The notes under the pieces: generated by a model | What the model saw: the letters and a program-made list of their open reading frames with translations, nothing else | Databases searched by the model: none | Told to the model about the DNA's origin: nothing | Part shown: positions 1 to 64,000 of the stretch, piece by piece | How positions within the stretch are numbered: the stretch's first letter is position 1 | How the letters are laid out: every line of letters starts with the position of its first letter | Translations under genes and position numbers: made by a program | Assembly: GCF_007997225.1 (NCBI RefSeq) | Contig: NZ_VORM01000004.1 | Coordinates: 248,001-312,000 of the forward strand | Length of the DNA: 64,000 nucleotides | Source: Subsaximicrobium wynnwilliamsii | Lineage (GTDB): Bacteria > Bacteroidota > Bacteroidia > Flavobacteriales > Flavobacteriaceae | Reading direction: 5' to 3'

Positions 1-702
1 GATATTCATTTGCTCTTCCGTAAATTCGCTAGTGATTTTGCTCTCAAATATAAAATGCCCACCATCAAACTCACAGATGATGCAGTAAACGCGCTCGTAA
101 AACACCGTTGGAATGGAAATATCAGACAACTGCGTAATATTGCAGAGCAGATTTCGGTGTTGGAGCAGAAAAGATCCATAGACGCCAAGTCACTCAACGA
201 TTACTTACCCAATGCGAGCAATAACCTGCCCGCGGTGGTCAATAATTCTAAGTCTGAAAGTGATTTCAGCAACGAGCGTGAGATTCTTTACAAGGTGCTC
301 TTTGATATGAAAAGCGACCTTCATGATCTCAAAAAATTAACCATGGAACTCATAAAAAGTGGCAAGGATGACAATGTTGAAAAAGACCATGAAGGCCTCA
401 TCAATAAAATCTATGGCGAGCGTAAAAAAGAAGACTACGAGGAAGATTTTGAGGACCTGGAAGTACTCTCCATACCTGAAAAATTTGAACAGGATATAGA
501 AGATTTAGAAGAAAAGCAGAAGGATAAATACTATTTTGCCGAAGAAATTGAAGAAGAAGAAACGCTCTCCTTACACGACAAGGAATTGGAACTCATCAAA
601 AAATCCTTGGAGCGCCACGAAGGCAAACGCAAATTGGCAGCTGCCGAGTTGGGCATTAGTGAGCGCACTTTGTACAGAAAGATTAAGCAATTTGATCTTT
701 AA
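1..702 (+). CDS. Sigma-54-dependent transcriptional regulator, C-terminal part (5' truncated)
   Basis: The reading frame is open from the first base, so the N-terminal part lies outside the window. What remains is the end of an AAA+ sigma-54 interaction domain (the WNGNIRQLRN segment matches the usual WPGNVRELxN signature, with N for the usual P). A long acidic linker rich in Glu and Asp follows. The C-terminus is a Fis-type helix-turn-helix (GKRKLAAAELGISERTLYRK). The protein should activate RpoN-dependent promoters by ATP hydrolysis. Its position just before lptE and secG matches a gene order I recall from flavobacteria. The identification is firm, but its targets and any N-terminal sensor cannot be seen. 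Confidence 0.9.
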   Translation, partial: DIHLLFRKFASDFALKYKMPTIKLTDDAVNALVKHRWNGNIRQLRNIAEQISVLEQKRSIDAKSLNDYLPNASNNLPAVVNNSKSESDFSNEREILYKVLFDMKSDLHDLKKLTMELIKSGKDDNVEKDHEGLINKIYGERKKEDYEEDFEDLEVLSIPEKFEQDIEDLEEKQKDKYYFAEEIEEEETLSLHDKELELIKKSLERHEGKRKLAAAELGISERTLYRKIKQFDL

Positions 703-774
703 GAGAAGTTTATGAGCGCATTACAATTAATTCTAATTTGCAATTCGTTTATTTGAGAAAGTTAAAAGCTAAAG

Positions 775-1281
775 ATGAAATTAATCAAATACATACTGGC
801 GTTTTGCAGCCTCCCCATGTTTTTAGGATGTGGTGCTTATTCATTATCCGGGATTTCAATTGCCCCTAACATAGAAACCTTTCAGGTCAATTATTTCCAA
901 AATTCTGCCATCTTGGTAGAACCGGGTTTAGATCGCGATTTTACTTTGGCATTGCAAGATCTCATCTTGAATCAAACCAATCTATCACTTACCAATACCA
1001 ACGGTGATTTGGTCTATGAAGGCGAAATTACAGAGTACCGCATCTCACCAACCACCGCACAAGCCAATAGTACTGCAGCGCAAAGTAGATTGACCATTGC
1101 GGTGCGCGTTCGTTTCTACGACCAAAGCAAACCCGAGGAGGAATTTGAGCAGAGTTTTTCGTTTTTCTACGATTACACTGGAAGCGCACAATTGGTTGGC
1201 AACTTGAAAGACACCGCCATTGAGGAGATTTTTGAGCGATTGACCCAAGATATTTTCAATGCAACCCTGGCACAATGGTAA
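775..1281 (+). CDS. lptE: LptE-family LPS assembly lipoprotein
   Basis: A 168-residue lipoprotein with a signal peptide ending in a lipobox (MFLGCGAYSLSG, Cys about residue 19). The GxYSLSG start and the later 'NIETFQVNYFQNSA' segment are typical of Bacteroidota LptE. LptE plugs the LptD beta-barrel and helps deliver lipopolysaccharide to the outer leaflet of the outer membrane. The gene lies 72 bases after the sigma-54 regulator, on the same strand. A heptad repeat array begins 4 bases after its stop codon. The family call is strong. The LPS role is inferred from the family. Confidence 0.88.
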   Translation: MKLIKYILAFCSLPMFLGCGAYSLSGISIAPNIETFQVNYFQNSAILVEPGLDRDFTLALQDLILNQTNLSLTNTNGDLVYEGEITEYRISPTTAQANSTAAQSRLTIAVRVRFYDQSKPEEEFEQSFSFFYDYTGSAQLVGNLKDTAIEEIFERLTQDIFNATLAQW

Positions 1282-1285
1282 TGGG

Positions 1286-1319
1286 GATTGACGATTGACG
1301 ATTGACGATTGACGATTGA
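1286..1319 (+). repeat. Heptad tandem array, unit gattgac
   Basis: Four perfect 7-base units plus a partial fifth lie directly after the lptE stop. This is one of about ten period-7 arrays in the window whose units differ in sequence. Confidence 0.9.
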
Positions 1320-1437
1320 AACTTAAAAAAACTAGTTGTTGATCTCAATAAAGTCATTGAAAACACATTAAAAAAATATTGAAAAATCGGGGCTATCAAC
1401 TACTCCAAAAGTCGCCCTTTGGGGATTTAGGAGCCAA

Positions 1438-1460
1438 ACATTGAACATTGAACATTGAAT
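1438..1460 (+). repeat. Heptad tandem array overlapping a start codon, unit attgaac
   Basis: About three 7-base units (acattga/attgaac phase) run into the first codons of the next gene. The TTG start at 1455 lies inside the last unit. Confidence 0.8.
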
Positions 1461-2441
1461 AAAGAACAATTTACATATTTGCTTCAGCAACCGCAGCACA
1501 TCAGTGTTGATCAAACCACGGCCTTGCATCAACTTTTGGCAACGTATCCTTTTGTGCAGTCGGCGAGGGCCTTATACTTGAAAGGCTTGATGGCCAAGGG
1601 CAGTCCCCAATACAATCAAGAACTCAAGGTCACTGCAGCCTATACTACAGATCGCAGCGTATTGTTTGATTACATCACCTCCGAAGTATTTAATCAAAAT
1701 GAAATCTCCCAGCGAATAAAGCAAAATTCTGAACAGCTCAGGGATATTGAAGTCAATGCCCACGACGATATTACAGTTGCTAAGAAAGTGACTATAGATG
1801 ATGCGCTTAAACAGCAAATTGCAAATACCGAAGGTGTATTGGATCCAGAATTGTTTGAGAAAAAAGCAGGAAATATCCCAGAATCTCTGGCCTCCCAAAA
1901 ACAGTCACCCCAACCAACCGCTTCTAAAATAAGTGACAATAACAGTCCTGATGCCCCAGAAAAAACCTTGAAAATGGGTCAACCCCTGGAATTTGACCAA
2001 AACGAAACCCATTCTTTTGCAGAATGGCTTAATATTACTGGTTTCAAACCTATTGAGCGCAAAGCAGAAGAACTGTCTTCTGAAGAATCGGAGCCATCAA
2101 CTTCAGAAAAAGAGGAAGTGAAAGACGATGAAATTCCGCAGAAAAACAGTGCTGCCATTGATGAAAAATTCAAGCTCATCGACAAGTTCTTAAAAAATAA
2201 CCCCAAAATAGTCCCATCAAAAGAGAGTCCGAAAATTGAGTTGGTAAAAAACGACCACACCAGTAATGACGGGCTTATGACTGAAACTTTGGCGCGAATT
2301 TACCTCGAACAAAACAACTATGAAAAGGCAATTCAATCTTATAAAGTTTTAAGTTTGAAATATCCAGAAAAAAGTGGTTTCTTTGCAGACCAAATTAAAG
2401 CGGTAAAACAATTACAAGAACATAATCCAAAAAACCAATGA
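1455..2441 (+). CDS. TPR-type hypothetical protein between lptE and secG
   Basis: A 328-residue, apparently cytoplasmic protein without a signal peptide. The N-terminal part (about 1-100) is helical. A low-complexity acidic/Ser-rich middle (about 130-240) follows. The C-terminus holds a tetratricopeptide-like motif (ETLARIYLEQNNYEKAIQSY, about 275-295). The start is a TTG inside a heptad repeat; no in-frame ATG is near, and the peptide that follows (NKEQFTYLLQ) looks like a normal N-terminus. The gene overlaps secG by four bases (ATGA), which suggests translational coupling. The molecular function is unknown. I recall this gene between lptE and secG in other flavobacteria, so an envelope role is possible. 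Confidence 0.75.
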   Translation: MNKEQFTYLLQQPQHISVDQTTALHQLLATYPFVQSARALYLKGLMAKGSPQYNQELKVTAAYTTDRSVLFDYITSEVFNQNEISQRIKQNSEQLRDIEVNAHDDITVAKKVTIDDALKQQIANTEGVLDPELFEKKAGNIPESLASQKQSPQPTASKISDNNSPDAPEKTLKMGQPLEFDQNETHSFAEWLNITGFKPIERKAEELSSEESEPSTSEKEEVKDDEIPQKNSAAIDEKFKLIDKFLKNNPKIVPSKESPKIELVKNDHTSNDGLMTETLARIYLEQNNYEKAIQSYKVLSLKYPEKSGFFADQIKAVKQLQEHNPKNQ

Positions 2442-2797
2442 GTACGTTTACTATCTTTTTAATCCTAATTATACTAGTTTCATTTTTACTAGTCGTGGTT
2501 GTTATGGTTCAAAACCCTAAAGGTGGCGGATTGTCTTCTTCCTTCGGTGGAGGTGGTACCCAACAAATGGGAGGTGTCAAAAAAACGACCGACTTTTTAG
2601 ATAAAAGTACTTGGGCCTTGGCAACTTTATTGTTGGCTTTGATTTTGATTTCCAACTTTGCAATCCCAGGCGCTGGTGGCAATACCGAGTCTAAAATCAT
2701 AAGCGGCGAACAAACTATCGAATCGGCTCCTGCAACACCAATGGCAACACCAGCACAAGCTGATGATACTGCGACACCAGCAGATTCCACAAACTAA
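2438..2797 (+). CDS. secG: Preprotein translocase subunit SecG
   Basis: A 119-residue membrane protein with two hydrophobic helices (about 4-24 and 55-74). They flank a glycine-rich loop (NPKGGGLSSSFGGGG), which is the SecG signature. SecG assists SecYE in exporting unfolded proteins across the inner membrane. The C-terminal tail is Ala/Thr/Pro-rich and longer than in E. coli, as is common in Bacteroidota. The start codon overlaps the preceding stop by four bases. A clear hairpin terminator follows at 2821. Confidence 0.93.
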   Translation: MSTFTIFLILIILVSFLLVVVVMVQNPKGGGLSSSFGGGGTQQMGGVKKTTDFLDKSTWALATLLLALILISNFAIPGAGGNTESKIISGEQTIESAPATPMATPAQADDTATPADSTN

Positions 2798-2820
2798 AAT
2801 TCTTTTTTTAATCATACAAA

Positions 2821-2851
2821 ATGCCAGCTGTTACAGTTGGCATTTTTTGTT
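2821..2851 (+). terminator. Rho-independent terminator after secG
   Basis: A hairpin with ten-base arms (atgccagctg / cagttggcat, one G-T pair) and a three-base loop is followed by a T run. Confidence 0.88.
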
Positions 2852-2871
2852 TGCAGCAATGACTTAGCAGC

Positions 2872-2928
2872 GGTTAGAGGATAAAGGTTAGAGGTTAGAG
2901 GTTAGAGGTTAGAGGTTAGAGGTTAGAA
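2872..2928 (+). repeat. Heptad tandem array, unit gttagag
   Basis: About seven units of gttagag, one of them degenerate (gataaag), lie between the secG terminator and the 23-bp array. Confidence 0.9.
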
Positions 2929-3004
2929 AAAAAATAGAGTAAAAAATAGAACTAGAACTAAAATCTACAATCCGTTTGAATCAACCACAATCAAGTCTTT
3001 GTTC

Positions 3005-3188
3005 TTTGTACTAAAAGCGAAGCGGTCTTGGTTCTAAAAGCGAAGCGATCTAGGCTCTAGAAGCGTAGCGCTCTTGGTTCTAAAAGCGAAGCGATCTAGG
3101 CTCTAGAAGCGTAGCGCTCTTGGTTCTAAAAGCGAAGCGGTCTTTGTTCTAGAAGCGCAGCGATCTAGGCTCTAGAAGCAAAGCGATC
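3005..3188 (+). repeat. Eight-unit 23-bp tandem array upstream of groES
   Basis: Eight contiguous 23-base units, each built around the core ctaraagcgaagcg. Units 2 to 5 alternate between two subtypes (ttggttctaaaagcgaagcg and taggctctagaagcgtagcg), giving a 46-base higher-order unit. There are no unique spacers, so it is not a CRISPR. The array ends 119 bases before the groES start. A single related copy lies in inverted orientation near 23808-23826. Function is unknown. Confidence 0.9.
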
Positions 3189-3307
3189 TAAATTCTCTTT
3201 TCCCGGGTTACTCAGGTCTGCAAGTTTGTCAGTTCACTTCTATTGGCTCATTTTTTGTTCTACAGGCAGCATCACATTATTAACTAATTATAAAAACAAA
3301 CATACAA

Positions 3308-3583
3308 ATGAGTGTAAACATCAAACCGCTTGCAGATAGGGTTCTAATTGAACCTGTTGAAGCTGAAACAAAGACAGCATCAGGAATCATCATTCCAGAT
3401 AACGCTAAGGAAAAACCACAAAAAGGAAAAGTTATCGCTGTTGGTAAAGGTACCAAGGATGAAAAAATGACTGTAAAGTCAGGCGATACCGTTCTCTACG
3501 GAAAGTACGCAGGTACTGAGCTTAAATTAGAAGGTAAAGATTACCTCATCATGCGCGAGAGTGATATATTGGCAATTGTGTAA
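3308..3583 (+). CDS. groES: Co-chaperonin GroES
   Basis: A 91-residue protein with the Cpn10 start ([12 protein letters not shown]) and a mobile loop ([20 protein letters not shown]). The end matches the family ([16 protein letters not shown]). GroES caps the GroEL ring to form the folding chamber in the cytoplasm. It lies 156 bases before groEL and should be co-transcribed with it. I see no CIRCE operator in the upstream region, which instead holds tandem repeats. The length is normal for the family. Confidence 0.97.
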
Positions 3584-3739
3584 AATTGCCATTAGCTATG
3601 GGTTGTTAGCCCGAAGCTAGAACACTACATAAAAGAGCAACTAATTCAATCTTTTAGCTATATGCCAAGTGCAAACAGCTAAAATCCAAAAACAAACAGA
3701 TTTCCACTTTCGTGGAAACGCTAAAACAAAATTTAAACG

Positions 3740-5374
3740 ATGGCAAAGAATATAATATTTGATATACAGTCCCGCGACGGATTAAAGCGCGGTGTAGATG
3801 CATTGGCTAATGCAGTTAAGGTAACATTAGGCCCTAAAGGTCGAAATGTAATCATAGGTAAAAGTTTTGGAGCACCACAAGTGACCAAAGATGGTGTTAC
3901 CGTAGCAAAAGAAATTGAACTCGAGGATGCACTTGAAAACATGGGCGCTCAAATGGTTAAGGAAGTTGCTTCCAAGACTAACGATTTGGCGGGTGATGGT
4001 ACAACCACTGCAACTGTGTTGGCTCAGGCCATTGTAACTGAAGGCTTGAAAAACGTAGCTGCAGGTGCAAACCCAATGGATTTGAAACGCGGTATCGATA
4101 AAGCGGTTGCTGAGATTGTAAGAGAGCTTCAAAAGCAAAGCAAGAAAGTAGGCAACTCTTCAGAAATGATTAAGCAAGTGGCTTCCATTTCTGCAAATAA
4201 CGACGAGACCATTGGTGATCTCATCGCCAAAGCATTTGGTAAAGTTGGTAAAGAAGGTGTGATCACTGTTGAAGAAGCAAAAGGAACAGATACATATGTA
4301 GATGTTGTGGAAGGCATGCAGTTTGACAGAGGCTACCTCTCCCCTTACTTTGTGACGGATTCTGACAAGATGATCGCTGATTTAGAAAATCCATATATTC
4401 TTTTATTCGATAAAAAGATTTCCAATTTACAGGAAATACTTCCAATATTAGAGCCTGTGGCACAATCTGGTCGTCCATTATTAATCATTGCAGAAGATGT
4501 TGACGGTCAAGCCTTAGCAACTTTGGTAGTGAATAAATTACGTGGAGGCTTAAAAATCGCCGCAGTAAAAGCACCAGGTTTTGGTGATAGAAGAAAAGCA
4601 ATGTTAGAAGACATCGCCATCTTAACAGGAGGTGTTGTGATTTCTGAAGAAAGAGGATTTTCATTGGAAAATGCCGATTTGACCATGTTAGGTTCCGCTG
4701 AAACTGTAACCGTTGATAAGGATACTACAACTATTGTAAATGGTGCCGGAAAAGCAGCCGATATCAAAGCAAGAGTAAACCAAATCAAAGCGCAAATCGA
4801 AACCACAACTAGTGATTACGACAAAGAAAAATTGCAGGAGCGTTTGGCTAAATTGGCTGGAGGTGTTGCAGTACTTTATGTTGGTGCAGCCAGTGAAGTG
4901 GAGATGAAAGAGAAAAAAGACCGCGTTGATGATGCCTTGCATGCTACGAGAGCAGCTGTAGAAGAAGGTATTGTTGCTGGTGGTGGTGTTGCTTTGGTAA
5001 GAACCATTGCAGTGATCAAAAAATTATCTGCAGATAATGCAGATGAAGCTACTGGAATTCAAATTGTAGCTAGAGCAATCGAGTCGCCATTGAGAACAAT
5101 CGTTTCGAATGCAGGCGGCGAAGGCAGTGTTGTACTTGCCAAAGTATTGGAAGGCAAAAAAGATTACGGTTTTGATGCCAAGTCTGAGACCTACGTAGAT
5201 ATGCTAAAAGCGGGAATTATTGACCCTACTAAAGTGACACGTATCGCCTTGGAAAATGCAGCTTCAATTGCTGGTATGATCTTGACGACGGAATGTGCAT
5301 TGGTAGACATCAAAGAAGACTCTGCTGGCGGAATGTCAGGAGGAATGGGTGGCGGCATGCCAGGCATGATGTAA
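3740..5374 (+). CDS. groEL: Chaperonin GroEL
   Basis: A 544-residue Hsp60 chaperonin. The ATP-binding segments are present ([12 protein letters not shown] near residue 30 and [13 protein letters not shown] near residue 85). The C-terminal tail is the expected Gly/Met-rich [11 protein letters not shown]. It forms the double-ring ATP-driven folding machine with GroES. Full-length, intact, and followed by a strong terminator at 5423. Short reading frames on the opposite strand here are shadows of this gene. Confidence 0.98.
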
Positions 5375-5422
5375 TCGATAGTCTCGATTCACAAGGTCTT
5401 TGACCAATACCTTTTATAACTA

Positions 5423-5459
5423 AAAAAGCCTTTGATGAAAATCAAAGGCTTTTTGTTTT
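5423..5459 (+). terminator. Rho-independent terminator after groEL
   Basis: A perfect hairpin (aaaaagcctttgat / atcaaaggcttttt, loop gaaa) followed by T residues. It is nearly symmetrical and could also serve the convergent lipoprotein gene that ends at 5478. Confidence 0.93.
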
Positions 5460-5477
5460 ATAGTCTTTTAATACTTC

Positions 5478-6386
5478 TTATTGATAGTCATAGGTTAATA
5501 CGTGATCATGAGCGCTTTGAAAAAATAGCTTGTTTTTGGTCTGCTTTGTTAATCGGTTGAGATTGTCAAATTCATAAGTCACAGATAATGTAATCTGCAT
5601 ATTTGAATCTGAAGCCGAAGTATAAGTATATCCAGATAAATAATGAGTCCCTAACTCTGCTAATTGTTTAAAGGAATAACCACCTACTTGATTAAAAAGC
5701 ATAATGTTATTTTTCCATTCTGGTCCAAATCTAAATTTTTCCTTTTGGTAACTATCGGAAGCTAAGTTGACCGTATGGGTAAAGTTGCCCGAACCGTCTT
5801 TATTTCCATATCCGCTAACGAGTATTGTTGAAAGATCACCATCAGCATAGGTAGCTTCCCAAAATGCATCAATTCCAGTATCATCGAATCTAATAATTTG
5901 ATTAGCTCCATTAATAGTGAAAATATTAGTCGAATCGATTTCATCAATACTGCCATCCATGGTGTAATAGGTCCTTGTAGAAGTAATTTGATTAGCAGCA
6001 TACTCAAATACAAGTTTACTTTGTAAAGTAGTCGTTCCGTTTTCTATTGAACTTATACTTATTTCGGTTAGTTGTTTTGAATCGTTGTATGAGAAATTGA
6101 GCTCCCCTATTTGAACATTATTGGCATCAAAATTTTGTATTGAGTTCATAGTTCCATTTGAAAAGAACTGTTCAGCGCGACTTCCACCATAATCGATTTT
6201 AGTGTTTTGGTTATTATCGAACGTAAAACCTATAGTTGACGCACTTTGATTATTTATGGTAAATACCTCTTGTATGAATGTAAGCTGCTCACTATTGACG
6301 ACAGGATCATTTATAGGTTCGTTTTCACATGAGTAAGTGAGAATTAAAACAGCTACTACGATCAATACACGCTCTAATTTTTTCAT
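5478..6386 (-). CDS. Hypothetical lipoprotein with YD-like repeats
   Basis: A 302-residue protein with a lipoprotein signal (LILTYSCENEP, Cys about residue 20). The acidic residues after Cys resemble the Bacteroidota surface-export signal. The body is beta-rich, with recurring aromatic strands (FSYNDSKQLTEI, YEFDNLNRLTKQ, LTYDYQ) like degenerate YD/RHS repeats. No enzymatic motif is visible. It stands alone, convergent to groEL, and is probably anchored in the outer membrane. The family is not identified with certainty. Confidence 0.7.
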   Translation of the reverse strand: MKKLERVLIVVAVLILTYSCENEPINDPVVNSEQLTFIQEVFTINNQSASTIGFTFDNNQNTKIDYGGSRAEQFFSNGTMNSIQNFDANNVQIGELNFSYNDSKQLTEISISSIENGTTTLQSKLVFEYAANQITSTRTYYTMDGSIDEIDSTNIFTINGANQIIRFDDTGIDAFWEATYADGDLSTILVSGYGNKDGSGNFTHTVNLASDSYQKEKFRFGPEWKNNIMLFNQVGGYSFKQLAELGTHYLSGYTYTSASDSNMQITLSVTYEFDNLNRLTKQTKNKLFFQSAHDHVLTYDYQ

Positions 6387-6491
6387 AATTTGCTTTTGTT
6401 AGTTATACCTCTTTACCTATAGTCTCAATGAGATGTAAGAGGTTGCGTTAAGTCGTGATAATAAAACCAATATCAAGATTTGGACTTTTAT

Positions 6492-6848
6492 TTAGTCTTG
6501 TTTATGATCTTCCTTAACAGCTTCATCCCGATAGCGACAGCATGGGTGTACCGAATCATAAGCTTCATCTGTAGCTGTATAGGCTTTGGTGTCATGACCT
6601 ACCGCAGCAACGCTTTTGGAGATGCTGTCTAAATTGGTCTTGCGCTCGTCAAAAATGAGCTTGAGTTCATGGGTGGCAACGCTCCATTTTGCCGATTTGA
6701 CACCTTTGGTGCTAATGGCTGCTTTTTCAATGCGCTCTTTGCACATGTCACAAACGCCATCAACTTCCAAAGAGGCCTTGGCATTTTTGTTTTGTGCAAA
6801 TGTTAGTGTTGAAATTAATACGGTTAAAGTGAATACTAGTTTTTTCAT
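6492..6848 (-). CDS. Secreted heavy-metal-associated (HMA) domain protein
   Basis: A 118-residue protein with a signal peptide (MKKLVFTLTVLISTLTFAQ) and one HMA fold. The metal-site loop is DGVCDMCKERIE, carrying the CxxC that binds soft metals such as Cu(I). A second Cys pair near the end (HPCCRYRD) is, as I recall, common in flavobacterial members. It is probably a periplasmic metal carrier. It lies downstream of a TonB-dependent receptor on the same strand with a repeat-filled gap of 282 bases. Copper as the substrate is inferred. Confidence 0.85.
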   Translation of the reverse strand: MKKLVFTLTVLISTLTFAQNKNAKASLEVDGVCDMCKERIEKAAISTKGVKSAKWSVATHELKLIFDERKTNLDSISKSVAAVGHDTKAYTATDEAYDSVHPCCRYRDEAVKEDHKQD

Positions 6849-6878
6849 AATTATTGTTTTTGATTTTTATTGCAACAA

Positions 6879-6896
6879 ACCTACCTGCCGGTAGGT
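6879..6896. repeat. Palindromic repeat (cctacc-type)
   Basis: A seven-base inverted repeat (acctacc / ggtaggt, loop tgcc) followed by ttcacgaat, the same arrangement as the element at 6981. Confidence 0.8.
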
Positions 6897-6980
6897 AAGT
6901 TCACGAATGTTTGTCTAAAGGTTTTGTGTATGCGTGTGGATTATTTATTATTCAATTTTAATATAATGTTGTTTTGTCTT

Positions 6981-7046
6981 GCCACGAGCCTGCCTGCCGG
7001 TAGGCAAGTTCACGAATATTAATAAAAAAATTCGTGTATTCGTGGC
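6981..7046. repeat. Nested inverted-repeat element
   Basis: Outer arms gccacga (6981-6987) and tcgtggc (7040-7046) enclose a second pair (ttcacgaa / ttcgtg) and a small palindrome (tgcct / aggca, 6991-7006). A related element with ttcgtgaaattcgtggc lies at 48882-48930. Confidence 0.78.
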
Positions 7047-7112
7047 ATATTAATTTTTCCTTTTTTTTTCTGGCTCATTCTAGGTTTCAAAATTTAGTTG
7101 CTTATCGCAAGT

Positions 7113-7130
7113 TTCCTGCCTGCGCAGGAA
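7113..7130. repeat. Palindromic repeat (ttcctgc / gcaggaa)
   Basis: Perfect seven-base arms with a ctgc loop, abutting the stop codon of the TonB-dependent receptor. It may act as its transcript end, but there is no T run. Confidence 0.75.
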
Positions 7131-9371
7131 TTAAGGAATCCTGAAGCGCAAACCTGCATAATACAGGCTCCCAAATATTGGGCCATAAACGAAGCTGGTA
7201 TCAAAATTTGGCCCAAAAGGGTCTTCTGCTCCAAGAATGGGATTGTTCTGCCTCACATTCGTGATGTTTTCCCCTCCTAAATATACTTCAAATCTGGGAG
7301 AAAACACCCTTGTGATTTGCGCATTTAAAGTGCCCACGGTTGGCGACTCTTCTGGCAGTTGAAACGCCTCAGGGTTTGCTGCTGTGGAAGAAAAGCGCTG
7401 CTCACTCAACCAATTGTAGGTCGCATCAAATTTCCACTGGGTGGTTTGCCCCTGGCTCACATCGGTTTCATAGGAAGCATTTGCAAAAAAGCGATGTTCT
7501 GGCGTCAAGGGTTTTGAGCGTTTACCCACCTGATATTGGGTTTGAACATCGTAATATTTGTAAGCCGTTCTAAAAGCGAAACGCTCGAACATATCATAAT
7601 TAAGCTCCACCTGAAAACTGTTGGCATAACTTTCGCCTTGCAAATTATAAAAATTAAGCTCATTAGCGTTTTCCCAATCCACCACCACTTGATTTTTGAA
7701 ATCGGTTTTATAGAAATCAAGAGTGATATCTGCCTTTCTTCCGAAGAGATTAAAACCTTGCAGATAAGAAATACCGTAATTCCAAGCGATTTCAGGATCT
7801 AAACCGTAAATCCTTCCACCTGAATCCAAAATATTAATCGATCGCGATGTTGCAAAAATGCTTTGGTTTTCAGCAAATATATTGGCGCTGCGCTTCCCTC
7901 TTCCCACAGACGCCTTAAAGGCCGATTTTTCCCAAGGCGTATAGCGCACATGTAAACGAGGGGTTACAAATTCACCCAACAGATTATGCGTGTCAAAACG
8001 CAAACCCGCAGTCATGCTGAAATTACTCAAATCATCAAAAGCATATTCAAAGAAACCTCCAAAACTACGCTCACTTCGTTCAAAATCACGGTTGATGGCC
8101 AACTCATCGTAATGGTCGTAAGTAAAATCAAGACCGGTTTTAATTTTGTGCCTAGAATCACTGATGATCGTATTATAAATCACGTTAGAATACCAGCTGT
8201 TATGATTGATGTCATAGAGATTCAAGCCATAATATGAAATTTGATTAGTACTACTAAAACTCAATTGCGCGCCAAGAATTTGCCATGGCAACTCCGGATT
8301 CACGTAGCCTAATTTCGAGGTCATCTCAAAACGCTCGGTATCAATTTCACTTCCCCAGGAGTTGGTCGTGAACTTATCGGTGTCTGGATCAAAATCCAAT
8401 TGTCCCGATTGCTTGGAATCGTTGAGATAGCGCACATTTATAAAACTGACCAAACCCTTTTCGGGATTGGTATATTGCCATCGGTTCATCACGTTGATTT
8501 GTTCGTAAAGTGGCATGTCCATGAAACCATCGTTATTGACATCGTGTTTCTTTTTGTGCGAATTCCCGTGAATGTAAAACCCCGTATCCCAATGCTCACT
8601 CACTTTGGTATTGATGTGGGTATTGAGTTCCATACGCTCACTATTGGCTCCATAGAAGTTCACAAAAAGGCGGTCGTCGGTGGAAGGCTTGCGCAGTTCG
8701 GTATTGATTTGTCCTGCGATACTTTCGAACCCGTTGACTACGCTGCCGGCACCTTTGGTGATTTGGATGCTCTCCACCCAAGTTCCTGGGATAAAACTCA
8801 ATCCGAAGGCCTGTGAAGCCCCTCGAATGGACGGAATATTCTCCGTAGTGATCAAAATATACTTACTGGTAAGACCCAACATTTTTATTTGTCTCGCACC
8901 CGTCAAGGCATCGGTAAAATTGACATCGATGGAAGGATTCGTCTCAAAGCTCTCACTCAGGTTGCAACAGGCTGCCTTTAGCAATTCGTCGCTACTTACG
9001 GTAAGGATATTTTGGGCTTGCATGTAGGAGCGAGAACTTGCCTGTTTTCTTGCGGTAAGTGTAATTTCATCCAAATCACTGGTGGCCTTGAGCTCGTGTT
9101 TGATGTATTTCACACTTTCAATGGTCAAAGTATCGGTTTTGAAACCAATAAAGCTAACAATCAGTTTTTTGTAATTTTCCTGATAAGGAATGCTGAATTT
9201 TCCGTCAATATCTGTTACGGTTCCAACCGATGTGCCCATCCAAAATACATTGGCACCTGCCAGCGGAAACATTGTATTGTCTGAAGTTTTTTCAGTAATG
9301 ATGCCTTCAATCTTGTCTTGGGACGACATCGTGATTGGTAGTAGGCAGAATATATAAAGTATGTATTTCAT
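7131..9371 (-). CDS. TonB-dependent receptor, probably for metal uptake
   Basis: A 746-residue outer-membrane receptor. It has a signal peptide (to about residue 17), a carboxypeptidase-regulatory-like domain (about 20-105), a plug domain (about 110-230) and a 22-stranded-type barrel ending in an aromatic strand (YYAGLRFRIP). The plug begins with the Cys pair KAACCNLSESFETNPS, which I recall from receptors beside HMA and HYC_CC_PP proteins. It should import a ligand using the proton gradient through TonB-ExbBD. The neighbours suggest a copper or other soft-metal chelate. The substrate is inferred, not shown. Confidence 0.88.
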   Translation of the reverse strand: MKYILYIFCLLPITMSSQDKIEGIITEKTSDNTMFPLAGANVFWMGTSVGTVTDIDGKFSIPYQENYKKLIVSFIGFKTDTLTIESVKYIKHELKATSDLDEITLTARKQASSRSYMQAQNILTVSSDELLKAACCNLSESFETNPSIDVNFTDALTGARQIKMLGLTSKYILITTENIPSIRGASQAFGLSFIPGTWVESIQITKGAGSVVNGFESIAGQINTELRKPSTDDRLFVNFYGANSERMELNTHINTKVSEHWDTGFYIHGNSHKKKHDVNNDGFMDMPLYEQINVMNRWQYTNPEKGLVSFINVRYLNDSKQSGQLDFDPDTDKFTTNSWGSEIDTERFEMTSKLGYVNPELPWQILGAQLSFSSTNQISYYGLNLYDINHNSWYSNVIYNTIISDSRHKIKTGLDFTYDHYDELAINRDFERSERSFGGFFEYAFDDLSNFSMTAGLRFDTHNLLGEFVTPRLHVRYTPWEKSAFKASVGRGKRSANIFAENQSIFATSRSINILDSGGRIYGLDPEIAWNYGISYLQGFNLFGRKADITLDFYKTDFKNQVVVDWENANELNFYNLQGESYANSFQVELNYDMFERFAFRTAYKYYDVQTQYQVGKRSKPLTPEHRFFANASYETDVSQGQTTQWKFDATYNWLSEQRFSSTAANPEAFQLPEESPTVGTLNAQITRVFSPRFEVYLGGENITNVRQNNPILGAEDPFGPNFDTSFVYGPIFGSLYYAGLRFRIP

Positions 9372-9498
9372 TTTTTTTAAAAATTTGTAGTTGTAAATCT
9401 GAGGTAGATTTCAATAATATAGCCAGTTGGCATGGTTCTCAAAATTTGGGCTGGCAGGCCTAAGAACCCTTTTCCAGCCTTGAACCAATCGATTACCG

Positions 9499-9903
9499 TC
9501 ACATGGCATTATAACTGCGTTTTTGATAACACATACGCTGAGCCGGCACACTGAGTGATTCCCGTTTCGAATAAAATATAAATTTGGGGCAATCTGCGGA
9601 AGGGGTTCCGATGCCAACGAACGATGGATAACACACAACTCGCCAGTGGACGGAAGCAGCCACAGCCAGCCTATTGGTCACGTAAACGACTGCTTGTTCG
9701 TCCTCATTAAGCGCTAAAGTGGGATTAGGAATGCTTCGGTAAAGTGTTCTGCTCGCGTTGTAGTTATCTGTTTTAGTACCAGATTGTTTTTCGGCTTTAA
9801 GGATATGTTCCCTTATCGCCAGTTCATTTGTAGAACAATGTGCGTAAGACTGCTTTATCGACAGAATAAGCAAAGTGGCTAAAAGCCATAATTGGGATTT
9901 CAT
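9499..9903 (-). CDS. Hypothetical secreted protein (uncertain)
   Basis: An open frame of about 134 residues, starting at an ATG that gives a plausible signal peptide (MKSQLWLLATLLILSIKQ, cleaved after SYA). The frame opens further upstream (TTG at 9975), but the inner ATG is preferred. The C-terminal third looks unlike conserved protein. The gene lies between the HYC_CC_PP protein and the TonB receptor, so it could be a small periplasmic partner or merely an upstream region. I do not recognise a family. Confidence 0.35.
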   Translation of the reverse strand: MKSQLWLLATLLILSIKQSYAHCSTNELAIREHILKAEKQSGTKTDNYNASRTLYRSIPNPTLALNEDEQAVVYVTNRLAVAASVHWRVVCYPSFVGIGTPSADCPKFIFYSKRESLSVPAQRMCYQKRSYNAM

Positions 9904-9971
9904 TGAATACGTTATTTGATTAAACACATTATGCGAGTCCCGACATTGCGGAATCAACTTAAAACGTGCAA

Positions 9972-10385
9972 TCAAATAAGGAACACTTGATCTAGAACCT
10001 GTATATCGGCGATCAAATTGGGCGGAGAATAATTTTTATGCGGAATGATTTGCAAAGGCACCCCTTCAAAGAGTTTGTTATAGGGATAAGCAAAACTTGA
10101 TAGAAAGAACTGTTGGTCAAACTGCAGATCATCGTATTTGGTTATTTTCAGTTTATCCTGACCTTTTACTACTTCAAACTCATCATTACAGCAACTCTTT
10201 TTTTCTGGAACTAAGTTTTTGTCGCTTTCCATCGCCATTCCGCAGTGATCGGCTTGAACAAACACAGAAACATCTATCAACTCATCACCACAAAAATGCT
10301 TACCAATGGTAAATGAAACCGTAGACAACAGCACGAAAAATGCCATAAGCAGGGAAAATATTCTACGGAAGTGCTGTTTTACCAT
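9972..10385 (-). CDS. HYC_CC_PP-type small secreted protein
   Basis: A 137-residue protein with an N-terminal membrane or signal segment (FSLLMAFFVLLSTVSFTIG). It shows the three landmark motifs of this Bacteroidota family: KHFCGDE (the HYC position), SCCNDE (CC) and NYSPPNL (PP). The Cys and His content suggests metal binding. These proteins usually sit, as here, upstream of a TonB-dependent receptor with metal-related neighbours. The biochemical role is not established. Confidence 0.8.
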   Translation of the reverse strand: MVKQHFRRIFSLLMAFFVLLSTVSFTIGKHFCGDELIDVSVFVQADHCGMAMESDKNLVPEKKSCCNDEFEVVKGQDKLKITKYDDLQFDQQFFLSSFAYPYNKLFEGVPLQIIPHKNYSPPNLIADIQVLDQVFLI

Positions 10386-10435
10386 AGCTGCAAAATTACG
10401 AAATTAATTCAGCATTTCTTTTTTTCACGAAGGTC

Positions 10436-10873
10436 TTAATTTTTGTCATGCCTCAGTTTATGATAATAAAATGCAGGCAACAGTAATAGCAATGGAAGGG
10501 GCTGAATCAAAAATCGCCGAACGTTGAAAAAAAGGTAATAATCCTCTTGGCGCGGATGGATCACGAAATACAAAAAGACTAAAATCAACAGCACATAAGC
10601 GATGCTGAAAATGAGTGTTGAAAATTTCAGGATAGACACATCCTTGAAAAACAAGTAGATGATGCCCAATGACAACGCAGAATTCAAAACATATCTTAGG
10701 CTTGTAAATAAGGTTAGCTTCAAAATCTCCCTGTTTGGAAAATCCATGTACAGATAGTCATTTTTAAAAAACAAGAGGTAAGGATCATAAAAGAGCTCAT
10801 TCTCAAACACCCTAACCAGCACCAGCAAGCCAAACAATACCAACAGCACTATGAAACGAATGGGGTTACGCAT
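10436..10873 (-). CDS. Exosortase F system-associated membrane protein
   Basis: A 145-residue protein with about four hydrophobic helices. It matches the small partner protein always found next to exosortase F (RVFENELFYDPYLLFFK near the N-terminus). It overlaps xrtF by eight bases, so the two are translationally coupled. Function is unknown. It presumably assists the transpeptidase in the inner membrane. Confidence 0.85.
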   Translation of the reverse strand: MRNPIRFIVLLVLFGLLVLVRVFENELFYDPYLLFFKNDYLYMDFPNREILKLTLFTSLRYVLNSALSLGIIYLFFKDVSILKFSTLIFSIAYVLLILVFLYFVIHPRQEDYYLFFNVRRFLIQPLPLLLLLPAFYYHKLRHDKN

Positions 10874-11417
10874 GGCGTTTCTTCAGTTTAGAAAATCGGT
10901 TGACCCAAAACATCCATAACAAAAATACCATCCCGTAGATGATCATGGGAAATATAACGGTATGGAGAATATCGCGTCGCCATGGATAATTATAGAGGCC
11001 AATGGTTAAAATAACAATGCGCATTAAATTGACCACGTAAATCAAAACACTGCCAGAGAGCATGTAAAAAAATGTGGTTTTCAGTTTCCCTGCAAAAGCA
11101 ATTATAAACGATACAAAGAGGATAATCACACTTACTGAGTTGCAACCTTCAATAATCCTTGCCAAATACTTGCCATTTACAATCACTTTCATGGAAGGCT
11201 CATCGGGATGAGGCAATACTTTGGCATCATAGCCAAAGGTGTTCAACAGTTCATCACTTTGTTTGGCAACGAGATTGGTAATATAATCTGGATAATATAT
11301 CGACCCATTTGAAAACTCCAAGTACAGATTATAGGCAAAAGAAAGCACAAAATAAACCGCTAGAAACGTGAGGATAAATACTACAACCGATTTATATTTT
11401 AAAAAAAGAGATTTCAA
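10866..11417 (-). CDS. xrtF: Exosortase family protein XrtF
   Basis: A 183-residue multi-pass membrane cysteine protease/transpeptidase. The exosortase triad is visible: Cys92 in EGCNSVSV, Arg133 in NLMRIV and His152 in DILHTV. Exosortases recognise a C-terminal sorting signal on exported proteins and cleave or transfer them. No obvious target with such a signal lies in this window. The start is TTG at 11417, since the in-frame upstream codons contain no ATG. Two-gene operon with the associated membrane protein. Confidence 0.9.
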   Translation of the reverse strand: MKSLFLKYKSVVVFILTFLAVYFVLSFAYNLYLEFSNGSIYYPDYITNLVAKQSDELLNTFGYDAKVLPHPDEPSMKVIVNGKYLARIIEGCNSVSVIILFVSFIIAFAGKLKTTFFYMLSGSVLIYVVNLMRIVILTIGLYNYPWRRDILHTVIFPMIIYGMVFLLWMFWVNRFSKLKKRHA

Positions 11418-11506
11418 ATGCGATTCTTTTATTGACCGTTAAAATTATATAAAATGAATTCCCCAATCCCACTTTTTGAATACTTTTACCAAAATTTAAT
11501 CAACAT

Positions 11507-11965
11507 ATGACTTTCGACCCCTTAAAACCACAAATTAAAACTATAATAAATCAGACAACTGCGAGCACCAATGAACGCTTGTTAAGCATTTGCAGTCTTT
11601 TGGAACAACAGATCCCTCATTACAATTGGGTAGGTTTTTACTTTAAGAATGGCGACAAAAATGAGCTCAAGCTAGGCCCTTATGTAGGCGCCCCAACCGA
11701 CCATACCATCATTCCGTTTGGCAAAGGCATTTGTGGGCAAGTAGCAGTCTCCAACAAGAATTTCGTGGTGCCCGATGTTTCGGCTCAAGATAACTACATC
11801 GCTTGCAGTATCAATGTGAAAGCAGAAATTGTTATCCCTCTTTTTGTGAATGGCGAAAACATTGGACAAATAGATATAGACTCCAACACAGCAGATCCTT
11901 TTACTGCGGAAGATGAACGGTTTTTGGAATTTGTTTGTGAGGAAGTGGCAATGATGCTGGCATAA
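11507..11965 (+). CDS. msrC: GAF-domain protein, free methionine-(R)-sulfoxide reductase type
   Basis: A 152-residue single GAF domain, the length of fRMsr. The family core is present: NWVGFY, IPFGKGICG and NYIACS, followed by EIVIPL and IGQIDIDS. Cys76 and Cys100 correspond to E. coli Cys94 and Cys118. The position of E. coli Cys84 is His66 here. The enzyme reduces free methionine-R-sulfoxide in the cytoplasm with thioredoxin. The identification rests on motif match. The altered cysteine set could change the disulfide relay. MsrA is encoded 13 kb away. Confidence 0.8.
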   Translation: MTFDPLKPQIKTIINQTTASTNERLLSICSLLEQQIPHYNWVGFYFKNGDKNELKLGPYVGAPTDHTIIPFGKGICGQVAVSNKNFVVPDVSAQDNYIACSINVKAEIVIPLFVNGENIGQIDIDSNTADPFTAEDERFLEFVCEEVAMMLA

Positions 11966-12012
11966 CACAGAGACTATCTCACAATTTTATTTTCGAAGGT
12001 TCTGAAAACTGA

Positions 12013-12240
12013 TAGGGAAGACGGAAGACAGAAGACGGAAGATGGAAGACGGAAGACGGAAGACGGAAGACGGGAGACAGAAGACGGGAGACAGAAGACG
12101 GAGGCAGAAGACGGAGGCAGAAGACGGAGGACGGAAGACGGAGGACGGAAGACGGAGGACGGAAGACGGGAGACGGGAGACGGGAGACAGAAGACAGAAG
12201 ACGGAAGACGGAAGACGGAAGACCGAGGGACGGAAAACCG
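12013..12240. repeat. Long heptad minisatellite, unit ggaagac
   Basis: About 30 imperfect 7-base units (variants ggaagac, agaagac, gggagac, ggaggac, with a few one-base indels). It lies between the convergent fRMsr and ABC permease genes. All frames through it give low-complexity translations and are not treated as genes. Confidence 0.92.
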
Positions 12241-12273
12241 CAAACTGAGACTGCGACTCAACACTAATTTGCT

Positions 12274-13527
12274 TCACATCCCCGTTCGGATCGCTTCCAC
12301 AGGATCCAGTTTAGAGGCAGAAATCGCAGGAATCACACCAGAAATCAATCCGATTACCGTTGAAAGCGCAAAGCCCAAAAAGATATTGAAAAAGGACAAT
12401 ACAAAGGTAAAATCCTCCACAAAGGCATTAGCAGCCAAGGCTACCAACCAAACCATAATGATGCCAACAATACCGCCCAAGATAGAAAGAATGACCGCTT
12501 CAAATAAGAACTGAAACAGTATGAATCGGTTTTTTGCACCCAGTGATTTTTGAATGCCAATAAGGCTGGTACGCTCCTTCACACTTACAAACATGATGTT
12601 GGCAATACCAAAACCACCTACCAACAACGAGAACCCACTAATGACCCATCCAATAATGTTCAAGGTGGAGATAATGTCATCAATGGCATCCTGTAACCCG
12701 GAAATGACACTAATAAAGAATGGATCGATCTCGTCGGGTTTCAAGCCGCGTTGGCTGCGCATGAGCTGTGTGACTTCAGCCTTGAGTGCATCAATATCAA
12801 CATCTTCAGTAGGTTTTATAATAATGATGTGATTCATGTTTTTGTTGTTATCGCCAAAACGATTTCGAACATAATTGGCGGGCAAGAACATTGAAACGTC
12901 ATTACTGTCACCAAACAAACCAGAACCCTCTTTTTTCACTACGCCTATGACCGTAAATTTTTGACCGTAGATGCGTACGCGCTTGCCTATGGGATCCAAA
13001 CTACCGAAAAGCTGGTTTGCAATATCATCGCCGATAACAACAACTGGCCGCCCAGAATTGGATTCGGACTCACTGTAAAATCGACCTTTGGAAAATTTCA
13101 GAGCCTGTATGTCTTCAAACTCATGACTTGCCACAACGGTATTTACCCTATTTACAGATTTGGACTCGAAACTAATATTCTCTCTTTTGACAAATAGCTG
13201 AAAAGCCATATTCTCGGCATCAGAAAGAGTGGATTTCAAATACTTATATTCAGTGTAGGAAACCTCAGGGAATTGCAGACGCTTCCAGGTTGGCACATCT
13301 GTTGGGCCAAAAGAAAATCTGGCCAGATACATGGTGTTTTTATCCAGACCACTCAATTGATCTTTAATGGTTTTATCTAAAGAATCTACAGCTGCTAAAA
13401 CCGCAATGATCGAGAAAATACCAATGGTTATACCCAATAGGGAGAGAAAGGTACGAAGCTTATTGTTGCGCAAGGCGTTGATGGCAAAAGAAAAACTTTC
13501 AGCAAATAACCTTAAATAGACGAGCAT
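12274..13527 (-). CDS. ABC transporter permease, MacB/FtsX type
   Basis: A 417-residue inner-membrane protein. It has one N-terminal helix (about 25-48, LRTFLSLLGITIGIFSIIAV), a periplasmic MacB-PCD domain (about 50-265) and three C-terminal helices of the FtsX domain (about 285-400). It ends with the typical PAISASKLDPVEAIRTGM-like tail. It should form a mechanotransmission exporter with an ATPase and possibly an adaptor. Neither is encoded beside it, so the partners must be elsewhere. The substrate is unknown. Confidence 0.88.
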   Translation of the reverse strand: MLVYLRLFAESFSFAINALRNNKLRTFLSLLGITIGIFSIIAVLAAVDSLDKTIKDQLSGLDKNTMYLARFSFGPTDVPTWKRLQFPEVSYTEYKYLKSTLSDAENMAFQLFVKRENISFESKSVNRVNTVVASHEFEDIQALKFSKGRFYSESESNSGRPVVVIGDDIANQLFGSLDPIGKRVRIYGQKFTVIGVVKKEGSGLFGDSNDVSMFLPANYVRNRFGDNNKNMNHIIIIKPTEDVDIDALKAEVTQLMRSQRGLKPDEIDPFFISVISGLQDAIDDIISTLNIIGWVISGFSLLVGGFGIANIMFVSVKERTSLIGIQKSLGAKNRFILFQFLFEAVILSILGGIVGIIMVWLVALAANAFVEDFTFVLSFFNIFLGFALSTVIGLISGVIPAISASKLDPVEAIRTGM

Positions 13528-13639
13528 GAATGAGGCTGATTTTAATAGGATTTAAAGATAGGACGTTTTCAACAATCTATTGTTACAAAAAATACAAATA
13601 AACTGCGGTTTCTACCCGTAAAAGCTTTACTAGAATATG

Positions 13640-13647
13640 TACTTTTG
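13640..13647 (+). promoter_or_regulatory. Putative -7 element for purH (TACTTTTG)
   Basis: A perfect match to the Bacteroidota -7 consensus TAnnTTTG, 27 bases before the purH ATG. No convincing TTTG -33 box is at the usual spacing. Confidence 0.4.
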
Positions 13648-13673
13648 CACTTTCTAAACCACAACACAACAGC

Positions 13674-15206
13674 ATGAGCAACAACAAAACCATAAAATCG
13701 GCATTGATATCGGTTTTTAGCAAAGAGGGATTAGAACCTATTGTTAAAGCACTTGATTCACAAAACGTCAAGATCTACTCTACAGGGGGCACCGAAAAAT
13801 TTATCAAGGATTTGGGCATCGAAGTGATCCCTGTTGACGAGGTAACCTCCTACCCTTCCATTTTGGGTGGTCGTGTAAAAACCTTGCACCCTAAAGTTTT
13901 TGGTGGCATTTTAAACCGTCAGGAAAATGATAGTGACCAAAAAGAGCTTATGGAATTTGACATACCGCAAATTGATTTGGTCATTGTGGACTTATATCCT
14001 TTTGAGAAAACGGTGGCTTCAGGCGCTTCCAATCAAGATATTATTGAAAAGATTGATATTGGCGGGATTTCATTGATTCGCGCAGCAGCAAAAAATTATG
14101 CCGATGTGGTTTGCGTGTCTTCCATGGAAGATTATGCGGAGTTCCTAGAACTTTTGAAATCGGGCAACGGAAGCATTTCCGAAGAAACCAGAAAACATTT
14201 TGCAGCCAAAGCTTTTAATGTCTCTTCACATTACGACTCGGCTATTTTCAATTATTTCAACAAAAACCATGAGATTGCGTCTTTCAAAATCAGTGAAAAT
14301 CAAGGTCAGGTCTTGAGGTATGGTGAGAATCCGCATCAAAAAGGTTATTTCTTTGGCGATTTTGACGCCATGTTTGATAAACTTCACGGGAAAGAACTCA
14401 GTTACAACAATTTGCTCGATGTGGATGCAGCGGTCAATTTGATCAACGAATTTAAGGGCGAAAAACCCACCTTTGCCATTTTAAAACACAACAACGCCTG
14501 TGGTTTTGCGCAACGCGACAGTATTCATCAAGCCTATGTTGATGCTTTGGCTGGTGATCCTGTGTCGGCCTTTGGAGGCATTCTTATCGCCAACACTGAA
14601 ATTGACAAAGCCACTGCAGAAGAGATTCACAATCTGTTTTGTGAGGTTGTGATCGCCACTTCATTTTCTTCCGAAGCTTTAGAAATATTAAAAGGCAAGA
14701 AAAACAGAATCTTATTGATCCTGAAAGATGCACCCTTAGCCGAAACCACCGTGAGAACCTGTCTCAACGGCGTATTGGTGCAAGAAAAAGACAGCAAGAC
14801 AGATGCTCCAGAAGATTTGACCTATGCCACGACCAGCAAACCAAACGCCAGCGAATTGGACGATTTGATTTTTGCTTCAAAACTGTGCAAGCATACCAAA
14901 TCAAACACCATTGTCTTGGTTAAAAACAAACAATTATGTGCAAGTGGCACAGGACAGACCAGTCGTGTGGATGCTTTAAACCAGGCCATACATAAAGCCT
15001 TATCCTTTAAATTTGACTTGCAAGGCGCGGTAATGGCGAGTGATGCCTTTTTTCCGTTTCCAGACTGTGTTGAAAATGCCCATAAAGTTGGTATATCCGC
15101 TGTGATTCAGCCAGGTGGTTCTATCAAGGATCAGTTAAGTATTGATTATTGCAATGACAATGAGGTTTCTATGGTAATGACCGGCATACGTCACTTCAAA
15201 CATTAG
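13674..15206 (+). CDS. purH: Bifunctional AICAR formyltransferase / IMP cyclohydrolase
   Basis: A 510-residue PurH. The N-terminal MGS-like IMP cyclohydrolase domain (about 8-130; STGGTEKFIKDLGI, GGRVKTLHPKVFGGIL) precedes the AICAR transformylase domain (about 135-510; RYGENPHQKGYF, KHNNACGFA). It performs the last two steps of de novo IMP synthesis in the cytoplasm. Monocistronic in appearance: its own -7 box precedes it and a 408-base gap follows. Confidence 0.97.
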   Translation: MSNNKTIKSALISVFSKEGLEPIVKALDSQNVKIYSTGGTEKFIKDLGIEVIPVDEVTSYPSILGGRVKTLHPKVFGGILNRQENDSDQKELMEFDIPQIDLVIVDLYPFEKTVASGASNQDIIEKIDIGGISLIRAAAKNYADVVCVSSMEDYAEFLELLKSGNGSISEETRKHFAAKAFNVSSHYDSAIFNYFNKNHEIASFKISENQGQVLRYGENPHQKGYFFGDFDAMFDKLHGKELSYNNLLDVDAAVNLINEFKGEKPTFAILKHNNACGFAQRDSIHQAYVDALAGDPVSAFGGILIANTEIDKATAEEIHNLFCEVVIATSFSSEALEILKGKKNRILLILKDAPLAETTVRTCLNGVLVQEKDSKTDAPEDLTYATTSKPNASELDDLIFASKLCKHTKSNTIVLVKNKQLCASGTGQTSRVDALNQAIHKALSFKFDLQGAVMASDAFFPFPDCVENAHKVGISAVIQPGGSIKDQLSIDYCNDNEVSMVMTGIRHFKH

Positions 15207-15614
15207 AATCATCGCAACACCAAGCAGCTTATGACCAACAAAAGCACTGTGAGCCTGGTCTCAAAAGAGCACTGGTAATAGAATGTGATTGGTATGGCGA
15301 ATACCTCTTCCGATTAGAAAGGTTAGCCCTTTTGATGTGATGCCAAGGATTTAATGGTTTTGATTAATGCTGAAATTGGCAGGAACCAACTTCCGCAGAT
15401 AAAAATGATCAAAAGCAGCAGCTCAAATAGGTTACTGTAAAAACATCCAAAACCAAAAAACTTACGTTTAATAAGAAGGCGGTAAAACCTTAAACACCAA
15501 TTTAATTGAAATCTAAAATAAACCATATATATTTATTAAGTTTTACTATTTTTACCGAGCACGCCCAAAACGTCAAACTTAACTGAATAACAACCTCACA
15601 ATACCAAATAACGA
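15207..15614. other. Gene-free region upstream of mreB
   Basis: A 408-base AT-rich interval without a credible gene, tandem array or strong hairpin. It must hold the purH transcript end and the mre operon promoter, but no convincing TTTG/TAnnTTTG pair was found. Confidence 0.6.
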
Positions 15615-16643
15615 ATGGGATTTTTTGACTTCTTAACTGAAGAAATAGCCATAGACTTAGGAACCGCGAACACACTAATTATCCACAATGACAAAGTTGT
15701 GGTGGATAGTCCATCTATAGTTGCAAGAGATAGAATTTCAGGAAAAATCATTGCCGTTGGTATGGAAGCCAACATGATGCAGGGTAAAACCCATGAAAAC
15801 ATAAAGACCATAAGACCTTTAAAAGATGGTGTTATTGCCGATTTTGATGCGTCTGAGCAGATGATAAGCATGTTCATCAAGAACATTCCTGCACTCAAGA
15901 AGAAATTGTTCACACCAGCTTTGCGTATGGTGGTTTGTATTCCCTCAGGCATTACCGAAGTGGAAATGCGTGCGGTAAAAGAATCCTGTGAACGTGTGAA
16001 TGGCAAAGAAGTCTATTTGATCCATGAGCCAATGGCAGCAGCGATTGGGATTGGGATTGACATCATGCAACCCAAGGGGAACATGATTGTAGATATTGGC
16101 GGTGGCACCACTGAAATTGCGGTTATCGCATTGGGTGGCATTGTTTGTGACAAATCGGTTAAGGTTGCTGGCGACGTATTTACCAACGACATTATTTATT
16201 ACATGCGCACCCAACACAACCTTTATGTTGGTGATCGCACTGCGGAAAAAATAAAAATTCAAATTGGAGCGGCTACGGAAGATCTCGATCTTCCACCAGA
16301 AGAAATGAGCGTTCAAGGTCGTGACTTATTGACAGGCAAGCCAAAACAAGTTCAAATTTCTTACCGTGAGATTGCCAAAGCACTCGATAAATCCATTTTG
16401 AGAATTGAGGACTCTGTCATGGAAACCTTATCGCAAACCCCTCCAGAATTGGCAGCCGATATTTACAATACCGGCATATACCTCGCTGGTGGTGGATCGA
16501 TGTTAAGAGGCTTGGACAAACGTCTTTCCCAAAAAACCGATCTTCCCGTTTACATTGCTGAAGACCCACTTAGAGCAGTGGTTAGAGGTACAGGTATCGC
16601 TCTTAAAAACCTTGCGAGATTCAAGAGCATATTGATTAAGTAA
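15615..16643 (+). CDS. mreB: Rod-shape-determining protein MreB
   Basis: A 342-residue bacterial actin. It shows phosphate-binding loop 1 (DLGTANTLI, near residue 14), phosphate 2 (DIGGGTTEIAVI, near 160) and the adenosine motif (YLAGGGSMLRGL, near 295). It polymerises under the inner membrane and guides the elongasome. First gene of a five-gene cluster followed by mreC after 19 bases. Confidence 0.97.
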   Translation: MGFFDFLTEEIAIDLGTANTLIIHNDKVVVDSPSIVARDRISGKIIAVGMEANMMQGKTHENIKTIRPLKDGVIADFDASEQMISMFIKNIPALKKKLFTPALRMVVCIPSGITEVEMRAVKESCERVNGKEVYLIHEPMAAAIGIGIDIMQPKGNMIVDIGGGTTEIAVIALGGIVCDKSVKVAGDVFTNDIIYYMRTQHNLYVGDRTAEKIKIQIGAATEDLDLPPEEMSVQGRDLLTGKPKQVQISYREIAKALDKSILRIEDSVMETLSQTPPELAADIYNTGIYLAGGGSMLRGLDKRLSQKTDLPVYIAEDPLRAVVRGTGIALKNLARFKSILIK

Positions 16644-16662
16644 TAGGGAACAACCACATCAC

Positions 16663-17490
16663 ATGCAACAAATTATCAATTTTGTTATTAGAAACAAGAA
16701 TTTCCTTTTGTTTCTGTTGCTGTTTGGAATTTCTCTGGGGCTAACCATTCAATCCCATTCTTACCACAGAAGCAAGTTCATCAATTCTGCCAATTTTTTT
16801 ACAGGCGGTATTTATGAGCGTGCCAATGAGGTTACAACGTATTTTACCCTAAAGGAACAAAATCAGCAATTGTTTGAGGAGAATCGCAGGTTGCGCAGCC
16901 AAATTTTCAATCCAAGCGATTCTTTGCAAAAAGAGCCAATCACATTGGATACGAGTTCAACAGGTGCCCTATATCGGTTTAATAAAGCGAAAGTCATAAA
17001 CAACAATTACAGCTTGAGCAAAAATTATTTGACCCTTAATATTGGAAAAAATGACAGCATTACCGAAGATATGGGAGTCATTACCTCAAAAGGCATCGTT
17101 GGTATCATTGACAATACCTCAGCAAATTATTCGCGAGTGCTTTCTATTTTAAACAGTAGAAGTAGAATCAATGCACAATTGAAGCAGTCTAATCATATTG
17201 GCTCTTTGAGGTGGGACGCTAAATCATCAGAAATTGTACAACTTGTAGACGTCTCAAAATTTGCCCCTGTAAAGGTAGGCGACACGATTACCACTGGAGG
17301 CCAGTCGGCCATATTTCCCAAGGGCATTCCTATTGGCTCCATCGTGTCCTTTGACATCGATCCTGGTGGAGATACTTACACGATAAGTGTAAAACTTTTT
17401 AACGATATGACCAGTTTGTATCACGTATATATTATAAAAAACAAAGATGCTTCAGAGATAAAAGCATTAGAAAACCAGTTGAGTGAATAG
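16663..17490 (+). CDS. mreC: Rod-shape-determining protein MreC
   Basis: A 275-residue bitopic protein. One N-terminal membrane helix (about 12-28) and a short coiled coil (about 60-85) precede the periplasmic beta domain (about 110-265; KGIVGIIDNTSANYSRVLSI). It links MreB to PBP2 and RodA in lateral wall synthesis. It overlaps mreD by eight bases. Confidence 0.95.
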   Translation: MQQIINFVIRNKNFLLFLLLFGISLGLTIQSHSYHRSKFINSANFFTGGIYERANEVTTYFTLKEQNQQLFEENRRLRSQIFNPSDSLQKEPITLDTSSTGALYRFNKAKVINNNYSLSKNYLTLNIGKNDSITEDMGVITSKGIVGIIDNTSANYSRVLSILNSRSRINAQLKQSNHIGSLRWDAKSSEIVQLVDVSKFAPVKVGDTITTGGQSAIFPKGIPIGSIVSFDIDPGGDTYTISVKLFNDMTSLYHVYIIKNKDASEIKALENQLSE

Positions 17491-17989
17491 TTTGAACACC
17501 AATATCATATTAAGGTTCATTGTATTGATCTTGGCTCAAGTCTTGGTATTTAATCATATCAATTTCATGGGGCAAATCAATCCCTATCCTTATATTCTTT
17601 TTGTTTTGCTCTATCCGGTAAAAAACAATAGAACCTTGTTTTTGTTGTTGAGTTTTATTTTCGGCTTGTTTGTAGACCTTTTTTCAAATTCAGGCGGCGT
17701 ACACGCGGCAGCTTGTGTAACCATCGCTTACATTAGACCTGGCCTTTTAAAGTTTTGTTTCGGAATGCTCTATGAGCACCAAAGCATCAAATTTAACCAA
17801 ACCGATTTGACCAACCGCATGCTCTACTTTTCCGTATTAACGGTATGCCATCATTTGATCCTGTTTTCTTTAGAGATTTTTAACGTTTCGAATGTAATTA
17901 TGATCCTTCAAAAAACCTTGTTCTCTAGTATTTTCACTATACTTTTGTGTTTCCTGTTTACAGTATTATTTAGTAGCAAGCAACGATGA
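17483..17989 (+). CDS. mreD: Rod-shape-determining protein MreD
   Basis: A 168-residue inner-membrane protein with five or six hydrophobic helices. The GTG start overlaps the end of mreC by eight bases and its stop overlaps the mrdA ATG by four, so the three genes are translationally coupled. Sequence identity in this family is low; the call rests on topology, length and position. Confidence 0.9.
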   Translation: MNSLNTNIILRFIVLILAQVLVFNHINFMGQINPYPYILFVLLYPVKNNRTLFLLLSFIFGLFVDLFSNSGGVHAAACVTIAYIRPGLLKFCFGMLYEHQSIKFNQTDLTNRMLYFSVLTVCHHLILFSLEIFNVSNVIMILQKTLFSSIFTILLCFLFTVLFSSKQR

Positions 17990-19932
17990 GAAAACTCCTT
18001 TTATTTATTACCGTCATAACTGTTGGTCTGTTATTTATTGCACGTTTATTTTATTTGCAAATCTATACAGAAAATACCGATGCCCTTTATGAAGATAATG
18101 CCATTAGAAAAGTCTACGACTACCCTAAACGCGGTTATGTTTACGATAGAAATGGCAAGCTTTTAGTGGCCAACCAGCCCTCTTATGACGTGATGGTCAT
18201 TCCAAGAGAAGTCATGCCCTTGGACACTTTAGAATTTTGCGCACTCCTAAAAATAACCAAAGATTACTTTATTGAAACTTTTAATAAGGCCAACCACTAT
18301 TCGCCTCGCCTGCCTTCACCTTTTGTTCCTCAGCTCTCCAAACAAGACTATGCGGCCTTACAGGAAAAAATGAGAAAGTTTGAGGGATTCTATATCCAAA
18401 AACGATCCATAAGAGATTACCAAACCTCAATAGGTGCGAATGTTTTGGGCGATTTGGGAGAAGTGAATCAGCGCACTATTGAAAACAAACCCTATTATAA
18501 TTTAGGAGACCTCATTGGGAAACAGGGTATTGAACTTTCTTATGAAGAAGTGCTTAGAGGGGTAAAGGGCATCAAATTTATACAGAAAGACCGTTTTAAT
18601 AAAAATATCGGCCCCTACAAGGAAGGCATTTACGATACGCTACCAAAACCTGGCAAAGACATCACGATTACCATTGATGCTGAACTGCAAAAATATGGTG
18701 AACTGCTTATGACCAACAAGCACGGTGGCATTGTGGCTATAGAACCAAGCACAGGGGAAATTTTGGCAATGGTCACAGCTCCTAGTTACAACCCAAATCT
18801 CTTGGTGGGCAGACAGCGCAATAAAAATTTTTCCAAATTATTTTTAGACAAACGTTTAAAGCCCACTTTTGATAGAGGTTTGCAGGCACAATACCCACCA
18901 GGATCGCCCTTTAAAGTAATGAATGCGCTTATTGGCTTACAGGAAGGCGTAATAGATACAAATGATACCTACCCATGCCGCATGGGATATTACTACGGCA
19001 GTCAAAAACTTACAGGCTGTCACAGCCATCCCAGCCCGCTTGCCATGAATGGTGGCATTTCTCAATCTTGTAACGCCTATTTCGTAAATGTATATAGACG
19101 AATCATTGACAAATATAAGGACCCCGGTAAGGGCATGAATGTTTGGGCCAATCACGCCAAGAGTTTTGGACTGGGCAACTTCTTGAATAATGATTTAGCA
19201 GTGGGCCAACCCGGCCGCATTCCCGATGGTGACTACTACGATCGTGCCTATGGCGACAATCGTTGGGGCTCCACCTATATTGTCTCCAATGCCATAGGCC
19301 AAGGTGAAGTGGAAACCACACCCATACAATTAGCCAATATGGTAGCTGCCATTGGCAACCGTGGTTATTATTTCACGCCTCATATCATCAAGAATATTGA
19401 AGGGAGTGAGATTGATAGCACATTTACCAAACCTAAATATACCACAATTGACAAACAGCATTTCGAGCCTGTGGTGCAAGGCATGTTTGATGTTTATAAT
19501 GAAGGTACCGCCACATCCTTGAGAATTCCCGGTATAGATATCTGCGGAAAAACAGGAACTGCCGAGAACTTCATGAAAATTGATAGTGTAAAAACGCAAT
19601 TGACAGACCATTCCATTTTTGTGGCGTTTGCACCGAAGGATAATCCTAAAATCGCAATTGCAGTATTTGTTGAAAATGGATATTGGGGAAGCCGTTTTGC
19701 AGGACGAATTGCCAGTTTGATGATAGAAAAGCATATTAATGGAAACATCACTAGAACCGATATGGAAGATTGGATCCTTACCCACAGCTTGGAAGATGAG
19801 TATCTAAAACCCTATTCTGGCGAACCCTTCAAAATCAATAGGGAAACCACCCTAAAAGTGGTCCCCAATGTAAAAGACCACCCCGTCGATCATTTCGCTC
19901 TTGAATTCGAAACCAATCAACCCCTTAATTAA
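17986..19932 (+). CDS. mrdA: Penicillin-binding protein 2 (class B transpeptidase)
   Basis: A 648-residue protein with one N-terminal membrane helix, a pedestal (about 40-200; KRGYVYDRNGKLL, IGKQGIELSYE) and a transpeptidase domain. The three active-site motifs are intact: Ser307 with Lys310 (GSPFK), SCN at 361-363 and KTGTAEN from Lys522. It cross-links peptidoglycan in the elongasome with RodA, encoded two bases downstream. Confidence 0.96.
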   Translation: MRKLLLFITVITVGLLFIARLFYLQIYTENTDALYEDNAIRKVYDYPKRGYVYDRNGKLLVANQPSYDVMVIPREVMPLDTLEFCALLKITKDYFIETFNKANHYSPRLPSPFVPQLSKQDYAALQEKMRKFEGFYIQKRSIRDYQTSIGANVLGDLGEVNQRTIENKPYYNLGDLIGKQGIELSYEEVLRGVKGIKFIQKDRFNKNIGPYKEGIYDTLPKPGKDITITIDAELQKYGELLMTNKHGGIVAIEPSTGEILAMVTAPSYNPNLLVGRQRNKNFSKLFLDKRLKPTFDRGLQAQYPPGSPFKVMNALIGLQEGVIDTNDTYPCRMGYYYGSQKLTGCHSHPSPLAMNGGISQSCNAYFVNVYRRIIDKYKDPGKGMNVWANHAKSFGLGNFLNNDLAVGQPGRIPDGDYYDRAYGDNRWGSTYIVSNAIGQGEVETTPIQLANMVAAIGNRGYYFTPHIIKNIEGSEIDSTFTKPKYTTIDKQHFEPVVQGMFDVYNEGTATSLRIPGIDICGKTGTAENFMKIDSVKTQLTDHSIFVAFAPKDNPKIAIAVFVENGYWGSRFAGRIASLMIEKHINGNITRTDMEDWILTHSLEDEYLKPYSGEPFKINRETTLKVVPNVKDHPVDHFALEFETNQPLN

Positions 19933-19934
19933 AT

Positions 19935-21215
19935 ATGTTGAGAGAAACCGATAGAGACTTTAAGTTTGATTGGATTACAATTATTTTGTTCTTGTTGCTT
20001 GTGGGCTTTGGATGGTTGAACATTGTATCAGCATCGCATGTTGGTGAGATTGATAGCTATTTTGACATCACTAAACTTTATGGGAAACATCTCGTTTTTA
20101 TTGGTCTTTCCACACTATTAATCGTTCTCATCCTATCGTTGGAAGCAAAATTCTATGAGCGTTTTGCAACCATAATCTATATAATTGCCATGTTGTCTTT
20201 GGTGGGACTTTTTATCTTCGGAAAAAACGTCAATGGCCAATTGGCTTGGTATGGTGTTGGAAGCATGACCATACAGCCCAGTGAATTTGCAAAATTCGCC
20301 ACCGCACTTGCCATAGCAAAATACATGAGCGATCTGCAAACAAACATGAAGACCCTTGGTGATCAAATTAAAGCCGCTGGTTTGATTCTATTACCTTCCA
20401 TATTGATTTTGCTGCAAAATGATACGGGCTCTACATTGGTTTATGCTTCATTTTTCTTTGTGTTTTATAGAGAAGGTCTCCAAAAAGTATATCTAACTAT
20501 CGCAATATCTGCGATTCTCTTGGCCGTAATCTCACTTAAATTTGGCATCCTCATTACTGCTGGTTCGGCCGCATTTGTGATTTTTATCTCCTATTTTTTC
20601 AGAAGAAAAAAGCGAGCTGCGTTTTGGAAGCCCATCGTACTTTTACTGGTATGCGTTGGCTTCTCCTATGGCGTTGAACTGTTCTATGAAAATAGCTTGC
20701 AAACACATCAAAGAAACAGAATTAGCCTTTGGTTGCGCCTAGAGAAAGATCCTGCGAAATTGGAACAGATGAAAAAAGAGGAAGCCTATAACCTCATCCA
20801 ATCAGAACAAGCCATCAGTTCGGGCGGATTATCGGGGAAGGGCTTTATGGAAGGCACCCGTACAACAGGAAAGTTTGTGCCCGAACAACATACCGATTAT
20901 ATTTTCAGCACCGTTGGTGAAGAATGGGGATTTCTAGGTAGTGCTATCGTGATCATCCTATTTATGGCATTGATCATTCGCGTTTTAGTGTTGGCAGAAT
21001 CCCAAAAATCTACCTTTAGTAGGGTCTATGGCTATGGGGTGGCATCTATCTTATTTGTGCATTTTACTATAAATATTGGGATGGTCATGGGCTTGATTCC
21101 AACGATTGGCATCCCCCTACCCTTCTTTAGTTATGGTGGCTCCGGACTTTGGGGATTCACGATTCTATTATTTATATTCGTGAAATTGGATAGCAATAAA
21201 ATCAACGAGTGGTAG
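19935..21215 (+). CDS. rodA: Rod-shape-determining glycosyltransferase RodA
   Basis: A 426-residue SEDS-family protein with about ten membrane helices. The family signatures are present (QPSEFAKFA near 115, DYIFSTVGEEWGFLGS near 320 and PFFSYGGSGLWG near 395). It polymerises lipid II into glycan strands with PBP2. Last gene of the mre cluster. No clear terminator was seen in the 200 bases after it. Confidence 0.96.
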   Translation: MLRETDRDFKFDWITIILFLLLVGFGWLNIVSASHVGEIDSYFDITKLYGKHLVFIGLSTLLIVLILSLEAKFYERFATIIYIIAMLSLVGLFIFGKNVNGQLAWYGVGSMTIQPSEFAKFATALAIAKYMSDLQTNMKTLGDQIKAAGLILLPSILILLQNDTGSTLVYASFFFVFYREGLQKVYLTIAISAILLAVISLKFGILITAGSAAFVIFISYFFRRKKRAAFWKPIVLLLVCVGFSYGVELFYENSLQTHQRNRISLWLRLEKDPAKLEQMKKEEAYNLIQSEQAISSGGLSGKGFMEGTRTTGKFVPEQHTDYIFSTVGEEWGFLGSAIVIILFMALIIRVLVLAESQKSTFSRVYGYGVASILFVHFTINIGMVMGLIPTIGIPLPFFSYGGSGLWGFTILLFIFVKLDSNKINEW

Positions 21216-21416
21216 CAAATTACCAAAGGACTCCCGTTCGTTTTTCATCGCGACACCTTAGTTTTTGAACATCCCGTTTTGGACGGAAGGCTTTTGACCT
21301 ATGGAAACATTGACAATCTTAATACCCTCAATTCGAATATAAAGCGTTTTTTAATCGCATTCACTACTATCTTTTTTCGTTAAAACGCAAATTTAACCGA
21401 TTATATACCTAAATAA

Positions 21417-21447
21417 TTTGTTTCTTATACAATTCCGACTACATTTG
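21417..21447 (+). promoter_or_regulatory. Bacteroidota-type promoter for the surface-protein pair
   Basis: TTTG (21417-21420), a 19-base spacer and TACATTTG (21440-21447) match the -33/-7 consensus exactly. Transcription would start about 18 bases before the ATG at 21472. Confidence 0.7.
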
Positions 21448-21471
21448 GTACTCTAAAACCAATCGCTATTT

Positions 21472-21942
21472 ATGAAAAACCTTCTCCCGCTTTTTATCTT
21501 CCTCCTGGTCACCATGAGCTATGCTCAAAAAGATATAGTCAGCAGTGGCGGAAACGCTATTGGAACTGGAGGATCTGTAGATTATACGGTTGGTCAAGTG
21601 GCCTATCAAACCAAATCCAACACCAATGCCTCCATGCTTGAAGGCGTACAGCAACCTGTTGAGATTTATGCGCTCTCAGTCACAGGTGTAGAGACTGCAA
21701 TCAATGCCACACTTTATCCCGTACCTGCGACCACTCTTGTAAATTTAAAATTAAACTTAACCAAGTTTTCAGGCACTCCCCGCTTTGAAATTGTGGATAT
21801 CAACGGGAGGATATTGAGCCAAAGTAGTATTAGTGCCAATCACACCCAAATTGATATAAGCCATTTAGAGACAGCTAACTACTTTTTCAACATCGTTTTG
21901 AACAAAAAACGCATCAAAACCTTTAAACTCATTAAAAATTAA
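21472..21942 (+). CDS. Small T9SS type A sorting-domain protein
   Basis: A 156-residue secreted protein: signal peptide (to SYAQ, about residue 19), a short domain with the recurrent flavobacterial pattern SSGGNAIGTGGSVDYTVGQV, and a T9SS C-terminal domain (about 80-156; LYPVPATTLVNLKL, FEIVDINGRILSQ). The CTD directs export through the type IX system and cell-surface attachment. It is almost only a sorting module. It lies ten bases before a large collagen-like protein that lacks such a domain, so the two may act together. The partnership is an inference. Confidence 0.85.
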   Translation: MKNLLPLFIFLLVTMSYAQKDIVSSGGNAIGTGGSVDYTVGQVAYQTKSNTNASMLEGVQQPVEIYALSVTGVETAINATLYPVPATTLVNLKLNLTKFSGTPRFEIVDINGRILSQSSISANHTQIDISHLETANYFFNIVLNKKRIKTFKLIKN

Positions 21943-21952
21943 AACCCCATCG

Positions 21953-23695
21953 ATGAAACAGAAATTACTCTTTTTAACTCTATTCGTTTTGAGCACGTTC
22001 ACTTTTGCCCAATCCCCAGAAGGCTTCACTTATCAAGCAGTGGTGCGCAATTCTGCCGATGAATTAACTAGCAATGCAAACATTGGGATGCGCTTAAGTA
22101 TTTTGCAAGGCACCGAGACAGGCACTAGTGTATACACAGAAACCCAATTAACATCGTCAAATTCAAACGGCCTCATAAGTTTGATCATTGGCAATGGGAC
22201 GGTTGTATCAGGTTCGATGTCTGCCATTGATTGGTCAAACGGACCGTATTTCATAAAAACCGAAACAGATCCTACAGGTGGTAATAATTATACCATCGTT
22301 GGCGTAAGTCAAATGTTGAGCGTGCCTTATGCACTTTATGCAGCCAATTCAGCCACAGGGGCTGAAGGTCCACAAGGTCCTGCAGGGCCAATTGCAGGAA
22401 CGAATACACAAATCACTTTCAATAATGAAGGTAATGCCGCGGGAAGCGCCAATCTCACATGGGATGACGCTACCAATACGCACAGCGTAAACGGTACTTC
22501 CATTACTACCAATGGTAAAGTCACAGGCCTAGCAGGTACAGGAACACGACCTGTTGCTGTGGACGAAAATGGCAATTTCGTTATTGGAAGTGCTACTGGG
22601 GGTTCAGGTATTTCAGGAACTGGCAACAACAACTTTCATCTTAAATGGACAACCGCTGGCGCTGTTGCTGGCAACTCCATGATCCAAGATAATGGTACCG
22701 CAGTGGCCGTCAATTCGAGTCCGAATCAAAAATATTTAATGTATGTCTATAAAAACCAATTGACAAATGAAGGTGACGGCCAGCATTCACTTATAGGGTG
22801 GCGAACAAGAAACAGCCCTAATGAAGGTACTGGATACAGCCTGACTAAAACAAATACAGGCACGGCAGGAAACAGCTTTTGGGGAGACAAGTATTCTTTC
22901 GGCGTTGGGGGTTGGAACTTCAACGATTTTACGCGAACAGGCGGTGTTTTAGGTGCAGATAACGGTGGTAACTATTGGGGAGCACTTGGATACAGAACAA
23001 GCGCCTCTCTTACCTATGGAGTTTATGGATCGAATGCCTACGGTGCTGGTGCTGGATTTTTACCAAACACTGAAATCTCTGGTTTTGGAGGTGGCTTTTT
23101 CGGAATGATTGGCTCAGCTTCCAAAGGGAGCCTTATTGGTCAATTAAATGCTGGTGATTTGTTTTCTTCCTACAACTCTGGAAATCTCTATACTCTAGGA
23201 AAAAATGTAGAATTGGTAGCCACAGCAAATAATAAAGTAACACCTGTTTATGCAGTGACTAGCGTAGAGTCTACCATATACGCCAAAGGAAACGCCAAAT
23301 TAGTAAATGGAGAGGCGCGCATTTTATTTGATGAGCAATTCAAATCCTTATTGGGCGAAAGTCCGGAAGTGACCGTGACGCCAAAGGGCAATTGCAATGG
23401 CGTCTATATTGCGTCTATAGATAGAAACGGGTTTAGCATCAAAGAAATGGACAATGGCTCAAGTAATGTGGACGTTTCTTGGATTTCAGTTGGAAACCGT
23501 ATCGACAACGGCATGGATAAAGCCACAAAGAAAGTAACCGATCCTTCGTTCGAAAGGAACATTCAGCAAGTCTTGTTCAACGATGGCAATACAGATGCTA
23601 AAGGCCAAGGTATTTGGTGGGATGGAGCCAATATTCGCTTCGGAAATATGCCTGCCCATCTTACCAAAGTTGAAAGACCTAAAGGCGCTAATTAA
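21953..23695 (+). CDS. Collagen-like secreted surface protein
   Basis: A 580-residue protein with a signal peptide (cleaved near FAQ, residue 20). The N-terminal domain is typical of flavobacterial adhesin-like proteins (PEGFTYQAVVRNS... PYALYAANS). A short collagen triplet run (GPQGPAGP, about 141-148) precedes a long Gly/Asn-rich, beta-repeat region. No T9SS sorting domain is visible at its C-terminus. Probably an extracellular or outer-membrane structural protein. The enzymatic role, if any, is unknown. Confidence 0.75.
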   Translation: MKQKLLFLTLFVLSTFTFAQSPEGFTYQAVVRNSADELTSNANIGMRLSILQGTETGTSVYTETQLTSSNSNGLISLIIGNGTVVSGSMSAIDWSNGPYFIKTETDPTGGNNYTIVGVSQMLSVPYALYAANSATGAEGPQGPAGPIAGTNTQITFNNEGNAAGSANLTWDDATNTHSVNGTSITTNGKVTGLAGTGTRPVAVDENGNFVIGSATGGSGISGTGNNNFHLKWTTAGAVAGNSMIQDNGTAVAVNSSPNQKYLMYVYKNQLTNEGDGQHSLIGWRTRNSPNEGTGYSLTKTNTGTAGNSFWGDKYSFGVGGWNFNDFTRTGGVLGADNGGNYWGALGYRTSASLTYGVYGSNAYGAGAGFLPNTEISGFGGGFFGMIGSASKGSLIGQLNAGDLFSSYNSGNLYTLGKNVELVATANNKVTPVYAVTSVESTIYAKGNAKLVNGEARILFDEQFKSLLGESPEVTVTPKGNCNGVYIASIDRNGFSIKEMDNGSSNVDVSWISVGNRIDNGMDKATKKVTDPSFERNIQQVLFNDGNTDAKGQGIWWDGANIRFGNMPAHLTKVERPKGAN

Positions 23696-23716
23696 TCTTG
23701 ATCTGGTTTATTATAG

Positions 23717-23755
23717 AAAAAAGGCTTCCCAATTAAACGGAAGCCTTTATATTTA
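23717..23755 (+). terminator. Rho-independent terminator after the surface-protein pair
   Basis: The arms aaaggcttcc / ggaagccttt enclose a short AT-rich loop, with A residues before and a T-rich stretch after. Confidence 0.85.
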
Positions 23756-23787
23756 TAACCATTGTTGTACGATAAAAGACATAAGAC

Positions 23788-23844
23788 CCTGCCTACCGCA
23801 GGCAGGCGCTTCGCTTTTAGAACCAATCCCGAAAGCTTTCGGGA
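23788..23844. repeat. Composite: two palindromes around an inverted copy of the 23-bp repeat
   Basis: A seven-base palindrome (cctgcct / aggcagg, 23788-23806) is followed by the reverse complement of the pre-groES 23-bp core (gcttcgcttttagaacc, about 23809-23825). An 18-base perfect palindrome (tcccgaaagctttcggga, 23827-23844) comes next. Three repeat families meet within 57 bases. Confidence 0.8.
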
Positions 23845-24024
23845 AAGACTTGACTCTAACTATCTGACAAACGGATATAGCTTAAAAGGAACAATGGCTT
23901 CTCCATCTCCTTAAAATTATTTCTAAAAAGCAAGGTGTCATTTTTAAAAAAAAGGGAAACCCTTTATGCCTAAAAGATTCATGAAACTAAACTATTTTTA
24001 ATGGCACACTAATGATCTATAACA

Positions 24025-24915
24025 ATGAAACACCTACTCATTTACTTCTTTTTCTCTATTACAAGCTTTGCGCAGTCAACCTACGATGCCACTTCTATTG
24101 CATCCATAAAGCACTGCATTTACACATTGGCTAATGACAGTCTCTACGGAAGAGCCGCTGGAAGTGCAGAGGAGCTTAAAACATTGGCTTATATTGAGCA
24201 CAGCATTACCAAGTTTACCGACCTAAAGATGCAGCGCCAAGCCTTTGATATAAAAACGGCTACTTATGAAACACTAATCGCCAACAATGGTTATTATTTT
24301 TTAGACAATAATTCAGATACTACCCTATTACTCTCCGCCCATTATGATCACATTGGTTTAGGTGGCGATTTATCGACTGCATTTACTGCAGGTCAAATAC
24401 ACAATGGTGCCGATGATAATGCCTCTGGAGTGGCATTGACGATAAGCTTATTTCAAGCCATAATAGAACGTAAATTAACGGATTTCAACTATGTTGTTGC
24501 CTTTTATTCTGGCCATGAGCTGGGGCTTCATGGGTCCTCTGCTTTTGCTGAAGTATTACAGCATCAAACAAAAATGGATCATACTATTAGTGCGGTAATC
24601 AATATTGACATGGTAGGACGCTTTGATCCTGAGCTCAAAAGCATCCGCATTTACAGTAACAAAGCTGCAGATTCCTATTTTGAAAATTTTACTGAAATTG
24701 ACCCAAACCTCCTTGTGCTTAAAGGTTCAGAAAAAAAACTGGAACTCTTAGACACCAAAACCTTTCACGCCCAAAACCTACCCTGCCTAAGTATGACCAC
24801 TGGCGTACATTTAGATTATCACAAACCTAGTGATGACGCCCAATATATAAATTATGAAGGCATCGTTACAATACGCGATTACATACTTCAACTCATTGTT
24901 GGGTTATCAGATTAG
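24025..24915 (+). CDS. M28 family metallopeptidase-like protein with altered catalytic Glu
   Basis: A 296-residue secreted protein (signal peptide to about residue 17). It has the M28 di-zinc framework: His106/Asp108 in HYDH, Asp131 in GADDNASG, Glu165, Asp195 in NIDMVG and His266 in YHKPSD. The usual catalytic Glu-Glu pair reads Gly-His164-Glu165 here (SGHELGLHGS), so the general base position is His. It may be a slow or specialised aminopeptidase, or a related cyclase or hydrolase. Monocistronic, convergent with msrA across a shared terminator. Confidence 0.82.
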   Translation: MKHLLIYFFFSITSFAQSTYDATSIASIKHCIYTLANDSLYGRAAGSAEELKTLAYIEHSITKFTDLKMQRQAFDIKTATYETLIANNGYYFLDNNSDTTLLLSAHYDHIGLGGDLSTAFTAGQIHNGADDNASGVALTISLFQAIIERKLTDFNYVVAFYSGHELGLHGSSAFAEVLQHQTKMDHTISAVINIDMVGRFDPELKSIRIYSNKAADSYFENFTEIDPNLLVLKGSEKKLELLDTKTFHAQNLPCLSMTTGVHLDYHKPSDDAQYINYEGIVTIRDYILQLIVGLSD

Positions 24916-24930
24916 GCACATTTCCACAAA

Positions 24931-24970
24931 AAAAAATCTTTCAGTTACTTAAAACTGAAAGATCCTCTTC
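24931..24970. terminator. Bidirectional terminator between the M28 gene and msrA
   Basis: Perfect 11-base arms (atctttcagtt / aactgaaagat) are preceded by an A run and followed by a pyrimidine-rich stretch, so it can serve both convergent genes. Confidence 0.85.
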
Positions 24971-24988
24971 TATCATATTTTGGAAATC

Positions 24989-25660
24989 TTAATGATTTTT
25001 ATTCAACACTTCTGGCATCTTGGCTTGAAACCGTTTTAATCTAGGCACAGACACATTTCTTATATACCCATCGTTAGGATGTAAACGCTCATAATTTTGA
25101 TGGTAGTCTTCCGCGATCCAGAATTTTTGAAAAGGATAGACTTCAGCAGCGATCTTCTCGTTCATTTTAGCGCCTAAAGCTGATTTCTTTTCATCAATGA
25201 TTTTCTTTTGTGCCTCATTTTGATAAAAAAGGATGGAGCGGTATTGCGATCCACGGTCATTGCCCTGCCCATTTACTTGGGTTACATCTTGAGAGGCGAA
25301 ATACACATCGACCAAAGTTTCAAAACTCACAACCTCAGGATCATAAATAACCTCTACCGATTCAGCATGCCCTGTTTTACCAGTATTGCTTGACTCGTAG
25401 GTTGGATTTTTTGTATGGCCTCCCGCATACCCACTAATCACATCGTCAACACCATTTACACTGTCATAAATTGCTTCTACGCACCAAAAACAACCGCTGG
25501 CAAAATAAGCCTTGGCCATGCCATTTTCCATCGGGACCGCAACAGGATCGGCATTGATGACCTCTTGCTGCTCCTTGCTCAAATTGGCTTGTTGTGCTGT
25601 ATTTTGACAGCTAAATAAAATAACGGTAAAAAGTGTTGTTAGAAAGGTTTTCATATACAT
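24989..25660 (-). CDS. msrA: Peptide-methionine (S)-S-oxide reductase, lipoprotein form
   Basis: A 223-residue MsrA with an N-terminal lipoprotein signal (LFSCQN, Cys about residue 18). The catalytic motif GCFWC is at residues 56-60, followed by SGYAGGHTKNPTYE and GHAESVEV. It repairs oxidised methionine in exported proteins, probably facing the periplasm. The start may be two codons later (second ATG at 25654). No fused MsrB domain is present. Confidence 0.94.
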   Translation of the reverse strand: MYMKTFLTTLFTVILFSCQNTAQQANLSKEQQEVINADPVAVPMENGMAKAYFASGCFWCVEAIYDSVNGVDDVISGYAGGHTKNPTYESSNTGKTGHAESVEVIYDPEVVSFETLVDVYFASQDVTQVNGQGNDRGSQYRSILFYQNEAQKKIIDEKKSALGAKMNEKIAAEVYPFQKFWIAEDYHQNYERLHPNDGYIRNVSVPRLKRFQAKMPEVLNKNH

Positions 25661-25727
25661 GTTTTTTGTTCTTATGTTATGTCGCTATAAGTTAGACAAC
25701 CTTAAGCGCTAAGATGTGAAAATTATG

Positions 25728-25767
25728 CTAAAAAAAATAGCCTCTGCAGATGCAGAGGCTATTTTGT
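25728..25767 (-). terminator. Terminator after the coiled-coil (zinc-ribbon family) gene
   Basis: Arms aatagcctctgca / tgcagaggctatt, loop of about two bases, with A/T runs on both sides. Read on the minus strand it ends the gene at 25785. Confidence 0.88.
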
Positions 25768-25784
25768 GAATTGTATGTGATCGC

Positions 25785-26564
25785 TTAGAGTTTAGCGAAC
25801 ATTTTTTTCATTTTCTCTTGTTCTTGCTCTGCCAACTCAGCATCTACAAGAATTCTCCCACTATGCTCATCGGTTATCACTTTTTTACGTGAAGCGATTT
25901 CCACTTGAACCTGAGGCGGGATTGTAAAAAACGAACCTCCAGAAGCACCCCTTTCAATAGGTACAACTGCCAAACCGTTTTTCACATTATTTCTAATACG
26001 CATGTAGGCATTTACCAAACGCTCATCCAGTTTTTTCTGAAAATCCTCAGACTTGCCGAGAAGCGCATCTTCCTCCTTTTGTGTTTCAGATAAGATGGCG
26101 TCCAGTTCACCGCGTTTGTGCTTTAAGTGGGACTTGCGTTCTTTCAACCGGTCTTTGGTCTCAGTGACGACCTCTTTTTTCTGCTCGATTTGCACCCTAA
26201 ATTCTTTGATGTGCTTATCGGCCAATTGGATTTCCAATTCTTGAAACTCAACCTCTTTGGTCAAGGAATTATATTCTCGGTTATTTCTAACATTCTTTTG
26301 TTGCTCGCTGTACTTTTTTATAAGTGCATTAGCCTCCTCGATCAAGTTCTTCTTGGATTTAATGTCATTGTCGATCAACTCAAGACTTGTTCCCATTTTT
26401 TCGAGACGTGTATTGAGTCCTTCCACTTCATCTTCTAGATCTTGAACTTCCAAAGGTAGTTCTCCTCGAAGATTTCTAATCTCATCTATTCTAGAATCAA
26501 TTAATTGGAGATCATACAAGGCTCTTAAACGATCTTCAACAGATGCTTCAGCTTTTTTTGCCAT
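25785..26564 (-). CDS. Coiled-coil protein of the C4-type zinc-ribbon family, lacking cysteines
   Basis: A 259-residue cytoplasmic protein dominated by a long antiparallel coiled coil (about 10-180). The C-terminus aligns with the zinc-ribbon tail of the CT398/HP0958-like family (ERGASGGSFFTIPPQ and DEHSGRILVD). The four zinc cysteines are replaced by Ala/Gly/Ser, and the whole protein contains no Cys. I recall similar Cys-less forms in other flavobacteria. Function is unknown. It starts two bases after the Nif3-like gene, and this tight pairing suggests a shared task. Confidence 0.85.
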   Translation of the reverse strand: MAKKAEASVEDRLRALYDLQLIDSRIDEIRNLRGELPLEVQDLEDEVEGLNTRLEKMGTSLELIDNDIKSKKNLIEEANALIKKYSEQQKNVRNNREYNSLTKEVEFQELEIQLADKHIKEFRVQIEQKKEVVTETKDRLKERKSHLKHKRGELDAILSETQKEEDALLGKSEDFQKKLDERLVNAYMRIRNNVKNGLAVVPIERGASGGSFFTIPPQVQVEIASRKKVITDEHSGRILVDAELAEQEQEKMKKMFAKL

Positions 26565-26566
26565 AA

Positions 26567-27661
26567 TTATAAATACTTTACAGGATTTGTTATCGTTGTT
26601 GATAAAACGATTGCAAAATTAGTGATTTTTTTCGAGAGATAGTCCACTAAAAAGGTTTTTGTGAACTGCTCACTTTCATAGTGGCCAATGTCTGCCAAAA
26701 TAATCTGCCCTTCCGCCGCAAAGAAATCATGATATTTGAGATCTGCGGTAATCAAAACGTCGGCTCCTGCAGCTTTGGCCGCAGCAATTGCAAAACTGCC
26801 AGACCCCCCTAAAACCGCGATTTTTTTGACATTTTCGGTAGTGAGTGCTGAGTGCCTAATGCAACCCACATGCATGAGCGACTTCAAATCCTTGAAAAAA
26901 GACCTGGTCTCTTGCGCTTGCACCAATTCGCCCACCATGCCGATACCGATGTGTTGATTGCTGTTTTCTAGGGTGGTTACTTCATAGGCAATTTCTTCAT
27001 AAGGATGGGCTTGCAGAAGCGACTTGAGCACTTTGGCTTCAACGTGCTTATTGAAGGTCACTGAAATTTTAGTTTCAGCAGCTTCGTACAGTTCTCCCTT
27101 TTTACCGATTTTTGGATTAGAATCTTCATTGCCGCGATAGGTCCCAATGCCTTCGGAATTAAAACTACAAGCATCATAGTTGCCAATATTTCCAGCTCCA
27201 GACTCAAAAAGTGCCGTTCTCAATGCTTTCGCGTTACTACTGGGCACGAATACCGTCAATTTCTTGATCGTCCCTTGCTGCGGAATTAAAATACGCTTAT
27301 TGATGAGCTTCAATTGATCACAAATAATAGCGTTTACCCCTTTGTAGGCATTGTCTAGAGCGGTATGTATGGCATAAATGCCGATGTTATGTTGTATGGC
27401 CTTGATGACGGTTCTTTGCACATAATCCTTTCCTGTTAAATTTTTCAAACCCTTGAAAATAATGGGGTGGAAACTCACAATCAAGTTACAGTTTTTGGCA
27501 ATGGCCTCATCCACAACTTCTTCCAAAGTATCTAAAGTTACTAGAATGCCTGTGAGTTTTTGATTTTTGTCGCCTACCAAAAGCCCTACGTTATCAAAAT
27601 TGGCTGCATAATCTAAAGGGGCAAGTTCCTCTAAGAAATCAATAACTTCTTGAATCTTCAT
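26567..27661 (-). CDS. Nif3-like dinuclear metal centre protein
   Basis: A 364-residue Nif3/DUF34 protein. Metal-site motifs are visible: SFHPIIFKGL (His about residue 64), IYAIHTALDN (about 98) and, near the C-terminus, DIGHYESEQ. A central insertion domain (about 120-240) is typical of the long bacterial form. The frame is open up to 27745, but the ATG at 27661 gives the normal start (MKIQEVIDFLEE) and avoids overlapping the divergent lpxK. The family is thought to be hexameric; proposed roles include metal handling and cyclohydrolase-like chemistry. Confidence 0.9.
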   Translation of the reverse strand: MKIQEVIDFLEELAPLDYAANFDNVGLLVGDKNQKLTGILVTLDTLEEVVDEAIAKNCNLIVSFHPIIFKGLKNLTGKDYVQRTVIKAIQHNIGIYAIHTALDNAYKGVNAIICDQLKLINKRILIPQQGTIKKLTVFVPSSNAKALRTALFESGAGNIGNYDACSFNSEGIGTYRGNEDSNPKIGKKGELYEAAETKISVTFNKHVEAKVLKSLLQAHPYEEIAYEVTTLENSNQHIGIGMVGELVQAQETRSFFKDLKSLMHVGCIRHSALTTENVKKIAVLGGSGSFAIAAAKAAGADVLITADLKYHDFFAAEGQIILADIGHYESEQFTKTFLVDYLSKKITNFAIVLSTTITNPVKYL

Positions 27662-27710
27662 TTTAAAGCCTGTTAAGTTTAAAAACAAAGATAAAATTTT
27701 TACATTCGTT

Positions 27711-28724
27711 ATGATGAAGCTACTCCGAAAATTACTGTTGCCCATAGTTCCCTTTTACTACGCGATCACTTGGTTGCGCAATAAAGGCTATGATTGGGGC
27801 TGGAAGACTTCAAAGTCCTATGACCTTCCAGTGATTTGCGTTGGTAATCTAAGTACAGGTGGCACTGGAAAAACACCGATGATCGAATTTTTGATTCGAT
27901 TGCTCAAAACAGATTACAGCGTTGCCACCTTAAGTCGCGGTTATAAACGGGAGACCTCTGGCTTTGTGCTGGCCAGTGAAAATGCATCGGCCAGAACCTT
28001 GGGTGATGAACCCTTTCAGTTCTATTCGAAGTTCAAGGATATTACAGTAAGTGTTGATGCTAACCGACAAAACGGCATTGAACGTCTCTTAAAGCTTAAG
28101 CAACCCGACGTCATTCTTTTGGACGATGCTTTTCAGCATAGAAAAGTGACTGCCGGCTATAACATCCTTCTAACCGGTTTTGGATCCCTGTACAGCGACG
28201 ATATCGTTTTGCCAACGGGTGATTTACGTGAGCCAAGGTCTGGTGCCAAGCGCGCCAATATGATTGTGGTAACCAAATGCCCACCAAATCTTTCAGAAAT
28301 AAAAAAACAGGAAATCATTGCCGCATTGAAACCAAGCATTGAACAGAAGGTCTTTTTTAGTTCTATCAACTACAGCGACGCTATTTATAACGAAGTCGGC
28401 AGGAAGGCGTTCAAACAATTGAAAAATAAAAAAGTCACAGTGGTCACGGGAATTGCCAATCCAGATCCGTTTCTGAATTTCTTAAGATCAGAGCAGATTG
28501 ACTTTGAACATCTAAATTTTAAGGATCACCATGATTTTACTGCGGAAGAGATTGCAGTATTGAAGCAAAAGCAATGTATTCTTAGCACTGAAAAGGATTA
28601 TGTGCGCTTGAAACCTCATTTTGCATCAACACCAACGCAACTATACTATTTACCGATCTTTTTTGAAATTGATCGTGCAGAGGCCTTTGAGCGTTGCATA
28701 AAGCAGTTTGTTAAGCCTCGCTAA
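27711..28724 (+). CDS. lpxK: Tetraacyldisaccharide 4'-kinase LpxK
   Basis: A 337-residue kinase that phosphorylates the 4' position of the lipid A precursor at the inner membrane. It shows an N-terminal membrane-associated helix, the P-loop GNLSTGGTGKTP (about 46-57), LSRGYKR and the LLDDAFQHR segment. The start is either of two adjacent ATG codons (27711 or 27714). Its stop codon overlaps that of the convergent histidine kinase gene by three bases. Confidence 0.95.
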   Translation: MMKLLRKLLLPIVPFYYAITWLRNKGYDWGWKTSKSYDLPVICVGNLSTGGTGKTPMIEFLIRLLKTDYSVATLSRGYKRETSGFVLASENASARTLGDEPFQFYSKFKDITVSVDANRQNGIERLLKLKQPDVILLDDAFQHRKVTAGYNILLTGFGSLYSDDIVLPTGDLREPRSGAKRANMIVVTKCPPNLSEIKKQEIIAALKPSIEQKVFFSSINYSDAIYNEVGRKAFKQLKNKKVTVVTGIANPDPFLNFLRSEQIDFEHLNFKDHHDFTAEEIAVLKQKQCILSTEKDYVRLKPHFASTPTQLYYLPIFFEIDRAEAFERCIKQFVKPR

Positions 28725-30952
28725 GCTGAAGCTATGGTATTTGCGTTTGATGATAAAGTGTCAAACAATTTCTTTTCGAAATCTTCTTGCTTGAACGGTT
28801 TGGAAATGATATCATCAAATCCGGCCTCATCAAACTCGTGCATTTTATCTTCTAAGGTCACCGCCGTGAGGGCAAAAATTGTAAGTGTCTTATCAAAGCC
28901 CCTGATGATCTTGGTGGCTTCCAAACCACTTATTCCTGGCATGTGAATATCCATTAAAACAACGTCATAACGGTTTTCGCGTACCTTTTCAACGGCATCC
29001 TCACCATTATCTACGACCTCGCATTCTAAATTCATCTTAGTCAATATTTTTTTGGTGATCATCTGGTTGATCTTATTGTCTTCCACAATCAAGATCTTAA
29101 TGTTTTTAATGTCTAAACTGCTTATGTTTTTTGAATAGTCCACTTTTTCGATTTTAACAGATTCTGGCGCGTAAGTCAATGGAATTTCAAAAAAGAACGT
29201 GGTGCCTTTGCCCAGGTCACTTTTGAGATAGATATTACCTTTCAAAATATCAATAAGACCTTTAACAATGGAAAGCCCAAGGCCAGTACCACCATATTTT
29301 CTATTGATTTGGATGGAGCCCTGTGAAAAACTCTCGAACATGTGCTCTTGCTTTTCCTTTGAAATCCCGATTCCATTGTCCTCAATTTCAAATCGAATCA
29401 AATGCTCATTTCCGTTTTTTGAAATACTGTAAACACGTACCCAAATATCACCATCTTTAGTGAATTTTATGGAGTTGCCAATGAGGTTGATTAGTATTTG
29501 CGAAATTTTGAGGTTATCGCCAATAAAGGTTTCCTCCAGGTCTTTTTGGAATTCATAATGCAAGATGACATTATTATCCAACGCTGAATTATTGAGCGCA
29601 GAACAGACATTCTCCACCTTGGTTTTCAAATTGAATAAAATGGGATCTAAATCCACCTTGTTGGCTTCAATTTTATTGATTTGGAGAATATCGTTAATAA
29701 ATTGCAAGAGATAATCCCCAGAGAATTTCAAGGATTTGAGGTGCGGTATCTGCTCTTTGGTTGGTTCTTCTTCCAATAGCATGTTTGTTAATCCTGTGAC
29801 CGCGTATAATGGCGTTCGCAGCTCATGGGTAACGGTTGAAAGGAAATTGGCCTTGGTTTTTGAGGCCAATTCAGCTAATCGCATGGCCTCTACCAAATCG
29901 TCATTTTTCTCTAGCAGCATGTTATTGGATTTCAACCTGATATTGTTGTTTTTATACAATGCGAGTGTTAACAACGATAGAATACTTATTAATGCGATGC
30001 TTAAAATGGTAGTGATTCTTGAAAGGCTGCTCTCAGACTCAATGTCCTCAAGTTGCTTTTTCATTTTCTCATAATCTGCAATGCTGTAGGCCTCCAGATA
30101 AGCCGCACGGCTTTCTGGCGTCAGGTTTTTTCGTTCCACATTTAAGATCGAGTCTGATAGCTGCATGTGCTTCAACAAGTAATTGTGGGCCGCTTTATAA
30201 TCTTCCTTTTTTTGGAATATTTCGTTAAACGTAAGATACGCTTCGTTAATAGTTTCTAAATAGTCATTGCTTTTGGCTAGGCTTAAACCTTCACTGACCG
30301 CAGTGATGGCCAAATCTTCTTGATTTAATCTGTTCAAGGTCTTGCCATTGTAAATCATGGCACTTGACAACGTGTTTTTTTGATTGAATTGTGTTGCATT
30401 TTCAATGACTTCGTCCAATAAAACCTTTGAATTATCATATTCCTCTAATTCATAATAAATCTTGGCTTCATTCAGCATTACTTCGGTGCTTAACTTTTCA
30501 AGGTCATGTTCATGAAATAAAGTTTTGGCAGAATTGTAGTAATCCAATGCATTTTGGTATTCATTTTTACTAGCATGCAGTGAGCCACGGATGCTATAGG
30601 TAATGGCTAAATTTTTGTAGTCATTGAGCTCGCGTTGTATCTCGGCAGCTTTTGTGAGTGACACAAAAGCCTTATCAAATTCTTTAACGGTGTGTTGGAG
30701 TTTGCCTATTCTAGTATGAATAAAGCCTTCGCTTTTTTTATCTTCAATGCGAATTGCCAAAGCCATTGCCCGTTCAAGGTTATCCTTGGCATTAAAATAA
30801 TTCCCATGGCCTATATCAAATTCAGATTGGAGCATGTTGTTTTCCATTCGAAGTTTTAAAACCTCGGGATCCTCAGTATCTAAGTCTTGTGCAAAAGAGA
30901 CACAAGCTAGTAGCATGAAAAAAATGGAAATAAAATTATTTGATTTTGACAT
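28721..30952 (-). CDS. Hybrid sensor histidine kinase with periplasmic TPR sensor
   Basis: A 743-residue two-component hybrid. Order: signal peptide (to about 22), six or so TPR-like helical repeats (about 45-290), a membrane helix (about 315-335), coiled coil, HisKA (His376 in THELRTPL), HATPase (NLIGNSIKF, DNGIGI, GGTGLGLSIV) and a C-terminal receiver (Asp668 in VVLMDIHMPG; Lys in SKPF). No DNA-binding output domain or partner regulator is nearby, so phosphate must pass to a distant protein. The TPR part probably senses a protein or cell-wall ligand. A TATATTTG box (minus strand, 30973-30980) may be its promoter. Confidence 0.92.
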   Translation of the reverse strand: MSKSNNFISIFFMLLACVSFAQDLDTEDPEVLKLRMENNMLQSEFDIGHGNYFNAKDNLERAMALAIRIEDKKSEGFIHTRIGKLQHTVKEFDKAFVSLTKAAEIQRELNDYKNLAITYSIRGSLHASKNEYQNALDYYNSAKTLFHEHDLEKLSTEVMLNEAKIYYELEEYDNSKVLLDEVIENATQFNQKNTLSSAMIYNGKTLNRLNQEDLAITAVSEGLSLAKSNDYLETINEAYLTFNEIFQKKEDYKAAHNYLLKHMQLSDSILNVERKNLTPESRAAYLEAYSIADYEKMKKQLEDIESESSLSRITTILSIALISILSLLTLALYKNNNIRLKSNNMLLEKNDDLVEAMRLAELASKTKANFLSTVTHELRTPLYAVTGLTNMLLEEEPTKEQIPHLKSLKFSGDYLLQFINDILQINKIEANKVDLDPILFNLKTKVENVCSALNNSALDNNVILHYEFQKDLEETFIGDNLKISQILINLIGNSIKFTKDGDIWVRVYSISKNGNEHLIRFEIEDNGIGISKEKQEHMFESFSQGSIQINRKYGGTGLGLSIVKGLIDILKGNIYLKSDLGKGTTFFFEIPLTYAPESVKIEKVDYSKNISSLDIKNIKILIVEDNKINQMITKKILTKMNLECEVVDNGEDAVEKVRENRYDVVLMDIHMPGISGLEATKIIRGFDKTLTIFALTAVTLEDKMHEFDEAGFDDIISKPFKQEDFEKKLFDTLSSNANTIASA

Positions 30953-30972
30953 TATTAGCCATTTATGATAAA

Positions 30973-30980
30973 CAAATATA
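30973..30980 (-). promoter_or_regulatory. Putative -7 element for the hybrid kinase (TATATTTG)
   Basis: A perfect TAnnTTTG match 20 bases before the kinase ATG, in the 29-base gap after gap. No TTTG box at -33 was seen. Confidence 0.35.
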
Positions 30981-30981
30981 A

Positions 30982-31998
30982 TTATTTATTCGATAAACGT
31001 GATGATTTCATCGATAAATTGCAAATTAAATCGCAAATTCTACTAGAATAACCCGTCTCATTATCATACCAACCCACAATTTTTATCATATTCCCTATCA
31101 CCGAGGTCATTAAGGCATCAAAGACACAGGAATGGGTGTTGCCAACGATATCTATAGACACTATGGGATCTTCAGTATATTCTAGGATTCCTTTAAGATG
31201 CGTCTTGGCTGCAAGTTTGAAGGCATTGTTAATTTCTTCTATGGAAACGGTTTTTTCTACATTGAAGGTAATATCCGTTAGAGATCCATTCGCCACAGGT
31301 ACGCGAATACCGCAACCACCAATGACTTCAGATAAATCTGGAAAAATCTTGGTAAGTGCCTTGGCGGCTCCTGTAGTGGTGGGCACTATGGATTGTCCCG
31401 CAGCCCTTGCTCTGCGGAGATCCTTATGGGGTTGATCGTGTAAACTTTGATCTGTAGTATAAGAGTGCACTGTAGTTATATAAGCTTGCTTTACGCCACA
31501 AAGCTCTTTGATGACCTTGATCATTGGCGCGGCATTGTTGGTGGTGCAGGAGGCATTTGAAATGATGGTTTCATCGCCTTGAAGTATGTCTTCATTAACA
31601 CCCAAAACAACAGTTTTTATGCTGTCTTCAATAGGCGGAACTGTTAAAATGACTCGTTTGGCGCCGTTTTCAATATGATAATTTAAGTCGCTTTCTTGTT
31701 TGAATTTCCCAGTGGCTTCAATCACAAAATCGGGTTGATGCATGCGCCAATCAATGGTTTTTGGGTGTGCATCATGACTTAAGGGAATCTCCCGGCCGTT
31801 GATGATGATCGTACCGTCCTTAGAACTGATCTCCTGCTTAGAAACCCCATGAATACTATCATATTTCAACAAATGACTTAGAGTCTTGGCATCTGCAAGG
31901 TCGTTGATGGCAACCACTTCCATGTCATTTCGCGCTTCAATAAGTCTAAAAACACGTCTACCGATGCGACCAAACCCGTTAATGGCAACCTTGATCAT
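30982..31998 (-). CDS. gap: Type I glyceraldehyde-3-phosphate dehydrogenase
   Basis: A 338-residue GAPDH. NAD-binding fold at the N-terminus (INGFGRIGR, INDLAD with Asp33 favouring NAD), catalytic Cys151 (NASCTTN) and His178 (TTVHSYT). It oxidises glyceraldehyde-3-phosphate in glycolysis or runs in reverse in gluconeogenesis. The C-terminus carries an extra Ser/Lys-rich tail. The ATG overlaps the lipA stop by one base (TAATG), so it is coupled to lipA. The genome may hold a second copy, so its flux direction is open. Confidence 0.95.
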   Translation of the reverse strand: MIKVAINGFGRIGRRVFRLIEARNDMEVVAINDLADAKTLSHLLKYDSIHGVSKQEISSKDGTIIINGREIPLSHDAHPKTIDWRMHQPDFVIEATGKFKQESDLNYHIENGAKRVILTVPPIEDSIKTVVLGVNEDILQGDETIISNASCTTNNAAPMIKVIKELCGVKQAYITTVHSYTTDQSLHDQPHKDLRRARAAGQSIVPTTTGAAKALTKIFPDLSEVIGGCGIRVPVANGSLTDITFNVEKTVSIEEINNAFKLAAKTHLKGILEYTEDPIVSIDIVGNTHSCVFDALMTSVIGNMIKIVGWYDNETGYSSRICDLICNLSMKSSRLSNK

Positions 31999-32876
31999 TA
32001 ATTGATGTGTTTTTGTGCTTTATAAGAAGATCTTACCAAGGCGCTAGACTCCACATGGCGAAAACCTAAATCCAAACCAATGGCTCTATACTCGTCAAAC
32101 TGGTCTGGCTGCACAAAATACTTCACTGGTAAGTGTTTTTTACTAGGCTGAAGGTACTGCCCAATAGTGACCACATCCACATCATTGGCCCGTAGATCGT
32201 GAAGTGTTTCTATAACTTCCTCACGTGTTTCTCCCAAGCCCAACATAATGCCCGATTTTGTGCGCCTTTGGCCTTGCTCCTTCAAATACTTGAGCACGCC
32301 CAAACTGCGGTCGTATTTTGCTTGAATGCGCACCTCACGGGTGAGACGTCTTACGGTCTCGATGTTATGGGACACCACTTCTGGCGCCACATCAATAATA
32401 CGATCGATATGCTTTTCGATACCCTGAAAATCGGGAATCAAGGTCTCTAAAGTGGTTTCAGGATTCATGCGTCGCACTGCTTTTACAGTTTCACTCCACA
32501 AAATACTTCCCATATCTTTTAGATCATCTCGATCCACACTGGTAAGAACGGCGTGTTTGATACCCATGATTTTTATAGAACGGGCAACTTTCTCTGGCTC
32601 ATCCCAATCAACGGTTTCTGGACGTCCAGTTTTTACACCACAAAAGCCGCATGATCTGGTACACACGTTTCCTAAAATCATAAAGGTAGCTGTACCCTCA
32701 CCCCAACATTCGCCCATATTGGGGCAACTGCCAGACGTGCAAATGGTATTGAGCTCATATTTATCAACGAGGCTTCGTAATTCCTTATATTTTTGACCTG
32801 TTGGCAACTTAACCCGCAACCATTTTGGTTTCGGTTGACGCTCAACAATAGGTTTGGATAATGTCTCTGTATTCAT
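31998..32876 (-). CDS. lipA: Lipoyl synthase
   Basis: A 292-residue radical SAM enzyme. The auxiliary cluster cysteines are Cys46, Cys51 and Cys57 (CTSGSCPNMGEC). The radical SAM cluster cysteines are Cys72, Cys76 and Cys79 (CTRSCGFC), and the C-terminal RSSY motif is present. It inserts two sulfurs into octanoyl-protein to make lipoyl cofactor. It is the first gene of a lipA-gap pair. A TATCTTTG box lies just upstream on the minus strand (32895-32902). Confidence 0.97.
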   Translation of the reverse strand: MNTETLSKPIVERQPKPKWLRVKLPTGQKYKELRSLVDKYELNTICTSGSCPNMGECWGEGTATFMILGNVCTRSCGFCGVKTGRPETVDWDEPEKVARSIKIMGIKHAVLTSVDRDDLKDMGSILWSETVKAVRRMNPETTLETLIPDFQGIEKHIDRIIDVAPEVVSHNIETVRRLTREVRIQAKYDRSLGVLKYLKEQGQRRTKSGIMLGLGETREEVIETLHDLRANDVDVVTIGQYLQPSKKHLPVKYFVQPDQFDEYRAIGLDLGFRHVESSALVRSSYKAQKHIN

Positions 32877-32894
32877 GCCATTGATTTAGGATTA

Positions 32895-32902
32895 CAAAGA
32901 TA
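32895..32902 (-). promoter_or_regulatory. Putative -7 element for lipA (TATCTTTG)
   Basis: A perfect TAnnTTTG match 19 bases before the lipA ATG, with a TTG 16 bases further upstream but no TTTG at standard spacing. Confidence 0.4.
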
Positions 32903-33304
32903 CAAAGTTAATTACAAACAAGCGGCCACATTAAAGTAAGTCACCAAAGACTAAAGCCAATTCAGGATAAAATTTTACAGGTAGTTATTGAGTGGATTTT
33001 ATGAATTGGAAAACAGACTGTTGGTTAAAAACTACCAGTTAAAATCATTGTTCCTCCTAAAGCAGATAGAAGGGTCATGAAAGTTTAACGATGCACCGGA
33101 TGCCATAAAATTCAAACACGCCAAGTCGTTTTCTGAAAATATTTGAGTGTATTTTGGCTTTATCAGTGAATATGAGCATAGCAGCTTAATTAATGTGAGT
33201 CACACAGAACCGCATTTTTTTTAAATCCCAAAACTTATTTTTTAACGAGCTGTCCATTTGCGCATCTCAAAATTCAGTCTATACCTCAGCTTGAAATCAA
33301 TAAC

Positions 33305-33412
33305 CTCGAGGCAAGCCCAAAAGGTATGATTTGAAAGATGTTCTTTATATTTCGAGGTAAGCCTCGGGGGAATAAAACCCTCTAAAGGGATTAATCCGAA
33401 GTAGGCTTCTGC
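33305..33412. repeat. Three related hairpins, possible remnant of a REP/IS200-type element
   Basis: This lies in the 603-base gene-free interval 32877-33479. CGAGGCAAGCC (33307-33317), CGAGGTAAGCCTCG (33353-33366) and CGAAGTAGGCTTCTG (33398-33412) share one pattern. The last two keep pairing arms through matched base changes. No transposase gene is present. The rest of the interval shows nothing recognisable. Confidence 0.5.
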
Positions 33413-33479
33413 AATTTTTAGATGGCAGCTACTGGCAGTTTCGGTAAGTAAAATGGAACTTTTGTTTTTCAGCTGAAGT

Positions 33480-34031
33480 CTATGCGCTTTTTTTGATAAT
33501 CTCGGCCAATAATTTCTTTGATCTGAGCAGTTTCACTTTTATATTACTAATGGGCTCATCCAAATGCGCTGCGATTTCCTTATACGTCAATTCCTGAAAA
33601 TAACGCAAGTTGATTACGTCCTGATAATGTGGCTTGAGTTTCTTAATATCCCTAAGCAGCTTTTTAAGATTTTGCTCGGTAATAAGCTGATCTTCTGGTG
33701 AAGGCGAATCATCGATAACACCATAATAATCTTCTTCGTCGTTATTGGCAGAAGTGCTGGAGATGATTGATTTTTTTTTCCTAATGAGATCTATATGAAG
33801 ATTTTTTGAGATAGCGATTAACCAGGTTTTGAATTCATAATCACTATTATAGGTCTCAATTTTATCAAAGGCCTTTGAGAAGGATTGAATGGTAATATCC
33901 TCCGCGTCATTTTCATTTTCGGTGCGCTTCAATTGGAACCCATACACATCGTTCCAAAAACGATCCAACAAGAAACTAAAGGCCATTTGGTCGTTGTTCT
34001 TTGCGCGTTCAATGGCTTGTTTTATTTCCAA
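33480..34031 (-). CDS. ECF-type RNA polymerase sigma factor (coupled to a glycosyltransferase)
   Basis: A 183-residue sigma-70 family protein. Region 2 (about 20-85; DAEDITIQSFSKAFDKI, FKTWLIAISKNLHIDLIRKKK) and region 4 (about 130-180; LKPHYQDVINLRYFQELTYKEIAAHL) are present. Its start overlaps the end of the upstream glycosyltransferase by ten bases. No anti-sigma factor is adjacent. It would direct RNA polymerase to a specific promoter set, not identifiable here. Confidence 0.9.
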   Translation of the reverse strand: MEIKQAIERAKNNDQMAFSFLLDRFWNDVYGFQLKRTENENDAEDITIQSFSKAFDKIETYNSDYEFKTWLIAISKNLHIDLIRKKKSIISSTSANNDEEDYYGVIDDSPSPEDQLITEQNLKKLLRDIKKLKPHYQDVINLRYFQELTYKEIAAHLDEPISNIKVKLLRSKKLLAEIIKKSA

Positions 34032-35137
34032 TACTTTGGTTTTGAGATGAGATTTTGTATAAATATAACCATTTGAGCGCTAAACAAGAAGACTTCAAGG
34101 ACAGGCAATAAAAATATGAGATCTTTTTCATTGAGTTTTTTTGCAGCTGCAAACAACACCATATATTGTATGGCAAACCGCAAGGCAATGAGCGCCACCG
34201 CGATTTCCCAATGCAACATTAAGATTAGAACCGTTGTCCCTAGTATCCAAAATAGAATTTGGGAAACATAAAATAAGCCCAACATAAGTTTATGTTTGGT
34301 CTTATAATGACTGGCTGTACTTACGTGTCTGCGTTTTTGAAGGATCCAGGATTTGAAATCAGTTTTAGGCTTTGAGCTTGTAAATGCGTGTTCTGAGACA
34401 CAAATTGCAGTATTTAATTTCGTCGCCACTTGGTTCACAAATAAATCGTCATCACCAGATTTAACCTGAATATGCCCAATAAAGCCATTTGCTTCAAAAA
34501 AAAGAGATCGTTTATAGGCAAGGTTTCTGCCCACGCCCATATATGCATTGCCTGTCGTAGCATAAGAAAAATATTGCACTGCAGTAAAAAAGGTCTCAAA
34601 TCTAATGAGCCGATTTAAAAAAGACCTTTTTATTTTTTCGTACGCACCGTAACCGAGTACCAACAGCCTTTCTTGATCAAACTGAACACACATCTCAGCG
34701 ATCCAATGGCTGGAATTGGGAGAACAGTCAGCATCAGTAAATAAAAGCGTTTCATGGGTAGCTGCTTTTATACCTAAAGTAAGCGCATATTTTTTGTTGC
34801 CCCAAAATGCTTCCACCGGCTTTACATTAACGATTTTAATATTTTCATGTAGCTTTTGGAATCCAGTCATGACCTTTAGGGTATGGTCACTGGAATTATC
34901 ATTGATTAAAATCAATTCAAATTCTGGATACTCTTGGGATAATAGGAAGGGAATGTTTCTTTTAAGGTTGTCTGCCTCGTTTTTAGCACAAACAATTACA
35001 GAGACAGGAGGTGTTTTAAAAGCGGCTTTTTTTGTTTTTAGCGCAGAAAATCGTCCAAAGACAACCGTGTAATAATAGATTTGAACACAAACAACAGCAA
35101 TAAAAGCGTAAAAGATCACGTTAAAAACTACAATCAA
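34022..35137 (-). CDS. Family 2 glycosyltransferase, membrane-bound
   Basis: A 371-residue protein with an N-terminal helix (about 3-24), a GT-A domain (about 40-270) and two or three C-terminal helices. GT2 motifs: VSVIVCAKNEADNL, LINDNSSDHT and TDADCSPN, and a QxxRR-like acceptor site (LQKRRHVST). It probably transfers a sugar from a nucleotide donor to a lipid or growing glycan at the inner membrane. It lies three bases after a small secreted protein and overlaps a sigma factor gene. Confidence 0.9.
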   Translation of the reverse strand: MIVVFNVIFYAFIAVVCVQIYYYTVVFGRFSALKTKKAAFKTPPVSVIVCAKNEADNLKRNIPFLLSQEYPEFELILINDNSSDHTLKVMTGFQKLHENIKIVNVKPVEAFWGNKKYALTLGIKAATHETLLFTDADCSPNSSHWIAEMCVQFDQERLLVLGYGAYEKIKRSFLNRLIRFETFFTAVQYFSYATTGNAYMGVGRNLAYKRSLFFEANGFIGHIQVKSGDDDLFVNQVATKLNTAICVSEHAFTSSKPKTDFKSWILQKRRHVSTASHYKTKHKLMLGLFYVSQILFWILGTTVLILMLHWEIAVALIALRFAIQYMVLFAAAKKLNEKDLIFLLPVLEVFLFSAQMVIFIQNLISKPKYWK

Positions 35138-35140
35138 TGC

Positions 35141-35344
35141 CTAAGAATGTTGAGGTTCATTACAGTTCTCGTATTGCTCTGGCGTTTTTCCGCAGAAGCC
35201 ACATGCATCTCCATCCTTATTGAGCATAGGGTTTTGACTTGCACAGGTCCCTGCAAATTTTCCGTCCTTTTTAGCCCAGATTTTTATTGCGATTCCCGCA
35301 ACGCCCAATCCCAATAGGATTAATGTGATTATGATTAATTTCAT
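35141..35344 (-). CDS. Small membrane or secreted Cys-rich protein
   Basis: A 67-residue protein with one N-terminal helix (IIITLILLGLGVAGIAIKIW) and a short Cys-rich tail. The cysteine motifs are GTCAS, CGFCGKTPEQYENC. The pattern could bind a metal or form disulfides. It is first in a three-gene unit with the glycosyltransferase and sigma factor. I recall homologues in many flavobacteria without known function. Confidence 0.75.
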   Translation of the reverse strand: MKLIIITLILLGLGVAGIAIKIWAKKDGKFAGTCASQNPMLNKDGDACGFCGKTPEQYENCNEPQHS

Positions 35345-35384
35345 AATAGATAACTATTTGCGCAAAGGTACCGATTTTGAATAA

Positions 35385-35420
35385 GAAAAGCCACTTTTGA
35401 TCAATCAAAAGTGGCTTTGC
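35385..35420 (-). terminator. Terminator after the anti-sigma factor gene
   Basis: Arms aaagccacttttga / tcaaaagtggcttt with a tcaa loop, perfect over 14 bases. Read on the minus strand it ends the sigma/anti-sigma pair. Confidence 0.88.
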
Positions 35421-35437
35421 ATAATTGAAAATTGCTA

Positions 35438-36238
35438 TTAATTATTTTTATTATTATTGAGCTCTATTTCTGCAACCGCATTGTCTGAATTGCTGTTCTT
35501 AGTCCCTTTTGGCTCTATGGTAATACTCAACCCAAGGGCATTCTCCATATATGGCATCGACTGCATCTTCTTCTCAGCAGGATTTAAGATCCCTAAACTC
35601 ACAAAATGATCCTCCATTTCTGCCCATAGATGATAATCTTCATTATCATTGATCTGGGGCAGGGTCACAACATCAATCATAGAGGTCTTATCCACGGGAT
35701 TGATGTATGCTACAGTCTTAAGATTTTTAGCGCGTGAGTTGCCTCGCATCACGTATTTTTCGGTTTCAGGATTATTAAGATCCTTAAACTGACGCATGAC
35801 TTCATCTAATTTTTTATTATTAGCATCAATATCACTTCGCAAGTCAAAAACCTCATCAACAACCACTTGGTTCTCATGTTGTAGATCTAAATTCTTTTGA
35901 TGCATTAAAAATGAGGCGCCTGCAAATAATAGTGCTGTAATACTAGCCGCAATACTGTACCACGGTGTTCTTCTTCGATCATTGGTTAAAGTGATAACCG
36001 GTGTGTTATCAACCTCAATTACTTTTTTAACATTTTCCAAAACATGTTTTGGCGCTACCACTGCGTTGGATTTTGCCAAGATCTCTAAATTGATTTGCAT
36101 TTCTTCAAAAGCCAATTCGACCTCAGGATACATCTCAATATAAGATTCCACTTTTAGATTTTCTAAAGCAGAGGTGTTTCCAAGCACGTAGCGTTCAAGC
36201 ATGTCGCTTTGTAAAAACGTATGTAATTTATTTTCCAT
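35438..36238 (-). CDS. Anti-sigma factor, RskA-like
   Basis: A 266-residue bitopic protein. A zinc-less anti-sigma N-terminus (about 1-85; LERYVLGNTSALEN, YPEVELAFEEM) precedes one membrane helix (about 92-110), a coiled coil (about 115-150) and a periplasmic RskA-type domain (DEDYHLWAEME-like). It should hold the sigma factor encoded four bases upstream at the inner membrane until a signal releases it. The signal is unknown. Confidence 0.88.
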   Translation of the reverse strand: MENKLHTFLQSDMLERYVLGNTSALENLKVESYIEMYPEVELAFEEMQINLEILAKSNAVVAPKHVLENVKKVIEVDNTPVITLTNDRRRTPWYSIAASITALLFAGASFLMHQKNLDLQHENQVVVDEVFDLRSDIDANNKKLDEVMRQFKDLNNPETEKYVMRGNSRAKNLKTVAYINPVDKTSMIDVVTLPQINDNEDYHLWAEMEDHFVSLGILNPAEKKMQSMPYMENALGLSITIEPKGTKNSNSDNAVAEIELNNNKNN

Positions 36239-36242
36239 AGTA

Positions 36243-36779
36243 TTAAATTTTTGGGACGTAAACTTTTTTAAGTTCTCTAAGGCCTATTTTTAATCTGGAT
36301 TTTATGGTACCCAACGGAATATCTAGCTCTTCACTTGCTTCTTGTTGAGTCATCCCCTCAAAAAACAAGGCTTTCAATACAATTTGGTACTTGTCCTCCA
36401 ATCGCGCAACATGCTCTTTTAAATCCATAACATCTTGATTTAAACTCGCTGTTGGTAGGATATATACGTCTGATTTATCGATTTGGACTTCCTTTTCAAA
36501 TCTATTTTTAAAACTTCGCAATTTATCTATGGCCGTATTCTTGGCTATTCGATACAACCAAGTGAATAGTTTAGCCTTGCTGGAATCGTATTTTTTACCG
36601 TTTTTCCATACCTTGATGAAGGTCTCTTGCAGTGCATCTTGAGCTAGCTCTTCATTTGAGGTGACCTGAAGGATTACACCATACAAACTATCTCCATAAT
36701 ATTCATAGAGAAGATCCAAAGCTCTTTCGTCACCTTGTTCTAATAAGGAAACAATATTTTTTTCGATTGGTGTGCTCAA
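36243..36779 (-). CDS. ECF-type RNA polymerase sigma factor with adjacent anti-sigma factor
   Basis: A 178-residue sigma factor. Region 2 (ALQETFIKVWKNGKKYD, LFTWLYRIAKNTAIDKLRSF) and region 4 (KALFFEGMTQQEASEELDIPLGTIKSR as two adjoining parts) are clear. It resembles SigK/RpoE-type factors. The anti-sigma gene starts four bases downstream, forming the normal regulated pair. It may control envelope or stress genes, including its own operon. Confidence 0.92.
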   Translation of the reverse strand: MSTPIEKNIVSLLEQGDERALDLLYEYYGDSLYGVILQVTSNEELAQDALQETFIKVWKNGKKYDSSKAKLFTWLYRIAKNTAIDKLRSFKNRFEKEVQIDKSDVYILPTASLNQDVMDLKEHVARLEDKYQIVLKALFFEGMTQQEASEELDIPLGTIKSRLKIGLRELKKVYVPKI

Positions 36780-36993
36780 AAATCAGTATTTTATTTTTTC
36801 GACTTAATAAATTCCGTCAAAGAGATCTAAATGAAAAGTTTGAACGTATCTATAGATAAAGTTGGTAAAATTAGTAAAATTATACTTAATCGGAATTGAT
36901 TAAGCATCGCAATAAATTCTTTAAAATATAATATACTTCTACCTCAAAGGTGAATTGATTAATAGCTTATTCAAATTATATTTTAAAGCATGA

Positions 36994-37020
36994 AAGGCCT
37001 CAAGAGATTGAGGCTTTTTA
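36994..37020 (-). terminator. Hairpin just after murB
   Basis: Arms gcctcaa / ttgaggc with a four-base loop, immediately past the murB stop. The T run is on the plus-strand side, so termination of murB would be imperfect. Confidence 0.55.
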
Positions 37021-37022
37021 TA

Positions 37023-38036
37023 TTATATGACATTTACCTCGGCTTCAATGTCAATCCCATAAAGTCTTGAAATGGTATTTTGAATAAGTCTTGCCAAGCC
37101 TAGAATTTCTAAACCTGTGGCACCTCCATAATTCACCAAAACCAAGGCTTGGTTTTTATGCACCCCATAATTGCCAAAAGTTTTTCCTTTAAAACCCGCA
37201 TGTTCGATGAGCCATCCAGCAGGCACTTTTACCTCAGTGTCTGATATTGGATAGCTTGGCATCCCTTCAAAGGATTTTCTTAATTTTTCGAGTTGTGCTA
37301 TAGAAATGATTGGGTTTTTAAAAAAGCTCCCGCTATTTCCTATCTTTTTTGGGTCTGGCAGCTTACTCTGCCTAATTGCAATGACCGCTTCAGAAACATC
37401 TTTCAAACTTGGATTGGAAATCTGCCGTTGCTCGAGTTGGGATGAAATAGCACCATAGGTCGTTTTAAGCACATGCGCCTCTTTACTAAGTTCGAAAACA
37501 ACACTGGTTATGATATACTGGCCTTTCAACTGGGACTTAAACACAGAATCCCGATATCCAAAATCACAATCTTCCTTATAAAATGTTTTGACTTTACCAG
37601 TCTCAACATGTACAGCATCACACGATCGAAATGTATCTTTCAACTCAACGCCATAAGCACCAATATTTTGGATTGGCGCAGTACCCACATTGCCTGGGAT
37701 AAGCGACAGGTTTTCCAATCCGCCAAAATCATGGTCTATGGTATATAGCACGAAGTCATGCCAATTCTCACCGGCACAGACTTTGACCCAAACACCTTTT
37801 GGAGTTTCTTTTATAACCTCAATGCCTTTTATATCAATAAGAATCACGAGTGCATCCACATCCTTGGTAAGCAACATATTACTGCCGCCGCCAAGAATAA
37901 GCTTTTTGGGGTACTCCTTTTTACGCAACAGGGTTTGTAAATCTGAAACCGAATGAATGGAGACAAAGTGCTTTGCCTTGACATCAATGCCAAAAGTATT
38001 TAAAGTTTTTAATGATATATTGGTTTCAATATGCAT
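37023..38036 (-). CDS. murB: UDP-N-acetylenolpyruvoylglucosamine reductase
   Basis: A 337-residue MurB of the E. coli type. FAD-binding domain (KKLILGGGSNMLLTKD near 45, PGNVGTAPIQNIGAYGVEL near 115) and the catalytic serine loop (GNSGSFFKNP, near 240). It makes UDP-MurNAc in peptidoglycan synthesis. Its ATG directly abuts the stop codon of the upstream aminotransferase gene, so the two are read together. Confidence 0.96.
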   Translation of the reverse strand: MHIETNISLKTLNTFGIDVKAKHFVSIHSVSDLQTLLRKKEYPKKLILGGGSNMLLTKDVDALVILIDIKGIEVIKETPKGVWVKVCAGENWHDFVLYTIDHDFGGLENLSLIPGNVGTAPIQNIGAYGVELKDTFRSCDAVHVETGKVKTFYKEDCDFGYRDSVFKSQLKGQYIITSVVFELSKEAHVLKTTYGAISSQLEQRQISNPSLKDVSEAVIAIRQSKLPDPKKIGNSGSFFKNPIISIAQLEKLRKSFEGMPSYPISDTEVKVPAGWLIEHAGFKGKTFGNYGVHKNQALVLVNYGGATGLEILGLARLIQNTISRLYGIDIEAEVNVI

Positions 38037-39227
38037 CTAATCGCGATAAACTTTGAGAGCCTTACCCAAAATCGCGACTGCTTTTACCAAGCTCGCTTTG
38101 TTGAGCACATAAGCCAATCTTACCTGATTTTGACCGACGTTATTGGTAGAGTAAAAACCGGCAGCAGGAGCCACCATGACGGTTTCCCCATCAACGTCAA
38201 ATTCTTCCAACAGCCATTGTGCAAATTTATCGGCATTATTGATAGGCAGTTCTGCAATACAATAAAAAGCCCCTTGTGGTTTAGCCACTTTAACACCATC
38301 AATTTTTTCCAGTTCTTCAATGAGCACGTTACGACGTTCAACGTATTCCTCAATGACATCGTCAAAGTAAGATTGTGGTGTATCCAATGCTGCTTCGCTT
38401 GCGATTTGCGCGAGTGTTGGAGGGCTCAATCTCGCCTGTGCGAATTTGAGTGCTGTAGCAATAACCTCTTTATTTCTGGACACCAAGTAACCAATTCTGG
38501 CACCACACATGCTGTAACGTTTAGAAACAGAATCGATCATGATGGCATGCTCTTTCAAACTCTCTTCCTGCATGATGCTGTAAAACTCTTTATCGTCGTA
38601 CACAAACTCTCTATAAACCTCATCAGCAATGATAAATAAATCATGTTTTACAGCGATCTCTGCCAACTTTTTGATTTCTTCTTTTGAATAGAGATAACCA
38701 GTTGGATTACCGGGATTACAAATTAGGATAGCTTTTGTTTTTGGCGTGATGAGTTTTTCAAATTCAGCAATTTCTGGTAAGGCAAAATTATCCTCAAATT
38801 TCGAAATCACAGGCACGACTTTAACATCTGAAGCTATTGAAAACCCATTATAATTGGCATAAAATGGTTCTGGGATAATAATCTCATCGTCAGAATCCAT
38901 TATGCTTCCGAAGGCAAAAAGCAAGGCTTCACTACCACCAGTAGTCACTATGATATCATCGTGATTGACATCAATACTGTTTTTGGCGTAATACTTGGCG
39001 ATTTTTTTTCGGTATTCTTCAGAACCTTCTGAGCGGGTATAACTTAAAATATCCAAAGAGTGCACTCGTACTGCATCCATGGCGATTTCAGGCGTCTTTA
39101 TGTCGGGTTGACCAATGTTGAGATGATAAACAATTTTTCCTTTTTTATAAGCTGCTTCAGCAAAAGGAACCAATTTTCGAATTGGCGATTGTGGCATGGA
39201 TTGCCCTTTTTCAGAAATCTTTGGCAT
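38037..39227 (-). CDS. Class I/II PLP-dependent aminotransferase
   Basis: A 396-residue fold-type I aminotransferase. Substrate and cofactor motifs: LNIGQPDIKTP, TTGGSEALLFA, NPGNPTGYLYS, IADEVYREFVY and the PLP lysine in SVSKRYSMCGARIGY. It is closest to aspartate or aromatic aminotransferases of the AspC/PatA type. The precise substrate cannot be read from sequence. Coupled to murB with no spacing. Confidence 0.9.
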   Translation of the reverse strand: MPKISEKGQSMPQSPIRKLVPFAEAAYKKGKIVYHLNIGQPDIKTPEIAMDAVRVHSLDILSYTRSEGSEEYRKKIAKYYAKNSIDVNHDDIIVTTGGSEALLFAFGSIMDSDDEIIIPEPFYANYNGFSIASDVKVVPVISKFEDNFALPEIAEFEKLITPKTKAILICNPGNPTGYLYSKEEIKKLAEIAVKHDLFIIADEVYREFVYDDKEFYSIMQEESLKEHAIMIDSVSKRYSMCGARIGYLVSRNKEVIATALKFAQARLSPPTLAQIASEAALDTPQSYFDDVIEEYVERRNVLIEELEKIDGVKVAKPQGAFYCIAELPINNADKFAQWLLEEFDVDGETVMVAPAAGFYSTNNVGQNQVRLAYVLNKASLVKAVAILGKALKVYRD

Positions 39228-39331
39228 AGTTGAAAATTAAGCTGCAAAGTTCTGAAAATATTATGGAACCGCCTTTAAAAAGCCACTATATTAACTTAAT
39301 ATTTAATCAAGGATTTGTAACTTAGTAAATA

Positions 39332-40687
39332 ATGATCATAACCTATATCAAATATGCCCTGTGCTTTTTTATCTTCACTTTAGGAGCACCGGAGGTATTC
39401 GCCCAAAATAAGTTTAACCTACCTACCAAAGACCAGGACAAAATAAGATTTGAGCTTATCAACAACCTTATCATTTTGCCCGTGGAGCTCAATGGTGTAA
39501 AGCTTTCCTTCCTGTTGGATTCTGGAGTAAGCAAACCCATTTTATTCAATATCACAAACACCGATTCCCTACAGATCAACGAGGTGGAAACGATTTTTCT
39601 TCGAGGGCTCGGTGGAGGGGAAGCGGTAAGAGCCTTAAGGTCCCGAAGGAATTTTATAAAGATCGGCGATGCGATCAACATCAACCAGGATATTTATGTT
39701 GTATTTGATCAAAGCATCAATTTCACTCCTAGACTGGGCGTTCCCATCCATGGCATCATAGGCTACGACCTTTTTAAAGACTTTGTTGTGGAGATCAATT
39801 ACAGAAGAAAATTCATAAAACTTCACAAGCCAGAAACCTATACCTACAAGGATTGTAGAAAATGTACTTCCTTTAACCTGAACTTCCATAATGACAAACC
39901 TTACATAGAAGGCAATATCGAAATCGCTGATCAGTCTAAAAAAGTAAAATTATTGATTGATTCTGGCAGTTCCGATGGACTTTGGCTTTTCGAAAATGAC
40001 AGTATTGGGATCATTTCAGACAGCATCAATTATTTTGAGGATTTTCTCGGTAGAGGACTCAGCGGTAATGTGTATGGCAAACGCTCTAAAATTGATGCAT
40101 TTAGCTTGGACAAATTTCAATTGACCAATGTTAACGTGGCGTTTCCAGATTCTACCTCCATAAGTCACGCTAGACTCATACAAGACCGCAATGGCAGCCT
40201 TTCTGGAGAAATCCTAAAACGGTTTCACGTTATAATGGATTACCCCAACTCTAAAATTTCGCTTCGGAAAAATAAAAATTTCAATGATGATTTCAGATAC
40301 AATCGCAGCGGTATTGTCTTAGAACAACGAGGCCAAAGAATTGTGCAAGAACGAAACAGCGCGCCTGTATTTGATTCTTACGGCAATGATAAAAGAGTTG
40401 CTTTTGTAATAGATCGAGCAGGTTACTACAGTTACAAATTGCAACCCGCCTTCAAAATCGTGGATCTCAGGAAAAACTCTCCAGCCGAAAAAAGTGGTCT
40501 CATGACTAACGATCAGCTTTTATCCATCAACGGGAAGTCGACGCTTAACCTCAAACTGGAAGATATCATGGGTTTTTTTCAAGCAGATTATGGCAAAACA
40601 ATTCGGGTTACCATAGAGCGCGATACTGAAATAATGAAATTCCAATTTGACTTGGAAAACCCCTTCAAACAAGAAAAACTCCCATGA
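39332..40687 (+). CDS. Periplasmic double retropepsin-like aspartyl protease with PDZ domain
   Basis: A 451-residue secreted protein (signal peptide to FAQ, about residue 25). Two aspartyl-protease halves are present: LSFLLDSGVSKPI (about 57-69) and KLLIDSGSSDGLW (about 208-220), each with the DSG catalytic motif. A PDZ domain follows (about 360-445; DLRKNSPAEKSGLMTNDQLL). Such proteins are common in Bacteroidota; their substrates are not known. The TGA stop lies in the loop of the terminator hairpin. Confidence 0.88.
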   Translation: MIITYIKYALCFFIFTLGAPEVFAQNKFNLPTKDQDKIRFELINNLIILPVELNGVKLSFLLDSGVSKPILFNITNTDSLQINEVETIFLRGLGGGEAVRALRSRRNFIKIGDAININQDIYVVFDQSINFTPRLGVPIHGIIGYDLFKDFVVEINYRRKFIKLHKPETYTYKDCRKCTSFNLNFHNDKPYIEGNIEIADQSKKVKLLIDSGSSDGLWLFENDSIGIISDSINYFEDFLGRGLSGNVYGKRSKIDAFSLDKFQLTNVNVAFPDSTSISHARLIQDRNGSLSGEILKRFHVIMDYPNSKISLRKNKNFNDDFRYNRSGIVLEQRGQRIVQERNSAPVFDSYGNDKRVAFVIDRAGYYSYKLQPAFKIVDLRKNSPAEKSGLMTNDQLLSINGKSTLNLKLEDIMGFFQADYGKTIRVTIERDTEIMKFQFDLENPFKQEKLP

Positions 40688-40702
40688 TTGGGAGTTTTTA
40701 AT
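40674..40702. terminator. Terminator overlapping the stop codon of the retropepsin gene
   Basis: Perfect ten-base arms (aaaactccca / tgggagtttt) with the TGA stop in the loop. An A run precedes and a T run follows, so it can also terminate the convergent DUF1573 gene. Confidence 0.88.
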
Positions 40703-40722
40703 GCTATCTAATACTATGTAGT

Positions 40723-41151
40723 TTATTGTTCCATAACGCTTTTGTCACGTTTCTCCAAAACACTATTCTTACTTGAATCAACAACCAAACCTTTGATCTT
40801 CAAAGCTACTGTTGGAGTTTCAGCATTTGAGCTCACGGTAATCGTTTTTCTAATGGGATTTACCCTGTTGGTATCATATTTTACAGAGATCTCTCCTGTT
40901 TCTCCAGGCATGATTGGACCGTCTGGTTTTTTAGGCACCGTACAGCCGCAAGTGGATTTCACATTCGAAATAATCAAAGGGGCATTTCCAGTGTTTGTGA
41001 ATTCAAAAACACGCACCCCATCAGATCCCTTTTCAATAGTGCCATAGTCAATCACATCAGACTTAAATTCTATTTTGGCTACTTTCTCTTGGGCAAAAGC
41101 ACCAAGGCTCATGAAAGCTACACATAAAACAATCGCTAAATTTTTCATCAT
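40723..41151 (-). CDS. DUF1573 domain protein, secreted
   Basis: A 142-residue protein with a signal peptide (to GAFAQ, about residue 21) and one immunoglobulin-like DUF1573 domain (FTNTGNAPLIISNVKSTCGC, PGETGEISVKYDT). Such proteins are abundant in Bacteroidota and presumed periplasmic or outer-membrane associated. The function is unknown. It has a good promoter of its own. Confidence 0.85.
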   Translation of the reverse strand: MMKNLAIVLCVAFMSLGAFAQEKVAKIEFKSDVIDYGTIEKGSDGVRVFEFTNTGNAPLIISNVKSTCGCTVPKKPDGPIMPGETGEISVKYDTNRVNPIRKTITVSSNAETPTVALKIKGLVVDSSKNSVLEKRDKSVMEQ

Positions 41152-41175
41152 TTTTAATTTTAAAATTGATTAAGT

Positions 41176-41206
41176 CAAAATTACTCTCTTTTGGTCGTTT
41201 TGCAAA
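41176..41206 (-). promoter_or_regulatory. Bacteroidota-type promoter for the DUF1573 gene
   Basis: On the minus strand, TTTG (41203-41206), a 19-base spacer and TAATTTTG (41176-41183) match the -33/-7 consensus. Transcription would start about 18 bases before the gene. Confidence 0.7.
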
Positions 41207-41299
41207 ATAAATTAGATGTATGACCACTATTGTTAACATTTAAAAGCTATTCGCAGTCAATATTCATTCCAATCATTTCGCAAAAAAAGAATTAGTAAG

Positions 41300-41307
41300 T
41301 ACTTTTG
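41300..41307 (+). promoter_or_regulatory. Putative -7 element for valS (TACTTTTG)
   Basis: A perfect TAnnTTTG match 31 bases before the chosen valS ATG. The -33 position reads TTTC at 20 bases' spacing. It supports starting valS at 41338, downstream of this box. Confidence 0.45.
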
Positions 41308-41337
41308 TTGGTTATAAAGCAAAAACAATACCAAAGT

Positions 41338-43968
41338 ATGGAAATCCCTTCAAAGTATTCGGCGGAAGCTGTTGAGAACAAATGGTATAACTACTGGATG
41401 CAGCATGGTTATTTTAACTCAAAACCAGACGATAGAGAACCTTACACCATTGTGATCCCACCACCAAATGTAACTGGAGTATTGCATATGGGCCACATGC
41501 TTAACAATACCATACAGGATGTTTTGATTCGTCGGGCGCGTTTACAAGGAAAAAATGCCTGTTGGGTGCCAGGTACAGACCATGCTTCCATCGCTACGGA
41601 AGCTAAGGTAGTCGCAAAATTGAGAGCTCAGGGTATTGATAAAAATAACCTAACTAGAGACGAATTTTTAAAACACGCTTGGGATTGGACCAATGAATAC
41701 GGTGGTGTTATCTTAGAACAGCTCAAAAAATTAGGCTGCTCTTGCGATTGGGAGCGCACCAAATTCACCATGGATGATGACATGAATGAATCGGTCATTA
41801 AAGTTTTTGTTGACCTATATAACAAGGGTCTCATCTATAGAGGCTATCGCATGGTCAATTGGGATCCTGAGGCCAAAACCACCTTGTCTGACGAGGAAGT
41901 CATTCATTTGGAACGTACCGATAAACTCTATTACGTCAACTATAAAATCCAAGATGATGATGGCTACGTGACGCTTGCCACCACGCGTCCCGAAACCATT
42001 TTGGGCGATACTGCCGTTTGTGTCAATCCAAATGACGAGCGCTATGCCCATTTAAAAGGAAAGCATGTGATCGTACCAATTTGCAATCGCGTGGTACCCA
42101 TTATTTTTGACGATTATGTAGATATGGAATTTGGAACAGGATGTCTCAAAATCACACCTGCACATGATGTGAATGATAAAGCGATTGGTCAGAGACACCA
42201 CTTGGAGATTATCGATATTCTCAATGATGATGCCACCTTAAATAGCTACGGAATGCATCACCAAGGCAAGGACCGCGTCGCTGCTCGTATGGCTGTGGCA
42301 CAAGAATTGGATGAGATGTCCATCTTGGTTAAAACGGAAGACATTACGCACAAAGTAGGAACTTCCGAACGTACCAGAGCAGTGATAGAACCGCGTTTGT
42401 CTGACCAATGGTTCCTCAAAATGGAAGACTTGGCCAAACCTGCCATTAAAGCTGTTTTGGAAGATGAAACGGTAAAACTGTTTCCGAAGCGTTTCAACAA
42501 CACTTACCGTCATTGGATGGAAAACATTCGCGATTGGAATATTTCCAGACAGTTGCTTTGGGGGCAACAGATTCCTGCCTACTATTATGGAGATGGCAAG
42601 GAAGATTTCGTTGTGGCCGAAAGCATAGAAGAAGCACTGAAACTGGCACAGGAAAGATCAAATAATCCGAAACTAAATATTAGCGATTTGAGACAGGAAA
42701 CCGATGCACTTGACACTTGGTTTTCGTCTTGGCTTTGGCCAATAAGCGTTTTTGATGGCATTAGAAATCCTGAAAACGAAGACATCAACTACTACTACCC
42801 TACCAACGATTTGGTCACTGGCCCAGACATTCTGTTCTTTTGGGTGGCGCGCATGATCGTTGCTGGCTTTGAATACAGAAACGAAAGGCCTTTCGAGAAC
42901 GTTTACCTTACAGGCTTGGTGCGTGACAAACAACGTCGGAAAATGTCTAAATCCCTAGGTAATTCTCCCGATGCCTTAAAACTCATAAAAGATTACGGTG
43001 CCGATGGCGTTCGAGTTGGCCTCCTATTAAGTGCCGCTGCTGGCAATGACTTGATGTTTGATGAGGATTTATGTGGCCAGGGCAAAGGCTTCTCCAATAA
43101 AATTTGGAATGCTTTCAGACTTGTTCAAGGATGGGAAGTCGCAAACATTGAACAGCCAGAAGCCTCAAAATTGGCTATAGAATGGTTTGAGCATAAATTC
43201 CAAAGTGCCCTGGTCGAAATTGAAGACCATTACAGTAAATACAGATTGAGCGACGTGTTGATGACTGCCTACAAATTGGTTTGGGACGACTTTTGTTCTT
43301 GGCTTTTGGAAATGATTAAACCTGCTTACCAGCAACCTATTGATGCCAAAACCTTTAAGGAGGTTACTGCCATTTTTGAAAACAATCTCAAGATTCTGCA
43401 CCCGTTTATGCCTTTTATCACTGAAGAAATCTGGCAGTACACCAAAGAGCGCAGTCCTGAAGAAGCCTTGATCGTCGCCAAATATCCTGAAATGACAGCC
43501 TTTGATTCCAAACTCATCTCCGATTTTGAAACAGTCAAAGACGTGGTCTCGGGAATAAGAACCATTAGAACAGATAAAAACATTCCTTTTAAGGATACCA
43601 TCGAGCTCATGGCGCTCAACAACGAAAATTTGGATGAACGCTACAACAGCGTGATTACAAAGCTGGGCAATATCTCAACATTAAAATCAGTGACCGAACC
43701 TGTTGAAGGCGCGCTGACCTTCAGAGTATTATCCAATGAATATTTCATCCCAATTTCTGGAGCTATCGATGTGGAGGCCGAAATCGCAAAGCTTTCCGAA
43801 GAATTGAAATATACTGAAGGCTTCTTGAAATCAGTTCAAGGCAAGCTCAAAAACGAACGCTTCGTCAACAATGCTCCCGATGCAGTCGTGGCTTCAGAAC
43901 GCAAGAAAGAGGCAGATGCCTTGGCAACCGTAGAAACCTTGAAAGCGAGTTTGAAGAATCTTAAATAA
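41338..43968 (+). CDS. valS: Valyl-tRNA synthetase
   Basis: An 876-residue class I synthetase. HIGH motif in [15 protein letters not shown], editing domain ([13 protein letters not shown]), KMSKS in [14 protein letters not shown], anticodon-binding domain, and a C-terminal tRNA-binding coiled coil (about the last 65 residues). The frame opens with a TTG at 41305, but the ATG at 41338 gives the normal start ([13 protein letters not shown]). It charges tRNA-Val. Its T-run/-7 context suggests an own promoter. Confidence 0.96.
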
Positions 43969-43999
43969 CAATTAACACAACACTAAAACCACCAAACCA

Positions 44000-44686
44000 A
44001 TGATCAGAACACTTACATGTATCGCGCTCTTTTCAGTAATGCTAGGCTGCAAATCTGAAACGAAGAAAACCGATGACACATCGGCAAATCCTTCCGAAGA
44101 AAAAGTAGAACTCACTGCTTTCGAGAATATTGCTAAAGCGTATGGCATAGACAAATGGAAGGATGTTAAAGAAATCGATTTTACTTTTAATGTGGATACC
44201 GATGGCAAACATTTTCAACGTGCGTGGCAATGGCAGCCAAAGACAAATGATGTCGTCATGATGACCGAAAAAGACACCGTTCGTTACAACAGGGCTTCCG
44301 TGGATAGCTTATCATTAAAGGCCGATCAAGCATTTATCAATGATAAATTTTGGTTGCTTTCTCCATTTCAGTTGGTTTGGGATGAAGACGTACACATTTC
44401 AGTTCCTGTTAAAGAAGCTGCTCCAATATCTAAAACTCAATTGAACAAAATCACACTCACTTACCTTGGGGATCAAGGGTACACACCAGGCGACGCTTAC
44501 GATTTTTTCTATGACGATGATTACATGATCAAAGAGTGGAATTACAGAAAAGGCAACAGCGAAACCCCAACCATGAGCACGACCTTTGAGAATCACGAAG
44601 ATTTTGACGGCATTAAAATCGCCAAAGATCACAAAAAAGCAGATGCCGATTGGAATCTCTTCTTCAGTGACATCAAAATCAAGTAA
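44000..44686 (+). CDS. Hypothetical lipoprotein
   Basis: A 228-residue protein with a lipoprotein signal (VMLGCKSETKK, Cys about residue 17). A low-complexity linker is followed by a domain rich in acidic and aromatic residues (FNVDTDGKHFQRAWQWQP, DAYDFFYDDDYMIKEWNYR). I do not recognise the family. It starts 31 bases after valS and is ended by a strong terminator. Confidence 0.75.
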   Translation: MIRTLTCIALFSVMLGCKSETKKTDDTSANPSEEKVELTAFENIAKAYGIDKWKDVKEIDFTFNVDTDGKHFQRAWQWQPKTNDVVMMTEKDTVRYNRASVDSLSLKADQAFINDKFWLLSPFQLVWDEDVHISVPVKEAAPISKTQLNKITLTYLGDQGYTPGDAYDFFYDDDYMIKEWNYRKGNSETPTMSTTFENHEDFDGIKIAKDHKKADADWNLFFSDIKIK

Positions 44687-44808
44687 GGGTTCAAATCTTA
44701 AAGAAATGCTAAAGTTAGCATTTCCAAGGGTTTCGATAATCCAAGCATGAAACTATAGACGTATATAAGATATACCAATTGAAAATTCCGCTTTACGCGC
44801 CTATATAT

Positions 44809-44850
44809 CGAAAGCGCTTCAACCTAAACCGTTGAAGCGCTTTTTTTGTT
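44809..44850 (+). terminator. Rho-independent terminator after the lipoprotein gene
   Basis: Arms aaagcgcttcaac / gttgaagcgcttt, seven-base loop, then a long T run. Confidence 0.93.
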
Positions 44851-44960
44851 GTGCTTTTCTTCGGAAGGATTTTCAGCTTTCAATACATTTTCAGTCTTAT
44901 CAATGCTTACTAAAACAGTAGTCTAAAATTTCAAAATCGTCATGCAAAACATGTTAATGC

Positions 44961-45008
44961 GACCTGCAAGGTTTCAGAAACCTTGTAGATTTGAAGTTCT
45001 GTAGGTCT
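44961..45008. repeat. Palindromic repeat, gacct...aggtc family
   Basis: An eight-base palindrome (caaggttt / aaaccttg, 44967-44985) sits inside wider arms gacctgca / tgtaggtc. Related to the elements at 48730 and 51501. The rest of the 410-base interval between the terminator and kynU holds only the heptad array at 45211. Confidence 0.65.
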
Positions 45009-45210
45009 TGCGAATAATTTAATTAAACCTTAAAGGAGATTGCTCCTCCAATAATTATCGGGAGAAGCAAAAACACCTTGCAAGTTCAACCTAGTCGTAA
45101 TAAACGTGCTGCCCTTGATGGTGTTTTTTACCGACATGCCGTTTGAGAGAACTTAAGATCAAAGTGAGATCATCCAATTGCAGATATTCATAAATTTCAC
45201 GTTTTTGGAC

Positions 45211-45245
45211 TTGGTTCTTGCCTCTTGCTTCATGCTTCTTGGTTT
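45211..45245 (+). repeat. Heptad tandem array before kynU
   Basis: Five degenerate 7-base units (ttggttc, ttgcctc, ttgcttc, atgcttc, ttggttt) end 13 bases before the kynU frame. Confidence 0.7.
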
Positions 45246-45258
45246 ATAATCCTTATTT

Positions 45259-46551
45259 TTGATAAAACCATTAAAACCAAAACACTTGTCCAACTATAAA
45301 CTCGGATTGGATTTTGCCAAAGCACAAGACCGAAATGATCCGCTTGGCCATTTCAGGGACCAATTTCACATCCCTAAAGATAAAAATGGAAAGGCACTTA
45401 TTTATATGACTGGTAATTCTCTAGGGTTACAGCCAAAAATCACCAAAGACTATATCCATCAAGAATTGGAAGATTGGGCCAATTTAGGCGTAGAAGGTCA
45501 TACCGATGGAAAACACCCCTGGCTGAACTATCACGAACTTCTCACTGAAACCATGGCACACATCGTTGGCGCCAAACCCATTGAGACCATTGTGATGAAT
45601 TCACTTACCGTCAATCTGCATTTGATGATGGTAAGTTTTTACCAACCCACAAAAAAACGTTATAAAATTTTAATAGAGGCAGATGCCTTCCCGAGTGATA
45701 AATATGCGGTGCAATCGCAATTGCGCCATCACGGTTTTGATGACCAAGAAGGGCTCATCCAATGGAAAGCCCCCGAAGGCGAGGAATTGGCGAATTATGA
45801 GGATTTAGAAACACTGCTCAAAACCCATGGTGACGAGATTGCACTTGTGATGATTGGTGGCGTTAATTATTATACTGGTCAGTTTTTTGACTTGAAGCGC
45901 ATTGCCAAATTAGCGCATGCTTATGGCTGCATGGTAGGTTTTGACTGCGCGCATGGCGCGGGCAATGTAAAGCTGAATCTACACGATTCTGGTGCAGATT
46001 TCGCCGTATGGTGTTCTTACAAATATTTAAATTCCGGACCAGGAAGTTTGGCTGGCGCTTTTATTCACGAGCGTCATGCCCATAAAAAAGAGCTCAACCG
46101 TTTTACGGGTTGGTGGTCGCATAATAAAGAAAAACGTTTTAAGATGCGTGATGATTTTGACCAATTAACAGGAGCTGAAGGCTGGCAGCTCAGCAATCCA
46201 ACAATTCTTTCCATGGCAGCCATAAGGGCTTCTTTGGATGTTTTCAAGGATGCTGGTTTTGATAGGCTTTGTGAAAAATCGAATGAGCTTACAGGCTATT
46301 TTGAATTTTTAATCAATGAGCTGAACAATTCTGAACTAAAAATCATTACCCCAAGCGACCCGAATGCACGTGGATGCCAATTGTCCATTCAAGTAAAAAA
46401 TGCCAATAAAAACCTACATAAAAAATTAACGGAAGCCGGCGTGATCAGTGATTGGCGCGAACCAGATGTGATTAGATGTGCACCAACGCCGCTTTATAAT
46501 TCGTTTGAAGATGTCTTTAACTTAGTGGAAAGGCTAAAGAACATCATTTGA
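45259..46551 (+). CDS. kynU: Kynureninase
   Basis: A 430-residue PLP enzyme that splits kynurenine (or 3-hydroxykynurenine) into anthranilate (or 3-hydroxyanthranilate) and alanine. Motifs: YMTGNSLGLQP, a PLP-phosphate segment (NSLTVNLHLMM), GFDCAHGAGN and the cofactor Lys255 in CSYKYLNSGPGS. No ATG lies near the 5' end. TTG at 45259 is taken; TTG at 45289 (MSNYKLGLDF) is an alternative, and a TATTTTTG box at 45254-45261 would favour the later one. First gene of the kynurenine cluster. Confidence 0.93.
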   Translation: MIKPLKPKHLSNYKLGLDFAKAQDRNDPLGHFRDQFHIPKDKNGKALIYMTGNSLGLQPKITKDYIHQELEDWANLGVEGHTDGKHPWLNYHELLTETMAHIVGAKPIETIVMNSLTVNLHLMMVSFYQPTKKRYKILIEADAFPSDKYAVQSQLRHHGFDDQEGLIQWKAPEGEELANYEDLETLLKTHGDEIALVMIGGVNYYTGQFFDLKRIAKLAHAYGCMVGFDCAHGAGNVKLNLHDSGADFAVWCSYKYLNSGPGSLAGAFIHERHAHKKELNRFTGWWSHNKEKRFKMRDDFDQLTGAEGWQLSNPTILSMAAIRASLDVFKDAGFDRLCEKSNELTGYFEFLINELNNSELKIITPSDPNARGCQLSIQVKNANKNLHKKLTEAGVISDWREPDVIRCAPTPLYNSFEDVFNLVERLKNII

Positions 46552-46635
46552 AAATTGGGTTGGTAATTTATAAAGCTATCCAAATTTAACCTTACGTATT
46601 GATCGCGCGATTTTAATTGAAACTAAAAACATAAG

Positions 46636-46655
46636 ATTCCTGCTTTCGCAGGAAT
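46636..46655. repeat. Palindromic repeat before kmo (attcctgc / gcaggaat)
   Basis: Eight-base perfect arms with a tttc loop, ending six bases before the kmo start codon. The hairpin could cover the translation start region. Confidence 0.85.
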
Positions 46656-46661
46656 AGAGCT

Positions 46662-48059
46662 ATGAAAAAACAACAAAATGTACTTATTATTGGCGCAGGA
46701 CTTTGCGGAAGCTTGCTCGCCTTGAGATTGGGCCAACGCGGCTATAATGTGAGCGTTTATGAGATGCGCCCAGATTTACGCAAAACGAAGATTTCGGCAG
46801 GTCGCTCCATCAATTTGGCTTTTTCCGATCGTGGCAGCAAAGCCATTCAATTGGTAGGCATGGGAGACCAAGTGGAAAAACTCTGCATCCCCATGAATGG
46901 TCGAATGCTCCACGATGAGAAAGGCGATACCATTATGTCCAAGTACAGCGGGCGCGAGCATGAATATATCAATTCCATTCCCAGGGGAGAACTCAATGCA
47001 TTGCTTTTAACCGAAGCCGAGAAACATGAGAATGTAAACATTCACTTCAACAAGAAATGCTTATCGGTTGATTTCGAAAAAACCACGGTGCTTTTTGAGG
47101 ATTATCAAACTAAAAAAGAGTTTGTTGAAGATGCCGATGTGATCATCGCCACCGATGGCGCAGGTTCAGCCTTGAGAAAAAGCTATTATTTGGCAAATAA
47201 ATTCCTGTTCAGTTTTTCACAGGAGTATTTGACCCATGGCTATAAGGAACTCTCCATTCTCCCTGCGGAAAATGGCGGATACAAGACTTACAAAAACGCC
47301 TTGCACATTTGGCCTCGCGGTAATTTCATGCTTATTGCACTGCCAAATCTCGACGGAAGCTTTACAGTAACCTTATTCTTGAGTTACGATGAAGGCGACT
47401 ACAATTTCAATAATTTGACGACGCCTGAAAAAGTGACGGAATTTTTTCAGAAGGAATTTCCCGACACTTTAGAACTCATGCCAAATCTGGTGGATGACTT
47501 CTTTGAAAATCCAACTGCGCCCTTAGGCACGGTTAAATGTTCTCCTTGGCATTACAAAGGCAACACCCTATTGATGGGCGATTCCGCACATGCCATCGTC
47601 CCTTTTTACGGACAAGGCATGAACGCTTCCTTTGAAGACGTCGTGGAATTTGACCAAGTCTTAGACCAAAATTTAGACTCATGGGAAGCCATTTTTGAAA
47701 CCTACGAGACGAACCGTAAAAAAGACACCGATGCCATTGCCGATTTAGCCATCGACAATTTCTATGAGATGAAAGGCCACGTTGCCAATCCTATTTTTCA
47801 GGACAAACGCAAAATTGAAATGGCTCTGGAAAAAGAATTTCCACAGGACTATTCCTCAAAGTATAGTTTGGTTACTTTTAACGAAGACATTGGCTATCGC
47901 GAAGCCATGCTGCGAGGTCGCGCTCAAGATAAAGCGATATTGAACATGTTAAGTGATGGCTTGATTTCAAGTTCAGATGATTTGAACATCCTATTGAAAA
48001 AAATCACAGACGCTACCAACGCGATTCTTGAGGATGATAAGATTGCGGGATTAATTTAG
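46662..48059 (+). CDS. kmo: Kynurenine 3-monooxygenase
   Basis: A 465-residue FAD-dependent aromatic hydroxylase. Rossmann motif GAGLCGSLLALRLGQRG (about 11-27), ATDGAGSALR and the FAD ribityl motif LLMGDSAHAIVPFYGQG (about 304-320). It hydroxylates kynurenine to 3-hydroxykynurenine with NADPH and O2. The C-terminal region may be membrane-associated, as in homologues. It lies 110 bases after kynU. Confidence 0.95.
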   Translation: MKKQQNVLIIGAGLCGSLLALRLGQRGYNVSVYEMRPDLRKTKISAGRSINLAFSDRGSKAIQLVGMGDQVEKLCIPMNGRMLHDEKGDTIMSKYSGREHEYINSIPRGELNALLLTEAEKHENVNIHFNKKCLSVDFEKTTVLFEDYQTKKEFVEDADVIIATDGAGSALRKSYYLANKFLFSFSQEYLTHGYKELSILPAENGGYKTYKNALHIWPRGNFMLIALPNLDGSFTVTLFLSYDEGDYNFNNLTTPEKVTEFFQKEFPDTLELMPNLVDDFFENPTAPLGTVKCSPWHYKGNTLLMGDSAHAIVPFYGQGMNASFEDVVEFDQVLDQNLDSWEAIFETYETNRKKDTDAIADLAIDNFYEMKGHVANPIFQDKRKIEMALEKEFPQDYSSKYSLVTFNEDIGYREAMLRGRAQDKAILNMLSDGLISSSDDLNILLKKITDATNAILEDDKIAGLI

Positions 48060-48060
48060 A

Positions 48061-48185
48061 AGCCCACCCTAACCCTACCTAAGGAAGGGAACTGTTGCGG
48101 CAAAACTTTTATAAAAAATGCTTACCGGCCCGAGTAAGTGTTCCTTCCCTTTGGGAAGGGTATTCCGATAGCTATGGAAAGGGCT
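48061..48185. repeat. Paired inverted repeat elements between kmo and the RidA-type gene
   Basis: An element agcccaccctaaccctacct... (48061-48092) and an inverse-related element ending ...ggaaagggct (48141-48185) bracket the junction. The second contains ttccctttgggaa and ccgatagctatgg palindromes. Similar elements occur at 50456-50578 and 51369-51404. Confidence 0.75.
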
Positions 48186-48199
48186 TAATTTTTTAAGAT

Positions 48200-48649
48200 A
48201 TGAATGAAAAAGACACAACATCAGAAGGCAGCGTTGTAACGCCAAGAGGCGCTTATCCGCACGTGAAACAAGTAGGCGATTTTATCTTTGTTTCGGGCAC
48301 CAGTTCACGACGGGCAGACAATACGATTGCGGGCGTGGATCTCATTGACGACATGGGCACCAAGCACCTAAATGCCGAGGTGCAAACCCGCGAAGTCCTA
48401 AAAAACATTGATAGAAACCTTCAAAAAGTGGGCGCTTCACTTAAGGATGTGGTTGATGTGACTTCGTTTTTGGTCAATATGAATGATTTTGCGGGCTACA
48501 ATAAAGCCTACGCCGAATTTTTCAATAAAGAAACAGGACCAGCAAGAACCACAGTCGCCGTGCACCAATTACCACATCCCGATTTGGTGGTGGAGATAAA
48601 GGTCATGGCTTATAAACCCATTCCTGCGAACTTGCCTACCGATGGATAG
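48200..48649 (+). CDS. RidA-family protein, probable 2-aminomuconate deaminase
   Basis: A 149-residue RidA/YjgF fold protein of the AmnD/NbaF type ([19 protein letters not shown], ...[13 protein letters not shown] with the conserved Arg, VEIKVMAY). In this cluster it should hydrolyse 2-aminomuconate to 4-oxalocrotonate and ammonia. The last nine codons (IPANLPTDG) and the stop lie inside a 40-base repeat element that recurs after the HAAO gene. The family is sure; the substrate is inferred from the neighbours. Confidence 0.88.
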
Positions 48650-48659
48650 AGACAGGAAT
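48620..48659. repeat. 40-base palindromic element overlapping the RidA-type gene end
   Basis: Outer arms attcctg / caggaat, 40 bases long. It aligns without gaps with the element at 52266-52305 (31 of 40 identical). It encodes residues 141-149 and the stop codon. Confidence 0.8.
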
Positions 48660-48729
48660 CTCATTCTTATAAACAATAATATCGTAAATGATTAAAGTTA
48701 ATAATATTATTGTAAAGTAAAAATATCAA

Positions 48730-48909
48730 AGACCTCACAGGTTTTTAAAACCTGTGAGGTCTAACAAACTCAATCACTATGGACTTCAAGTCCATAGATT
48801 TTTTGAAACAGACTGAAAGTCTGTTGAATTCGTGAAATGAATAATATCTCATTGTGAACGCTTTTAGATAACAAACGGTTTCGTGAAAACCTGCCTACCG
48901 GCTAGGCAG
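48730..48909. repeat. Four successive palindromes between the RidA-type and ALDH genes
   Basis: Within the 360-base gap: arms agacctcacaggtttt / aaaacctgtgaggtct (48730-48762), ctatggactt / aagtccatag (48777-48797), aacagact / agtctgtt (48807-48825) and ctgccta / taggcag (48891-48909). The last is followed by ttcgtggc as in the element at 6981. None has a proper T run on both sides. Confidence 0.85.
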
Positions 48910-49010
48910 ATTCGTGAAATTCGTGGCAAAACATTTTTAGAAGCTAGAGCGAAATGCACTAAAGTACATAGTTTTAACTCTATTTGAGACCAATAAAAAT
49001 TACTGAATCC

Positions 49011-50453
49011 GTGGCCAACATAAAAAACTACATCAACGGAAGTTTTCAAAACCCCATCAACAATGAATGGATAGATAACTATAATCCGTCTAATGGCGAA
49101 GTGTATGGGCAAATCCCAAGCTCATCACAAGAAGATGTGGAACAGGCCTATCAAGCAGCAAAATCGGCATTTCCAAAATGGTCACAAACAACCCTAGACG
49201 AGCGCAGTCGCATCCTCATCAAGATATCAGAATTGTTGGAAGCACATCTTCAAGCGTTTGCTGAAGCCGAAAGTAAGGATAATGGCAAACCTATTTCAGT
49301 AGCGAAATCGGTCGATATCCCAAGAGCAGCGAGTAATTTTCGGTTTTTCGGGAATGCGATTACACAATTCGCCAGCGAAAGCCATGAAAGCATAGGACAA
49401 AACGCCATTAATTACACCTTGCGCCAACCCATTGGTGTGGTGGGCTGTATTTCGCCTTGGAACCTCCCACTCTATTTATTTACTTGGAAAATCGCTCCAG
49501 CCATCGCCGCCGGTAATTGTGTGGTGGCAAAGCCCAGCGAAATCACACCCATGACCGCTTTTCTTTTAGGCGACCTCTGCAACAAAGCCGGACTTCCAAA
49601 AGGGGTGCTCAACATTGTTCATGGTTTGGGAGGCACAACCGGGCAAGCCATTGTGGAGCACCCAAACATCAAGGCCATTAGTTTTACGGGTGGCACAGCA
49701 ACAGGCGCTCACATTGCTAGAGTGGCAGCGCCAATGTTCAAGAAACTATCTTTGGAATTGGGCGGGAAAAACCCCAACATCATATTTGCCGATTGCGATT
49801 ATGAGGATATGCTCGACACCACGGTTAGGTCTTCATTCGCCAATCAAGGTCAGATTTGCCTCTGCGGAAGCAGGATTTTTGTGGAAGCCGCCATTTACGA
49901 ACAATTCAAGACGGATTTTGTGGCCAAGGTCAAGCAGCTTCGTGTTGGGCATCCTTCCGAAGCAACTACAGATATCGGGGCATTGGTTTCCAAAGCACAC
50001 CTCGAAAAAGTAAAGCAGTACATCAAAATTGCAAAAGAAGAACACGGAAGCATCCTTTGTGGTGGCAATGAAGTTACAATCGAAGGATTTGAAAGCGGCT
50101 ATTATTTGGAGCCAACAGTTATTGAAGTCCAAACCAACGACTGTCGCGTCAACCAAGAAGAAATTTTTGGGCCAGTAGTAAGCATTATGCCTTTTGAAAC
50201 TGAAGCAGACGTTTTAACTATGGCCAATGATGTCAAATACGGACTTTCGGCCACCCTTTGGACCAATGATTTAAAGCGAACCATGCGTATGAGCAATCAA
50301 TTGCAAGCAGGCATTGTTTGGGTAAACACTTGGATGATGCGCGATTTAAGAACCCCTTTTGGAGGCATAAAAGCTTCAGGCGTGGGACGTGAAGGCGGTT
50401 TTGAGGCCTTACGGTTTTTTACCGAGGCTAAGAATGTGTGTATAAAATATTAA
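49011..50453 (+). CDS. Aldehyde dehydrogenase, probable 2-aminomuconate semialdehyde dehydrogenase
   Basis: A 480-residue NAD-dependent ALDH. Motifs: GCISPWNLPLYLFTWK, KPSEITPMTA, FTGGTATG, ELGGKNPNII and the catalytic Cys in GQICLCGSR. It is closest to 2-hydroxymuconic/2-aminomuconic semialdehyde dehydrogenases. Here it should oxidise 2-aminomuconate 6-semialdehyde. GTG at 49011 gives the standard start (MANIKNYINGSF). A TTG at 48984 would add nine residues. Confidence 0.9.
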   Translation: MANIKNYINGSFQNPINNEWIDNYNPSNGEVYGQIPSSSQEDVEQAYQAAKSAFPKWSQTTLDERSRILIKISELLEAHLQAFAEAESKDNGKPISVAKSVDIPRAASNFRFFGNAITQFASESHESIGQNAINYTLRQPIGVVGCISPWNLPLYLFTWKIAPAIAAGNCVVAKPSEITPMTAFLLGDLCNKAGLPKGVLNIVHGLGGTTGQAIVEHPNIKAISFTGGTATGAHIARVAAPMFKKLSLELGGKNPNIIFADCDYEDMLDTTVRSSFANQGQICLCGSRIFVEAAIYEQFKTDFVAKVKQLRVGHPSEATTDIGALVSKAHLEKVKQYIKIAKEEHGSILCGGNEVTIEGFESGYYLEPTVIEVQTNDCRVNQEEIFGPVVSIMPFETEADVLTMANDVKYGLSATLWTNDLKRTMRMSNQLQAGIVWVNTWMMRDLRTPFGGIKASGVGREGGFEALRFFTEAKNVCIKY

Positions 50454-50455
50454 GG

Positions 50456-50578
50456 AGCCCACCCCAGCCCTCCCAAAGGGAGAGAGCCATTTTCGGGATT
50501 TATATTTGATTAGGAATAAAAATTTAATTGTAACTAAAAACAAAAAGTCCTCCCCTTGGGGAAAGATTTAGGATGGGA
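50456..50578. repeat. Paired inverted repeat elements between ALDH and SDR genes
   Basis: agcccaccccagccctccc (from 50457) and an inverse-related copy (50548-50578, agtcctccccttgggg... ggatgggat) fill the 126-base gap. Same family as at 48061. The second copy ends at the SDR start codon. Confidence 0.75.
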
Positions 50579-50579
50579 T

Positions 50580-51362
50580 ATGGATTTACAACTCAACAAC
50601 AAATACGCATTGGTCTGCGGCAGCACCTCAGGCATAGGAAAAGCAACCGCGATGGCATTGGCTGCGGAAGGCGTGCAAGTGACTTTGGTGGCTAGAAATG
50701 AAGATAAGCTAAAAGCGACCTTAAACGAACTGCCAAAACAGCGCAATCATGATTATATCGTGGCCGATTTTTCGAACCCGCAGCACTTAAAAACGGAAGT
50801 GGAAGCTTATATCAACAAACACCACGGGTTCCATATCTTGGTCAACAACACTGGAGGCCCAGCAGGTGGTCCCATTTTTTCTGCGGAAGTGGAGGAATTT
50901 GAAGCTGCTTTTACCCAACATTTGAAATGCAATCATATTTTGGCGCAGGCGATTGTACCGTTTATGAAGCGCGAATGCTTCGGAAGGATTATCAATGTGA
51001 TTTCCACTTCCGTAAAACAACCTTTAGACGGTCTTGGCGTAAGCAATACCATTAGAGGCGCGGTTGCCAATTGGAGTAAAACTCTGGCAAACGAATTGGG
51101 ACAATTTGGCATTACGGTAAATAACGTGCTCCCAGGAGCGACTGGAACCGGCCGCTTGAGCCAAATCATCAAGAACAAATCTGATAAAACCGGGAAAACC
51201 GAAGAAGAAGCTGCCAATGCCATGAAGAATGCTGTGCCGGCGAAACGTTTTGCCAAACCAGAGGAATTGGCAGATGCCATAACGTTTTTAGCGAGCGCCA
51301 GAGCTGGTTATATCAATGGTATTAATCTGCCCGTGGATGGCGGAAGAACTAAATCGCTGTAG
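50580..51362 (+). CDS. Short-chain dehydrogenase/reductase, divergent active site
   Basis: A 260-residue SDR with the NAD(P)-binding motif GSTSGIGKATA (about 13-23) and NNTGGPAGG. At the place of the catalytic YxxxK the sequence reads LGVSNTIRGAVANW, with Ser/Asn and Arg instead of Tyr and Lys. Such divergent SDRs are known. The role in the kynurenine pathway is unclear, since no step obviously needs it. The ATG at 50580 is preferred over a TTG at 50556 inside the repeat. Confidence 0.85.
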   Translation: MDLQLNNKYALVCGSTSGIGKATAMALAAEGVQVTLVARNEDKLKATLNELPKQRNHDYIVADFSNPQHLKTEVEAYINKHHGFHILVNNTGGPAGGPIFSAEVEEFEAAFTQHLKCNHILAQAIVPFMKRECFGRIINVISTSVKQPLDGLGVSNTIRGAVANWSKTLANELGQFGITVNNVLPGATGTGRLSQIIKNKSDKTGKTEEEAANAMKNAVPAKRFAKPEELADAITFLASARAGYINGINLPVDGGRTKSL

Positions 51363-51368
51363 AAGAAA

Positions 51369-51404
51369 AGCCCATCCCCGGCCCTTCCCTAAGGGAATGG
51401 AGCC
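51369..51404. repeat. Palindromic repeat after the SDR gene (agccca...ggagcc family)
   Basis: agcccatccccggcccttcc followed by an inverse-related part (aagggaatggagcc), same family as at 48061 and 50456. Confidence 0.7.
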
Positions 51405-51500
51405 ACTGCTCTGACGATAGCTACCCGAGCTAGACAATCCAAAGGAAAAGAACATTAATAGTTGCGCTGGCTTTATTGATTTTTACCAAGTTGAGAAAAT

Positions 51501-51533
51501 AGACCTGGCAGGTTTTTAAAACCTGTTAGGTCT
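51501..51533. repeat. Palindromic repeat, gacct...aggtc family
   Basis: Arms agacctggcaggttt / aaacctgttaggtct with one mismatched position. Third copy of the family at 44961 and 48730. Confidence 0.8.
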
Positions 51534-51638
51534 TTGTATATTAGTTGGATTACTTTAAAGAATGTAATTTCAATTATTATACTTAATTTTATTGAATTGA
51601 TTAATCTGCGTTAAGGATTGAAAGGTTTGTTTGAGCTC

Positions 51639-51674
51639 TCCCGATAATCCCGATAGTTATCGGGATTATCGGGA
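51639..51674. repeat. 36-base near-perfect palindrome before the HAAO gene
   Basis: Perfect 17-base arms (51639-51655 and 51658-51674) around a two-base centre, built from two copies of the cccgata / tatcggg motif seen at 58491. It ends 56 bases before the ATG at 51731. It could terminate, block or regulate the transcript. Confidence 0.9.
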
Positions 51675-51730
51675 AGCGAGCCTTGAAAGCCTGACCCTAT
51701 TTCGGGTAACGCCCAAAATATAATGAAAGC

Positions 51731-52264
51731 ATGAGTAAACTATATTCTCCCATAAATTTTAAAGCTTGGATTGAAGAAAATCGGCATTTATTGAAGCCAC
51801 CCGTTGGTAATAAAGTGGTCTGGAAAGATGGCGATTTTATCGTCATGGTTGTTGGTGGCCCAAACAATCGTAAGGATTATCATTATAATGAAACTCCAGA
51901 GTTTTTCTATCAAGTAGAAGGCGACATTGTTTTGAAGGTCATTGATGAGGGCGAGCCTAAGGACATTCATATAAAGGAAGGAGAGATTTTCCTGCTTCCC
52001 CCAAAAGTACCACATTCCCCGCAACGTGGCGCTAATACAGTAGGGTTGGTTATTGAATACAAACGACCTGATGGGATGAAAGATGCCTTGTTATGGTACT
52101 GCGAAAACTGCACCACCAAATTATACGAAGAAGATTTTAGCGTGGAGGATATTGAAACCGATATGCCAAAAATATTCGATAAATACTACGGTGACACAGA
52201 CAAACGCAAATGCCCCAATTGTGGGGAAGTGATGCAAGCACCTAAAAAAGTACAGGTAGAATAG
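51731..52264 (+). CDS. nbaC: 3-hydroxyanthranilate 3,4-dioxygenase
   Basis: A 177-residue cupin dioxygenase. The Fe(II) ligands are His51, Glu57 and His95; substrate residues Arg47, Arg99 and Glu110 are at the positions known in bacterial enzymes. A C-terminal rubredoxin-like site (Cys124, Cys127, Cys161, Cys164) marks the homodimeric bacterial form. It opens 3-hydroxyanthranilate to 2-amino-3-carboxymuconate semialdehyde. Stop directly followed by the 40-base palindromic element. Confidence 0.96.
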   Translation: MSKLYSPINFKAWIEENRHLLKPPVGNKVVWKDGDFIVMVVGGPNNRKDYHYNETPEFFYQVEGDIVLKVIDEGEPKDIHIKEGEIFLLPPKVPHSPQRGANTVGLVIEYKRPDGMKDALLWYCENCTTKLYEEDFSVEDIETDMPKIFDKYYGDTDKRKCPNCGEVMQAPKKVQVE

Positions 52265-52265
52265 A

Positions 52266-52305
52266 ATTCCTGAGTAATTGTCTGCCGATAGGCAGAGGCA
52301 GGAAT
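52266..52305. repeat. 40-base palindromic element after the HAAO gene
   Basis: Outer arms attcctg / caggaat and inner arms tctgcc / ggcaga (loop gata). Copy of the element overlapping the RidA-type gene end. Confidence 0.85.
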
Positions 52306-52365
52306 CTCTCGGCTGAAACCAAAATGAGCATAGGATTAAAAGTCAATCTCACTATGGGCCTTTCA

Positions 52366-52488
52366 AGATGAAGATGAAGACGAAGATGAAGACGAAGACG
52401 AAGATGAAGATGAAGATGAAGACGAAGATGAAGACGAAGACGAAGATGAAGATGAAGATGAAGACGAAGACGAAGATGAAGATGAAGG
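52366..52488. repeat. Period-6 array, units gaagat / gaagac
   Basis: About 20 hexamers mixing gaagat and gaagac. Frames through it encode only Met-Lys-Thr or Asp-Glu repeats, so it is treated as non-coding. It ends about 80 bases before the ACMSD start. Confidence 0.92.
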
Positions 52489-52567
52489 CTTTTATGTTAT
52501 TAGACACCATTCTGAATACCAATCAACCACCAACCAACTTTGACTACCAAGATAAATTGTTATAGCC

Positions 52568-53704
52568 ATGTCAACTGCAGATAAAAATGCGAATACTTCC
52601 GAAGCACCTAACAACACGCGACGGAAACTTAGAATCAACGGTCACTCCCATTTATTGCCTTATCCTGAGGAAATCCCGCAGTACATGAAAGACAAGGGTA
52701 TTTTTTGGGTTGATAAGGACCGAAAATTCATGCTGCAAAAAGATTGGAGTCGCCCTGTGACCGATTCCAGTTTCTTTTTAGATGAAAAATTGTCTTGGAT
52801 GGAGCGTTTTAAAATCGACCATGCGGTCGTTCTAAACCTTTCTCAACTTTACGGCAACGGACTTCGCGTGGAAGAAATGAAACAGGCCTTGCGGTTTCAA
52901 AATGATTATAATGCCAAGATTCAACGAGAGAATCCCAGTAAATTTACCTGTGGCTTTGTCGTGCATCCTGGTTTTGTTCGCGGTGCCTGTTGGGAAATTG
53001 AGCGTTGTGTGGAAGAATTGGGATTAAGGCTACTCTGCCTTCCAACCCACTATATGGACACCATTGGCACCTGGCGTTGTATTTTTGATGAAGAGAACGA
53101 ACCCATTTTTGAACTCGCCAATAAATATAATCTCGCGGTGGAGATCCATCCTTATGACGGCGAAAAATTCATCAAATTAGAAAATACAGCCTGGCGGTTT
53201 CATTTGATTTGGATGTTGGCACAGTGTGCCGATGCCTATCACTTTTTAACTTTGAATGGCTATCAAGACAAGTTCCCGAACATGCGCACCTGCTTCGCCC
53301 ATGGCGGACAATTAGCCCAAATAAATCTCGGGCGACGCATACAGGGTTTTGATGGCAGGCCTGACCTTTTTGAAGGCAAGAACCACCCAAGAAAAGCGGT
53401 TGGGCATAAAAATATTTTCTTTGATACTTTAGTTCACGATACTGGCGGACTTGAGCTCCTCATCAAAAACCAAGGTTCAAAACAAGTTTTGATGGGCTTA
53501 GACGACCCATATCCATTAGGAGAAATGGAAAGTACCCAACAATCTTCCTACCCCGGTAAAATCTTGGACCTCGCCGTGAAACGTGACATTATTGACGAAA
53601 AACAGCGCGATGCCATTTGGGAGGATAACGTAATACAATGGTTGTGCGGCGATGATCAAGCAGCGAAAGACAAGCTAATTGCTCGAATTTTAAGTAAATC
53701 TTAG
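52568..53704 (+). CDS. nbaD: 2-amino-3-carboxymuconate-6-semialdehyde decarboxylase (ACMSD)
   Basis: A 378-residue amidohydrolase-family decarboxylase. The metal-site start is NGHSHLLP (His26, His28), with VEIHPYDGEKF, CFAHGGQLAQIN and MGLDDPYPLGE further on. It converts ACMS to 2-aminomuconate semialdehyde, steering kynurenine carbon away from quinolinate. It is somewhat longer than the roughly 335-residue family norm because of its N-terminus. Last gene of the cluster. Confidence 0.93.
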   Translation: MSTADKNANTSEAPNNTRRKLRINGHSHLLPYPEEIPQYMKDKGIFWVDKDRKFMLQKDWSRPVTDSSFFLDEKLSWMERFKIDHAVVLNLSQLYGNGLRVEEMKQALRFQNDYNAKIQRENPSKFTCGFVVHPGFVRGACWEIERCVEELGLRLLCLPTHYMDTIGTWRCIFDEENEPIFELANKYNLAVEIHPYDGEKFIKLENTAWRFHLIWMLAQCADAYHFLTLNGYQDKFPNMRTCFAHGGQLAQINLGRRIQGFDGRPDLFEGKNHPRKAVGHKNIFFDTLVHDTGGLELLIKNQGSKQVLMGLDDPYPLGEMESTQQSSYPGKILDLAVKRDIIDEKQRDAIWEDNVIQWLCGDDQAAKDKLIARILSKS

Positions 53705-53962
53705 TCAAGTTCATTGGTTTTATATCACTACAAGGAGAAAGGTACAGGCTGAGTGATAGTTCTATCATGCTTGATTGACCCCTCACAAAAAAGACAAAGG
53801 GATCTACAACTTAAAAAGTGCTGTGTAAAGAACTGATGCGCTAGCACTGCCTAAATGGCCAGGATCTCAATAGTGGATTTAGAGAATAGGCCACTTCTGC
53901 AAAACTCTTATAGTGTTGACTAATGCCTATGAAAATCTTAGAAAATGCAATTAGCATTATAA

Positions 53963-53991
53963 TGTTCTTACATCCTAAATATGTAAGAACA
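53963..53991. promoter_or_regulatory. Perfect inverted repeat before the O-methyltransferase gene
   Basis: Arms TGTTCTTACAT / ATGTAAGAACA (11 bases) with a seven-base spacer and no T run, 58 bases before the start at 54050. It looks like an operator for a dimeric repressor. The rest of the 345-base interval 53705-54049 shows nothing recognisable. Confidence 0.5.
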
Positions 53992-54049
53992 ATCTATTAC
54001 TTGAGTCATCTATAATTTTTATTTTACTTAAAATTTCAAAAACCACCAA

Positions 54050-54691
54050 ATGCACTTCCTACCCGAAAAACTAGACCACTACATCGTCTCACATTCTGAA
54101 CCAGAGCCCGAGCTTTTACAGCAGTTAACTCGGGAAACCTATCAAAAGGTCTTGCAACCCATCATGTTGAGCGGGCCATACCAAGGGCGTGTGTTGAGCA
54201 TGATTTCTAAGTTGATTCAGCCAAAACACATATTGGAACTGGGTACTTTTACCGGCTATGCCACACTTTGTTTGGCGGAAGGCTTACAGAAAGATGGTGC
54301 AATACATACCATAGATGTGAATGAGGAATTATTCGATTTTCAGCGGAAGTATTTTGACGTATCAGAATATGGCACGCAAATCCACCAGCATTTGGGAAAT
54401 GCTTTAGATATTATTCCTGAATTGAATATGGGTTTTGATTTGGTCTTTATCGATGCGGACAAACCGAATTACGTCAAGTATTTTCATTTGATTATTGAAA
54501 AGCTCAATCCGGGAGGCGTGATCCTTTCAGACAATGTGTTGTGGCATGGGAAAGTGCTTGCCCCGGTTGCAGAGAAAGATGATTCAACAAAAATCGTCAT
54601 GGCTTACAATGAGCTCTTAAAACAAGATGAGCGCATTGAAACCGTTATTTTGCCCATTCGTGATGGATTGACGATAAGCAGAAAACTATAA
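54050..54691 (+). CDS. Class I SAM-dependent O-methyltransferase
   Basis: A 213-residue caffeoyl-CoA/catechol O-methyltransferase type enzyme. SAM motif LELGTFTGYATLCLAEG (about 63-79), IDVNEE and the metal-binding FIDADKPNY. It should methylate a catechol-like or other hydroxyl group using Mg2+. It follows the kynurenine cluster but after 345 bases and a possible operator, so a pathway link is uncertain. Confidence 0.9.
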   Translation: MHFLPEKLDHYIVSHSEPEPELLQQLTRETYQKVLQPIMLSGPYQGRVLSMISKLIQPKHILELGTFTGYATLCLAEGLQKDGAIHTIDVNEELFDFQRKYFDVSEYGTQIHQHLGNALDIIPELNMGFDLVFIDADKPNYVKYFHLIIEKLNPGGVILSDNVLWHGKVLAPVAEKDDSTKIVMAYNELLKQDERIETVILPIRDGLTISRKL

Positions 54692-54751
54692 ATTGATATT
54701 TGACGCAAAAAAAGCCTTCCGAAGAAAAAAGACTACTGTTATAAGTGAAGC

Positions 54752-55066
54752 TTACTTACTATGGCGCTTTACAGAACCCGTAAAACCTTCCAACTCATCC
54801 TTGACCTTAGTGATCTCACCTTGAATATCCTTGGTGACATCGGTATTGATACCTTGTTTGTTGGCCGTTTTAGTGATTTCAGACTTAATGTCTGTCGAGG
54901 CGTCTCTAAGCATTCGCATGCCTTTGCCCATCCCTTTGGCGATTTCAGGTATTTTGTCTGCACCAAAGACCATGACTAAGATGAAGAGAATGAAGATCAC
55001 TTCCGTAGTACCTATAAATAAGAATGTTGCTAGTTGTATCACGGTACAAATATAATTAGTTGACAC
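54752..55066 (-). CDS. tatA: Twin-arginine translocase subunit TatA/TatE
   Basis: A 104-residue protein with one membrane helix (FIGTTEVIFILFILVMVFGA), the conserved FGADKIPEIAKGMGKGMR amphipathic helix and a charged tail. It forms the Tat protein-conducting complex for folded proteins. The ATG at 55066 gives an N-terminal extension of eight residues; a GTG at 55042 (MIQLATFLFIG) is a possible start. The tail of the adjacent methyltransferase gene is convergent. Confidence 0.92.
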   Translation of the reverse strand: MSTNYICTVIQLATFLFIGTTEVIFILFILVMVFGADKIPEIAKGMGKGMRMLRDASTDIKSEITKTANKQGINTDVTKDIQGEITKVKDELEGFTGSVKRHSK

Positions 55067-55531
55067 CTAATAAAGACATTTATAATCTTAAATTTAAGGG
55101 AGCCATTCATAAATTTTTATTGTTGATTTGAATTTGTGCTTAGAAAATAGAAATAACAGGTTATCCATAACAGCTGCTTCTCTTTCAATTTTCGTATGTC
55201 AAACACATTGTAAATTACACGACGGCCGATGCTGGTTTTTACCAAAAAACATTGTCCAATTCTCTAGAAAACATGCCGATTAGATCATACTTCCCCAATT
55301 GTTTAGAAAAGCGCCTTATCTTTTATTTTGAACTCGCTCCTGCAGATTCTCAATGAAAACAAACAACATCAAGGCTGAAAAGCGCGTCCTAAATTTTTAT
55401 AATATAAAGGCTTTACAATATGCTCAGACCTGTGCGATTCATAAAACATACGAGGAAAAAACCTCTTTGGATTTCAAGAAGTTCAAAGTTTTATAAGTGT
55501 TTATAGTTTCAGATTAAAAAAGTGTTTAATC
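55067..55531. other. Gene-free region upstream of tatA
   Basis: An AT-rich interval without recognised signals. A 47-codon frame (55353-55496, plus strand) is present but has no support as a gene. Confidence 0.5.
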
Positions 55532-55568
55532 AAAAAAGAGCCAATTTTTCAATGGGCTCTTTTAAATT
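55532..55568 (-). terminator. Terminator after the M1 peptidase gene
   Basis: Arms aaaagagcc / ggctctttt around a 13-base loop, immediately past the stop at 55581. Confidence 0.75.
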
Positions 55569-55580
55569 AGATGCTTTAAA

Positions 55581-57887
55581 TTAATCTTTCACTTTATCTT
55601 TAAACTTATCAAAATCGCTTTCCTCAACCTCTTTTGGCCATGAGTTGTTTGCGGTATCAATATCGGCAGTTTCCAATTTAGGATCTATCTTGATGGAGAT
55701 GATTTCCTTTTGTGAGGCGATTTCCTTACTCACTTCCTTATCGTTCAATCTCCAAATTTGTGCAGGATAGGTTTCGGTTTTAGCGCTGCCATCTGCATAG
55801 GTATATTCCACGATGATTGGCATGACCAATCCCCCTGGTTTTTCAAAGGTAACCGTATAGAAATACTTAGGTTGCTCGATGTTTTTGCGTTCTTCGGGCG
55901 TGAAGTTATCCATCATATATTCCTTCAGAGTAGACGAATTTTCTTCAGCAGACCCTTCCTTGAGCTTAGCATCATATTCATCATCTCCTTCCTCTGCCAT
56001 ATAAACCAGATCCATATCGCTGAGATCAATGTTTCTACTGGCTGCATAATTTCTTGCATATTGATTGGGCTCTGAGCTCACATAATATTTTTTCACATCC
56101 TTGATGCCTATATCTACCCAATCGGTAGTATAGAACCAGCCTCTCCAGTACCAATCCAGGTCAAAGGCAGATGCATCTTCCATGGTTCTGAAAAAATCCT
56201 CTGGCGTTGGGTGCTTGAACATCCACCGTTGAGCATATTCTTTAAACGCATAATCAAACAACTCGCGACCCATAACGGTTTCGCGAAGAATATTTAAAGC
56301 TGTTGCCGGCTTCCCATAAGCGTTATTACCAAATTGATAGGTGTTTAAACCCTTGGTCATGATTGGTGCGATATAATCTTGGTTGCCGCCCATATAATAA
56401 GTAATGTTCTTGGCTGGGCCACGACGCGATGGATAGGTCACATCTCCAGGAGACAAAGCCGTTGGATGACTCTCGCCAAAATCCTGCTCTGCAACATATT
56501 GCAAAAAAGTGTTTAGACCCTCGTCCATCCACGTCCATTGGCGCTCATCGCTATTTACGATCATTGGGAAAAAGTTGTGGCCTACCTCATGGACGATCAC
56601 ACTTATCATCCCGTACTTGGTACGGTCGTCGTATTTTCCGTCTTCGTCGGGTCTGCCGTAATTCCAGCAAATCATTGGGTATTCCATCCCTTGTCGTTTA
56701 GCATGTACCGAAATCGCTTTGTGATAAGGATACTCGAAGGTCATGCGCGAATAAGATTTGAGGGTACTTGCCACTGCCCTTGTAGACCATTCTTCCCACA
56801 ACGGATTTCCTTCTTTAGAATATAGTGATACTGCCATGATATCTCTATCACCAATTTTAACAGCCATCATATCCCAGATGTATTTTCTGGAGGTTGCAAA
56901 ACCAAAATCCCTAACATTTTCAGCCTTAAGCTTCCAAGTCTGTTTCTTTGTGGAACGGCCTTTCTCTCTGACCTCGGCTTCCGCCTGGGTGGAAATCACA
57001 ACCGGATTATCAAAGGATTTTTGCGCCTTTTCATAACGTTTCATCATGTCTTTGGAAAAGACTTCACTCCTATTGGTCAACACCCCTGTGGCATCCAACA
57101 AATGATCTGCTGGCACAGTAATGTTTACCTCAAAATTACCGAAGGGCAATGCAAATTCATCACGTCCCCAAAATTGGGAATTCTGCCAACCTTCCACATC
57201 ATTATACACTGCCATTCTAGGGTAGAACTGAGCGATGACATAGTTTCTATTACCATCGGGAAACAGCTCAAAGCCTGAGCGGCCACCATCTTTAACGTGG
57301 TCATTGATTTGATACCACCATTTGATATCGAAGGAAAACTGATCACCGGTCTTCATTGGTTTGGGCAACTCCACACGCATCATGGTTTGATTGATCATGT
57401 GTGCTAGTGCCTTTCCATCGGTAGTGGTCACTTTTTCGATATTGAAGCCACCTTCAAAACCTTTCTCCAAATAACTTGAAGCGTATGTTGAAGGGGTCAT
57501 TGCTGGTGTTATTCTGCTTGATTGGATATCTTTGGAAGGCGAATCCTTTTGACGTACATTTTGGTCCAATTGCACCCAAAGGTAGCTCAATTCGTCTGGG
57601 GAATTATTGGTATAGGTAATGGTTTCCTCTCCTGTTAACACAGCCGTCTCATCATTGATTTCCACATCCATTTTATAATCTGCCTGTTGTTGATAATATC
57701 CAGGTCCAGGGGCGCCAGATCCTGTTCTAAACATATTGGGCGTAGCAAACTCATCATAAAGTTGCTTGAATTTGTTTTGATTGGTGTGACCGGGCTTTCG
57801 GGCTTCTGTGTCGGCATCTTGATCTTGAGCCATCGCATTTAAAGATAAAAATGCTAAGCAGAAGCTAAGGTATTTGAAGAATTTCAT
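55581..57887 (-). CDS. Secreted M1-family metallopeptidase
   Basis: A 768-residue protein with a signal peptide (to NAMAQ, about residue 20). Zinc site HEVGH at 433-437 with Glu456 in WMDEGLNTFLQ, and a substrate segment GMEYPMICWN upstream in place of canonical GAMEN. It should be a periplasmic or surface aminopeptidase-like enzyme. The frame opens at 57950, but the ATG at 57887 yields the signal peptide. It follows a DUF6702 gene by 23 bases. Confidence 0.9.
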   Translation of the reverse strand: MKFFKYLSFCLAFLSLNAMAQDQDADTEARKPGHTNQNKFKQLYDEFATPNMFRTGSGAPGPGYYQQQADYKMDVEINDETAVLTGEETITYTNNSPDELSYLWVQLDQNVRQKDSPSKDIQSSRITPAMTPSTYASSYLEKGFEGGFNIEKVTTTDGKALAHMINQTMMRVELPKPMKTGDQFSFDIKWWYQINDHVKDGGRSGFELFPDGNRNYVIAQFYPRMAVYNDVEGWQNSQFWGRDEFALPFGNFEVNITVPADHLLDATGVLTNRSEVFSKDMMKRYEKAQKSFDNPVVISTQAEAEVREKGRSTKKQTWKLKAENVRDFGFATSRKYIWDMMAVKIGDRDIMAVSLYSKEGNPLWEEWSTRAVASTLKSYSRMTFEYPYHKAISVHAKRQGMEYPMICWNYGRPDEDGKYDDRTKYGMISVIVHEVGHNFFPMIVNSDERQWTWMDEGLNTFLQYVAEQDFGESHPTALSPGDVTYPSRRGPAKNITYYMGGNQDYIAPIMTKGLNTYQFGNNAYGKPATALNILRETVMGRELFDYAFKEYAQRWMFKHPTPEDFFRTMEDASAFDLDWYWRGWFYTTDWVDIGIKDVKKYYVSSEPNQYARNYAASRNIDLSDMDLVYMAEEGDDEYDAKLKEGSAEENSSTLKEYMMDNFTPEERKNIEQPKYFYTVTFEKPGGLVMPIIVEYTYADGSAKTETYPAQIWRLNDKEVSKEIASQKEIISIKIDPKLETADIDTANNSWPKEVEESDFDKFKDKVKD

Positions 57888-57910
57888 GTGTTGCAAATTG
57901 TTATAGTGGT

Positions 57911-58411
57911 TTAAAAGTTTAAATATTGGGTTTGGTCCTGTACAGCGCATACGAGATTGAATCTTTCGCCATTGACCTTGATTTTGAGGACGTTTCTTTG
58001 ATCGGGGAATTTATCGAAAAGCACGGTATTGCTAATCTCCATTGTTTTTACTGAAGCCACATCTTGGATCTCCAAATAACAGACCACTTGATCGTTATCA
58101 TACTCTTTCCCAACAAAATCGATTGTAAGCTCTTTAGTATTGACTTTGATATCCAATTTGGCCGCCAAATATTTTTTAATGTAGTCATTGACGGAAGCTT
58201 TTTCATCTGCTTCTGTAAGTGTTATTGAGTCATCGTAACGTTCGCGTAGTGTAAGCTGCAAATCTGATACATCGATTCGGGTGATGATTTGAAGTGATTT
58301 TTTGGACTTCACATATTCCATCTGGGTCACGCTCACGTAATATTTATGAGTTGTCATTGTGGAAAGCAAGGGGAGCACGAGCGCCAATACTAAGATTTTT
58401 AATTGCGTCAT
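57911..58411 (-). CDS. DUF6702-type secreted protein
   Basis: A 166-residue protein with an N-terminal signal or membrane segment (LKILVLALVLPLLS), then a beta-rich domain with HKYYVSVTQMEY and VCYLEIQDV motifs typical of DUF6702. The ATG at 58411 is preferred over the frame's earlier start at 58438. It lies upstream of an M1 peptidase and downstream of three regulatory-like paralogues. Function is unknown. Confidence 0.8.
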   Translation of the reverse strand: MTQLKILVLALVLPLLSTMTTHKYYVSVTQMEYVKSKKSLQIITRIDVSDLQLTLRERYDDSITLTEADEKASVNDYIKKYLAAKLDIKVNTKELTIDFVGKEYDNDQVVCYLEIQDVASVKTMEISNTVLFDKFPDQRNVLKIKVNGERFNLVCAVQDQTQYLNF

Positions 58412-58479
58412 AATTGATGGAATGCGTAAATGTAGCAATTTTTATAAGGAATTTAGAACAACAAAATGTTAATTCCGGG

Positions 58480-58536
58480 AATGAAGACGATCCCGATAGC
58501 TATCGGGAGAAGATGAAGACGAAGATGAAGACGAAG
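58480..58536. repeat. Perfect 18-base palindrome within a period-6 array
   Basis: tcccgatagctatcggga (58491-58508) is flanked by gaagac/gaagat hexamers on both sides, as if inserted into the array. Same palindrome motif as at 51639. Confidence 0.8.
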
Positions 58537-58550
58537 TTATAGGGGGAAAT

Positions 58551-59360
58551 CTAATTCTTGACCAGTTCATCGTCTTTTGCAAATACCAACAATTTTTGAG
58601 TCAAGAACTCAAACATGGCCATACCATTGTTAGTATCACAGAGCGCCAAGAAGTTGGGATCTTCGGAAACATAAAAAAAAAATTCAAATTTTAGTCTTTC
58701 TTCGATGTCATGTTCTCCAAACAGAATATCTGAAAAGTCTGATTGTACACGTGTCATACAAAGCTCTTGGGCCTCTACACGCACCCTGTTTTTCATTTCC
58801 TTGGTGCGACCACTAATTCGGTTAAGGATTTTATGCAGGTTTATGGCCAATCCAGGACCAATAGGTGTGACATACAAGGCTACAAAATCACCGTTATCTG
58901 CTTCGTAGAGTCTTCGCTCGGTTTGGGTTTTTCGTTTGCCTGTGTATCCTGGAATGCCCACATCATAAAAGTTGATGTCGCGCTCAGCGTCGCTATTTTC
59001 AATGTCGGATATTAAATTACCAGTCAAAATCTTACCGACAATGACCTCATCCAGCGCATTGATTCGATCCTTTAATTCGAGTTCCAAGAACCTTGAATTC
59101 ATCATTTGTTGATCAACCTTTAGGGTCACTGGCTCATATTGCACACTACTTACCAATATATCATCGCCCAAACTAATTGGCAACTTGAAGCTTCCGTCGC
59201 TATTGCTAACCGTAAATTTTTGTGCTGTAATATTGAGTACATAAATGCCTTCGAGTTCGGCATTTGCAGAGATCCTTCCGCGTAATTCCACAGATTGGGC
59301 ACCGAGTAACAACACCTTCAGCACAAAAAATGAAATCGCTATGACTTTACTGACCTTCAT
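58551..59360 (-). CDS. Secreted carboxypeptidase-regulatory-like protein, paralogue 3
   Basis: A 269-residue protein with a signal peptide (to LLLGAQ) and a CarboxypepD_reg-like domain (about 22-105; SNSDGSFKLPISLGDDILVSS as two adjoining parts). A conserved tail follows (ALDEVIVGKILTGNL, GIPGYTGKRKTQTERRLYEA). It is a clear paralogue of the gene upstream and overlaps it by 14 bases. The tail has no catalytic motif I know. Role unknown, possibly outer-membrane attached. Confidence 0.82.
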   Translation of the reverse strand: MKVSKVIAISFFVLKVLLLGAQSVELRGRISANAELEGIYVLNITAQKFTVSNSDGSFKLPISLGDDILVSSVQYEPVTLKVDQQMMNSRFLELELKDRINALDEVIVGKILTGNLISDIENSDAERDINFYDVGIPGYTGKRKTQTERRLYEADNGDFVALYVTPIGPGLAINLHKILNRISGRTKEMKNRVRVEAQELCMTRVQSDFSDILFGEHDIEERLKFEFFFYVSEDPNFLALCDTNNGMAMFEFLTQKLLVFAKDDELVKN

Positions 59361-60114
59361 TCCTACTTTTGAATTCTTTTAATTTAGCAGTGAGATACTC
59401 TACCATAGCCAAATCATTATCTTGTTTACTTAACTCCAGAAACTTAGGATCTTCAGCAGCAAAAAAGAAAAACTCATTGCGTTTTAACTCAGCCAAATTG
59501 TCGATTTCAAAGAGCACCTCGGCCAATTCGGACCTGGTGCGATTCATCCTGAGATCTTGATCCTCGATCTTGACTCGGTTTTTGAGCTGTTTTGTGCGAC
59601 CTGTAATCCAATTGATGATCGGGTTTAAAGGCACTATCCCACCACCGGTTGTGGCTTCGTTGAGTCGACGCTCGCTTTGGGTCTTCCGCCGGCCTGTATA
59701 TCCAGGGATGCCTAAATCATAAAAATTAGGTTCGCGTTTTGCCTCGCTATTGCCAATGTCTAAAAGCAGATTCCCAGTCAACACCTTACCTACCCTCACT
59801 TCGTCAAGTGCAGTGACATTATCTTCAAGATTAACCAACACTTGCTTGCTACGCACAATGCCTGCGTCAATCCCTATCTCTTTAATCATGTATTGCAATG
59901 CTGAAATGATGAGCGTATCACCAACTTGGGCAGCGATTTCAAAACGGCCTTCGTCATCGCTAATGTCATAACGACCAGCAGTTTTGTTGATGATGTTCAC
60001 ACCAACCACCTCACCAGAGGCGAATATTTGCCCATCAATGGTCTTGCGCTGTGCCTTGGCTCCCAGTGTGCCAAGAAAAGCAAGGCAGAGCATAATGAGA
60101 CTATTTTTTTTCAC
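59347..60114 (-). CDS. Secreted carboxypeptidase-regulatory-like protein, paralogue 2
   Basis: A 255-residue protein with signal peptide (to GAKAQ), a regulatory-like domain (about 25-100; DISDDEGRFEIAAQVGDTL) and the same tail as paralogue 3 (ALDEVRVGKVLTGNL, GIPGYTGRRKTQSERRLNEA). The start is GTG at 60114, overlapping paralogue 1 by 14 bases. The overlap with the next gene is also 14 bases, which suggests coupled translation. Confidence 0.82.
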   Translation of the reverse strand: MKKNSLIMLCLAFLGTLGAKAQRKTIDGQIFASGEVVGVNIINKTAGRYDISDDEGRFEIAAQVGDTLIISALQYMIKEIGIDAGIVRSKQVLVNLEDNVTALDEVRVGKVLTGNLLLDIGNSEAKREPNFYDLGIPGYTGRRKTQSERRLNEATTGGGIVPLNPIINWITGRTKQLKNRVKIEDQDLRMNRTRSELAEVLFEIDNLAELKRNEFFFFAAEDPKFLELSKQDNDLAMVEYLTAKLKEFKSRNEGQ

Positions 60115-60913
60115 TTGCTTGGTTTAGAAATGTTTTGCTCTTTTTATTCAAGATTTCCAAAAAGGCCATTTCATTACCATAATTAAGCAGATTGAAATCA
60201 AAATTTTCATCTTCCACATACTGAATAAATTCCTCAACGCGATGCTCAGGAATGCCAAAATTATCGACAAGAAAATTAGATCCCATATAATATTTTATAG
60301 CAGCATTAGGCACTGGTGGCATCTCAACGCCTTCCTGCGCTTTTGCATTGGATCGAAACAATGGCAGTAGCAATTGGTCCACCACATTAACGATGTTCAA
60401 ACCGTTGACCATTTGCGGCACTTGAGAATGAACCGCTTCGTTTGTAACCTCAGAGCGGTAATCATCAGAAAACACATATTCATCCTGTTTCTTGATGCCA
60501 AAATACAATGCGTCGAGCTTAGGATTAAAGGTTTTCACTTTTTCAACATCGGTGCCTAAATTTCCTGATAAACTGGATGTGAGCACCAGCACCTCGGGGA
60601 GCTTATTGATTTCCTCAATCAAAAACACACGAATTCTTCTAGAATCTATCATGGCCTGAGTGATCTTGATATCAAAATTTTGGTATTGCAAGGCCCTTAC
60701 CTCCAAATTGTCATTCAGTTTAGCCTTTATTTTGAATTTACCGTTTTCATCGGTGGCTTCTCCTTTATTTGACGAGGTGTTAAAAATGGTAATACCTTCG
60801 ACGTCACTATCTTCTACGATAATTTTACCGTTAATCTGAACACGTCCCACAGTTTGGGATATGGCGACCATCGAAGTCATTAGAAAAATGGATAAAAGTA
60901 ATTTGAGTTTCAT
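60101..60913 (-). CDS. Secreted carboxypeptidase-regulatory-like protein, paralogue 1
   Basis: A 270-residue protein with signal peptide (to VAISQ) and the regulatory-like domain (about 25-105; GEATDENGKFKIKAKLND). It diverges from paralogues 2 and 3 in the tail but keeps LSGNLGTDVE at the same place. First gene of the minus-strand block that runs through DUF6702 to the M1 peptidase. Confidence 0.82.
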   Translation of the reverse strand: MKLKLLLSIFLMTSMVAISQTVGRVQINGKIIVEDSDVEGITIFNTSSNKGEATDENGKFKIKAKLNDNLEVRALQYQNFDIKITQAMIDSRRIRVFLIEEINKLPEVLVLTSSLSGNLGTDVEKVKTFNPKLDALYFGIKKQDEYVFSDDYRSEVTNEAVHSQVPQMVNGLNIVNVVDQLLLPLFRSNAKAQEGVEMPPVPNAAIKYYMGSNFLVDNFGIPEHRVEEFIQYVEDENFDFNLLNYGNEMAFLEILNKKSKTFLNQASEKK

Positions 60914-60986
60914 AGTTAGGGCGTTTAGTTAGCATTGTTAAAGAAAAGATATTCCAGTTTAAAGTTGAACCTTTTGCTTTTAAACT

Positions 60987-61018
60987 TTTGTTAAAAGCCA
61001 ATCATATACCTAAATTTA
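60987..61018 (+). promoter_or_regulatory. Putative promoter for pepE
   Basis: TTTG (60987-60990), a 20-base spacer and TAAATTTA (61011-61018, one mismatch to TAnnTTTG). The start codon follows at 61035. Confidence 0.5.
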
Positions 61019-61034
61019 CGACAAAATAAGGCAA

Positions 61035-61742
61035 ATGAAAAATATTATCATCGCCAGTACCTCTGCGCTTCACGGCGGCGGCCCGTTGGAATATCTTCTG
61101 GACGAATTGAAGCTGTTTTTTAAGGACACTCCTGAAATTTTATTCATTCCCTACGCTAGACCAGGCGGGATTTCATATGATGACTATACTGAAAAAGTAA
61201 GTGTTCCATTTAAAAGCATTGACAAAACAGTAAAAGGCATCCACGAGTTTGAGGATCCCAAAGAGGCCATAAAGCAAGCCAAAGCCATCTTCATAGGCGG
61301 CGGAAACACTTTTGTGCTCGTAAACCAATTGTACAAAAACGGACTTTGGGAACCCATTAAAAACGAAGTGAAAAACGGAACGCCGTATTTAGGCACCAGC
61401 GCAGGCAGCAATATTTGCGGCCTTACAATGAACACCACTAATGATATGCCAATCGTATATCCGCCTAGTTTTAAGACCTTTGGTTTTGTGCCTTTTAACA
61501 TCAATCCGCATTATCAAGATCCCGATTTAAACAGCAAACACATAGGCGAAACCAGAGAAACGCGCATCAAGGAGTTTCATGAGTTCAACTCACAACCCGT
61601 TGTGGGGCTCCGGGAAGGCAGTTGGTTAGAGGTCAAAGACAAATCAATTGTACTAAAAGGTAATTTAGACGCTCGTGTTTTTGAATATCATAAGGCCGCT
61701 TATGAGGTTAAGGTAGACACCGAGCTCAACATTTTAAAATAA
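61035..61742 (+). CDS. pepE: Dipeptidase E
   Basis: A 235-residue S51 serine peptidase. The nucleophile is Ser122 in LGTSAGSNI; His159 (NPHYQD) and an Asp near 137 complete the triad, in register with E. coli PepE. It cleaves aspartyl dipeptides (Asp-X) in the cytoplasm. The gene stands alone and has its own promoter. Confidence 0.95.
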   Translation: MKNIIIASTSALHGGGPLEYLLDELKLFFKDTPEILFIPYARPGGISYDDYTEKVSVPFKSIDKTVKGIHEFEDPKEAIKQAKAIFIGGGNTFVLVNQLYKNGLWEPIKNEVKNGTPYLGTSAGSNICGLTMNTTNDMPIVYPPSFKTFGFVPFNINPHYQDPDLNSKHIGETRETRIKEFHEFNSQPVVGLREGSWLEVKDKSIVLKGNLDARVFEYHKAAYEVKVDTELNILK

Positions 61743-61795
61743 CCATTAGCTAAAAAAAAATGTGAATCGCGCCTGAAACGAAAGTACACTAAGCC

Positions 61796-62221
61796 TTAAA
61801 AATGTTTCAAAAAGTGATACCCCAAAATCTCAAACCCCTCATTGTAATACAATTTATGTGAAGGATAATTTTGGACGTAGGTATTCAACTCTGCGCTATT
61901 GCAGCCTTTGGCTTTGACGTGGGCGTAAATCCAAGCTAAGAATTGCTTTCCCAGTCCTTGATTGCGATAATCCGTTTCAATATAGACGTGATCCAATTCA
62001 ACCGTTTTCCCAACGTAATGTCTGGTCGAAAACCAAAGGCCAGACATACCAACAAGCTGCTTTTGATGATAAATCACAGCACATTCGTAATTCTGGTTTA
62101 CCATTTCGCTAAACCGTTCTCTTAAAATGGCTTCGGAATTTTTCGCGTTGCTAAGCTTTTGAATCATGGGAATGATTTGAAAGATTTCTGAAGCATCAAG
62201 AATTTTAAACTGAAAGTCCAT
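61796..62221 (-). CDS. GNAT-family N-acetyltransferase
   Basis: A 141-residue acyltransferase with the acetyl-CoA motif VYIETDYRNQGLGKQFLAW (R/Q-x-x-G-x-G/A signature) and a C-terminal YNEGFEILGYHF. The acceptor cannot be read from sequence. Divergent from a second GNAT gene. Confidence 0.88.
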   Translation of the reverse strand: MDFQFKILDASEIFQIIPMIQKLSNAKNSEAILRERFSEMVNQNYECAVIYHQKQLVGMSGLWFSTRHYVGKTVELDHVYIETDYRNQGLGKQFLAWIYAHVKAKGCNSAELNTYVQNYPSHKLYYNEGFEILGYHFLKHF

Positions 62222-62289
62222 CGGAAGAATTTTTGAGTGAAGATAGAATTTTTTGTTTAAGTTTGAATGCTCATCAGCGCTGGAAATAC

Positions 62290-62751
62290 ATGGATAGCAA
62301 AATTATAAATGAGACTTTTTTCGTAAAGGATATTTCGGCAAAAGACACTTACGCAGTGCGACACCCCGTCTTGAGAGCAGGAAAACCTATGGAATCTTGC
62401 GTATTTTCCAATGATGATTTAGAAACCACATTTCATTACGGACTTTTGAAAGGCAGCAAACTCATTGGTGTTGCCTCCTATTTCAAAAATGGAAACGCAA
62501 GTTTTTCCGAAGTAAAACAGTACCAACTTAGAGGCATGGCCATTTTGGAAAACTTTCAAGGCCAAAAGCTCGGCGATTTACTTTTAAAAGAGACGGAGCA
62601 AATGATGGCATTAAAATCGGTAGCCCGTATTTGGTGCAACGCCAGAGTCAGCGCTGCGGGTTTTTACACAAAGAATGGGTACAGCATTATTGGCACTGCT
62701 TTTGAGATTCCAGAGGTCGGGATGCATTATGTGATGACGAAGGTCGTTTAA
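62290..62751 (+). CDS. GNAT-family N-acetyltransferase
   Basis: A 153-residue acyltransferase with the acetyl-CoA signature MAILENFQGQKLGDLLL and a C-terminal GFYTKNGYSIIGTAFEI. A TTG start at 62233 would add 19 residues that look unrelated; the ATG at 62290 is preferred. The substrate is unknown. A heptad array begins a few bases after its stop. Confidence 0.87.
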   Translation: MDSKIINETFFVKDISAKDTYAVRHPVLRAGKPMESCVFSNDDLETTFHYGLLKGSKLIGVASYFKNGNASFSEVKQYQLRGMAILENFQGQKLGDLLLKETEQMMALKSVARIWCNARVSAAGFYTKNGYSIIGTAFEIPEVGMHYVMTKVV

Positions 62752-62755
62752 TTGT

Positions 62756-62834
62756 TTGTTGTCTGTTACCTGTTGTGTGTTGTGTGTTGTCTGTTCTCTG
62801 TTTTCTGTTACCTGTTGTGTGTTGTGTGTTGTCT
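62756..62834. repeat. Heptad tandem array, unit gttgtgt
   Basis: About eleven 7-base units (gttgtgt, gttgtct, gttctct, gttttct, gttacct), including a larger order of roughly 42 bases. Confidence 0.85.
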
Positions 62835-62892
62835 GCAAATAATAATTTTTCAGCTAAACACCTTTTTTTGCACAAATAAACCATTTAGGCAT

Positions 62893-62922
62893 GAGGGATT
62901 GGGGATTAGGTATTAGGTATTA
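62893..62922. repeat. Heptad tandem array, unit gtattag
   Basis: Four units (ggattgg, ggattag, gtattag, gtattag). Confidence 0.8.
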
Positions 62923-62974
62923 GGCAAGATTAAATCATAATGAAAAATAAGTTGATTGTTGAACTTACCCATTT

Positions 62975-63013
62975 CAAACTTTGAACTTTGAACTTTGAAT
63001 TTTGAATTTTGAA
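62975..63013 (+). repeat. Heptad tandem array before the M15 gene, unit tttgaac/tttgaat
   Basis: Five to six units (tttgaac twice, then tttgaat three times) end about ten bases before the ATG at 63023, occupying the promoter/leader region. Confidence 0.85.
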
Positions 63014-63022
63014 TTCTAAAAC

Positions 63023-63754
63023 ATGGACAGAAAAAAATTCATTCAAGCATCATTACTCGGCAGCTTAGGAATCGCGCTGATGCCGCAGCTATCCTTCGCT
63101 GTCAATACTGAAATCTCATACGAAGAACTTATTGGGAAAGGTCAACCAGAACTTTTTGGGACCGGTTACCAATTGCGAAAAGAGACAAATGAGGCTTTTA
63201 TAAAAATGGCTGCGGAAGCTTTAAAAAGTGATATCAAAATCCAAGTGGTGTCCAGCTACCGAAGCTTCGAACATCAAAACCGCATTTGGGAACGCAAGTA
63301 CAAACGCTACCAAAACCAAGGTCTTTCGCCAGAGGCTGGCATTGCAAAAATTATTGAATACTCCACCATCCCTGGGACTTCAAGACACCATTGGGGCACA
63401 GATCTGGACATTATCGATGCTCATGTTAGACAACCTTCTTCAGTTTTGCAAGCCCAACATTTTGAGGAAAATGGGTGCTACCGAAAACTAAAACTATGGA
63501 TGGAAACCCATGCCAAATCATTCGGGTTTTTCCTGGTCTATACCAAAGAGCCGTCCCGAAAAGGCTTTAAATATGAGCCATGGCATTATAGCTATAGAGC
63601 ACTCTCGCAAGGCTACCTCCAAACCTATAAAACCTTCGATCTTAAAACCATCATTAGCAAGGAACAACTCATGGGTCATGATTATTTTTCAGAAGCATTC
63701 ATCAATGCCTATTTAAAAGAACATATGCTGGACATCAATCCTGATCTCCTCTAA
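63023..63754 (+). CDS. M15-family D-alanyl-D-alanine carboxypeptidase (VanY-like)
   Basis: A 243-residue protein with a signal sequence (FIQASLLGSLGIALMPQLSFA). Zinc motif SRHHWGTDLDI (His about 122, Asp about 129) and the final EPWHYSY. It should trim the terminal D-Ala of peptidoglycan stem peptides in the periplasm. Monocistronic. Confidence 0.92.
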   Translation: MDRKKFIQASLLGSLGIALMPQLSFAVNTEISYEELIGKGQPELFGTGYQLRKETNEAFIKMAAEALKSDIKIQVVSSYRSFEHQNRIWERKYKRYQNQGLSPEAGIAKIIEYSTIPGTSRHHWGTDLDIIDAHVRQPSSVLQAQHFEENGCYRKLKLWMETHAKSFGFFLVYTKEPSRKGFKYEPWHYSYRALSQGYLQTYKTFDLKTIISKEQLMGHDYFSEAFINAYLKEHMLDINPDLL

Positions 63755-63803
63755 AGACAAGTCCTCAAGGCCGATCGTCCAGTTTGTGAAATTCCAAGAA
63801 ACG

Positions 63804-63845
63804 AATTCCCAAATCTCAAATCCCATACTCCAAACTCCAAATATA
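63804..63845. repeat. Degenerate heptad tandem array, unit caaatcc
   Basis: Five or six imperfect 7-base units (caaatct, caaatcc, catactc, caaactc, caaatat) after the M15 gene. Confidence 0.65.
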
Positions 63846-63910
63846 TTATCTAAGCCTAAATTTAGATATCTAAAACCAAAAAAAAGCTCGCATGTTGAGG
63901 CTATTGGAAC

Positions 63911-63945
63911 TAAAAACGCCCTGATTTCTCAAGGCGCTTTTGTGG
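63911..63945 (+). terminator. Weak terminator after the M15 gene
   Basis: Arms aacgccctga / tcaaggcgctt (one mismatch, loop tttc) followed by a short T run. Confidence 0.5.
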
Positions 63946-64000
63946 CTAACTCATTCTAATTAATCTAAAATATCAAACAAAGTTTAAGATTCCAATTGTC

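Follow-up and report, generated by a model that had tools for sequence, protein, structure and literature searches.

Unrelated repeat elements and a conserved Flavo-1-like RNA in the gene gaps of an old kynurenine cluster

The window, a stretch of 64,000 nucleotides from Subsaximicrobium wynnwilliamsii, contains the kynurenine cluster of this marine bacterium, whose gene order from kynU to acmsd was found identical and complete in 18/20 loci of same-genus relatives, the remaining two being incomplete because the fetched stretch or the contig ends there. The cluster is an old, conserved tryptophan-breakdown gene set. Its genes and the elements lying in its six gaps are the following (no strand is given for elements without orientation).

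45259..46551, + strand, kynU, kynureninase (TIGR01814 above cut-off)
46636..46655, palindrome of 20 bases before kmo, ATTCCTGCTTTCGCAGGAAT / ATTCCTGC, at one place only in the 754-kb sample
46662..48059, + strand, kmo-like FAD monooxygenase, from its context a kynurenine 3-monooxygenase (top NCBIfam match below cut-off)
48060..48186, inverted AGCCC doublet between kmo and ridA, beginning right behind the kmo stop codon
48200..48649, + strand, RidA-type gene (ridA), its final 9 codons and stop supplied by the inserted 43-base element
48620..48662, 43-base element ATTCCTGC...CAGGAATCTC, overlapping the 3' end of ridA, with its first 30 bases within the gene
48730..48762, palindrome of 33 bases before ALDH, AGACCTCACAGGTTTTTAAAACCTGTGAGGTCT family, at 18 places in 754 kb
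48766..48997, + strand, dispersed element DE, about 232 bases with several hairpins, ends ACTAAACC.../...GAGACCAATAAA
49011..50453, + strand, aldehyde dehydrogenase (ALDH), 2-aminomuconic semialdehyde dehydrogenase by context, with a putative GTG start
50454..50579, AGCCC doublet taking up the whole interval between the ALDH stop codon and the SDR start codon
50580..51362, + strand, SDR gene
51369..51401, + strand, lone AGCCC element just 3' of the SDR stop
51500..51533, palindrome AGACCTGGCAGG...CCTGTTAGGTCT before haao
51584..51591, + strand, TAATTTTA box, resembling the flavobacterial -7 box
51607..51718, + strand, Flavo-1-like structured RNA (type 2) before haao (model R1, 88.4 bits)
51639..51674, perfect 36-base palindrome before haao, the P2 helix tip of the Flavo-1-like RNA
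51731..52264, + strand, haao, 3-hydroxyanthranilate 3,4-dioxygenase (NF009763 and TIGR03037, both above cut-off)
52266..52308, second 43-base element, ATTCCTG...CAGGAATCTC, immediately 3' of the haao stop
52370..52483, GAAGAT/GAAGAC (GAAGAY) hexamer array before acmsd, with similar arrays elsewhere in the genome
52568..53704, + strand, acmsd-type decarboxylase gene, named by pathway context and without an NCBIfam match

The elements of the six gaps are real, but belong to several unrelated kinds. The original prediction, that each gap holds a palindromic element, was correct as to their presence and places, although the AGCCC elements are doublets rather than strong hairpins. When the best-hairpin score of each gap was compared with 60 Markov shuffles, only the ALDH gap (score 16) and the haao gap (score 17) stood clear of chance, with 0/60 shuffles reaching either value, whereas the best hairpin was matched in 2/60 shuffles for the kmo gap, 7/60 for the ridA gap, 22/60 for the SDR gap and 19/60 for the acmsd gap. 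The RidA protein ends in ..MAYKKQ* or similar in most relatives, and here its C-terminus has been rewritten by the inserted 43-base element.

The four palindromes announced before ALDH are there, but most of them form the single dispersed element DE, and the idea that they are specific to the cluster was rejected, as DE gave 35 BLAST matches in its own genome, partial pieces among them. At E<=1e-6, DE was absent from 20/21 same-genus genomes, G017 having one weak partial match, so within the genus the element is confined to its own genome. One copy follows a Y1_Tnp gene of that genome at a distance of about 40 bases, and DE with this neighbouring transposase was found in G000 only among 22 same-genus genomes, apart from the weak G017 match, and counts as a single event. 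The genome G027, which encodes a transposase homologue (71%), had no DE at E<=1e-6, and nothing similar to DE was found in the stretch beside that homologue. DE may have been moved by a Y1 transposase. By eye only, the enzyme was assigned to TnpA_Y1 subclass 1.2, described in the available text of PMC6006769 by the motifs DH[IV]H, WQ and YIKNQKEHH (here DHIH, WQ and YIQNQHAHH) and as generally without typical terminal IS200 structures. Six Y1_Tnp genes were recorded. A DE copy behind a Y1_Tnp gene recalls REP/REPIN elements and their RAYT-like Y1 transposases, from which DE differs in its length of about 232 bases. The AGCCC doublets likewise resemble REPINs in being two REPs of inverted orientation placed in a gap, and differ from them in copy number, with 11 nhmmer matches (E<=1, 754 kb), 5 of them within the cluster; a transposase linked to the family was not noticed either.

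The frequency of dispersed repeats in the cluster gaps is not exceptional: by self-BLAST, such a repeat was present in 3/6 cluster gaps vs 59/158 comparable gaps elsewhere (co-directional, 100-399 bases, in a 753,800-base sample of the same genome with simple longest-ORF gene calls), and in 42/107 gaps when only stretches not chosen for a repeat or transposase were used. Within the window, repeats also occur outside the cluster, in 9/29 of the other gaps scored. The repeat families of the cluster itself occurred in 5/6 of its gaps vs 6/158 others (Fisher p 3e-6), which points to some local accumulation beyond this account; the test is biased, since it used families first recognised in the cluster, two of which (P and F) occur at only one place in the sample.

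The haao gap holds all three of the elements predicted for it, and one of these supposed repeats, the 36-base palindrome, is the tip of the P2 helix in a conserved, structured RNA that is related to Flavo-1 of Rfam. The RNA has in common with Flavo-1 (RF01705) the core GCGUUAAGGAUUGAA...GAAAGCCUGACC...AACGCC, P1, the inner AGG/CCU helix and a covarying P3, and in the window copy differs in its P2 helix (AGGUUUGUUUGAGC...GCGAGCCU), in the 36-base extension and in the absence of an Rfam match. The window has 0 RF01705 matches at the Rfam gathering cut-off, nothing named Flavo-1 was found in 51300-51800 at E<=10, and the copy is missing from the 16 Flavo-1 matches of its own genome at E<=10. Loci of the type-2/3 family (R1) were similarly passed over by Rfam Flavo-1 (0/20 at gathering, 0/6 at E<=0.1), and a form with a short P2 occurs at L276, L289 and L291. 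Among orthologues at the haao site, L070 and L075 pass the Rfam cut-off and L071, L076 and L083 fail it, and the window copy shares the Flavo-1 core and architecture with these orthologous copies, some passing Rfam. The R1-family structure was paired in 126/126 cells of 6 sequences and in 96.8% of 1379 cells of 66 distinct sequences, the latter in an alignment fitted to the model's own structure. Double-change cells numbered 211 vs 58.3 in shuffles, with 0/500 shuffles as high, so the covarying helices of the family exceed what column composition gives. The cells counted in this alignment included 21 G-U (11 of them in one single pair), 0 A-C and 44 other non-pairs, and the excess of G-U over A-C makes the given strand look like the constrained one. 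The palindrome would merely lengthen P2, and the case hints at a way for structured RNAs to take in palindromic repeats with the fold left unbroken.

The position of the RNA is near-fixed. It lies in sense before haao in 17/20 genus loci holding SDR and haao (window counted), with 15-20 bases from the end of P1 to the ATG in 15/17 and 57 in the other two. In 17/17 genus loci with the RNA, the TAATTTTA box begins 20-23 bases upstream of it, vs an expectation of 0.016 per 75-base window; the flavobacterial -33/-7 promoter consensus is given as TTTG/TANNTTTG in the available part of PMC6847099. Among named haao records (the best 80 of 583), the RNA was directly upstream in 27/80, with exactly 9 bases from match end to haao start in 18/27. 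The RNA is dispensable, as it is absent at the genus loci L066, L068 and L085 and had no match directly upstream in 53/80 named loci. Its family, multicopy and in the genus mostly antisense behind stop codons, is also ill-suited to a dedicated haao regulator. With a promoter-like box followed by a conserved RNA in sense, a separate expression of haao is plausible, and on this arrangement the RNA likely acts as the haao leader, which would be transcribed at the 5' end of the haao message and influence its expression. The suggestion that hairpins set differential expression in the cluster finds no support where the dispersed repeats are concerned.

Taken together, we consider it probable that an old cluster had its junctions widened by later, unrelated repeats and inherited a Flavo-1-like RNA before haao. 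The gene order would have been kept vertically in this genus, and AGCCC doublets, CAGGAATCTC elements, GACCT palindromes, DE and the GAAGAY array would have been inserted afterwards, several directly behind a stop codon, probably with little effect and merely tolerated. The haao junction would stand apart, with promoter-like box, inherited sense RNA and start codon in that order.

The RNA may have been conserved in the genus by descent alone, and a reading to which we give a little less than an even chance is that the Flavo-1-like element is, or formerly was, a mobile DNA hairpin element whose site before haao is an ancient insertion kept by descent without effect on haao. The available text of PMC9723704 gives Flavo-1 no clear function and matches on either strand, whereas here the genus copies were biased in strand and the site before haao was near-fixed. 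Model R1 gave 4-31 matches per same-genus genome, counts that are not pure type 2/3, as R1 also catches low-scoring type-1 copies (e.g., L116:10326, 36.9 bits). The stop codon of the neighbour lay within -5 to 7 bases in 28/40 sampled genus copies, the neighbour gene was on the opposite strand at 22/26 distinct genus sites (type 1: 21/27), and some copies lie in tRNA arrays or before tmRNA, all of which favours a DNA element. However, the sense orientation and near-fixed start distance at haao hold across genera although the P2 and P3 sequences turn over, and an associated enzyme was not found among the data searched. Outside the genus, the antisense and stop-codon rule is weaker, with 17/25 non-haao loci having the facing gene on the other strand and 8/25 a boundary of that gene within -5 to 7 bases (L274, haao by coordinates, being set aside). 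An apparent flipping of orthologous Flavo-1 copies was rejected, as those loci were in contig, not match, orientation.

The bolder proposal, that across Flavobacteriaceae the type-2/3 class overlooked by Rfam senses a metabolite or protein as the 5' leader of haao, and was recruited for this from a structured multicopy element otherwise flush with gene ends, appears unlikely; the helix tips of this class would tolerate palindromic insertions because these preserve the fold. A literature search for riboswitches and 3-hydroxyanthranilate gave nothing relevant among the matches listed, and one for palindromic repeats in Flavobacteriaceae nothing apparently relevant among those listed. As far as the available texts go (PMC9723704, PMC2864571, PMC9029176), Flavo-1 has been on record since 2010 with no function assigned, and a widespread, multicopy, covarying variant that many genera carry at a near-fixed distance ahead of a single catabolic gene offers a concrete place for testing it.

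Less probable still is that the gap repeats are hairpins tuning gene expression within one transcript, for which the two very strong hairpins (ALDH and haao gaps) and the doublets between stop and start codons would speak. Relatives retain the same cluster with short gaps (junctions of less than 60 bases in 6/6 cases in L085 and 5/6 in L083), DE is confined to its own genome within the genus, and other co-directional gaps contain dispersed repeats at much the same frequency. That the cluster was recently assembled, with the repeats marking its joints, has next to no credibility, since its sole point in favour, some element at every joint, is set against the gene order shared by the relatives, which already refutes it for this genus. 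The kynurenine cluster shows that elements in all the gaps of a gene cluster need not imply recent assembly.

The window is a stretch of one contig of a 4.9 Mb draft genome, and its kynurenine cluster runs in the order kynU, kmo, ridA-type, ALDH, SDR, haao and acmsd, the names kmo, ALDH and acmsd being taken partly from context. A kmo match was found in all 21 other same-genus genomes (37 genomes were searched for kmo). All seven genes were present in identical order at 18 of 20 fetched relatives' loci, and the remaining two, with six genes and two genes, end at a stretch or contig edge, so that a recent assembly of the cluster, one of the two readings offered by the original prediction, was contradicted. 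When gap contents were compared with these syntenic clusters, the cluster proved to be kept and the gap widths to vary: six of six junction gaps were shorter than 60 bases in relative L085 and five of six in L083, other relatives having wider gaps, of which the ridA-ALDH one reaches as much as 4.7 kb. The common order and the differing gap sizes show that the gene order is old and the content of the gaps variable. The original prediction had also placed a repeat element at each of the six junctions; the sequences it described are present, but they are of several kinds, and the 36-base palindrome before haao is part of a conserved RNA. The gaps contain the following (AGCCC, GACCT and GAAGAY are short repeat families, DE a dispersed element):

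kmo gap: 20-base palindrome, with one occurrence in the own-genome sample
ridA gap: two AGCCC elements in inverted orientation, filling the gap and starting no more than a few bases from the upstream stop codon
ALDH gap: 43-base element beginning within ridA, GACCT palindrome and DE of ~232 bases, which ends ~13 bases upstream of the inferred ALDH GTG start
SDR gap: two AGCCC elements, arranged and placed as in the ridA gap
haao gap: AGCCC element, GACCT palindrome and structured RNA (51607..51718, +) with the 36-base palindrome as a helix tip
acmsd gap: second 43-base element directly 3' of the haao stop codon, and GAAGAY array

The junctions are best split into five whose repeats belong to types that are common in this genome or, for the kmo palindrome, unclassified, and a sixth, before haao, where repeats accompany a conserved RNA that had been mistaken for a repeat. 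Insertion is shown directly by the RidA C-terminus, which reads MAYKKQ or similar in most relatives and a 14-residue sequence in the window, the added residues being translated from the 43-base element; the RidA of L071 has a comparable extension of different sequence. Arrays of GAAGAT/GAAGAC hexamers recur in this genome (window 52370-52483, L120 ~10714-10896 and L116 ~16585-16705).

The cluster is not exceptional in its share of gaps with a dispersed repeat: by one and the same test, such a repeat was found in three of six cluster gaps and, within 753,800 bases of this genome, in 59 of 158 gaps of 100-399 bases that separate co-directional genes outside the cluster (42 of 107 once stretches chosen for repeats or transposases were excluded). 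The cluster's repeat families were commoner inside it than elsewhere, in a test biased by their having been defined there, and the hairpin score exceeded all 60 shuffles in two cluster gaps only. Among own-genome gaps of 40-700 bases, repeats were found in 102/264 co-directional, 26/59 convergent and 8/58 divergent gaps; dispersed repeats, being scarcer in the last, tend to avoid promoter regions. DE gave 35 BLAST matches in this genome, partial ones included, with ends agreeing in most of 14 aligned copies. At E ≤ 1e-6, 20 of 21 same-genus genomes gave no DE match, and the other (G017) gave one weak partial match. One copy lies ~40 bases behind a transposase gene:

L131:13834-14313: Y1 transposase, 159 aa, motifs resembling subclass 1.2

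Within the genus this transposase has matches at E ≤ 1e-10 only in this genome, and G027, which holds its closest homologue, has no DE (E ≤ 1e-6). The arrangement, a single case, would fit mobilisation of DE by the adjoining transposase. A hairpin unit, GTCCTGAAGGGACGACAT, lies upstream of the L131 gene, and one of the same kind upstream of the G027 homologue.

The motif upstream of haao is conserved in 17 of 20 genus loci holding both SDR and haao, the window included. It resembles Flavo-1 (RF01705), as which Rfam recognised two tested copies of the form termed type 1; the window copy differs in helix P2 and was not recognised. A model of the type-2/3 form (R1) was built on 21 pairs, all of which form in six sequences. 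An alignment of 71 matches was fitted to the model; among its 66 distinct sequences, pairing was seen in 96.8% of the 1379 cells and both-side changes in 211 cells vs 58.3 in shuffles. G-U occurred 21 times (11 at a single pair), A-C never and other non-pairs 44 times; because of the first two counts, the constrained strand looks like the one read here. The 36-base palindrome of the window stands where a short P2 tip is found elsewhere, and GACCT-like palindromes lie within P3 of the copies at L067, L187 and L221, so that palindromes seem to be tolerated at helix tips. Upstream of haao, the RNA has yet another P2 in L276, L289 and L291, a short one (GCAAGCTACCATGTAGCGCG or similar), and in L080 and L082 an additional helix is nested between P1 and the inner one.

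At haao the RNA was in sense orientation in every case found, with P1 ending 15-20 bases ahead of the start codon in 15 of the 17 genus loci and 57 bases ahead of it in the other two. In all 17, TAATTTTA starts 20-23 bases upstream of the RNA and resembles the flavobacterial -7 box TANNTTTG (PMC6847099). The RNA was also found at haao in 13 of 29 further family loci, one of them same-genus, and in 27 of 80 named or binned records (best 80 of 583), five of the 27 being Psychroserpens counted already and further overlap with the 29 loci being possible; exactly 9 bases separate it from the haao start in 18 of these 27. No match at haao was found in the other 53 of these best 80, and the SDR-haao gap is only ~16-35 bases in several genomes without the RNA. 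The RNA may regulate haao, or it may be an old DNA element kept there. Flavo-1 is marked 'n' for cis-regulation in PMC2864571, and its matches lie on either strand in PMC9723704.

R1 matches numbered 17 in this genome and 4-31 per genome in 21 same-genus genomes, type 1 being included among the low-scoring ones. They were found in 79 of 120 family genomes (E ≤ 1e-5), in 59 of which the best E was no higher than 1e-12, and 28 newly fetched best copies all had the type-2/3 P2 (24 by script pattern, 4 by eye). The gene facing the RNA 3' end was on the opposite strand for 36 of 40 high-scoring non-haao copies from four genus genomes, its stop codon lying within -5 to 7 bases in 28 of the 40; the opposite-strand proportion was 22/26 after collapsing to distinct sites and 21/27 for type 1. 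Thus, haao is an exception in orientation within the genus. The bias was weaker in other genera (17/25 non-haao copies). Type-2/3 copies were also found in sense orientation 12-16 bases upstream of a tmRNA gene in L184, L190, L196 and L206 (element 1501-~1600), which is probably a single site shared by the four genomes. The copies in L181, L183 and L204 (element 1501-1582) sit inside long tRNA arrays, flanked by tRNA genes 5-10 bases away.
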